DNA of 31,485 nt. It comes from a virus. The stretch lies in the IMG/VR virus record IMGVR_UViG_3300044974_000581, positions 1-31,485 of that record. One strand, 5' to 3'. Shown here one piece after another: positions 1 through 31,485 of this stretch; within the stretch, counting starts at the first letter, position 1, and each line of letters begins with the position of its first letter. Below the pieces are notes generated by a model, which saw nothing but the letters and a program-made list of their open reading frames with translations, ran no database searches and had not been told where the DNA came from. The position numbers were made by a program, and so were the translations under genes.

Positions 1-1029
1 AAGAATGGTAGACCAGATCGACTGGTGCATCATCCATGCGCCATTCTGCTGGTATCCAAAATCGAGGGCATTGCGGCATGCCATGATATTGGCCAGCGTA
101 ATGGTGGTTGTGGTCGCGCCAGCAACGCCAGCCGATGAGCCGGTGACTACACCCTGAGGAGCAGTCGTGCCGTTACCAGTTGCGTGGTCGGTGGCTTCTT
201 TGCGGCCGAGACGCTCGCCGAGCAAACCAGCAACTTCGGTCGCAAGATCCAAACCGGAGTCACGTAGGAGCTCATTGCTGAGCAGTACCAGAGACTCGGT
301 GCGGTATGCGCCGAGGATGATCTGGCCAAATGTCATGTCGGTAGCGGATGGTGCGGTGTTTTCCGCGCCGATCGCACCTGGGTTGCCAGTGTCGTCGATC
401 GTCGGGAATGGTAGGCTATTGCCGCTCTCGGTGCGGATGACGCGAGCAACATCACGAAGCGGATTGAAATAGACGATCTTCTTTTCCAATTCCGCAAGGA
501 ATCCCTGCGGGATGGTGTAACCGCCAGCACTGGAGCTGGTCGAGTTGGCGCGAGTCAGCACGATGCGGTTGGAGCCCAAGTTGAGCCCTGAGCGCTGAGC
601 TGCGCTGCGGTGCTCAGGGCGAGCATCGTTGCCAAGGAACCAGCCGCAAAGAGCGGTTTCACGGTCCCGATTAGCGCGCTTGTCGTCGAGGTCGCGAGTG
701 AACATTGGCACGCCCACTGGTGCTGGTCGTGTGCGGCGTGAGCTTGCGCTGAGCACATCGCTGAGACGTGCGCGAGCTGCCTGCTGCTGAGCTGCTGGAT
801 CTGCTGCTGGTGCTTCTGCTGGTGCCTCTTCGCCAGAGACCTCCTCAGCCATTGCCATTTCGATAGCTGCGATGCGCACATCGTGATCAGCGATGAGAGC
901 AACGATCTCATCCACTTTTGCAGTCTCTTCTGGCGTCCACTCACGGGTCGCTGCCGACTCGTGGTAGCTCTTGGCCTGTTCAACTAGACGTGCTCGCTCT
1001 GCGAGCAGGTCGCGACGTGATACGCTCAT
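1..1029 (-). CDS. HK97-type major capsid protein, N-terminal part (cut by window edge)
   Basis: The frame is open from an ATG at 1029 to the left edge (343 codons) and is the main shell protein of the virion. The start has a strong ribosome site (GGGAGGA) and overlaps the protease stop as ATGA. Residues 1-60 look helical and charged, then comes an Ala/Pro/Glu-rich stretch, as in the N-terminal delta/scaffold domain of HK97 gp5-like proteins that the protease removes. The shell domain follows, with the typical GGYTIPQGF segment, YFNPLRDVARV and FPTIDDTGNPG. The reading continues in phase into the capsid tail at 31340-31035 if the genome is closed at a period of 31,340, giving 444 residues. Confidence in the family is high. 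The exact junction residues are uncertain because the two ends differ. Confidence 0.93.
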   Translation of the reverse strand, partial: MSVSRRDLLAERARLVEQAKSYHESAATREWTPEETAKVDEIVALIADHDVRIAAIEMAMAEEVSGEEAPAEAPAADPAAQQQAARARLSDVLSASSRRTRPAPVGVPMFTRDLDDKRANRDRETALCGWFLGNDARPEHRSAAQRSGLNLGSNRIVLTRANSTSSSAGGYTIPQGFLAELEKKIVYFNPLRDVARVIRTESGNSLPFPTIDDTGNPGAIGAENTAPSATDMTFGQIILGAYRTESLVLLSNELLRDSGLDLATEVAGLLGERLGRKEATDHATGNGTTAPQGVVTGSSAGVAGATTTTITLANIMACRNALDFGYQQNGAWMMHQSIWSTIL

Positions 1030-1592
1030 ACAATCCTCCCTGCGCAGCCGAGCTGCGACATAAGCAATTTTCGGCCTCGTAAATGTACGCTCAGCCGTAG
1101 TTGGCTGGCGCTCCACTGATCACGCGACCGTATCGCGACCGTGGTGTCCGGGTATGCGGGGATGGTGACGACGGAGACCTCGATGAGCTCGACATCAGTC
1201 ACGGTCCGCACTCGTACTGTTTCCTCGATTGTCCACTCGTCAGCTCTGACGATAAATCCAAACGACATTTGGTTGACATCGCCGCGCTGAATGAGTGCTA
1301 GTAGATCCTTGGCATAGCTTGTGTCTGGCGGGTAGATCTCAACGCCAAGGCCATTTTTGTCGGTGCTGAGCTTGAGTGTGCCCGCACTGCGACGACCTAG
1401 AACGAGCGATGAGTCGTGATTAACCAGCGCCCGCACATCCGCGCTCTTGTCCTCGAGCGTGCGAGTGAATGCCTGTGGGCTGATGCGCTCGCGGAACCCG
1501 CCCAGATCCTCGCTCAGCGGCCCGTACACGCTGGCATAGCCCATCAGTCGGCCAGCGTCAGATGAGACAGTAGAGAGTAATCTACGCTCCAT
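1026..1592 (-). CDS. Prohead maturation protease (HK97 gp4-like, peptidase U35)
   Basis: 188 residues. This serine protease cleaves the capsid N-terminal scaffold domain during head maturation. It opens with MERRLLSTVSS, then GRLMGYASVYG, as usual for the family. The catalytic His lies in ALVNHDSS, the Ser in NQMSFGF, and the conserved acidic ELIEVSVVTIPAYP strand follows. A longer frame reaches 1748, but the ATG at 1592 has an AAGGAGG site seven bases upstream and matches the family start. It overlaps the portal end by 11 bases and the capsid start by 4. The order portal-protease-capsid is canonical for HK97-like phages. Confidence 0.92.
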   Translation of the reverse strand: MERRLLSTVSSDAGRLMGYASVYGPLSEDLGGFRERISPQAFTRTLEDKSADVRALVNHDSSLVLGRRSAGTLKLSTDKNGLGVEIYPPDTSYAKDLLALIQRGDVNQMSFGFIVRADEWTIEETVRVRTVTDVELIEVSVVTIPAYPDTTVAIRSRDQWSASQLRLSVHLRGRKLLMSQLGCAGRIV

Positions 1593-3465
1593 TGTCGTCC
1601 TCCTTATCCATCTGGCCAGCCACCTTGTTAGCCCATGTTCGCCCAGCATCTCCGCCCCATAGCGCCCACGCAATGCGGCCAGCGCTCGGGAACCCGTCTT
1701 GACCCGGCGACCAGCCCTCGCCCTCTGAATCGACGGCATGGCGGGCAAAATAACTCACCATCCGCCCGATTGTGTCGGGGCTGATGTTGCTGCCATTGCT
1801 CAGATCTCTGGCTCGAGCAACGCCTACCTCAGTGCCACCACGACCATATTCGGCGCGCCATGCTAGACCTCGAGCGGCCTCCTCGCGCACTCCGGCAGGT
1901 GGCGAAAAATCGATACTATCGTACTTTGCTCGACGCTCAGCAGGCATCGATCGCTCAGTCTCTGTTTTGCGTAGCGGCAAAATCGGTCGCCATTTGATGC
2001 GCCAGCCATGGCGTCCACCTGGGCGGCTTGGTGGCACAAGCTCACGCTCACGCTCGATGCCGCAGACACGGCAGCGATTGGTCGAGCCATGCTCACAGCT
2101 CGGGATCTGGTGTTCGGTCATGGCCAGCGCTAACGCAATGACGGCATCGCTGGCATATGCCTCAAGGTCGTTGGTCTCTGGCGGTGCTGCTGGTGCTGCT
2201 GGCAGCGCTGTAGGATCGACGACGACTGGCGCAACAGTAGGATCGGCAGGCGGTGCCTGAGCTCCGCCCATTGACGATACGGGTTGCATGTTGAGAGGCT
2301 GAAGGAACACATCTCCACCCTCGATAGGGTCGAGCTGCTCGAGCGCTCTGATCTCATTGACGCTGAGCCATCCCCAGTTGCGGCCAATGGCGTAGGCGCT
2401 GTATCTCGCTGCGAGATCAGTGCGCAGCAGCCCCTCGACGCGGTGCTCGACGTAGTAGCTGCTGCTGATTGGCAGGAGCAGCTTGTTGCGGACCTCCTGC
2501 TCGATGCGGACAAGCCAAGGGCGCAGCGTCTCGCTCAGAAATGCCTGATTTTCCTGCTCGAGCGAGCTGTAGGTGCTGCCACCAGTTGCTCGCAGTTTGC
2601 TCACCGGGATGTTGAACCAGCGGGCAATCTCCTCGAGCTGGAAACGCCTCGTCTCAAGAAACTGCGCATCATCAGGCGGGATCGCGGTCGTGGTCCATTT
2701 CATGCCTTCTTCGAGGATTGCCACCCTCGAGGCATTGTCGATACCAGAGTGCAGACGTTCCCAATCGCCGCGAAGGCGACCGCGGGCATCGTCGCTGAGC
2801 CTGCCGGGATGCTCTAGCACGCCAGACGGGCGAGCGCCACGACCAAAAAACGATGAGCCAAATGCCTCGGCAGCGATGCCTAGCCCGATTGAGTCTCGAG
2901 CCAGCGAGACCACGCTGGCACCGACGTAGCCATCACCACCTGGGCCACGCAGATGCAGTACGTCAGATGCTGGTATGTAGGTCGCACGAGAGAAATCGTC
3001 GCGATAAATATATTGAAGGTCGCCGTTTTCGGATCGCCCGACTTTCATGTTTTCCGCCCTGAGCAGCCATAGGCGCGTTGGGCGGCCGATTGTGTCTCGC
3101 TCGATCTCACAGTAGCCATTGCCCCACGTGAGAGCCTGAGCGAGCCATTGCTCGCGCAGTTGCATCGAGGTCATTTCTTCGTTGGGGGCAAAGCGCAGGA
3201 GGTCAGCGACCATCATGTCATCAGCGATAATCCGCCCATTTGCAGTCTGCTGATAAACGTGAAACGGCAGGCTAGAGATGGTCTCGGAGATAATGCGAAC
3301 GGCTTGCCAAAATGGCGCATAGCTGAGCGCTGAGCTCTCAGATACTTGCACGCCAGCGCTGCTAACCGCGCCACCATGAAACGCTATGAGGGCGGGATCT
3401 CGCAGGCTCGGGCGATTGCCCGCGCGCAGCGTGAATAGGCTCTTGATGCGATCGATGATCGTCAT
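1582..3465 (-). CDS. Portal protein with an extra C-terminal zinc-knuckle and unknown domain
   Basis: 627 residues. Residues 1-~395 are a HK97-family portal: the dodecameric ring at the head vertex through which DNA enters and leaves. Typical segments are ALSYAPFWQAVRIISETISSLPFHVY near 45-70, WLAQALTWGNGYCEI, and IARWFNIPVSKL with the following Gln/Glu-rich helix. After an Ala/Pro linker (~395-430) the protein continues for about 200 residues. This part has a possible zinc site (CEHGSTNRCRVCG) and a separate conserved-looking domain from ~508 (YDSIDFSPPAGVREEAARGL to AWALWGGDAGRTWANKVAGQM). HK97 portals are usually about 400-450 residues, so the tail is an added module of unknown role. I have seen similar domains in phage head proteins, but cannot name a function. 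Its start overlaps the large terminase stop as ATGA. Confidence 0.9.
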   Translation of the reverse strand: MTIIDRIKSLFTLRAGNRPSLRDPALIAFHGGAVSSAGVQVSESSALSYAPFWQAVRIISETISSLPFHVYQQTANGRIIADDMMVADLLRFAPNEEMTSMQLREQWLAQALTWGNGYCEIERDTIGRPTRLWLLRAENMKVGRSENGDLQYIYRDDFSRATYIPASDVLHLRGPGGDGYVGASVVSLARDSIGLGIAAEAFGSSFFGRGARPSGVLEHPGRLSDDARGRLRGDWERLHSGIDNASRVAILEEGMKWTTTAIPPDDAQFLETRRFQLEEIARWFNIPVSKLRATGGSTYSSLEQENQAFLSETLRPWLVRIEQEVRNKLLLPISSSYYVEHRVEGLLRTDLAARYSAYAIGRNWGWLSVNEIRALEQLDPIEGGDVFLQPLNMQPVSSMGGAQAPPADPTVAPVVVDPTALPAAPAAPPETNDLEAYASDAVIALALAMTEHQIPSCEHGSTNRCRVCGIERERELVPPSRPGGRHGWRIKWRPILPLRKTETERSMPAERRAKYDSIDFSPPAGVREEAARGLAWRAEYGRGGTEVGVARARDLSNGSNISPDTIGRMVSYFARHAVDSEGEGWSPGQDGFPSAGRIAWALWGGDAGRTWANKVAGQMDKEDDNGA

Positions 3466-5030
3466 ATGAGAGTCATCCCTCGCGACTCGTAAACCGACGG
3501 GGCACCTCGCCCAATCGCTCCGCCTGCCTCACCGACTCGAGATCTTGCGACTGCCATGATGCTGGCCACCAAGGCGTCGATCTTTTCCGAGCTTTTAGCT
3601 TTGCTCGGTTTGATGTTTCCGGCAGCGTCACTCTCTATCGAACAGTTGCCCAGGCACCATCGCAATACCGGATTGCCGTCATGTCGTAATTTTCTCGCCA
3701 TGACTAATGTCTCAAAATCCTTGGCAGCGGGAGACATGCTTGCGTAGCCCTGCCCAAACGACACGATGTTGAGGCCATCGCTCTGCATTTGCTGCGCTAG
3801 TTGGCTTGCATTCCAACGGTCAATTGCGATATCGACGACCCGATACTGTGCGCAAAGTTGCTTGATGCGCGTGTAGACATCCTCGTACTCGATCACATCG
3901 CCATCGGTGACGTTGATGTGCCCGCTCGCATGCCATTGGTCGTAGCGCATGCGGTTGGTGCGCTCTCTCTGTTTAAGCGCACCGCGAGGTGCCCAGCATG
4001 TCGGCTCTATCCAGATCGTGCCGTCGTCGAGAGGGAAGGCCAGAACGAACGCCGAAAGATCCATGGTGCTGCTCAGGTCGAGCGCACCATAACACAATCG
4101 ACCATCGAGATCAGGTCGAGGGCTGCGGCATGCGTCCCATGTCTCGGGTGCGATCCATCGTGTGATCGTGTCAGTCCACTCGCAGAGATGGAGGCGGCGA
4201 AATGCTAGCTCACGGGCAGGTGATTGGGCTGCGTCCTGCGCGGCTTGCCTCATGTAGTCCTCTCGGACTGAGACGCCATAGCCGGGATTAGCTGCCCGCC
4301 ATGTGCTTTCCTGTTTCCAGTCTGCGCCATCTGGTGCGCGGTACAACACTGGCAAAAAGCTACGATCCTCTAGTGTGCCATCAGCCACCGCTCGAGCGTG
4401 TAGGTGCATCTCATAACAGAGCGAATTGCGGTCGTGCCCTGCCGTTGTAATCGAGATCGTGAGCGGTTGCTTTCTCGCTCCAGTCGATGTCGTGAGCACA
4501 TCCCAGAGCTCTCGATTAGGTTGCGCATGCAACTCGTCAAAGATAATACCGCTACAGTTCATGCCGTGTTTAGTGTGAGCATCTGCTGAGATTGCCCGCA
4601 TGCGCCTGCCGTCTTTGGTCACGATCTCTTTGCGCAATACAGAGCACTTGGCATCAAGGGCAGGAGAATTGCGCACCATGCTAGCGGCAAGGTCAAATAC
4701 AATCGATGCCTGATCTCGATCAGCAGCAGCGCAAATAACCTCAGCACCGGGCTCGCCATCTCCAAACAGAAGGTAGAGCGCTATGCCCGCGGCAAGCGTG
4801 CTCTTGCCATTTTTACGGGGGATCTCGATGTAGCACGTCCGATACTGACGCATGCCATCGGGTCGTAGCGTGCCAAATAGTGGAGCTATGATGTCGTTAT
4901 ATTGCCAATCCGATAACACGAGAGGCCTGCCCGACATCTCGCCCTTGCTATGGGTCAAGAAATGCTCAAAAAAGAGCTTAGCCTTTTCCTCAGGCCTAAG
5001 CTCTACTTGATTTGTCTTTAGTTTTGCCAT
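3462..5030 (-). CDS. Terminase large subunit (Terminase_1 family)
   Basis: 522 residues. It is the ATPase and nuclease motor that cuts concatemers and pumps DNA into proheads. The ATPase half has Walker A PRKNGKST (71-78), Walker B GIIFDELH (161-168) and the coupling motif SITTAGHD (193-200). The nuclease half has acidic residues in YGALDLSSTMDLSAF (D318, D324), DIAIDRWNA (D404) and EKIDALVAS (D485), the RNase H-like pattern of large terminases. All key residues are present, so it should be active. It begins three bases after the small terminase stop and overlaps the portal start by four, so the packaging genes are translationally coupled. Confidence 0.97.
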   Translation of the reverse strand: MAKLKTNQVELRPEEKAKLFFEHFLTHSKGEMSGRPLVLSDWQYNDIIAPLFGTLRPDGMRQYRTCYIEIPRKNGKSTLAAGIALYLLFGDGEPGAEVICAAADRDQASIVFDLAASMVRNSPALDAKCSVLRKEIVTKDGRRMRAISADAHTKHGMNCSGIIFDELHAQPNRELWDVLTTSTGARKQPLTISITTAGHDRNSLCYEMHLHARAVADGTLEDRSFLPVLYRAPDGADWKQESTWRAANPGYGVSVREDYMRQAAQDAAQSPARELAFRRLHLCEWTDTITRWIAPETWDACRSPRPDLDGRLCYGALDLSSTMDLSAFVLAFPLDDGTIWIEPTCWAPRGALKQRERTNRMRYDQWHASGHINVTDGDVIEYEDVYTRIKQLCAQYRVVDIAIDRWNASQLAQQMQSDGLNIVSFGQGYASMSPAAKDFETLVMARKLRHDGNPVLRWCLGNCSIESDAAGNIKPSKAKSSEKIDALVASIMAVARSRVGEAGGAIGRGAPSVYESRGMTLI

Positions 5031-5033
5031 GGG

Positions 5034-5459
5034 TTATCCAAGAATACGCAGAGCAATATCGTTGATATCGTCCTCATTAGGTCCGGCAGGGTCGATATTT
5101 CCGCTTCGTGTTTTGCGGCTACGTGGAGTCAGCATCAGCACAGTAAACGTAGATCGCAACTGACTCTCCGCATTGCGCAGCTCTCCCCAGAGTGGGTGCA
5201 TGCGTTGTACGCCACGCTCATCAGGCGTAGTGAAAGGTTCGTTGGCTGCTGCCAGTCGCATCGCCTCCACGCGGGCAAGCTGGTGCGCTGCCATGATGAG
5301 CACCTCGGCGTCTGCGGCTGCGACTCCCGTGCCCGACGATTGATGGATGCGATTGCATAGACGGATCCAGCACTTGCGCACCTCCACCGGCAATCCTCTC
5401 GGTGGAGTCTGCGACATCGCGATGGTCTCGTTCTTGTTCGGTTTCCTGCCGCGTGGCAT
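5034..5459 (-). CDS. Terminase small subunit (P27-like)
   Basis: 141 residues. It recognises viral DNA and hands it to the large subunit. The basic MPRGRKPNKNE start, a central helical region, HPLWGELRNAESQLRS and the closing LMLTPRSRKT motif fit the P27/Terminase_4 family. The frame could start at 5477, but the ATG at 5459 has a GAGGG site eight bases upstream and gives the family-like N-terminus. It sits directly before the large terminase. Its ribosome site and first 239 bases lie inside the 3' end of the preceding GIY-YIG frame, an unusually deep overlap for this compact genome. Confidence 0.88.
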   Translation of the reverse strand: MPRGRKPNKNETIAMSQTPPRGLPVEVRKCWIRLCNRIHQSSGTGVAAADAEVLIMAAHQLARVEAMRLAAANEPFTTPDERGVQRMHPLWGELRNAESQLRSTFTVLMLTPRSRKTRSGNIDPAGPNEDDINDIALRILG

Positions 5460-6363
5460 GATATTTACCCTCATCAATGCCTAGATAGTCGAACAACTCC
5501 CTGAGAGTAGATACGTCTAGGTCTACAGTCTGCCATGCCTCAGTATACCCATCGAAACGACCCATAAAAGCCTGATCGCCACGCGGGATAAGCTTGACAT
5601 CTAGCTCATGCTTGATACGCAGCTCAAGCTGATGCGCTGCCTCACCATCCATTGGACCGATCATGTCTAGTTGTGTCCAGCCACTATAACCATGGCGTCT
5701 CAGTCTTATGCCAGTGCCATTTACAGTGTTGGTAATGCCAATCTTTAATTGTCCTGGGCGGGTTATTAAATACACCCATCCAAGCTCGTTACGCCTGAAA
5801 GATCCTTTGGTGCAATTTGGGCAGCCAGTACGGCACTGCGCTCTATTTTTAATGGATGACCAATACATAGTCGGGCAATTTGGGCATTGCCATAAAACTT
5901 GCAAACGACTTTCTTGACTAATAGTCGATGGATTTGGGAAACCAAATACTGCAAGCGCAGCCAAATCAGGGCGAGTTTGACTTAATGGTTTAAATAATTT
6001 GCCTTTATATTTTCTGGCATTCTGCATTCTTGCACAAGATGGACATGTTTTCGATCCATTTCTTGTGCGCCAATGAATTTTAGTTTTCCATTCATTGCCA
6101 CAACTACAACGCCACGTTGCCATAAACATGCTGCCAGCAAGTAATACTTTTGGATCGCCAACAATCATTTGAGCAGCTAATTCAGGATGAGTTTGTGCTA
6201 ATGGCAACTTACCTCCCCATGGTGTCTCCGCAGTTTTTGTAAATCCAAGTCTTTTAAATTGAGCTATATGTTTTGCACAAAAACCTTTTTCCGCATGCTT
6301 GCCAATACATCCTTCAACATTGCATATCTTGGCAACTTTAAAATATTTTTCTCTAACCAACAT
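5221..6363 (-). CDS. Zinc-ribbon and GIY-YIG endonuclease, probably a mobile (homing-type) gene
   Basis: About 380 residues. From the ATG at 6363 there is a CNVEGC...FCAKH finger near the start, then CSCG...CPSC and CPNC...CPNC zinc ribbons of the treble-clef/DUF4379 sort. The GIY-YIG-like catalytic core follows: GWVYLITRPGQLKIGITN with Arg pairs after it, closest to the T5orf172/MUG113 branch. Such proteins bind and cut DNA and often spread as free-standing homing endonucleases (family knowledge). The gene is visibly richer in A/T than its neighbours and is preceded by a 97-base gap, both signs of insertion. After the GIY-YIG part the frame runs on for ~80 codons over the small terminase gene. 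That stretch is Arg/Ser/Gly-rich and may be a passive read-on rather than a domain. A frame start at 6378 would need TTG; the ATG at 6363 has a GAGG site. Confidence 0.82.
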   Translation of the reverse strand: MLVREKYFKVAKICNVEGCIGKHAEKGFCAKHIAQFKRLGFTKTAETPWGGKLPLAQTHPELAAQMIVGDPKVLLAGSMFMATWRCSCGNEWKTKIHWRTRNGSKTCPSCARMQNARKYKGKLFKPLSQTRPDLAALAVFGFPNPSTISQESRLQVLWQCPNCPTMYWSSIKNRAQCRTGCPNCTKGSFRRNELGWVYLITRPGQLKIGITNTVNGTGIRLRRHGYSGWTQLDMIGPMDGEAAHQLELRIKHELDVKLIPRGDQAFMGRFDGYTEAWQTVDLDVSTLRELFDYLGIDEGKYHATRQETEQERDHRDVADSTERIAGGGAQVLDPSMQSHPSIVGHGSRSRRRRGAHHGSAPACPRGGDATGSSQRTFHYA

Positions 6364-6378
6364 GTGATCCGACCTCAA

Positions 6379-6475
6379 GTACCTTTAGATTCTTGTTCAG
6401 GTGGCGATGGCGGTCTTCCTCCCATTTTAGGGGGTTTTTTGACCCCCCCTTGGCATTTTTTTTGATCAAAAAAAA
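6379..6475. promoter_or_regulatory. Short gap with a G/C hairpin and a perfect A/T palindrome
   Basis: A GGGGG run at 6430-6434 faces CCCCC(CC) at 6443-6449 across a T-rich loop. Then a perfect 22-base palindrome, A-T8-GATC-A8-T, fills 6455-6476 and ends at the stop codon of the minus-strand gene above. Either element could end or attenuate minus-strand transcription between 6476 and the inserted endonuclease gene. The A/T stem alone would be a weak terminator. The gap marks the probable edge of the endonuclease insertion. Confidence 0.45.
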
Positions 6476-6781
6476 TCAGCCTGAAATTTTCTTCAAAAGA
6501 ATTTGAAGCGCAAATTTCAGGATAATTCCCACGACAAACGGGCTGATGCTGGCGATTGGATGCCCTTCATCTTCGCTGCCAGCGATGACGGACTCGATTG
6601 CAGTGATGGCATCATCATCTGTCGTCTCTTCTTGCACAGAGCCAGCGACATCAGCCGCAGGCACAAACGTCTGGCCGAAATAGACGACGACTTCGACGAG
6701 GGCATCAAACACCGGCTTGCCCCATGGCGTCTGGCCACGAGCAAAGCTTAGCAAAGTCACGAGAGCGTTAGTCGGAAACAT
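6476..6781 (-). CDS. Small protein with a C-terminal hydrophobic segment
   Basis: 101 residues, not recognised. The N-terminal half is MFPTNALVTLLSFARGQTPWGKP followed by a hydrophobic helix; the middle is acidic (EETTDDD); and the C-terminus (PFVVGIILKFALQILLKKISG) is a likely membrane or amphipathic helix ending in lysines. It lies 15 bases after the fibre-like gene, and an AGGAGG-type site precedes its start. A head- or tail-associated or membrane role is possible, but nothing in the sequence decides it. Confidence 0.6.
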   Translation of the reverse strand: MFPTNALVTLLSFARGQTPWGKPVFDALVEVVVYFGQTFVPAADVAGSVQEETTDDDAITAIESVIAGSEDEGHPIASISPFVVGIILKFALQILLKKISG

Positions 6782-6796
6782 GTGATCACCTCCTGA

Positions 6797-7789
6797 TTAA
6801 GCATAATGCACAACACGCCACCCCGCCGCGCCTGATCCATTATCCGTCGAATCGTAAACCAGATCAGCCCACTCGTTCACCGTCAGCGCTGCGTGGTTGC
6901 CCGCGTGCAGATACATTCTGTTAGCCGCTGCACTTGCAGCGTCATTATGCTTGAGCGTTACCGTTGCCGTGCCCACAGACACGAGCCTGATCATGCGCCC
7001 ATCGACATGAGCCCCGCCAGTCGGTGGAGCGATGCCGGTAATGTCTGCTGCTGTCGTGCAGTTGAGCCGCTGGAATGCGGAGCCTGTCAGTACATAGTCA
7101 TTCTGATTTGCTACAATTGCTGTCGGTGTCGAGGATGTGTAGGCTAGTGATCCACCACCAGTTGAGGTATTTGACACTTTAATAATAGATACTGAAGCTC
7201 GACTAATAGCGCAATCTGCCAAATTGCCTGAATCCGTTATTTGTACAACTGTTCCACGCAATCGCACAAAATTTGCCCCGCTATTTGCATCTAAAATGAA
7301 ATTGCTATAAGCATTTATTCGTGATCCGCCAGTTGCATCTGGTTCAATCGAGACAAACCTAGTTAAGGCATCAGCTCTTCTGACTCGCAATGCTGTAAGT
7401 GATCCACCACGGGCTACATCCACAAAAATATGACCTGTTGTCAAATTTGATATCGCCGCATCTGTTCCACCATGAGACATTTGTAATTCATTTGTGCCAG
7501 CAGCACCACCGGGCTGTCGAACAATTACTGTACCATTCCCCCCAGTGGTAGCCTGCGCCCCCGGCTCCAAAATGATACTTCCACCAGCTCCGCTTGTGAC
7601 ACCATCTGCTGCGATGATCGATAGGCTTGCCCCGGCACCAGACGATGCGCTATTAGGCTGAGACAGCCCCTCAGCGACAATAGCCGCGACAGTAGCCGAG
7701 CCACTAGGTCCACCCGATGGCGTGACGGGTAGCAGGTCAGTATCTGCTACCACGCGTGCATCTAGTTCGTCAATCCGTTTGCTAGGCAT
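6797..7789 (-). CDS. Fibre-like virion protein
   Basis: 330 residues. It opens MPSKRIDELDARVVADTDLLPVT, like many phage fibre or appendage proteins. It continues with Gly/Ser/Ala/Thr-rich, beta-prone sequence and ends in a C-terminal part (GRMIRLVSVGTATVTLKHND, then WADLVYDSTDNG.GAAGWRVV) common in trimeric fibre or spike proteins. A role in host binding or capsid decoration is inferred from composition and position among structural genes. The central third (about 7150-7500) is richer in A/T than both ends, suggesting a swapped module. No enzyme motif is seen. Confidence 0.7.
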   Translation of the reverse strand: MPSKRIDELDARVVADTDLLPVTPSGGPSGSATVAAIVAEGLSQPNSASSGAGASLSIIAADGVTSGAGGSIILEPGAQATTGGNGTVIVRQPGGAAGTNELQMSHGGTDAAISNLTTGHIFVDVARGGSLTALRVRRADALTRFVSIEPDATGGSRINAYSNFILDANSGANFVRLRGTVVQITDSGNLADCAISRASVSIIKVSNTSTGGGSLAYTSSTPTAIVANQNDYVLTGSAFQRLNCTTAADITGIAPPTGGAHVDGRMIRLVSVGTATVTLKHNDAASAAANRMYLHAGNHAALTVNEWADLVYDSTDNGSGAAGWRVVHYA

Positions 7790-7797
7790 TGTCTACC

Positions 7798-7938
7798 TCA
7801 CTGCCAGATAATGTAATCTGTCGAGCCGTTGAATAACAGAAAGTCTGTCGCACCTTGCCAGAGCAGGCCGTCGTTTGGGCCTGCATCGCCGATGACAAAC
7901 GATCTGTCAATCGACAGACCGATGCTCAGGCTAATCAC
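7798..7938 (-). CDS. 46-residue putative structural micro-protein
   Basis: A GTG start at 7938 overlaps the stop of the gene above as GTGA. The product is VISLSIGLSIDRSF...STDYIIWQ, 46 residues, with a repetitive aromatic tail (LLWQGATDFLLFNGSTDYIIWQ-like). A longer frame reaches 8031, but that upstream part overlaps another gene and looks random. The aromatic/Gly repeats resemble short tail- or fibre-associated peptides. Function unknown. Confidence 0.5.
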   Translation of the reverse strand: MISLSIGLSIDRSFVIGDAGPNDGLLWQGATDFLLFNGSTDYIIWQ

Positions 7939-8246
7939 AGGACACCGGCGGCGGTGGCTAGACGTGTCAGCGTCGAGACAAGTGCGGACATCGAGGTTGC
8001 CACGTTGGCATCGGTGTATGCCAGCACCCACACATCAGGGATGTGATAGTTACGGCGCTGATCGCCGAGCACCCAACCAGTTGAGCTTGTCGCGTCGCGT
8101 CGTGCCGAGCGGAACCACGCCTCGGCTGTCAGCGGTTGCTCGATGCCGTTGCCGGAAAACACCAACGACTCGACGACCCATAGCGGGTACGTCTGCGCTG
8201 GCACTGCTGGTGTGACGATTGGTGTGCTGGCTGGGATGTCTGCCAT
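7935..8246 (-). CDS. Putative small structural protein
   Basis: 103 residues, not recognised with certainty. It has a Pro/Ala/Thr-rich N-terminus (MADIPASTPIVTPAVPAQ), a beta-like middle and a helical end (SALVSTLTRLATAAGVL). It follows the spike-base-like gene by 11 bases and is coupled to the micro-protein below by a GTGA overlap. The position suggests a virion component made with the spike or fibre set. Confidence 0.6.
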   Translation of the reverse strand: MADIPASTPIVTPAVPAQTYPLWVVESLVFSGNGIEQPLTAEAWFRSARRDATSSTGWVLGDQRRNYHIPDVWVLAYTDANVATSMSALVSTLTRLATAAGVL

Positions 8247-8257
8247 GTGCGATACTC

Positions 8258-8584
8258 CTAGTAAAGATTGACTATTGATGTTGCAGTCGTCGATGTGCTG
8301 CGTACGTGAGTCACGCGGATAGGTAGCACTGTGCCAGCGGGGACAGCGACAAAGGTCACATTGCCTCCACCCTGCATCGTAACCGATAGATTGCCTGCGC
8401 CACCGACATACAGTGCGCGGCTGACGTAGGTCACGGGTACAGTGTCACTCGGCGTCACTGCCAAGGCGTCGTTTGCTGGGCTAGTCATACCCTCGATGAG
8501 CAGCATCTGCTGATCGATAGCACCTGCGGTCGTGGTCGTGGTCGTGGTTGTTGTCGGCGCTGCTGTGGTCGTGGTTGTGGACAT
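8258..8584 (-). CDS. Spike-base-like virion protein with an N-terminal poly-threonine tag
   Basis: 108 residues. Residues 1-~21 are almost only Thr with an Ala-Ala-Pro break (TTTTTAAPTTTTTTTTT). The rest (ALAVTPSDTVPVTYVSRALYVGGAGN, VTFVAVPAGTVLPIRVTHV, TATSIVNLY) matches what I know of the small spike-base protein family described from gene-transfer-agent and phage particles (RCAP_Rcc01079 type). These form beta-rich assemblies on heads. The Thr tract looks like a mucin-type O-glycosylation tag; the same kind of tract occurs in three other virion proteins here. Ribosome site AGGAGGATCAC precedes the ATG. Confidence 0.75.
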   Translation of the reverse strand: MSTTTTTAAPTTTTTTTTTAGAIDQQMLLIEGMTSPANDALAVTPSDTVPVTYVSRALYVGGAGNLSVTMQGGGNVTFVAVPAGTVLPIRVTHVRSTSTTATSIVNLY

Positions 8585-8618
8585 GTGATCCTCCTATTTT
8601 CTCAGTCTACTATATAGA

Positions 8619-8915
8619 TCAGCGCGTGCGCAATTGTTCCAGTGCAGTTTTTCTCGAGTGGCACGAGTGACACAACGGCTGGAGATTGGTGCGGTCGTTT
8701 GTGCCACCTCGACTCAGCGGCACAATGTGATCGACCTGCGATGCCGCGCCACCGCATGCTCGACACATCGGCTCCTCTCGTAGCACCATGAGACGCCATC
8801 TCGCCCAGGTCTTGTCGTACCCTCTTGCGGCAGCGCAGGGTCGTGTCTCGGGTGCTCGATTGGGCTTGGGCAGGTGATGTCGTGCTGGTCGATGATTCGG
8901 GATTCGATCGGCCAT
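8619..8915 (-). CDS. HNH endonuclease
   Basis: 98 residues. It has the zinc pairs CRACG (51-55) and CHSC (82-85) and the HNH core VDHIVPLSRGGTNDRTNLQPLCHSCH (D62, H63, N77, H86), all intact. Small HNH proteins beside terminase genes are common in HK97-like phages, where they assist DNA cleavage at packaging (family knowledge). It is the first gene of the packaging/structural run, 34 bases before the spike-base gene. Its ribosome site (GAGAGGAG) begins 8 bases below a long hairpin at 8932-8984, which may affect its translation. Confidence 0.9.
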   Translation of the reverse strand: MADRIPNHRPARHHLPKPNRAPETRPCAAARGYDKTWARWRLMVLREEPMCRACGGAASQVDHIVPLSRGGTNDRTNLQPLCHSCHSRKTALEQLRTR

Positions 8916-9272
8916 TTGCTTTGCTCCTCTCCCGCCAGCCCAAAGACCCCATAGGCGATAGCCGTATGGGGTTTTGGGTGGCGGCGCATACCCTTATAGT
9001 ACTCGTGCGCGCGCGCTCTTTGTATTTGTATTTATGTATTTGTATTAGTCTTTAGTGTAGCGCCGTCACTGCCACTGGCCTACGTTGCACTGCGGCCAGC
9101 TGGCAGCTGACGGATCGTAAGCGTCACGTTCGCGCGCGCGCGTGAGAGCGGGCACATGGGGGCGCATTACGCCAGAGCTTTACAGAATCGGGGCGCCAAT
9201 GCGATATCTTTGCAAAATCGTAAGATCGGCCACTTATAAAAGATAATCGATTCTAGGCCACGTTATTCACGA
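8916..9272. other. Longest non-coding stretch: hairpin, two (CG)n tracts and an AT-rich block
   Basis: No convincing gene in 357 bases. From left to right: a long hairpin (8932-8984); alternating G/C at 9005-9016; a TTTGTA-type AT-rich block (9019-9052); a CAGCTG-rich part near 9100; a second pure CG tract at 9131-9142; and an AT-rich end with TATAAAAGATAATCGATT (9235-9252). On the minus strand TACTATAAG (8994-9002) could be a -10 for the HNH/packaging genes, but no good -35 is seen. It separates the resolvase from the structural genes and could hold a late promoter, a packaging site or an origin. The sequence alone does not choose. Confidence 0.5.
8932..8984 (-). repeat. Long near-perfect hairpin before the HNH gene
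   Basis: CCGCCA-g-CCCAAA-g-ACCCCATA-GGC pairs with GCC-g-TATGGGGT-TTTGGG-TGGCGG around a GATA loop. That is 23 pairs in three uninterrupted blocks plus the apical triplet, with single G bulges at 8938, 8945 and 8964. No T-run follows on either strand, so it is not a standard terminator. It ends 17 bases before the HNH start codon. Confidence 0.6.
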
Positions 9273-9656
9273 TTACGGGCCATGCCTTGATATTACGATC
9301 TGCACACATGCTGCGCTGATCGGCATCATGTCGTAGCTCACCTCGATGTGACGGACGATGCCGCAGTTGTCGTCAGCGATTACGCACCAGCGGACTAGCC
9401 AGTCGAGAGTAGGCTTGACGATGTTGTCGATGTCACGATCTCTTCGCCATCCAGTACCCGAGCGCACCGTAATCGAGATCGAGACCGGTGTCTGTATCGC
9501 ATCACGTGGCACTCGGGTCGTGAGACCGATCAGATCACACTCTTCGAGCCAGCGAGAGTACTGCGCCGATTTCACGACACGACCGCGGCGAGCTGGTCGC
9601 CAGATTGCGTTCGCCGATGGTGGCACTGGCAGCGTGATCAGGATGGGCGCTTGCAT
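9273..9656 (-). CDS. RusA-family Holliday junction resolvase
   Basis: 127 residues. It opens with the family strand ILITLPVPPSANAIWRP, and the metal-binding acidic cluster is RRDRDIDNIVKPTLDWL (D73, D75, D77), followed by VIADDN (D95/D96). RusA-like enzymes are dimeric, metal-dependent resolvases that clear branched DNA before packaging (family knowledge). A CAGGAGAG site precedes the ATG, and the start overlaps the 3' end of the HTH gene by 19 bases, so the two are co-expressed. Confidence 0.9.
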   Translation of the reverse strand: MQAPILITLPVPPSANAIWRPARRGRVVKSAQYSRWLEECDLIGLTTRVPRDAIQTPVSISITVRSGTGWRRDRDIDNIVKPTLDWLVRWCVIADDNCGIVRHIEVSYDMMPISAACVQIVISRHGP

Positions 9657-9817
9657 CGTGCTCTCTCCTGGGCGAGTCTCTCGACCTCGCGTGGATCGAG
9701 TCGGTGATGACCATCACCGGGTCGCGGAGTGAGACGACCCAGCTCGACAAGAGCACGGACATATCGAGGTGATACCCCTAGGATCTCAGCCGCGCGACGT
9801 GTCCCTACGGTCTCCAT
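9638..9817 (-). CDS. Small excisionase/MerR-like HTH DNA-binding protein
   Basis: 59 residues read directly from the minus strand: METVGTRRAAEILG, then VSPRYVRALVELGRL and a GDGHHRLDPREVERLA wing. This is the compact winged-helix pattern of HTH_17/excisionase proteins: helix, turn, recognition helix, then the R-x-x-x-x-V helix. A GAGGA site lies upstream. It is the first gene of the minus-strand unit and faces the plus-strand early genes across 57 bases, so it may control one or both arms. No integrase is seen, so a regulatory role is likelier than excision. Confidence 0.72.
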   Translation of the reverse strand: METVGTRRAAEILGVSPRYVRALVELGRLTPRPGDGHHRLDPREVERLAQERARCKRPS

Positions 9818-9874
9818 CGGATGTCCTCATGATGACGGGATCTATTGTCGATGATAACCGCAGGAGGACTACAC

Positions 9875-10003
9875 ATGCGATACCGGATCATTCTGTCAAT
9901 ACCGCTCATATTTTTTGCGTGCGGCTGCGCAGGTACACAAATATCTGCGAGCGTAAGTTACAACACGGCAAACACTTCGGTGACAATCTTTGCCAATCGC
10001 TAG
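9875..10003 (+). CDS. Tiny putative lipoprotein (42 residues)
   Basis: The ATG at 9875 is preceded by CAGGAGGAC. The product starts MRYRIILSIPLIFFACGCAG: two Arg, a hydrophobic core and a Cys in a small-residue context, which is a plausible lipobox. A short polar tail rich in Ser/Thr/Asn (SASVSYNTANTSVTIFANR) follows. It would be a small envelope lipoprotein. Phage proteins of this build include Rz1-type spanins and superinfection-exclusion lipoproteins. Its place as first gene of the early arm, far from the lysis genes, favours an early envelope role (inference). Confidence 0.55.
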   Translation: MRYRIILSIPLIFFACGCAGTQISASVSYNTANTSVTIFANR

Positions 10004-10011
10004 AATTCTAG

Positions 10012-10040
10012 TTGACAGGTTCCACGACCGGAAGTAATCT
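10012..10040 (+). promoter_or_regulatory. Sigma70-type promoter of the early operon
   Basis: TTGACA at 10012-10017 is a perfect -35 box. TAATCT at 10035-10040 is a good -10 box at the ideal 17-base spacing. Transcription would begin near 10047, some 54 bases before the acidic early gene. It is the best promoter match I see in the window and probably drives the early genes with host polymerase. Confidence 0.72.
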
Positions 10041-10071
10041 TCTCGTGTCGGGCACATCGCTCGACACGAGA
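10041..10071 (+). promoter_or_regulatory. Perfect inverted repeat at the early transcription start
   Basis: TCTCGTGTCG (10041-10050) and CGACACGAGA (10062-10071) are perfect 10-base complements with an 11-base spacer. The repeat begins right after the -10 box and covers the expected start site. It could be an operator for a phage repressor (for example an HTH protein encoded nearby) or a 5' hairpin that protects or regulates the early mRNA. Confidence 0.6.
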
Positions 10072-10100
10072 TAAGAGACACGAAGATACGATAGGAGATC

Positions 10101-10853
10101 ATGACCATGGTTACTTTGACGATTGATGACGTATTTTGCTCTGGATCAGTTGAGCTTGCGATTGTCTCGTGGTCGCAAAGTGTTGACGGTGTTAACGCTG
10201 GTACTGAGCAGGATGCAGTAGTCGGACTCAATCAGGGTGCTCGTATCTACATCGATAGCGCTGATGGACGGACATGCGAACAAATTGGCGCTGAATCAAC
10301 GGACCCGGATGCGATGATGGATATTGGTGGATCATACTACACGATCAGCGACTGGAGCGAATACTCGGTTGTCGAGCTTGAGGTGCCAACGATTGAGGAG
10401 GCACTTGAGCGGCCAGAAGTAGCTAGAAAAATGGCGCGTGCGGCAAAAGCGTGGCACCATGCTGAAAGCGATCTGTCCGGCTGGAATGAACTGATTGAAG
10501 AGCTTGACGAGATCGAGGGCGCAGCGACAACCCTAAAGGGTTATGGCGATATGTACACTGGCGGTTGGATCGCCGATGCGGCGCACGAGTGGCTCGATGC
10601 GGGCATCGAGGATGATGGCTCGATTGGATCATGGTGCGAAATTGGGTGTTGGAATGCCTCTACGGCAGCGGCGTGGATTGACGCTGGCCTAACTCCAAAT
10701 GACGTTGAATCGGCTGCTAAAGCCATTCAGGAGGAAACCAGCGACGACGACATGCACGCTCGATATTCAGGCGGCATTATTTATGCGTGCTGCAATAATG
10801 ATATTGCATGGCAAGATGTTGTAAAAATGCACAGCAAGCTACAGGCCGAATAA
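10101..10853 (+). CDS. Strongly acidic early protein, function unknown
   Basis: 250 residues, not recognised. AGGAG lies at the right distance before the ATG. By my count it has about 48 Asp/Glu against about 12 Lys/Arg, a very high net negative charge. The first ~100 residues look beta-rich. The rest is helical, with two similar pieces, AAHEWLDAGI and AAAWIDAGLTP. It is the first larger gene behind the strong early promoter. Acidic, abundant early phage proteins often mimic DNA and block host restriction (Ocr, ArdA and others), so anti-defence is a reasonable guess. I see no clear sequence match to those families. Confidence 0.75.
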   Translation: MTMVTLTIDDVFCSGSVELAIVSWSQSVDGVNAGTEQDAVVGLNQGARIYIDSADGRTCEQIGAESTDPDAMMDIGGSYYTISDWSEYSVVELEVPTIEEALERPEVARKMARAAKAWHHAESDLSGWNELIEELDEIEGAATTLKGYGDMYTGGWIADAAHEWLDAGIEDDGSIGSWCEIGCWNASTAAAWIDAGLTPNDVESAAKAIQEETSDDDMHARYSGGIIYACCNNDIAWQDVVKMHSKLQAE

Positions 10854-10864
10854 TTACCGTACAC

Positions 10865-10985
10865 GGGCAGCGGGGTCGTCCCTATGCAAAATATGTCGTA
10901 GCGCAAAGAGAACCACTACGACATATCAGCGGCGGGGAATGTGACGTTGACTTTTTTGTGCGGTCCCGCTGCCCTTGTTTTTATT
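10865..10985 (+). ncRNA. Nested inverted repeats with T-rich end: structured leader, attenuator or small RNA
   Basis: In the gap between the acidic gene and the HTH gene, an outer perfect pair GGGCAGCGGG (10865-10874)/CCCGCTGCCC (10965-10974) encloses an inner perfect 11-base pair, ATATGTCGTAG (10891-10901)/CTACGACATAT (10916-10926). TTGTTTTTATT follows the outer arm. As RNA it forms a closed structure ending in a U-rich tract, like an attenuator or terminator with a 90-base loop. As DNA the inner repeat could be an operator for the HTH protein encoded just downstream. Confidence 0.5.
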
Positions 10986-10994
10986 GGAGAATCG

Positions 10995-11261
10995 ATGGCA
11001 CGTAAGGCGACAACTACTTCGACAGCAATGGCGGCCAAGGAACTTGGCTGCTCTATCCGCTGGGTGAACTATCTTATTACGGCTCGCCAGTTGCGGGCTG
11101 ATCGTGATGAGCGGGGATTCTGGCAGGTACACGTTGCTAGCGTCCAAGAAGAAAAAAAGGCACGGACTGCACTAGGCAAATTACGGAGACGCAAGGATGC
11201 GCGGATTGACACTGACTCGGCGAGAGGGGGAGCACGTGGTGCTCACCGTCCAAAAAGATAA
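10995..11261 (+). CDS. HTH DNA-binding protein (excisionase/MerR-like)
   Basis: 88 residues. From the ATG at 10995 (TTGGAG site nine bases upstream): STAMAAKELGCSIRWVNYLITARQLRADRDERGFWQVHVASV. This is a helix-turn-helix with a wing, like HTH_17 proteins. The tail is Lys/Arg-rich (LGKLRRRKDARID). A longer frame from 10941 runs into the structured gap and lacks a ribosome site. The 3' end overlaps the CsrA-like gene by 65 bases. A second small HTH protein is encoded at 9638-9817. This one may act on the inverted repeats just upstream (inference). Confidence 0.72.
   Translation: MARKATTTSTAMAAKELGCSIRWVNYLITARQLRADRDERGFWQVHVASVQEEKKARTALGKLRRRKDARIDTDSARGGARGAHRPKR
11162..11205 (+). promoter_or_regulatory. 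Cluster of GGA motifs over the csrA-like start: candidate CsrA autoregulatory site
   Basis: Four GGA elements lie within 44 bases: ACGGA (11162-11166), ACGGA (11183-11187), CAAGGATG (11192-11199) and GCGGA (11201-11205). The third matches eight bases of the known high-affinity CsrA RNA consensus core (CARGGAUG) and contains the start codon itself. CsrA proteins commonly repress their own mRNA this way. Whether these motifs lie in loops is not tested. Confidence 0.45.
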
Positions 11262-11397
11262 TGAGGTTGTCGTGCTGGCTGTAGTGACGCTGGCACGCCT
11301 CGACTCATCATCGGCACGACTAAGGATTATGGCGAGCCCTGAAATCGGGATCAGGCGATATCAGGGACCACTCACGGACGAGGCGACACCATCATGA
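11197..11397 (+). CDS. csrA-like: CsrA/RsmA-like translational regulator
   Basis: 66 residues. It aligns along its length with CsrA. LTLTRREGEHV matches the CsrA start (LILTRRVGETL), EVVVLAVV matches the TVTVLGV strand, and ARLRIMASPEIGIRR matches the VRIGVNAPKEVSVHR strand, with the essential Arg (R44 of E. coli) kept in GIRR. CsrA is a dimeric RNA-binding protein that blocks or stabilises mRNAs at GGA motifs. It overlaps the HTH gene before it and the primase-helicase after it (ATGA), so it is an early gene. A loop between strands 3 and 4 is longer than usual (TLARLDSSS). A phage could use it to redirect host translation or time its own genes. Confidence 0.8.
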   Translation: MRGLTLTRREGEHVVLTVQKDNEVVVLAVVTLARLDSSSARLRIMASPEIGIRRYQGPLTDEATPS

Positions 11398-13397
11398 CGA
11401 TTGAGACATTGGCATCAGCGCAGCTATTGCTGCGTGACGGGTACAGCATCATCCCTGTGGCGCGGGCAAAAAAGCCAGCCATAGCATGGGCACCTTACAT
11501 GCTGCATCGTGCTGACGAGCAGACGATCCAGCAGTGGTATACATCGTCATCAGGTCATGGGATTGGTATCGTCTGCGGCCATGTCAGCAATCAGCTGCTG
11601 GTGCTAGATGTCGAGAGCGAGGACGCGTGGCTGCGTCTGCTGGACACTGTCCGACTGGGTGCAGATCAGCAACTGCTTGACATGATTGAGACTAGCAGCC
11701 TAAGCATCACACCATCGGGTGGTCGTCACCTACTGATGCACCTCGACTACAACACACCACCGGGTACTGTGTTGGCTCGGACGGCTGCTGGCAATGTGCT
11801 GATCGAGACTCGCGGGCAGGGGCACTACATTGTCGCTGCTGGTAGTCCTGAGCATGTCCACCCTACCGGGATCCTATATAGATGGGATCGTTACATCGAT
11901 CCTGAGTCTAGAGCGCTCTGGTCAGCCCCCCATGTTTACCAGATCCTGACGATCGCACAGAGCCAGCACGCTCACGTACCACCTGCGCAGCGCGCCGACC
12001 CGGTGACACGAGTGCCAGGAGCTGGCAGTGAAACAGATGCACCCGGCCAAGTGTACAACTCACGCGGCAGTTGGGACACACTGCTGAGTGAGGCTGGCTG
12101 GACTCTTGTCTCGACTCGAGGCGAGAGTCAGTATTGGCGGCGACCGGGCAAGCGCGACGGCATCTCAGCCACGGTCGGTCATTGCCGGAATGATAAAGCC
12201 GAGCCGCTGATGTACGTGTTCTCGAGCAGTGCCTCGCATCTCGAGGCAGGTCGAGCCTACAGCCTATTCGCTGCTCGCACTGCCATGCGTCACGCCGGTG
12301 ACTACGGCGACTGCGCCCGTGCGCTGTGGCGGGATGGTTATCGCTCTGAGCAGGTCACCGCTACGCTCAGGGTCAGCCCTCCCGCCACGGCCACGTCATC
12401 TATCGAGGATCCGGTTGTGAGCCAATCTACACCAGATCCAGTGCGACGACATCCAGACGGACGTGAGCGACGATACTTGCTCACATCAGAGCTGCCTAGA
12501 GTGGATCCTGCCATGAACTGGTTGTGGTACGGGTGCATCAGGCGCGGCGCGGCGACGATGATATCTGCGCATCCCAAGGTCGGCAAAACTACGCTCATCT
12601 CGCATCTCCTTCGCTCATTGCAGGATGGTGGAGAGTTCCTAGGCCTGACGACTCAGCCAGCTCGAGTATTGGTGCTAACCGAGGAGGACGGGCCGACGAT
12701 AGCGGAACGCGCCGACATCATCGGCATTGGCGATCACGTTGCGTGGTATGTGCGACCGTTCACCAGCCGCCCGACGATGGTCGAGTGGCGAGAGTGGGTT
12801 GCTGCTACGGTCAGAGATTGCATCGACCACCGAGCTGATCTACTGATTGTCGATACCTTGATGCGCAACATGCCGCTACGTGATGAGAACAACGCCACGG
12901 AGATCGACGATGCGCTGCTGCCACTTTGGAAACTAATGGAGACCGGAGTTGCGATTGTGGTCATTCATCATTTGAAAAAAGGTGGCGGTCCTGAAGGTAC
13001 TGGCGCTCGCGGGTCGTCGGCGCTGATGGCTTGGCCCGAGGTGACGTTTGAGCTGAGCCGCACCAATCCAGACGATGTTGATTGCCGTCAGCGCACGCTA
13101 AGGAGCAATAGTCGATTTAGGCAGACGCCAGTCGAGCTGGTCATCGAACTAGGCGATGAGGGATATACGGTATGCGGATCGCTGCGAGACGCCGAGGCGC
13201 GCGGGATCCATACAGCGATCACGCACATGCTGTCAGTCGGTGAGCCGATGTCGCATTACGAGATCGCTACTGCCATGGGACGAACCCGGCAGACAATTGA
13301 GAGCCACCTAGCGAGGATGGTCGATGCAGGTGTCCTGCGTCGAACGGGTACGGGTGCGAGAGGTGATATTCACCGTTACACGATAGCTGGAGTTTGA
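11394..13397 (+). CDS. Primase-polymerase/RepA-like helicase fusion
   Basis: 667 residues, the main replication enzyme. Residues ~1-210 are a bifunctional primase/polymerase (prim-pol) domain, with GIGIVCGH and LLVLDVES acidic motif (~68-75), SITPSGGRH (104-112) and ETRGQGHYIVAAGS. A variable region follows. Residues ~360-590 are a RecA-fold AAA_25/RepA-like helicase: Walker A AHPKVGKTT (392-400), LVLTEED, Walker B LLIVDTL (483-489) and VVIHHLKKGG (522-531). The C-terminus (~605-667) is a winged helix (HYEIATAMGRTRQTIESHLARM). Such fusions prime and unwind in phages and plasmids without separate DnaG/DnaB-type genes. No DNA polymerase is seen in the window, so host polymerase is presumably used. 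Confidence 0.92.
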   Translation: MTIETLASAQLLLRDGYSIIPVARAKKPAIAWAPYMLHRADEQTIQQWYTSSSGHGIGIVCGHVSNQLLVLDVESEDAWLRLLDTVRLGADQQLLDMIETSSLSITPSGGRHLLMHLDYNTPPGTVLARTAAGNVLIETRGQGHYIVAAGSPEHVHPTGILYRWDRYIDPESRALWSAPHVYQILTIAQSQHAHVPPAQRADPVTRVPGAGSETDAPGQVYNSRGSWDTLLSEAGWTLVSTRGESQYWRRPGKRDGISATVGHCRNDKAEPLMYVFSSSASHLEAGRAYSLFAARTAMRHAGDYGDCARALWRDGYRSEQVTATLRVSPPATATSSIEDPVVSQSTPDPVRRHPDGRERRYLLTSELPRVDPAMNWLWYGCIRRGAATMISAHPKVGKTTLISHLLRSLQDGGEFLGLTTQPARVLVLTEEDGPTIAERADIIGIGDHVAWYVRPFTSRPTMVEWREWVAATVRDCIDHRADLLIVDTLMRNMPLRDENNATEIDDALLPLWKLMETGVAIVVIHHLKKGGGPEGTGARGSSALMAWPEVTFELSRTNPDDVDCRQRTLRSNSRFRQTPVELVIELGDEGYTVCGSLRDAEARGIHTAITHMLSVGEPMSHYEIATAMGRTRQTIESHLARMVDAGVLRRTGTGARGDIHRYTIAGV

Positions 13398-13400
13398 CAC

Positions 13401-14114
13401 ATGAAATTGGTTGCGCAGAGTGATGTACGTGAGGATCTGCCCGCTGGCGAATATACAGCGAGGCTTAAGGAGGTGAAGACACTACCTCCTAGCGAGTTAC
13501 ACCCAGACTGGGGCTCATCACTCGCATGGGAGTATGAGGTGCTGCAAGGGCCAAAGGCAGGGCAGCGTGGCACAGCGTTTACTCCGTGCGTCCTTAAGAG
13601 CCAGAACGGTTTGGGTGTGCTGATGCGCTCGATGCTTGGGCGAGCGTTTGCTGCTGGCGAGGAGTTTGACGCCGACGCCCTGATTGGCAAGACATTCAAG
13701 ATCTTTGTCGATTTCAATAAATCAGGATCACGCACACGAGTAATGCGAGCCATCCCGGTCGCAGATCCTGAACTGGTGAGCAATGTAACCTCAGCTCAGG
13801 CTCCAGCGTATACTCCTGGGCCACGCACTGCGCCAGCGCCTACAAACGAGCTCGGGCATAGTGCTCCTCGACGACCAGCGGTTGCGCCACCGGCTGCTCC
13901 AGTCGCCAAGATACCAGTCGTCACGGCAGCAGATTTTAAACGTCAGTCCTTGTTTGCCTTTGTCCAGATCGGCAATAACCCAGAGACGCAGGAGATGCAG
14001 GTCTCAGCGATCCGTCAGCTAGTGGTCTCCGGCACCTCGCCGAGCGAGATCAACTGCTATATACCAGAGACAGCGTCATGGCTGACGCTCACGGCAGTGG
14101 ACATGCCGTTCTGA
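13401..14114 (+). CDS. SSB-like (DUF669-type) DNA-binding protein
   Basis: 237 residues. The N-terminal ~125 residues fit an OB-fold of the phage SSB/DUF669 type: DLPAGEYTARLKEVK, LAWEYEVLQGPKAGQRG, LIGKTFKIFVDFNKSG. After a Pro/Ala-rich linker a C-terminal segment (ADFKRQSLFAFVQIG) is helical and ends MPF; SSB proteins often carry an acidic or hydrophobic tip for partner binding. It sits right after the primase-helicase with a GGAG site, consistent with coating single strands at the fork. Whether it is a true SSB or a relative is not settled. Confidence 0.7.
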   Translation: MKLVAQSDVREDLPAGEYTARLKEVKTLPPSELHPDWGSSLAWEYEVLQGPKAGQRGTAFTPCVLKSQNGLGVLMRSMLGRAFAAGEEFDADALIGKTFKIFVDFNKSGSRTRVMRAIPVADPELVSNVTSAQAPAYTPGPRTAPAPTNELGHSAPRRPAVAPPAAPVAKIPVVTAADFKRQSLFAFVQIGNNPETQEMQVSAIRQLVVSGTSPSEINCYIPETASWLTLTAVDMPF

Positions 14115-14153
14115 TCCTGTGCTTACGGGATCAGAGACTCACGGAGGAGTCTG

Positions 14154-14246
14154 ATGCCGGACGTGGTCCACCTCGATCCGGCACGCACATCGAAATGCCC
14201 CGAGGACTGGCAGCGTCTCAGCGCTGAGGCTTCCGGGGTGCGGTGA
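14154..14246 (+). CDS. 30-residue micro-protein
   Basis: The ATG follows a strong GGAGGAG site, and the product is MPDVVHLDPARTSKCPEDWQ plus ten residues. Its TGA overlaps the GTG start of the next gene (GTGA), so it may serve as a leader that couples translation. A small inverted repeat (CTGATCC 14111-14117/GGATCAG 14128-14134) lies just upstream over the end of the SSB-like gene. No function can be assigned. Confidence 0.45.
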   Translation: MPDVVHLDPARTSKCPEDWQRLSAEASGVR

Positions 14247-15208
14247 GTACCCAGTCACTCATCGCTCTCACGCGTACAGAAACACAGTGCCAACTGTGCC
14301 GGGTACTAGCCGAGCATCGAGGCTCGGGCGTGAGATGCCGTGATTTTGCGGCAGGTTTAGGATTACAGGAGCATGTTGTGAACCAGTTTACAGACCGCCC
14401 ATTATCGGCAGAAATGAAAGAAATTACACCTGCTTTGGCGTTAGATTATATACAGTATAATTATTTCAATCGCCCCCTGAAGATTGCTCATGCAAATAAT
14501 CTTGCTCAGCAAATGATTGATGATAACTTTGTAGAAGGCGTTGGAGACATTTCTTTTGCAAAATCTGGACGGTTAATAAATGGGCAGCACACATTGCACG
14601 CAATAATTAGTTCGCAAACTAGTCACATATGCTGTATTAGGTATGGGCTGCCAGAAGACGCATTTGAAGTTTTTGATATTGGAGTAAAACGAAGCATGGC
14701 TGATGCTTTAAAAATTAGCATTCATGAGGCAGCTATTTGTAATTTATTGCATACGTTTATTAAAAATTCAACAGTTCGACCATCTCCTAAACAAATTCGA
14801 CATATACATAATTTAATCTCTGAGCCTTTAGAATTTATTAAGAAAATTGAAAATTGGAGTCATAGATTGTCTCCTGCTGCCATCCCTGCGGCATTTTGTG
14901 CAAGTTGGGTTTTAAATTCTAATAATTTAGACTACATGTTTACGAATTTACGCTGGCTTTCTAATGACACTGATGTAAATAAAGTGCCTCCAAAAATTGT
15001 GATGGCTTTTAATGCGTATGCAAAATCTACTAGAACCAAAAGTTCTGTTGGAACTTCACCTAGAATTTCTTTTTTTCTAAAAGCTATAAAAGTTTTTGAT
15101 CCTAATTGTTGTGACGTAACAAGAATTTATGAAACTGAAGGCGCACCGTTGGAAGCCATGAAAGAAAAAATAAAAGAGTATTTTTTTGGAGTCAATCTAA
15201 ATGACTGA
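14243..15208 (+). CDS. NGQH-motif (ParB/DGQHR-like) protein, AT-rich acquired gene
   Basis: 321 residues from a GTG at 14243. From about residue 46 it matches a widespread phage family: ITPALALDYIQYNYFNRPLK, then LINGQHTLHAIISSQ, then EAFEVFDIGVKRSMADAL. The NGQHxL signature is of the ParB/DGQHR type. Family members are common in phages, and their role is not established to my knowledge. Here the usual Arg of NGQHR is Thr. The DNA is clearly AT-rich from ~14380 to 15200 while the first ~45 codons have the phage composition. A second start, GTG 14378 with CAGGAG six bases upstream, would match the family N-terminus better. The first 45 codons, with CQLC, may be a fused remnant of an older gene. 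Confidence 0.75.
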   Translation: MSTQSLIALTRTETQCQLCRVLAEHRGSGVRCRDFAAGLGLQEHVVNQFTDRPLSAEMKEITPALALDYIQYNYFNRPLKIAHANNLAQQMIDDNFVEGVGDISFAKSGRLINGQHTLHAIISSQTSHICCIRYGLPEDAFEVFDIGVKRSMADALKISIHEAAICNLLHTFIKNSTVRPSPKQIRHIHNLISEPLEFIKKIENWSHRLSPAAIPAAFCASWVLNSNNLDYMFTNLRWLSNDTDVNKVPPKIVMAFNAYAKSTRTKSSVGTSPRISFFLKAIKVFDPNCCDVTRIYETEGAPLEAMKEKIKEYFFGVNLND

Positions 15209-15347
15209 CCCATGGATTGACCACAAAGACTCCTGCGCCCAGTGCGGCGCTCAGCGAGTCATGATCGCCGATGGTCTTTGTCGCGCATGTTGGCGTGAGA
15301 CCAACGGCGACGCTGAGATGGAGCGAGAAGATGTTTACTCGGATTGA
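15201..15347 (+). CDS. 48-residue zinc-ribbon micro-protein
   Basis: MTDPWIDHKDSCAQCGAQRV, then GLCRACWRETNG and an acidic end (EMEREDVYSD). Two C-x2-C pairs make a compact zinc ribbon, likely for nucleic-acid or protein contact. The ATG overlaps the end of the NGQH gene by eight bases. Base composition returns to that of the phage here. Confidence 0.62.
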   Translation: MTDPWIDHKDSCAQCGAQRVMIADGLCRACWRETNGDAEMEREDVYSD

Positions 15348-15360
15348 GACTACATGAGCC

Positions 15361-15449
15361 AACGGTGACCATGGGCCTTGCTGCTCGTTGTAGCGAGGCA
15401 ATCTGCGGGCATGCTGCCGCTGAACTGTCATCCATGGTCACCGTTTTTT
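15361..15449 (+). terminator. Branched hairpin with a 14-base perfect stem and T6 tail: terminator/attenuator or small RNA
   Basis: AACGGTGACCATGG (15361-15374) pairs perfectly with CCATGGTCACCGTT (15432-15445), followed by six T on the plus strand (15444-15449). The 57-base interior holds a second stem, GCCTTGCT (15375-15382)/AGCGAGGC (15392-15399), and a short one, GCGG (15405-15408)/CCGC (15417-15420). The RNA would therefore be a three-way junction. It fills the gap between the zinc-ribbon gene and the gene at 15468, so it could limit read-through in the early operon. Confidence 0.6.
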
Positions 15450-15467
15450 GTTTGCAGGACTGCATCT

Positions 15468-15680
15468 ATGCGCCCATTATGGCAAGTCATGGTCGAGCAT
15501 CGTGGCACGCAATGGGCGATGATCAGCAATCTCACGGAGGAGGTTGCCCGCGAGCTGAGTAGTCAGCTCAACCGCTCAGCTAAGGCAGAAGAACGGATTC
15601 TATTCTGGCCTGAGCATCTATCGTCAACCTGGGCGATCGGTGGTGAGGATACTGAGGAGGAGGCATCATGCACTACGTGA
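15468..15680 (+). CDS. 70-residue protein of unknown function
   Basis: Starts MRPLWQVMVEHRGTQWAMIS, then an amphipathic helix (LTEEVARELSSQLNRSAKAEERILFWPEHL) and an acidic tail (GGEDTEEEAS). The longer frame from 15378 runs through the structured element and is not credible. A GCAGGA site lies seven bases before the ATG at 15468. It overlaps the next gene by 13 bases. Not recognised. Confidence 0.6.
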   Translation: MRPLWQVMVEHRGTQWAMISNLTEEVARELSSQLNRSAKAEERILFWPEHLSSTWAIGGEDTEEEASCTT

Positions 15681-15817
15681 GTTGTGATCCGTATGAGGTG
15701 GAGGCGGCGCTCGAGGTACTGCGCGTAGCTGAGGAGATTAGACATGCGCTACGAGAACATCGAGCTGCGGTCCGTCACGCTCTGAGCTCTGATCTCGCTG
15801 ATCTGATGGGGTATTAG
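15668..15817 (+). CDS. 49-residue helical micro-protein
   Basis: MHYVSCDPYEVEAALEVLRV followed by a long helix (AEEIRHALREHRAAVRHALSSDLADLMGY). GAGGAGG lies five bases before the ATG, inside the previous gene, and the stop is two bases before the next start. The tight packing and ribosome site support it. No family recognised. Confidence 0.58.
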   Translation: MHYVSCDPYEVEAALEVLRVAEEIRHALREHRAAVRHALSSDLADLMGY

Positions 15818-15819
15818 AG

Positions 15820-16206
15820 ATGGCTACACATCCTGATGATCAGATCCGCGTATCTGTCCGAGCGACACGACCATCGAGTACTGTGCCGCAGGAGGGTCGC
15901 CGGGGCATCGAGCGCATCGATGCGACTGAGGCCAAGGCTCTATTGCTGGCTCGTCAGCAATACCTCGAGGTGCGTGATCGCATGCAGGATAGCGGAGTCG
16001 TGGTCTCGACCATGGACGCATCAGGTCGTGTGCTGCAATTGCCTGAGGATGCGATCATCATGGATTGTTGCAATTGTCGCCGAGCAATGACTCGTAATAA
16101 AAAATCTCTGCCCTTGTGGGCGCACTCCAAGGTCGAGGAGTATGGTGGCAGCGAGGATGATGGCACTGGGCATCTCCGACCATACTGTAGAGAGTGTTAT
16201 GACTGA
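15820..16206 (+). CDS. 128-residue zinc-finger-like protein
   Basis: The N-terminal half is polar and helical (IDATEAKALLLARQQYLEVRD). The C-terminal half has CCNCRRAMTRNKKSLPLW and ends YCRECYD, so the Cys pairs C-x-x-C and C-x-x-C can form a zinc site across ~45 residues. It overlaps the sigma-like gene by eight bases. It may be a DNA- or polymerase-binding accessory protein; that is a guess from fold and neighbour only. Confidence 0.6.
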   Translation: MATHPDDQIRVSVRATRPSSTVPQEGRRGIERIDATEAKALLLARQQYLEVRDRMQDSGVVVSTMDASGRVLQLPEDAIIMDCCNCRRAMTRNKKSLPLWAHSKVEEYGGSEDDGTGHLRPYCRECYD

Positions 16207-16714
16207 CGATCAGTTACGCCTTGTGTGCGCAGCCGCGCGACGATTCCAGCCTGTAGACCTAGATCCTGAGGACTGGACACAATCGATGATCGCATGGATA
16301 CTCGGACACATGGACTCCTACGACCCTGCCCGTGGTGCGTTTTCGACGTGGGTATACCAGATCGTCAGGCGTGAGCGCGCACATCACGTCAAGCGCCAGA
16401 TCGAGCGGCGCAAAACGATGCGAGTGGGCACGATCGGCGATTATGATCTAGCTGCTCCATATGAGGACATCATCGGATCTGCTGAGGACTCAATAGTAGT
16501 CGCCACGGACGTGCGCAAGGCTCTGCTATTTTGTCTGCCACATGAACGGTATGCAGTGCAAGCATGGCTGAGTGATCAGTCGTTTGCGTCTGCTGCTCAG
16601 GACTTAGGGCAGGTGCGAGCAGCAGTGTCACGCAACTGGCGCAACGCAGTACAACGCCTGAGGCGTGTGCTAAGGAGGATGGGGTATGGATCCGATCAAC
16701 CCGGCTCATTATGA
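16199..16714 (+). CDS. Sigma-70-like transcription factor
   Basis: 171 residues from the ATG at 16199; the frame extends to 16142 but overlaps the previous gene more deeply. A region-2-like part spans ~25-70 (DPEDWTQSMIAWILGHMDSYDPARGAFSTWVYQIVRRERAHHVKR), with the D-x-x-RG-x-FSTWVYQIVR pattern of sigma factors. An HTH of region-4 type spans ~125-165 (LSDQSFASAAQDLGQVRAAVSRNWRNAVQRLRR). It would direct host polymerase to phage promoters. Placed near the end of the early arm, it is a natural candidate for turning on the minus-strand genes. Confidence 0.78.
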   Translation: MTDDQLRLVCAAARRFQPVDLDPEDWTQSMIAWILGHMDSYDPARGAFSTWVYQIVRRERAHHVKRQIERRKTMRVGTIGDYDLAAPYEDIIGSAEDSIVVATDVRKALLFCLPHERYAVQAWLSDQSFASAAQDLGQVRAAVSRNWRNAVQRLRRVLRRMGYGSDQPGSL

Positions 16715-16904
16715 TCCGCGTGATGGCTCTGATGTCGATTGCGCTCGGGCGCAATTGGCAGGGCTCGGTGTTCTCGGATACCGAGCATATTTAGCGGGTA
16801 ATGCGGCCAAATACGTCTGGCGTCATACGCTTAAAAATGGCGTGCAGGATATCGACAAGGCGATCAAATGCCTCGAGATGCTGAGGGCTACATATGACCA
16901 GTGA
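16686..16904 (+). CDS. DUF3310 protein
   Basis: 72 residues. MDPINPAHYDP, LGYRAYLAGNAAKYVWRHTLKNGVQDIDKAIKCLEML matches the DUF3310 pattern (NPxHY...GN..KYxWR...KNG..DxxKA..YL), common in phage early regions and sometimes called nucleotide-kinase-like without firm proof. An AAGGAGG site lies 9 bases before the ATG inside the sigma-like gene, which it overlaps by 29 bases. Confidence 0.85.
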   Translation: MDPINPAHYDPRDGSDVDCARAQLAGLGVLGYRAYLAGNAAKYVWRHTLKNGVQDIDKAIKCLEMLRATYDQ

Positions 16905-17109
16905 CGAGGCTGATTGGTTGCTGGAGGCGCAGCAGCGCATACTAAAACTCGAGCGCGAAATAAAGCGCATGAGAGATGCCATCCGTGAAAATTGTGTCGT
17001 CCGCGTGGGCGATCAGCTGATGGTGCAGGACTGGGTGCGAGGGGTGATCCGTGATTTTGACGTTAATTGCAGGACTGATGATCGGCCAGAGCGCTTACCA
17101 GAGCGCTAG
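16894..17109 (+). CDS. 71-residue coiled-coil protein
   Basis: MTSDEADWLLEAQQRILKLEREIKRMRDAI forms a clear heptad helix, followed by a short beta-like part (VVRVGDQLMVQDWVRGV) and a charged tail. The last ~20 residues overlap the next gene in another frame. Probably an oligomeric accessory protein; function unknown. Confidence 0.62.
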   Translation: MTSDEADWLLEAQQRILKLEREIKRMRDAIRENCVVRVGDQLMVQDWVRGVIRDFDVNCRTDDRPERLPER

Positions 17110-17296
17110 CACAAGTGCTGCCCAAGGACGCATGGCGCATCGTGGCGGGTCGTATCGCTATGAGGGCGTCGGCTTTAGCTCGAGCTCAGCAGCGCAGGCG
17201 TTACGCAATTGCTGCTATTACGGCCAGCGGCCAATCGTCGAGCAATCGGTGGTACGTGGTCGCAATGGCTGGTATGCGTGCGTGAGGTATCGATGA
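17051..17296 (+). CDS. Small secreted protein with signal peptide
   Basis: 81 residues from a GTG at 17051 with GAGGGG six bases before it. The start MILTLIAGLMIGQSAYQSA is a short signal peptide. The mature part, SYRYEGVGFSSSSAAQALRNCCYYGQRPIVEQSVVRG.NGWYACVRY, has a double Cys and an alpha/beta look. I recall closely similar small exported proteins in Planctomycetota and their phages, with no known function. It overlaps the coiled-coil gene by 59 bases and the membrane gene by 3. Confidence 0.65.
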   Translation: MILTLIAGLMIGQSAYQSASTSAAQGRMAHRGGSYRYEGVGFSSSSAAQALRNCCYYGQRPIVEQSVVRGRNGWYACVRYR

Positions 17297-17424
17297 TGGA
17301 TGAGCGATCACCACCGACTCAATACGATGAGACGCTTGCATGGTTTGGCGCTGGCCTTCTGACGGCAGCGCTTGGCTGGACGCTGTATTGGTCGCTCTGG
17401 CTCCTGCGTGAGATCCTAGGCTGA
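17293..17424 (+). CDS. 43-residue single-pass membrane protein
   Basis: MMDERSPPTQYDETLAWFGA, then a membrane helix rich in Trp/Leu (GLLTAALGWTLYWSLWLLREILG). The start overlaps the stop of the secreted protein (ATGA). It is the last plus-strand gene, and its end overlaps the end of the opposed methyltransferase gene by nine bases. Role unknown; small membrane proteins of this kind can be holin- or exclusion-like. Confidence 0.6.
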   Translation: MMDERSPPTQYDETLAWFGAGLLTAALGWTLYWSLWLLREILG

Positions 17425-18003
17425 TCTGCGCAGGATTGTGAGCCCGTTGTTGTGCGGGTGATCTAGCACGATGCGCCAGTCGGGCATGCTATCGACAAAC
17501 TCCGTGAGCGCTAATCGTAGACCACGCTTAGCGCTCATTTTGCCCCATCGTAGAGCTGAGCTCGATGCGTGAGGGTACGCTGGCTCATCGATGTAGCCAA
17601 ACGTGTAGGTATCGTGCAGGATAATGTGCCCATTATTTCTTACACGCGGCGAGTGGAGCTGTAGCTCTGCGCAGAGCTGGCTGTACGTGTGCCACGTGTC
17701 GATCAGCAGGCAATCGGTCTCCTCGATGTCTGCCTCAATCACATCGAGCTGCTTAAACTCAAAATCGATATGCTCATCAGCCGCGATGCGGGCATGCTCG
17801 CTCATGTCGATCGGCAGGATGTCGTAGCAGACAAGTCGTTTTGGTCTCGCAGACAATAGGGCCCAGGTGGACACGCCACCGCGTACGCCCATCTCGGTGA
17901 CGTGCTGGTAGCCAGCAGCGTGCGAGCGGATTGTCTCAAGATGCTCTGAGATGTCACTGGGTCGATTGAGCGCATCGAGAAATGCTTGGTCTAGCGTGCG
18001 CAT
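17416..18003 (-). CDS. Class I SAM-dependent methyltransferase
   Basis: 195 residues. The SAM-binding motif is VTEMGVRGGVSTWALLSA (35-52), followed by the acidic strand end LVCYDILP (57-64), then DCLLIDTWHTYSQLCAELQ (97-115) and GHIILHDT (125-132). This pattern is typical of Methyltransf_24-type enzymes that often modify sugars. The longer frame to 18153 lies in the glycosyltransferase gene; the ATG at 18003 has CGGAG eight bases before it. It overlaps the glycosyltransferase by 13 bases, suggesting that the pair act together, for instance to methylate an added sugar (inference). Last gene of the minus-strand unit. Confidence 0.83.
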   Translation of the reverse strand: MRTLDQAFLDALNRPSDISEHLETIRSHAAGYQHVTEMGVRGGVSTWALLSARPKRLVCYDILPIDMSEHARIAADEHIDFEFKQLDVIEADIEETDCLLIDTWHTYSQLCAELQLHSPRVRNNGHIILHDTYTFGYIDEPAYPHASSSALRWGKMSAKRGLRLALTEFVDSMPDWRIVLDHPHNNGLTILRRSA

Positions 18004-18707
18004 GGGAGATACTCCGTGTACTCGTACGGCCAGTGTGGCACCAGCTCGACGATGCCGCGTGTCGTGTTGTGCTGTCTCAGATGATTGGCAGCCATCTCGC
18101 TCACTATGTTGGTGCTCCAGCCTGATGCGTGGTAGCCACCCGACGTGCCCCAACGATAAATGTAGAACCTATCCTTGTCTTCGATCTCCTGCGTGATGGT
18201 GCCGTATTTCTTGCGCAACTCGTCAAATAGCAGAACGTCTATTGATCCGCTATCTCTCACCTCGCTGTATCTGCCGATTGAGTCAAACACCTCACGACTC
18301 ATCATCAGGTTGCAATGGTACAGATTGCGTGACGGCGTGAGCTTGTGCGTGTCTTCCTCGAACCACGCACTAGCCGTGTGGTAGATGCGATTACTGTCGA
18401 GATGCTCGACGCTGTAGCTCAGTCGCCACGGCAAATAGATGTCATCATCTTCCCAGATCGCTAATAGGTCGCCGGTGGCCAGCGATGCGGTCTGGTTGAA
18501 CTTAGCGCCGAGCGGCCGAATCTGATCTGCCACGTTGTAGATCTTGACCTGCGGGTCAGCGAATACCAGCGTCTGCTCGCCGTAGTCATTGAGAATTATG
18601 AGCTCTTTCTCGCCCTGATAATCCTGCCGTAGAAACGACTCGATAGCATGCTCGAGCTGGCGAGGCCTGCCATATGTCGGGCATAGACACGAGATCTTTG
18701 GCAGCAT
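17991..18707 (-). CDS. Family 2 glycosyltransferase
   Basis: 238 residues. It has the GT-A start PKISCLCPTYGRPRQLEHAI, the ELIILNDYG strand and a metal-binding EDDD (86-89) in LAIWEDDDIYLPWR. The acceptor half has YHCNLMMSREVFDSIGRY. It transfers a sugar from a nucleotide-sugar donor; the acceptor is not visible from sequence. Its place between the HNH and methyltransferase genes, at the end of the late unit, fits modification of virion proteins or of host surface. Confidence 0.88.
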   Translation of the reverse strand: MLPKISCLCPTYGRPRQLEHAIESFLRQDYQGEKELIILNDYGEQTLVFADPQVKIYNVADQIRPLGAKFNQTASLATGDLLAIWEDDDIYLPWRLSYSVEHLDSNRIYHTASAWFEEDTHKLTPSRNLYHCNLMMSREVFDSIGRYSEVRDSGSIDVLLFDELRKKYGTITQEIEDKDRFYIYRWGTSGGYHASGWSTNIVSEMAANHLRQHNTTRGIVELVPHWPYEYTEYLPCAR

Positions 18708-18710
18708 AAC

Positions 18711-19061
18711 TCACCCCTGTGGTCGTGATCGTACTCTCTCGAGCCATGCCGCGGCATCGACTCTCACCAGCGGATTGTGGCTGCGCCAGTCTGAATAATG
18801 GCCAAAAATGAAATGGCAATCCTCGCACAGCGTCATGAGATTGCCGGGCGATAACTCAAGCTCAGGATGCAAGTGATAGGGCATCACATGGTGTACCTCG
18901 AGCGAGGTGACACGGTCGCATGCCTCGCATTTCTGCTGCTGCTCGAGGTGCTTGCGCCTTACCGCTGACCATCTTGGAGATCGAGGAGTGCCGCCGTAGA
19001 CATCTGCAATGCCGGGCGATGTCATCAGGCGATCGAGCCAGCGAGCAATGGCGTTAAACAT
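18711..19061 (-). CDS. HNH endonuclease (second copy type)
   Basis: 116 residues from the ATG at 19061. Zinc pair CEAC (45-48), core LEVHHVMPYHLHPELELSPGNLMTLCEDCHFIFGH with H57/H58, N74, CEDC (79-82) and H83. It differs from the HNH at 8619-8915 outside the core. It lies away from the terminase genes, between an unknown gene and the glycosyltransferase. It may be a free-standing nuclease or a helper of packaging or recombination. The start overlaps the previous gene by eight bases. Confidence 0.87.
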   Translation of the reverse strand: MFNAIARWLDRLMTSPGIADVYGGTPRSPRWSAVRRKHLEQQQKCEACDRVTSLEVHHVMPYHLHPELELSPGNLMTLCEDCHFIFGHYSDWRSHNPLVRVDAAAWLERVRSRPQG

Positions 19062-19359
19062 TGGCTGCCTCGAGCACATGGGTACGGATCAGGTCATTGC
19101 AGTACTCAGCCAGCATGCGCCAGCCGTGACCGTCTGGATACTCAGGATCGGCAAGAATGGCATCACATACCTCCTCAGCCCATACGCGCAGCAGTTTAGG
19201 ATCGGGGATAGCTTGGCCCGGCTTTACCTTGATGGCTTGGAGCGTGTGCGCCTTGACCAGCGCCTCGCTCAATACTGTGGTTGCGCTCGTCAGGCAGAGC
19301 TGAGACCAGCCCTCCTGCCCGCGTGCCAATCGTCGTACTCGCTCGATGTGCTCGACCAT
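19054..19359 (-). CDS. 101-residue protein of unknown function
   Basis: A near-perfect AAGGAGGTCAT ribosome site precedes the ATG. The protein is helical: MVEHIERVRRLARGQEGWSQ, ATTVLSEALVKAHTLQAI, then VWAEEVCDAILADP and WRMLAEYCNDLIRTHVLEA. No motif recognised. It follows the papain-like protease by nine bases, so it may belong to the lysis set or simply to the end of the late unit. Confidence 0.65.
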   Translation of the reverse strand: MVEHIERVRRLARGQEGWSQLCLTSATTVLSEALVKAHTLQAIKVKPGQAIPDPKLLRVWAEEVCDAILADPEYPDGHGWRMLAEYCNDLIRTHVLEAANV

Positions 19360-19368
19360 ATGACCTCC

Positions 19369-20265
19369 TTAGATGATCCATGAGATCTTGCGCTGAGGGA
19401 ATCCCTCGACGTTGGAGAATATCCAGCAGTCGCCAGACTTGAGCATCGCCTCGATGGTGCTGCTGCTCGCGTAAAATCCTTCTGGCCCAGGATTGCCCGG
19501 ACCTACTGGCCCAGTGTGCGATGATGCGCCCCAGCTATTGTCGATGCGCCCATACTCTCGGCCAGTGATGGTTGCGTAACCGCAGAGACACATGCAGTGC
19601 TGCCATGTGCCAGCGGCCATGGCGATGCCGTTGGTGTCTCTGGTCATCGTGAATCCCTGCGATGAGCACATCGCTATGCCGTAGCCGTTGGCAAGGGCTT
19701 TCTTGGCGTCGAGCCAGTTGCGCACTCTCGTGACGGCTCGCACTGGATGTATTTTCGCAATCTGCTCGAGCTCGAGCGGCACACCCTTGCTGCCGTATTC
19801 ACGACATCGAGACTCTGAGTATTCCCTTAGGTCGATGCCTAGATACTCCTCACGGCCGAGCACGCCCCAATCTCTCACCCAAGCCGCAGCGTTAGCGCCA
19901 ATCGCACCATCACCGCGGATACTGCCGCCACCTACCTCGACGCGGGCACCACCGTAGATCGGCTCAGTTGCGAGTGGTATGTACTGCTCAGACTCGCCAG
20001 CGACAATCTCGGCGCACATGGTGTACTCGATGGCGCGGGCAGTGCCGAACGCTACGCAGCTACCAACCTTGCCCTGATTGCGTGGAGGCAGCAATGCCCC
20101 AGTGGCCTTGCGGGCGAGATCCCAGAGATAAACGTGATCGGGCAGATCCTCGATAGGAGTCGAGCCGATAGGCGTACTACTGATGTCTGCATCGACGCAG
20201 GTTGCAACGATGTCATCGACTGCCTGCTTGTCGTCTACCCATCCCGGCACATACTGGCTATTCAT
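19369..20265 (-). CDS. Papain-like (C1A) cysteine protease
   Basis: 298 residues. The papain active site is complete: Gln64 and Cys70 in RNQGKVGSCVAFG, His223 in AAGTWQHCMCL, Asn243 in RIDNSWGA. There is no signal peptide. It lies in an overlapping row with a holin-like gene and a signal-peptide protein (ATGA couplings), the position where a lysin is expected, and no usual muramidase or amidase is seen in the window. It could cut protein layers or peptide bonds at the host envelope during lysis or entry, or process virion proteins. Closely similar proteins in Planctomycetota-associated sequences come to mind, from memory only. Confidence 0.85.
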   Translation of the reverse strand: MNSQYVPGWVDDKQAVDDIVATCVDADISSTPIGSTPIEDLPDHVYLWDLARKATGALLPPRNQGKVGSCVAFGTARAIEYTMCAEIVAGESEQYIPLATEPIYGGARVEVGGGSIRGDGAIGANAAAWVRDWGVLGREEYLGIDLREYSESRCREYGSKGVPLELEQIAKIHPVRAVTRVRNWLDAKKALANGYGIAMCSSQGFTMTRDTNGIAMAAGTWQHCMCLCGYATITGREYGRIDNSWGASSHTGPVGPGNPGPEGFYASSSTIEAMLKSGDCWIFSNVEGFPQRKISWII

Positions 20266-20903
20266 CGGATCGTCTCCAGAGCTGACACGATGCGGGCTGA
20301 TAATGTGATCGCTGCGTCGCGTAGCTCAGGCGTCAGGGCTCGATCGTCTGCACCCATGACTGCGGTCCACTCGACCGCGATGCGCTCTCTGACGGGCGAT
20401 AGGGCAGCGTCAGCGATGCCAGCATTTTTCCGGGCGGCGACCATGGCAGAGTAGAGCTGCTCGGTGGTCGTGATTGTCGGCGAGCGTATCGTCGCAGGTG
20501 CTGCCCGATACAGCGTCAGCAAGCGCGCCAGTGTCGCAGCTTTGTCTCTCTCCTGCGATCCGCCATAGATGCCACCAAGGGCATCGGCCAGCGTGTCAAT
20601 TGGCGGTACTGGTGGAGTCGAGCTGCCGATGATCACGATCGTGATGACTGGCTCAGTAGGAATGTCGGCGACGCTCGTGTATGCCAGCAGGCGATACCTG
20701 CCGGGTCGTGCGCTGGTTACCACTGTCGCCCGCTGGTTAGCCAACAAGCTCGAGGGGAAGACTTGCAGGCCAGCGTCGAGCGCAACATACCGGACGACCT
20801 TGCCCTCAGTGCTTGCAATGACCGTAACAAACTCGGCCACCTCGCCGCGTACCTCAGCAGGTACGACGAGCTGACCTATCACGAGCAGAGCTGCGAGCAT
20901 CAT
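20262..20903 (-). CDS. Exported protein with signal peptide, lysis-cassette neighbour
   Basis: 213 residues from the ATG at 20903, which overlaps the holin-like stop (ATGATGA). MMLAALLVIGQLVVPAEVRG is a signal peptide. A beta-rich Ig/PKD-like domain follows (VVRYVALDAGLQVFPSSL, ATVVTSARPGRYRLLAYTSV, PVITIVIIG), then a Pro linker (STPPVPPIDT) and a helical C-terminal domain. It is probably a periplasmic partner of the protease or holin. The longer frame to 20942 has no ribosome site. Confidence 0.68.
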   Translation of the reverse strand: MMLAALLVIGQLVVPAEVRGEVAEFVTVIASTEGKVVRYVALDAGLQVFPSSLLANQRATVVTSARPGRYRLLAYTSVADIPTEPVITIVIIGSSTPPVPPIDTLADALGGIYGGSQERDKAATLARLLTLYRAAPATIRSPTITTTEQLYSAMVAARKNAGIADAALSPVRERIAVEWTAVMGADDRALTPELRDAAITLSARIVSALETIR

Positions 20904-21172
20904 TGTGGTGTGATCCCTGAGTTGCGGGGTTGCGGTCTGCACCCTAGTGTATCGATTTTTGCGGAGATGACAGTTGCCGTGTCTGCAAGGTCGTGCTGCG
21001 TGCTGCTAATGTCCTTGATGCTGCCGCGCAATTCCTTCAGAAATTCCCGGTGATCATCTCGCACCGGGATAAGGATGTTCTGAGCCAGCCACCACGCTGC
21101 GGCAGATACACCACAGAGCACGACATAGAGCAGCCAGACATGGGGCCCAAACGAACGGCTAACCTCATCCAT
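20900..21172 (-). CDS. Holin-like membrane protein
   Basis: 90 residues. A single membrane helix (VWLLYVVLCGVSAAAWWLAQNILI, ~12-35) is followed by a charged coiled-coil tail (DDHREFLKELRGSIKDISSTQHDLADTATVISAKI). One-helix proteins with this layout act as holins or holin partners (XhlA-like). The position before the exported protein and the protease supports lysis. The family cannot be fixed from sequence alone. Confidence 0.62.
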   Translation of the reverse strand: MDEVSRSFGPHVWLLYVVLCGVSAAAWWLAQNILIPVRDDHREFLKELRGSIKDISSTQHDLADTATVISAKIDTLGCRPQPRNSGITPQ

Positions 21173-21183
21173 GACCTAATCTC

Positions 21184-22053
21184 CTAGTCGTGAGTTTTGA
21201 CGGCTGGCACATGGTCGTACCGACCGTCGAATATTTGCGGGTAGATCTCGAGCACCTGCATTTCAACCTCAAGCCGCTGAGCTTGAGGTAGCTTACGTCC
21301 AAAATACTCTCTAAATTGGCTGATATTCCACCCCATCTCGTATGCGCCGATGAGATAATTTCTCAGCTTGTCGTTGAGCGTCAATGAGTAAGGCACGGCA
21401 CCAAATCTCGGGAAACGATGGCACCATCCAAGCCATGGCTGGTACAGCACCTTTCCACCGTAGAGACGCACTTTGTCGTGAATGTAAACCTCTTCGCCAG
21501 CGAATCCGCGGAAATGCTGCGAGAACTTTGGCCAGTCGGATCGACGCATAAACGACAGAGCGCTGCCATGGGCGTGCACTTCGCGCGTCTCGCTGACCGG
21601 GTAGCGACTATCGACTAGCCACGTGCCAAAAAAGTCGCCGCGTAACTCGGGGCTCAGCTCGGTGGCGATGATATTGCCTGCCTCACTGCGCAATGGCCCG
21701 ACCCACATATCACGACCGACTGCATCGGCGCGGGCAGCAGCTACAAGCGCCTCTACCGCTCCAGGCACAAGCAGCACATGGCAGTCGATGACGAGGACGT
21801 GAGAGCCCTGCGCATGCTCCCACACGGAGTTTTTGGCGTGCGCTGGTCCCATGGCTTTGGGCGCATGAACGTATCGAGCTCTTGAATTACTGCAGACGTG
21901 ATGAATGTCGCCACGATTAGGCTCGGGGTGATCATCGACGACCAGCAGCTCCACACCGTCGAGCTGGTGGTGCATGCGCAGAGAGGATAGGGTCCACCAG
22001 ACGCCCTGCGGGTCGTCATAGGTTGCCATGCCAATCGTCAAGTCAATTCGCAT
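21184..22053 (-). CDS. Family 2 glycosyltransferase
   Basis: 289 residues. The GT-A start is MRIDLTIGMATYDDPQGVWWT, then VELLVVDDHPEP, HVLVIDCHVLLVPGAV (a D-x-H metal-site variant), FAGEEVYIHDKVRLYGGK and PWLGWCHRF. A frame start at 22077 exists, but the family begins at MRIDLTIG; neither start has a strong ribosome site. The gene overlaps the Cys-rich gene before it. It comes directly after the long Cys/Thr-rich fibre gene, so the fibre is a natural acceptor (inference). Confidence 0.85.
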   Translation of the reverse strand: MRIDLTIGMATYDDPQGVWWTLSSLRMHHQLDGVELLVVDDHPEPNRGDIHHVCSNSRARYVHAPKAMGPAHAKNSVWEHAQGSHVLVIDCHVLLVPGAVEALVAAARADAVGRDMWVGPLRSEAGNIIATELSPELRGDFFGTWLVDSRYPVSETREVHAHGSALSFMRRSDWPKFSQHFRGFAGEEVYIHDKVRLYGGKVLYQPWLGWCHRFPRFGAVPYSLTLNDKLRNYLIGAYEMGWNISQFREYFGRKLPQAQRLEVEMQVLEIYPQIFDGRYDHVPAVKTHD

Positions 22054-22426
22054 CTTTGGCTCTCGGCTCGTAGTCATCGCATGTTATGCAGTTGCGATTG
22101 CTCTGATCCCGCGATGATATCCTACAGTGATCATGTCTACCACACACGTGCAAGATTGCCAGTGTGCCACCGCATCCGCAGCTAGGCTTAGCCTCGAGCG
22201 CTTCGCCCAGATGCTGGCAGGGCGAGGCCATGTGAAGCTTGATTTTGCGCAGCATCTCGAGCTGGTCGGGACTTAGGCCCGGAGCTCTGTCGGGAGCTGG
22301 TGCATATGTCACCCTGCGGGCGTTCACATCGGCAGACCAGAGTTTGGCATAACGCTCATCATTCTGGCTCAGCCAGCAGATCCGGCAGCCATCGCGTGGC
22401 GTTGTATGCTTGCACGGCAAAAACAT
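22043..22426 (-). CDS. Cys/His-rich protein next to the glycosyltransferase
   Basis: 127 residues from the ATG at 22426 (GGAG five bases upstream; a GTG at 22432 overlaps the fibre stop). Cys/His clusters: PCKHTTPRDGCRICW, CQHLGEALEAKPSCGCGG, CGRHDHC and CITCDDYEP, enough for two or more metal sites. I have seen this type of Cys-rich domain fused to or beside GT2 enzymes in Planctomycetota-like sequences. Its role may be to bind the acceptor or the enzyme. Function unproven. Confidence 0.68.
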   Translation of the reverse strand: MFLPCKHTTPRDGCRICWLSQNDERYAKLWSADVNARRVTYAPAPDRAPGLSPDQLEMLRKIKLHMASPCQHLGEALEAKPSCGCGGTLAILHVCGRHDHCRISSRDQSNRNCITCDDYEPRAKDAN

Positions 22427-22428
22427 CG

Positions 22429-24327
22429 TCACTCCGTGATCGTGTAGTAGATCAATCCATCGGTTGCGCCGTAGTTAAACGTGTAGACTTCGCCAGCCGA
22501 ATAAGCAAAAAAGGATACAAATTCTGCCACAGTAAAACTGCCCGTATAACTCACTGGGGTGCACGAGTCAAAAACACAATTGCCCGCTAGTGGATAAGGA
22601 TCAAATGGGTTTGTATAGCCGCACCTTTGAGCAAACAACGCCATCGTTTGAACGCTGCACATAGTGCCGATGGCTCCATTTGCTCCTGATCGCATGTAGG
22701 TGCCAATTCCTGCGAACACGCCAAACTCTGTAGCCTTCTTGCTAATTGTTTCAGTGCCACAAGTGCAGTTATTATAAATAGGCGTTACTGCGTAGCTGTC
22801 TGTTGTTCTGACACGGTAGCCATATCCGTAACTTTTTGGCCACAAATCAAAATAGGTTATCCACAATGTTTTTGCAACGCCAGCAGACGTGCCGTGATAT
22901 CCGGACACTCCACCACATGCGGTGTCGCATCTAAATCTAATAGGATCGCCCGATGTCGAATTAAATAGGCTAGGTGCGCATGTTGGCACCTCGACCATAG
23001 CGGCTAGACTATATGCAGCCCTGGCAAGACTGCTCCGTTCAGGCCTGATTAGCGTCAGCGTCACTCCATCCATGCAGGGCCATACACCATCGTCGTCGTG
23101 GAATGTCACTGTCAGAGTATTAGGCCTTCGCTTGGCCACGCCACTATCATCGCACCACCACCTATCGGCGCAGCCGCAATTGGTGCAATCGATTTTCCCA
23201 CAGTTGGTTGTGGTAATTTCGTTGTCTGTTGCGCCAGCGGTTGTCGGGTAGATACATGAGCACTTGCGCAAAAAGAAATTACTGCCAATTTGCACACTTG
23301 ACAGGCACTTGTTTGCATCCCTATAGCTGCCAGATGCTCCATATGGTATCCATTGTTCGCTGACTGATGACCATCGCCAAGTACATGTGCCAGTGCATGG
23401 TGGCTCGGTAGATGTCGTCGTAGTGACTTGTGGATAGCTTGTCTCGCCACATGGACCGTACATGCGCCATTGAGTCGGTCCACCAAACGCATAAAATGGC
23501 TGATTAGGCAAATTACAATTACATACACCTATGCAGTCGTTTTTGATAATTGTTGAATATGTCAACCCGTCATTGTAATACACATTCCGTATGCAGCATC
23601 TGCCCGCGCATGGAGTTGTCGTTGTTGTCGTCGTGCTAGTCGTCGTACTGGTTGTTGTGCCAGTACCTGTCGTTGTCGTGGTCGTCGATGGCGTCGTTGT
23701 GGTTGTCGTTGTTGGTGGCGTGCTCTGACAGCTAGCGCTCACGTACTCATTGACAAATGCCCCTGCTCTGGCAGGCGGCGATCCACAGTAGCACCCGTCT
23801 GGACATGCGACAGCGCTAACCCATGCACTGCCATTCCATCGATAAATACATGTTTGGAATGTGCATCCACTCGGTGTGCTGCTGGTGGTCGTGGTCGATG
23901 TGCCGACGCATGATGTCGTGGCAGTCTCGCCCTCGGTTGTGCCATCATATGAGGGACTTGCGCAGGTACATCCCTCGAGGCAAATAGCCACCGAGACCCA
24001 CATGCCGGACATCCACACGTAGCTACATCCAGAGTTCTCGCATGTCGGCGTGGTGGTCGTGCTGGTCGTGGTTGGCTGGACAGAGTCCCGGCAGCTCTCG
24101 ACTGCTACTGCGCCCTCAATGCCAGGAGTCGAGGGCACCCAGCAGAAACACCCTGCGCCACAGTTGCCGGAGACAAGCAACCATGAGCCCATAGTCCAGA
24201 TGTAGATACACGAGTCAGGACACGGAGTTGTTGATGTTGTCGTGGTCGTGCTGGTAGTCGTGCTCGAGGTTGTCGATGACGAGCTACTACTCGACGTGCT
24301 CGAGGTCGTTGGCGGCATTGTGCTCAT
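22429..24327 (-). CDS. Modular Cys-rich, Thr/Ser-rich tail fibre or adhesin
   Basis: 632 residues. A Ser/Thr N-terminus (SSSSSSSTTSSTTTSTTTTTSTT) is followed by five Cys-rich modules joined by Thr tracts up to ~35 residues. Modules 1-3 share C-x(3-4)-C-x-Y-x-W-x(4-5)-W-x(5)-C-x2-GC-x-C-x(2-3)-P and a closing Cys ~20 residues on; 4 and 5 are looser copies. A CTNCGCADRWWCD-type piece starts the ~250-residue C-terminal domain, which is Cys-rich, aromatic and more AT-rich in DNA. It lies after the distal-tail genes, so a receptor-binding fibre is likely. The Thr tracts look like mucin-type stalks open to glycosylation. The ATG overlaps the previous stop (TAATG). Confidence 0.82.
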   Translation of the reverse strand: MSTMPPTTSSTSSSSSSSTTSSTTTSTTTTTSTTPCPDSCIYIWTMGSWLLVSGNCGAGCFCWVPSTPGIEGAVAVESCRDSVQPTTTSTTTTPTCENSGCSYVWMSGMWVSVAICLEGCTCASPSYDGTTEGETATTSCVGTSTTTTSSTPSGCTFQTCIYRWNGSAWVSAVACPDGCYCGSPPARAGAFVNEYVSASCQSTPPTTTTTTTPSTTTTTTGTGTTTSTTTSTTTTTTTPCAGRCCIRNVYYNDGLTYSTIIKNDCIGVCNCNLPNQPFYAFGGPTQWRMYGPCGETSYPQVTTTTSTEPPCTGTCTWRWSSVSEQWIPYGASGSYRDANKCLSSVQIGSNFFLRKCSCIYPTTAGATDNEITTTNCGKIDCTNCGCADRWWCDDSGVAKRRPNTLTVTFHDDDGVWPCMDGVTLTLIRPERSSLARAAYSLAAMVEVPTCAPSLFNSTSGDPIRFRCDTACGGVSGYHGTSAGVAKTLWITYFDLWPKSYGYGYRVRTTDSYAVTPIYNNCTCGTETISKKATEFGVFAGIGTYMRSGANGAIGTMCSVQTMALFAQRCGYTNPFDPYPLAGNCVFDSCTPVSYTGSFTVAEFVSFFAYSAGEVYTFNYGATDGLIYYTITE

Positions 24328-24860
24328 TATCCACCACCCGTCGAGGTCGTGCTAGTTGTCGTTGGTGCTGCTGTACTGGTCGTCGTAGTGGTCGTTGTAG
24401 TCGTGCATATATTCGCACCGGGAATACAGAGTGTCGTCCAGTTAGGCAGCATCTCGCCATCGACACATTGCAGGGATGTAACTACGTCGATCGACAGGAT
24501 TGTGCCACCACCACCACCAGACAAGATAACCATGTACACCGGATTGCCGTAGGTGTTTATGCCTGCATACCGACCTAGGTATCTTTGCACTGACGGCACA
24601 CCACCGTTGATATCCTTGATTTTGATATCGACATCGTCGGTCCACGTGTCGGTATCGGCAACGTAGGTCAGCAATTTACCCGGATAGTAGCCTGATGTTG
24701 GCGTTGTCGATGTGACACGCACCACATGCACGATTGGGTAACTTGGCCCGGATCGAGGCATGACGTTGCGGTCACGATTGCCAAGATTGCCCGCCTCATA
24801 GTCACGCAGGAGCGTGGCGAGGCGCGCGATTGATTGGTCGTCTAGGAGATAGCCAGCCAT
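24327..24860 (-). CDS. Tail protein with a C-terminal poly-Thr tail
   Basis: 177 residues. The first ~150 residues begin MAGYLLDDQSIARLATLLRD (a helix) and continue beta-rich (HVVRVTSTTPTSGYYPGKLLTYVADTDTW; VPSVQRYLGRYAGINTYGNPVYMV; GGGGGT). The last ~28 residues are TTTTTTTTTSTAAPTTTSTTSTGGG. It has the look of a small virion protein that displays or links to the next, Thr-rich fibre. An AGGAGGCCCG ribosome site precedes the ATG. Family not known to me by name. Confidence 0.72.
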   Translation of the reverse strand: MAGYLLDDQSIARLATLLRDYEAGNLGNRDRNVMPRSGPSYPIVHVVRVTSTTPTSGYYPGKLLTYVADTDTWTDDVDIKIKDINGGVPSVQRYLGRYAGINTYGNPVYMVILSGGGGGTILSIDVVTSLQCVDGEMLPNWTTLCIPGANICTTTTTTTTTSTAAPTTTSTTSTGGG

Positions 24861-24874
24861 CGTCTACGGGCCTC

Positions 24875-25774
24875 CTAGAGTGCTGGGAATGCAACGCGCG
24901 GGTAGATATGAAATGTGTTAAACACTGGCGTTCCGCCACCAGCTAGCACGCCACCAGATCCGTCAAGATTGACGGGCACAGATACGGGGACACCGTTAAT
25001 ATCGATAGGAGTACGAGTGCCGCTTGATTTTTTAAACATGCCCATATCGGCGACAACGTACGCCCAACCAGCAGGGCGATATTCAAAGACTAGCGTCCAG
25101 CGCCAATAACTGACGTTGTTCTCATAGACCAAGTTTGCACTAACACTATTGAGCTTGGCGAGTGCCGTGCCGATCACATATGGCCCAACAGTGTACGAGC
25201 TGGAGTTGATATAGCCGATTGCGCCGATCCATGCCGCAGATGGTGAGCTTGTAGAGTTGAGCCCTACCGTTATCGTTGCGCCCCCTTTGACAATCTCAGC
25301 AGGTGGCAAATATGGATCGTCGGCACTATTTTTGATGAGGTTATTGTTGCGATCATACGTAACTGCGAGCGGGTATGAGATCGTCGAGACGCTGTAGTCT
25401 CTCGGCCTCGATAGCGGGCTCTCCACACGATCCGCGGGCGCTTGCCCAGTCTGCTGAGTCTCGACGGCAGGGTCGCCGGATGGCGCAGATGCTGCCGATG
25501 GTGCATCGACGTTGTAGCCATAATTGACGCTAATTCGCCATAACGTAGGGTCGCCCTGATCCTGAGACGGGCTAATGCTCAGGCAGTACGCGTTGGCATC
25601 CTCATTGTGCGCTGAGAATATGACCGGCAGCGATGGATGCGATGCTGCGTACGCTGGCCCGTATGTCGCAGCGTCAGTGCGCACCAGAAAAACACGGGTG
25701 TAGGTGCGATTGAATTTTTGATCGACGCTCGCCGTGCGCCCCTCGGCGACCTCGCTGAACAGTGTATACGCCAT
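24875..25774 (-). CDS. Distal-tail/baseplate-region protein
   Basis: 299 residues directly after the tape measure, where siphophages encode distal-tail proteins. MAYTLFSEVAEGRTASVDQKFNRTYTRVFLVRTD and later VYENNVSYWRWTLVFEYRPAGWAYVVADMGMFKKSSG are beta-rich with many aromatics. A Pro/Ala/Ser/Gln-rich loop lies near 90-125. It fits a tail-tip hub or adaptor, but no family is recognised with certainty. Strong AAAGGAGG ribosome site. Confidence 0.7.
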   Translation of the reverse strand: MAYTLFSEVAEGRTASVDQKFNRTYTRVFLVRTDAATYGPAYAASHPSLPVIFSAHNEDANAYCLSISPSQDQGDPTLWRISVNYGYNVDAPSAASAPSGDPAVETQQTGQAPADRVESPLSRPRDYSVSTISYPLAVTYDRNNNLIKNSADDPYLPPAEIVKGGATITVGLNSTSSPSAAWIGAIGYINSSSYTVGPYVIGTALAKLNSVSANLVYENNVSYWRWTLVFEYRPAGWAYVVADMGMFKKSSGTRTPIDINGVPVSVPVNLDGSGGVLAGGGTPVFNTFHIYPRVAFPAL

Positions 25775-25784
25775 GTCGCCTCCT

Positions 25785-27701
25785 TTATTTGGGGATGACC
25801 AGAGTGCCGGGCTTGATTATGTTTGCTTTCTCTGCGGCAGCGACTAGACGCTCCTGCAATTTAGTTTGGATCGCATCCTGCCTCGCAGCCTCAGCAGCAG
25901 CAGCGACCAGTTGTTTCTGCGGGTCGGCCTGAGCATTCATGCCCTCGACTCTTGCTCGGATCTGCGCCTCAGCAGCACCGGCAGAGCCAGCCACAAACGC
26001 CTGAGCAGTGCCTGCCTGGGGAGTCGCAAATTGTTTGATCATGTCTTGGAGCTGCTTGCCTACTACTCTAGTTTGTGCTGCTCGCAGCTTGTCGGCGCTC
26101 TCCTTGCTGCCCTTGGCTGCCTGCGCCATCATCGATTCGAGATTGCCGGTCATCTCGGCGAATTTCTCGGTGATGGTCATATTGTTATTTAGTATAGTCG
26201 CGGTCAATTTGGCGTTGTCTTTGGTGGCAAGTTCTAAATTTAAGGCTGCGACTTTTGCGGCCTCAGCCTCTTTTTTCTTGGCATCTTCTACGGCCTTAGC
26301 TGCTACTACCACATCATTATTGACGACCGCCTCGACCTTGGCAGCCTCGATTTTCGCTTCCTCGACAACTGTGGCTTGGCCCCATGCGGCTTGAGCTGCT
26401 GCGAGGATTGCAGCATTTTCTCGAGCCAGTCTTGCTACCTCAGCAGGATCTGGCCCTAGGTTGAGATCACCGGGTGCGCCCTGAACTCCTGCAATAGCAT
26501 TCAGCCCGGCTCTGAATGGAGCTGCTGCTACCGATGCCGCCACGTTGCCTGGGGTAAGATCTTTATAATCCTGCATCAATTTGCGTATGCCAGCGACTAC
26601 CTCGTCAAACATCGTTTTGATGTTGACGATGGCATCTACCAGCTTATTGGCAACATCCTTAGCGATCTGCTTGCTGGACTCAAATATGGCCTTCAATCCT
26701 TCGCCCTTGGTGCCCGGATCGATCACGGGCAAGAACGCCGCGGCGATCTCTTGCACGACCTCCTTGACGCCTTCAAACGCACCCTTGAGCGCAGAGAATG
26801 CTTTTTCCGGTTGAAGTATGGCAAGCATCTGCTTGCCTATTTCTGTAAGCAGATCGTTGAAACCAGACGACAATTGTCGCAATTGCCCGTCAAACGATGC
26901 ACCAAACGCATCAGCGGCAGCCTTAGCCTCTGTCGAATTGCTTGCCCTGAATACCGCTCGTACTGCTGTGGCGCTGCTCACCGAGCCTTGCTGAACGGCA
27001 GCCATTGCCTCTTCTACCGAGTAGGCATTGCCCGTGACTGCCTCAAGCTCCTGAGCAAGCGCTTCAAATACTCTCAGCCCGCCTCTTTGCAATGTTTTGA
27101 GCGGCCCATCAGTGGCGATGGCTGCGCCACGGATTTCGGTGATTGCTGCAGCAACTGCTTGAGCACCAGATGCTCCACCACCGAGCAGCTCGATGGCGTT
27201 GCCAGCATTCGCCAAGATAGTTGATGCGCCTGCCGTGCTGATGCCAGCAGCCGTGAATTGCTCAAATGCCTTGGCTAAATCCTCAAGCGGCACGCCACTG
27301 CTGCTACTTAGGTCTCGTAAATCCTTGATTACTTTATTGCCAGCCTCGATCGATTTGGCTGCGTACTGAGCTCGTATCGTCATGGTCTCAAGAGCGCCAC
27401 CCATCTTTAGGATGGATAAAGCACCTTGGATGGGTAGTCCAACAAAGAATTGGAACACGCCGCGTGCCATGTCCAATAGGCCTTTGACATCGTTCAAAGA
27501 TTTGAGGCCTAGTGACTCTGCTAGGTTGAGTTTTTTCTCGCCTAGTTTGTCTTTTTCTTTCTTCAGCGCTTCGAGCTCTTCTTTAGTTTTCTTGGCTTTG
27601 TCGCCTACATTCTTGAGATCTTTGCTGGCATCAGCAGCGCCCTTAGTCAGCTCAGAGCCCTGCCATGCCATCTGTACTGAGAGTTTGGCGATACTAGCCA
27701 T
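25785..27701 (-). CDS. Tail tape measure protein
   Basis: 638 residues. It sets tail length and leaves the tail at infection. It is long, helical and Ala/Lys/Glu-rich: a charged coiled coil at 25-65 (KDLKNVGDKAKKTKEELEAL), a hydrophobic stretch at ~75-105 (GVFQFFVGLPIQGALSI), a TIGR-type tape-measure core (KVIKDLRDLSSSSGVPLEDLAKAFEQFTAAG), and Gln-rich helices at the end. At about 0.15 nm per residue (textbook value) it predicts a tail near 95 nm, short for a siphophage. No lytic domain is seen in it. Starts inside the chaperone gene (7 bases overlap) with a GGGAG site. Confidence 0.92.
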   Translation of the reverse strand: MASIAKLSVQMAWQGSELTKGAADASKDLKNVGDKAKKTKEELEALKKEKDKLGEKKLNLAESLGLKSLNDVKGLLDMARGVFQFFVGLPIQGALSILKMGGALETMTIRAQYAAKSIEAGNKVIKDLRDLSSSSGVPLEDLAKAFEQFTAAGISTAGASTILANAGNAIELLGGGASGAQAVAAAITEIRGAAIATDGPLKTLQRGGLRVFEALAQELEAVTGNAYSVEEAMAAVQQGSVSSATAVRAVFRASNSTEAKAAADAFGASFDGQLRQLSSGFNDLLTEIGKQMLAILQPEKAFSALKGAFEGVKEVVQEIAAAFLPVIDPGTKGEGLKAIFESSKQIAKDVANKLVDAIVNIKTMFDEVVAGIRKLMQDYKDLTPGNVAASVAAAPFRAGLNAIAGVQGAPGDLNLGPDPAEVARLARENAAILAAAQAAWGQATVVEEAKIEAAKVEAVVNNDVVVAAKAVEDAKKKEAEAAKVAALNLELATKDNAKLTATILNNNMTITEKFAEMTGNLESMMAQAAKGSKESADKLRAAQTRVVGKQLQDMIKQFATPQAGTAQAFVAGSAGAAEAQIRARVEGMNAQADPQKQLVAAAAEAARQDAIQTKLQERLVAAAEKANIIKPGTLVIPK

Positions 27702-27996
27702 ATGCCTGCTCCCTAGTCATGACCTTGGCGCCAGTCTCTACCAGTGCCGTGAGTGTCGTTCGCTCTGACTCCATCTCAGCGCAGAGATCGCGAGGCAGAA
27801 AGTCCGTAACTTTGGCGCCCTTACTCCACGCTGCCATGGGTGCCCATGCCGCTAGCGCATGCTGTAGGTCGCTGCGGTAGTAGCCCCAAGGATCGAGCCT
27901 TATGAGTGCGACCCACTCAGCCAGCTCTGTGCTACTCATCCGCTCTTCGATCTCGCCGACTGTCATGCCCAGATGGCCAGCGAGCCGAAATAGCAC
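27694..27996 (-). CDS. Tail assembly chaperone, second part (GT-like, reached by -1 frameshift)
   Basis: 100 residues as an open frame from a GTG, but the frame is open upstream to the slippery site and is probably expressed mainly as an extension of the gene at 28017-28355. The product MTVGEIEERMSSTELAEWVALIRLDPWGYYRSDLQHALAAWAP recalls DUF4035/lambda T-like tail proteins. The arrangement (first chaperone, slippery site, second frame, tape measure) is the classic lambda G/GT layout. These proteins coat the tape measure during tail assembly and are not in the virion. Confidence 0.82.
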   Translation of the reverse strand: MLFRLAGHLGMTVGEIEERMSSTELAEWVALIRLDPWGYYRSDLQHALAAWAPMAAWSKGAKVTDFLPRDLCAEMESERTTLTALVETGAKVMTREQAYG

Positions 27997-28016
27997 CCGC
28001 CTGAGCGGGCGCTTGG

Positions 28017-28355
28017 CTAGTTTTTTTCCACGTCCTCAGGACGCAGGCCTACCAATTTGCAACTGGCATCCCATAGCTTATCGATCGACATGGCAGGCAG
28101 CCCGCTCACCACTGCGATGTCATTGTCGGCAAATAGGCGCGCACCCTGCTCGTCGCAGATAGTGAGCACCAACAGACGGGCGCGGATGTTGGCGTATCGT
28201 GCCGCGCCCTCATTTTCAATTTGCCACGCGTCCCATTGGTCGCGCTGGCCTGCCGTGATCTCGCGCAGGCATACATCTCCGCCCCACTCGGGCACGGAGA
28301 TCGTGACGATGCGTGGCTTTGCGCCTGCGATGATAGCTGCTCTGTCTAGTGGCAT
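28017..28355 (-). CDS. Tail assembly chaperone, first part (G-like)
   Basis: 112 residues. ITISVPEWGGDVCLREITAGQRDQWDAWQ is the usual core of siphophage tail chaperones (VPEWGG-x-V-x-x-RE-T), followed by ARLLVLTICDEQGARLFADNDI and a helical end. It ends in GAA AAA AAC TAG, so the stop directly follows a -1 slippery heptamer. It binds the tape measure with the longer frameshift product. Its ATG overlaps the tail tube stop. Confidence 0.87.
   Translation of the reverse strand: MPLDRAAIIAGAKPRIVTISVPEWGGDVCLREITAGQRDQWDAWQIENEGAARYANIRARLLVLTICDEQGARLFADNDIAVVSGLPAMSIDKLWDASCKLVGLRPEDVEKN
28020..28026 (-). promoter_or_regulatory. -1 programmed ribosomal frameshift site (A AAA AAC)
   Basis: On the minus strand the codons read GAA AAA AAC TAG. 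A AAA AAC is the classic X-XXY-YYZ heptamer in correct phase, ending one base before the stop. Slipping one base back gives AAA AAA CTA GCC, and this frame is open through the gene at 27694-27996 (LAKRPLRRVLFRLAGHLGM). The frame difference between the two genes is exactly -1. Confidence 0.85.
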
Positions 28356-28789
28356 CAGGTGTTACTCTTGTCGCTCAATTGGAGAGTTACTGTGTACCTC
28401 AGCGCCTCGTCGGTTGCGCCGATATCAGGATACCCGATCTCGCTGATGTATCCATCGTACACTGCGATTGTATCGATATTTGCGCCACCGAGATCGACGG
28501 TTACGCGAGTGTGAACCTTGGCGAGCCGACGAGTATCGAGCAGGCTTAACAGGTTGGTAGCAGTCGCGGTATCGTCGAGGTACAGCGTGAATTGCACTGT
28601 GCCTGGGTCGTTGCGTACTGGCACGCGCTGCATTTTCGTGTCGCTCAATGCGGTCACATCAGCAAACGTGGTAGATCGCGCGTTGGCTGCGATGCTGATC
28701 AGCCCGCTCAGAGCTGCTGTAGTGCCTGCGGTGCTGCTGCTCAGCGTCGCATATGCTGCGGTCGTTCCCGGTCCAAGAACATTTGGCAT
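28355..28789 (-). CDS. Major tail tube protein
   Basis: 144 residues, beta-rich and Thr/Ser/Ala-rich. MPNVLGPGTTAAYATLSSST, FADVTALSDTKMQRVPVRNDPGTVQFTLYLDD, and the close RYTVTLQLSDKSN are the pattern of small siphophage tail-tube subunits (tube fold with a long Thr-rich N-terminus). It sits between tail completion and chaperone genes as expected. Strong AAAGGAG ribosome site. Confidence 0.8.
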   Translation of the reverse strand: MPNVLGPGTTAAYATLSSSTAGTTAALSGLISIAANARSTTFADVTALSDTKMQRVPVRNDPGTVQFTLYLDDTATATNLLSLLDTRRLAKVHTRVTVDLGGANIDTIAVYDGYISEIGYPDIGATDEALRYTVTLQLSDKSNT

Positions 28790-28801
28790 GTCGAGACTCC
28801 T

Positions 28802-29212
28802 TTACTGGTATGTGCCGACTACGTCAATTGTAGTCAGTCGTGCTAGCTCGTCGGTCCCATCTCCCCCAAGCTCGGATTGATCCTGCGCTTCCTCGATGCG
28901 CCAGTGATGGACTGTCGTGCCGTCTACGGTCTGGCGTCCTGGTGTAGCCTCGATCTGAGCCGCGATCCACACTAGGACGCCCTGCGCGCTAGATCGAGTC
29001 TCAGCCACTGCCGTGAGCGTCACACGCTCTGTGATTACCGCTGGTATGCCTCTCAGGAGCATCTGGCGCTGAGTGCTAATGCCCTGATAGACGACGTAAG
29101 GCAGAGAAGATCCAACTGGCGCATTCTCCGGTGATATGCCGCCGGGGATAGTCGTGCCGTAGTCGGTACGACCGACGAGGTAGGTGCGCAGGAGTTTGCC
29201 TAGGGCACTCAT
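28802..29212 (-). CDS. Tail completion protein (DUF3168-like)
   Basis: 136 residues. SALGKLLRTYLVG, SSLPYVVYQGIST, VTLTAVAETRSSAQGVLVWIAAQIEATPGRQ and a C-terminal strand (ARLTTIDVVGTY) match the DUF3168 tail-terminator type (lambda U/SPP1 gp17-like). It caps the tail tube and joins it to the head. Placed between the gp10-like protein and the tail tube, as usual. Overlaps the gene before it by four bases. Confidence 0.82.
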   Translation of the reverse strand: MSALGKLLRTYLVGRTDYGTTIPGGISPENAPVGSSLPYVVYQGISTQRQMLLRGIPAVITERVTLTAVAETRSSAQGVLVWIAAQIEATPGRQTVDGTTVHHWRIEEAQDQSELGGDGTDELARLTTIDVVGTYQ

Positions 29213-29799
29213 ACATCACCTGCGTCTGGTGTGATTTTGCCCTTGGCAATCAGATTGTCTAAAGACATTTGCAAGTATTCGACTGTTATCGATGATACCG
29301 TGGAAAGGCCAGAATCTAGGGCAGGGCGCAGAAATGGCTTGGCGCTAACCCTTATTCGCTTATTGCTGGCCCAAATTTTGGCATTAAAGCCTTTTTCGAC
29401 TAAGTGCGCGTATTTTGTCGGTTTCGCTTCAACCATGACATTACGCTGCGCTACTTTTGATTTTGACGGCTTGAAATATGCGATAAAAACTTTGGCCACA
29501 GTGCCTTTTTTGGGACCGACTATCGCAGTGACTATGCCTTTTTTTGTTGTGATAACCTTTACGGCGATGCTTTTTTTCAGGGCTAAACTTGCGCCGTACA
29601 TGCGCACAAGCTGATCTCCTACGCGTATCACCGCTTTGCGACTGGGTGCTTTGGCCCTAGCGATTTTTGCGACCTGTCCACCAATTTTGCGAGCAGCTCG
29701 GCGAAACGCGGTACGTATTACGATCGGGAATTTGGCGAGCCGATCCATCAGGTCATTCAATCCTACAATTTGAAACTGTTCTTCCATTGAAAATGCCAT
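29209..29799 (-). CDS. HK97 gp10-like head-tail joining protein
   Basis: 196 residues from the ATG at 29799 (GGAGG six bases before; a GTG at 29802 is possible). FQIVGLNDLMDRLAKFP, then a helix (RTAFRRAARKIGGQVAKIARAKAP), and the family signature PTKYAHLVEKGF with KPFLRPALDS near the end. It is very rich in Lys and more AT-rich than its neighbours. Family members help join head and tail. Position after the adaptor gene is canonical. Confidence 0.87.
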   Translation of the reverse strand: MAFSMEEQFQIVGLNDLMDRLAKFPIVIRTAFRRAARKIGGQVAKIARAKAPSRKAVIRVGDQLVRMYGASLALKKSIAVKVITTKKGIVTAIVGPKKGTVAKVFIAYFKPSKSKVAQRNVMVEAKPTKYAHLVEKGFNAKIWASNKRIRVSAKPFLRPALDSGLSTVSSITVEYLQMSLDNLIAKGKITPDAGDV

Positions 29800-30209
29800 C
29801 ACGCACCTCCAGTCGTGGTGGTGGTGGTCGTCGTAGGTGCTGCCGTTGTTGTCGTGCTGGTCGTGGTCGCTGGCGCATCTGACTCGACCTGCACAGCCGT
29901 GATCTTGAGGTGTTCATTGAGACCGTCAATGGTACTGATCCCAACGATGTTCAGCGTGATGTCTCCATAGATGACGCGATGGATCGGCAGCACATCGGTG
30001 CGGTATCTCATCGTGACCGTGTAGGTCGTGACTGATGACTGCATAAGAGCGCTCTGAGGCTCGCTGCCTGGAGTCGAGACAACGCTGGCCCATACCGTGG
30101 CGTAGGTTGCCCAAGTGCGAATAGCCTGCCCGTATGAGTCAATACTGTCGGTCGGCGCCTGAAGAGCCACACGACGGCGCAGATCGCCTACTACGGTGAC
30201 GTAGGGCAT
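29799..30209 (-). CDS. Head closure/head-tail adaptor protein with a C-terminal poly-Thr tail
   Basis: 136 residues. Residues 1-~108 match the SPP1 gp16-like adaptor family: VVGDLRRRVALQAPTDSIDSYGQ, WATYATVWASVVSTPGSE, VTMRYRTDVLPIHRVIYGDITLNIVGI. It closes the head after packaging and binds the tail. The last ~25 residues are APATTTSTTTTAAPTTTTTTTTGGA, not part of the family. This tag resembles those at 8258-8584 and 24327-24860. GGAGGGT ribosome site; TGATG overlap with the connector gene. Confidence 0.87.
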   Translation of the reverse strand: MPYVTVVGDLRRRVALQAPTDSIDSYGQAIRTWATYATVWASVVSTPGSEPQSALMQSSVTTYTVTMRYRTDVLPIHRVIYGDITLNIVGISTIDGLNEHLKITAVQVESDAPATTTSTTTTAAPTTTTTTTTGGA

Positions 30210-30823
30210 CAGCTATACCCTCCATCGGAGTAGAGCCTGAGCACGCTATCGACTGCCAATGGGACTTCGCTGCCGAACGACCCAACTGCTTCGCGGTGCT
30301 CGTACCAATGCGCAACGAGCATCATTATGGCGAGGCGCAGGAGCTGCGGTATGCCCGTACTGGCTGAGCCATACCCTGCGATCCAATCGATCTCGATTGC
30401 GCCACGCTGGAGCGGATACGTGACCGGCCAAATGCCGCTCGGTGGCAGCACGAGCAGCGGCGGGTTGTTGTCGAGTAAAATTTCAAAATCATTGGCAGCA
30501 TACGTCATCGTTTGCTGATTACCATCACCGTCGTAGTATCGGATTCGCGGTGTGATGTATGCGATGCCCGTGATCAGGTTAGCAGCAGCCTCAACGGCTG
30601 GCGACCTTGGCAGCTCGATGTCGTACGGCCAATTGTCCATGGTGAGTCGGTATGCGGTATAGATCAGGGTGCGGCTAGTGTAACGCTCTACCATCTCACG
30701 TGCCGCGCTGATCATCGCAGTGATGAGCGCATCATCATCGCTCAGGTCCACGCGCAAATGCAGCTTCGCCTCAGCCAATGTTACTGGCTCGGACGTGCCA
30801 CGCGCGAGGATCTTGATGTTCAT
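30209..30823 (-). CDS. Head-tail connector (phiE125 gp8/gp6-like)
   Basis: 204 residues. SEPVTLAEAKLHLRVDLSDDDALITAMISAAREMVERYTSRTLI is the typical N-terminus of the family. LPRSPAVEAA, GAIEIDWIAGYGSASTGIPQLLRLAIMMLVAHWYEHREAVG is its C-terminal half. It docks under the portal ring. GTGGAGAAACG precedes the ATG, which overlaps the small gene upstream by four bases. Confidence 0.92.
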   Translation of the reverse strand: MNIKILARGTSEPVTLAEAKLHLRVDLSDDDALITAMISAAREMVERYTSRTLIYTAYRLTMDNWPYDIELPRSPAVEAAANLITGIAYITPRIRYYDGDGNQQTMTYAANDFEILLDNNPPLLVLPPSGIWPVTYPLQRGAIEIDWIAGYGSASTGIPQLLRLAIMMLVAHWYEHREAVGSFGSEVPLAVDSVLRLYSDGGYS

Positions 30824-31020
30824 CGTTTCTCCACGTTTTTACGACGCTTATTATCCGCAATGTCTAAAGGTGGTGGAGCCGGTGCTGCTGGCTCCTGATA
30901 GGGCTCGGCGAGCCCAGCGGATACGAGCCGCTGGGCGTCATCGCCAATAATGTCCAGAACCTCACCGGGCATGTAGCTCACGAGAGTGCCAACACAATGT
31001 ATGAGTATTTTCACTCTCAT
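30820..31020 (-). CDS. Small head-region protein (66 residues)
   Basis: MRVKILIHCVGTLVSYMPGEVLDIIGDDAQRLVSAGLAEP followed by a Pro/Ala tail and a basic end (NKRRKNVEKR). This matches the frequent small phage protein type with a short beta domain (K-V-x-x-L...G-x-V-x-x-L...A..LV..G.AE) found near capsid genes. The start at 31020 is chosen because GTGGAG lies nine bases before it; a start at 31035 overlaps the capsid stop (TAATG). Role unclear. Confidence 0.7.
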   Translation of the reverse strand: MRVKILIHCVGTLVSYMPGEVLDIIGDDAQRLVSAGLAEPYQEPAAPAPPPLDIADNKRRKNVEKR

Positions 31021-31034
31021 GAGTCTACTCCACA

Positions 31035-31485
31035 TTAGGTTGCTGGCTGAGTGATGCGGACGATGGCTGCGCTCTGAGCCACTTTGGAGTCAGAGCGACG
31101 CACTGCCATAAAGCCGGTCTGATAGGCATCAGCATAGCGCTCGTTCATGCGGATGATTTCAATATCGCCCGCATCACGGATGTAAAACTTGCTGAAATCG
31201 CCGAACAGAACAGTTTTGGCATTGGCAGCGATTGAGCTGGCCATCGCGTTGTTGACGATCACCGGATAGCCCAAGAGCCGCGGTGCGTTGCCGTTAAGCA
31301 AGTCGAGGAACAATGGCCTGCTCTGTGAGTCGGCCAGTTGCAGGATGGTAGACCAGATCGTCTGGTGCATCATGAATGCACCATTCTGCTGGTAGCCAAA
31401 GTCGAGTGCATTGTGATTTCGGATGATATTGGTGTAGGTTATGTTTGTGTTTTTTTGTGTAGATATGGGTGGTGTTGTTATGTTT
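31035..31485 (-). CDS. HK97-type major capsid protein, C-terminal part (cut by window edge)
   Basis: The frame is open from the right edge to a TAA at 31035. LDFGYQQNGAFMMHQTIWSTIL mirrors the capsid part encoded at 1-70, and then the capsid C-terminus continues (PLFLDLLNGNAPRLLGYPVIVNNAM, TVLFGDFSKFYIRDAGDIEIIRMNERYADAYQTGFMAVRRSDSKV), typical of HK97 folds. In a circle of 31,340 bases it completes the gene at 1-1029 in phase. The last ~55 bases are a T/G-rich, low-complexity stretch that departs from the matching left-end sequence and may be an assembly-end artefact or another variant. Confidence 0.9.
   Translation of the reverse strand, partial: NITTPPISTQKNTNITYTNIIRNHNALDFGYQQNGAFMMHQTIWSTILQLADSQSRPLFLDLLNGNAPRLLGYPVIVNNAMASSIAANAKTVLFGDFSKFYIRDAGDIEIIRMNERYADAYQTGFMAVRRSDSKVAQSAAIVRITQPAT
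31345..31485. repeat. Imperfect terminal repeat (matches 5-145)
   Basis: 31345-31413 and 5-73 differ at 7 of 69 positions by direct comparison (21, 34, 35, 40, 55, 61, 67). After that the match decays, though ATGATATTGG returns at 83-92/31423-31432. Both copies keep the capsid frame. This is what an assembly of a circular or permuted genome from a mixed population would show. Confidence 0.75.

Follow-up and report, generated by a model that had tools for sequence, protein, structure and literature searches.

Phage-encoded glycosyltransferases (GTs) acting on the virus particle have been described in mycobacteriophages. In Che8, Corndog and Myrna, such enzymes glycosylate capsid and tail-tube subunits of the phage that encodes them, reportedly at the C-termini (Freeman et al. 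2023, via PMC12363180, PMC12619734). A change of the DxD motif to DxH is found in families GT27 and GT60, both of which carry out polypeptide Ser/Thr O-glycosylation, and in GT27 the metal is bound by a C-terminal His (PMC7185993). Here, we have analyzed a virus record of 31,485 bases (the window, that is, the whole stretch of DNA), which contains tailed-phage genes for a terminase-like protein, portal, head completion and tape measure, together with two GT genes (named GT1 and GT2 here) and a methyltransferase gene. On the basis of current results, it is likely (probability about 0.74) that this phage encodes a cassette for mucin-type-like O-glycosylation, directed at its own fibre and tail protein; enzymatic, mass or virion data are lacking.

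Thr tracts on virion proteins and the fibre

The features are listed in Table 1. An initial annotation, made from the sequence alone, had claimed nearly pure Thr tracts on four virion proteins, lying outside the underlying protein families. The tracts, often combined with Ala-Ala-Pro, were confirmed on the spike-base protein, the Hc1 head-completion protein, the tail protein and the fibre, shifted by a few bases from the positions first given. The first fibre tract, which had been described as a Thr tract, was only partly so, being Ser-rich as well as Thr-rich. The location outside the families held for Hc1 and the spike base: the PF05521 match of Hc1 covers residues 8-106 and its tag residues 112-136, beyond the domain, and the domain match of the spike base covers residues 31-108 and its tag residues 2-22, before the domain. 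These tracts are shown directly by the translations. Since all four ACN codons were mixed in them and the longest run of one codon was 4, we concluded that the tracts are maintained at the protein level. DNA repeat or slippage could be ruled out as their origin, given the mixed codons and the absence of a TRF array there.

Table 1. Features of the window and of related loci discussed in the text
Feature	Position	Strand	Basis or remarks
Spike-base protein	8258..8584	(-)	NF048002 E 1.9e-26; phrog_12296
Spike-base N-terminal Thr tag	8519..8581	(-)	STTTTTAAPTTTTTTTTTAGA
Methyltransferase	17416..18003	(-)	PF13578; overlaps GT2 end
GT2, second GT-A enzyme, EDDD motif	17991..18707	(-)	PF00535; family alignment; fold
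GT1, 289 aa	21184..22053	(-)	PF00535; DxH motif (D90, H92), C-terminal His (H212)
Mucin-like fibre, 632 aa	22429..24327	(-)	Thr/Ser-rich tracts alternating with Cys/Trp modules
Fibre long Thr tract, 38 aa	23611..23724	(-)	
Fibre Cys/Trp module 3	23728..23865	(-)	
Fibre inter-module Thr/Ser tract	23866..23904	(-)	
Fibre Cys/Trp module 2	23908..24042	(-)	
Fibre inter-module Thr tract	24043..24075	(-)	
Fibre Cys/Trp module 1 (CPDSCIYIW..)	24091..24222	(-)	
Fibre N-terminal Ser/Thr tract	24223..24315	(-)	
Tail protein, 177 aa	24327..24860	(-)	Orthologues with Thr-rich or (Gly-Ser)n tracts
Tail-protein C-terminal Thr tag	24330..24404	(-)	TTTTTTTTTSTAAPTTTSTTSTGGG
Hc1 head-completion protein	29799..30209	(-)	PF05521 E 1.1e-20; phrog_25
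Hc1 C-terminal Thr tag	29802..29876	(-)	APATTTSTTTTAAPTTTTTTTTGGA
Thr-tag peptide sequences			TTTTTTTTTSTAAPTTTSTTST
PF11051 GT71-like enzymes	L175:14295-15818; L180:12995-14341; L191:14958-16490		
Pseudoalteromonas rubra PF11397/GT2-PqqD-oxygenase locus	L426:7047-10799 and L427		

Among distinct ORFs of the window's clade, the Thr tag was present on every tail protein (23/23), on 29/33 Hc1 proteins and on 13/16 spike-base proteins. The Hc1 tag was missing in three close lineages (L142/L143, L165 and L299), at least two of which, L143 and L165, retained GT1, so that a phage with GT1 can do without the Hc1 tag. An extra spike-base-like ORF, without a Thr tag, was observed in three records of the clade (L296, L297 and L300). 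Another ORF of the window (5221-6378, minus strand; 385 aa) contains DUF4379 treble-clef zinc motifs and overlaps the frame before the terminase.

No match to the fibre could be identified in Pfam, PHROG or NCBIfam, and the phage collection searched contained no isolated-phage relatives of either the fibre or GT1. The Cys/Trp module pattern was also found in mucin-like proteins of prophage-like loci in Planctomycetaceae. By inference, the fibre is the presumed main acceptor of glycosylation, and the fibre and the tail protein would be the best acceptor candidates. Modification of the Hc1 and spike-base tags as well is plausible, with less support.

The GT27-like enzyme and its partners

The presence of two GTs and a methyltransferase, as initially annotated, was confirmed by profile searches. 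GT1 and GT2 matched PF00535 with scores of 40.8 and 35.3 bits, respectively (curated cut-off 23.3), and the methyltransferase matched PF13578. The start of GT1 was set at 22053, where some relatives begin or upstream of which they have a stop codon. GT1 is a lone glycosyltransferase domain and the protein ends after it; no ricin-type lectin domain could be detected (no lectin family in the Pfam search). PF11397 (GT60) gave no match in 13 GT1-family members at E up to 1.

A template-free model of GT1 (pLDDT 79, pTM 0.81) was used for fold comparison. The 14 best Foldseek matches were all ppGalNAc-transferases (best 1.4e-12). In VIA-align, rows 1-27 were GalNAc-Ts (best Z 20.5, 268/289 residues) and the runner-up family was chondroitin polymerase (Z 17.9 over 203); WrtF and RmlT also ranked below the ppGalNAc-Ts. 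At the profile level, a 19-member profile of the GT1 family (A5) matched GT27 (hhalign 88%) with D90, H92, GEE and H212 in register, and the DxH motif and C-terminal His were in register with those of GALNT2. It should be noted that the GT27 alignment used in this comparison (A4) consisted of two sequences, the GALNT2 chain from PDB and a manually entered probe sequence. Profile A5 also reached GalNAc-T4 (E 1e-5, positions 22-233), which was outscored by several GT2-family enzymes over the first half; most matches to GTs other than GalNAc-Ts spanned only about the first 110-120 positions. Likewise, the first half of GT1 scored higher against bacterial GT2-family enzymes, for example, TarP. The residues D90, H92, E187, E188 and H212 were invariant in 19 GT1-family sequences, down to 28% identity.

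GT27 was reached with 19 sequences in the profile, but not with 9 or 13 relatives. These early profiles, searched against PDB, had matched mainly the N-terminal halves of GT2-family enzymes, and the possibility that GT1 is an ordinary sugar-extending enzyme of that family was considered and rejected. The PF00535 match, motifs and fold are shown by these comparisons, and by fold and metal-binding motif GT1 groups with polypeptide Ser/Thr O-HexNAc transferases; its activity and donor are inferred. Because GT1 lacks a lectin domain and its first half is nearer to GT2-family enzymes, we term it GT27-like and do not place it in GT27.

The closest folds to GT2 were bacterial glycan transferases, namely SpsA, WrtF and heparosan synthase. 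A GT27-like nature of GT2 itself was ruled out, as no usable profile match was obtained and other folds ranked first. The start of the methyltransferase is internal, by inference, and its open frame extends to 18153; no match to this protein could be found in PDB.

Linkage of tracts and transferases

HMM searches of the collected loci revealed that a Thr/Ser-rich fibre immediately precedes GT1, which lies downstream of it, in records of ~10 to 186 kb whose other genes differ. When the GT1 family was clustered at 80% identity, a Thr/Ser-rich ORF was found within 4 kb of GT1 in 21 of the 25 clusters, mostly as the gene just upstream, 0-730 bases away. After removal of ascertained or doubtful clusters (three found via the tag motif and one antisense case), such an ORF was near GT1 in 17/21 clusters, compared with Thr tracts in 2/154 five-kb control windows; in loci drawn by an arbitrary 15-mer, such tracts were rare as well (2/79). 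The control windows represent arbitrary phage DNA and not fibre neighbourhoods, and the sister phages described below are a better control. Four GT1 clusters had no tag near the member examined. L340, another member of one of them, has tags, and three large records among the clusters with tag-less neighbourhoods have Thr7 tracts elsewhere.

Many of these GT1 loci also contain GT2 and the methyltransferase. The three genes are contiguous in L228 and L264, and in both L233 and the window they are interrupted by what is presumed to be a lysis module. The methyltransferase and GT1 form one ORF in L280, L285/L286, L288, L431, L434, L435 and L437, they occupy opposite ends of an 826-aa protein in L108, and all three enzymes are combined in a single 1164-aa ORF in a Burkholderiales contig (L438:7887-11378). 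In total, the enzymes are fused in seven GT1 clusters, and because of these fusions one shared pathway for GT1, GT2 and the methyltransferase is suggested. Both the conserved neighbourhood and the fusions are shown by the loci themselves.

Two further observations concern these loci. In L108 (2108-4585), the middle region is unidentified and may be a further GT, and the end is methyltransferase-like. The apparent lysis module of the window contains a papain-family cysteine peptidase (PF00112; 19369-20265, minus strand), which lies next to a small membrane-like protein and another of 226 aa and is conserved in relatives and sister phages; a protease in place of a peptidoglycan lysin in a lysis module is odd.

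We also examined how common such tags are. The motif T5AAPT5 was found in at least 120 stretches of the viral collection, in highly varied proteins and at C-terminal, internal or N-terminal positions. Among T5AAPT5 records of at least 15 kb, 16 of 50 contained PF00535 above the cut-off, compared with 2 of 41 controls (Fisher p 0.0009); for records of up to 60 kb only, the fractions were 6/32 and 1/37 (p 0.03). No PF00535 match was found in the other 34 of the 50 tagged records. Thus, a general association exists between tags and GTs, yet a Thr tag alone does not imply a PF00535 enzyme. One alternative is that the Thr tracts remain unmodified and serve as disordered linkers or as docking tails in assembly, the adjacency of GTs resulting from co-transfer of the tail-fibre module. 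The abundance of Thr tags in environmental phages and the absence of a PF00535 GT from most tagged records would agree with it. However, PF00535 is enriched in tagged records, and GT1 remains beside Thr/Ser-rich fibres across clusters down to ~30% identity, despite variable gene order and fusions; we therefore regard this alternative as unlikely.

Sister phages provided natural controls for the cassette reading. L175, L180 and L188, which are distant Hc1 relatives, have the synteny of tape measure, tail and C1-peptidase genes in common with the window, and they lack GT1 and any Thr7 tract. In a comparison set of 27 records, Thr7 tracts were present in all GT1-positive records (11/11) and in no GT1-negative one (0/16), although these counts are not phylogenetically independent. 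The orthologous tail protein of L175, L180/L177 and L191 bears a (Gly-Ser)n tract, which sits in the loop where the tail protein of the GT1-positive L230 has a Thr tract. In the same phages, the position of GT1 is occupied by a GT71-like PF11051 (Mannosyl_trans3) enzyme, which in L175 and L191 forms one protein with a methyltransferase. L188/L179 keep the PF11051 enzyme with a tail protein devoid of a tract. Hence, tag chemistry and transferase type mostly switch together in sister phages. Related phages with tags but never a GT, a pattern that would have counted against self-glycosylation, did not occur.

These data also bear on a second alternative, in which the GTs and the methyltransferase would alter the host surface (lipopolysaccharide, capsule or cell-wall glycan) against superinfection and the Thr tracts would be flexible linkers. 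Seroconversion is a frequent role of phage enzymes of the GT2 family, and the folds nearest to GT2 are, as noted above, bacterial glycan transferases. On the other hand, GT1 has the ppGalNAc-T fold and the DxH motif of polypeptide transferases, the cassette is located within the tail-fibre module, and sister phages change the tag type along with the GT type, which makes this explanation improbable.

A direct genome scan revealed no bacterial relatives of GT1; they were found instead via GT2, whose genome scan identified the cassette in Planctomycetaceae MAGs. L431 and L434 contain, in the order of the window, a tape-measure-like gene, a tail-like gene, a mucin-like gene (979 or 982 aa), a GT1-methyltransferase fusion and GT2, and in L431 the cassette is followed by ordinary chromosomal genes. 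The upstream genes of both were judged to be phage genes by position and appearance, without a family match. The fusion protein of L431 (6206-7999) has a DUF6171-like cysteine-rich C-terminus, as does that of L433. The host of the window phage itself was not identified, and a planctomycete host is plausible, by inference from relatives. A third explanation, that host enzymes glycosylate the tracts and the phage GTs have other targets, draws on the existence of general O-glycosylation systems in bacteria. It appears very unlikely, as the linkage and exchange pattern involves phage genes and the prophage-like loci have their own copy. A relative of GT2 in Pseudoalteromonas rubra carries PqqD and 2OG-Fe(II) oxygenase domains in the same protein, and a PF11397 GlcNAc transferase is encoded next to it. 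This arrangement recalls the Skp1 hydroxylation/glycosylation pathway. The locus is a further hint that the family of the window's GT2 acts alongside a polypeptide transferase.

Proposed pathway and comparison with known systems

According to the cassette reading, GT1 would transfer HexNAc from a UDP-sugar to Thr/Ser within the mucin-like stretches of fibre and tail protein; acceptor, donor sugar and linkage are all inferred. GT2 would add a further sugar to the first one, and the methyltransferase would cap the glycan by O-methylation, where both the order of the steps and the methylation of sugar rather than protein are inferences. The predicted outcome is a variable surface decoration of the tail fibre, stiff in the manner of a bottle brush and resistant to proteases, whose function and benefit for the particle are likewise inferred. 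Self-glycosylation of the particle, as proposed by the initial annotation, is supported by fold, motif, neighbourhood and the exchange of tag and GT, the last of which is shown by the sister phages; no chemistry has been shown, and the link is weaker for the Hc1 and spike-base tags than for the fibre and the tail protein.

A bolder reading would be a self-contained phage mucin-type system, with a GT27/GT60-like initiator, an extending GT and a capping methyltransferase, in which tag/transferase pairs are exchangeable (Thr-rich with GT27-like, (Gly-Ser)n with PF11051 GT71-like). This reading seems to us as likely to fail as to hold, and could bear on prokaryotic or viral roots of mucin-initiating enzymes. 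If the proposed cassette is real, phages would make mucin-like glycoprotein fibres by an enzyme design regarded as typical of mucin synthesis in animals and protists, Thr-rich tracts on phage tail proteins would have a reason, and small, soluble enzymes of phage origin would become available for O-glycosylation in E. coli. The tag/transferase exchange further points to co-evolution of acceptor and enzyme as one unit, with possible effects on adsorption, recognition and resistance to proteases.

Several known systems resemble the cassette in part. As in the mycobacteriophages, a phage-encoded GT is tied to virion-protein acceptors, in the window by genomic association only. However, the acceptors differ, and neither Thr-rich mucin-like tracts nor a GT27-like enzyme nor a fused methyltransferase is described for the mycobacteriophage system in PMC12363180 and PMC12619734. 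Eukaryotic GT27 mucin-type O-glycosylation has in common with GT1 the full-length catalytic fold, the DxH motif, the C-terminal His and, for the window, an adjacent Thr/Ser/Pro-rich presumed acceptor, whereas GT1 has no ricin-type lectin domain, is only 289 aa long and is encoded by a phage; GalNAc transfer by GT1 is inferred. The GT60/PF11397 enzymes (Skp1 GnT1 and protist mucin GlcNAc transferases) are similar in their DxH motif and polypeptide acceptors, and a PF11397 gene adjoins the GT2 relative in Pseudoalteromonas rubra, but GT1 itself has no PF11397 match. No earlier account of GTs together with polythreonine or mucin-like fibres in phages was found in the literature searched, most subscription papers being outside the search. 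Virion glycosylation by phage enzymes is already known in mycobacteriophages; what is new here is that phages carry a GT27-like enzyme, that it is tied to mucin-like fibres and that tag and transferase are exchanged.
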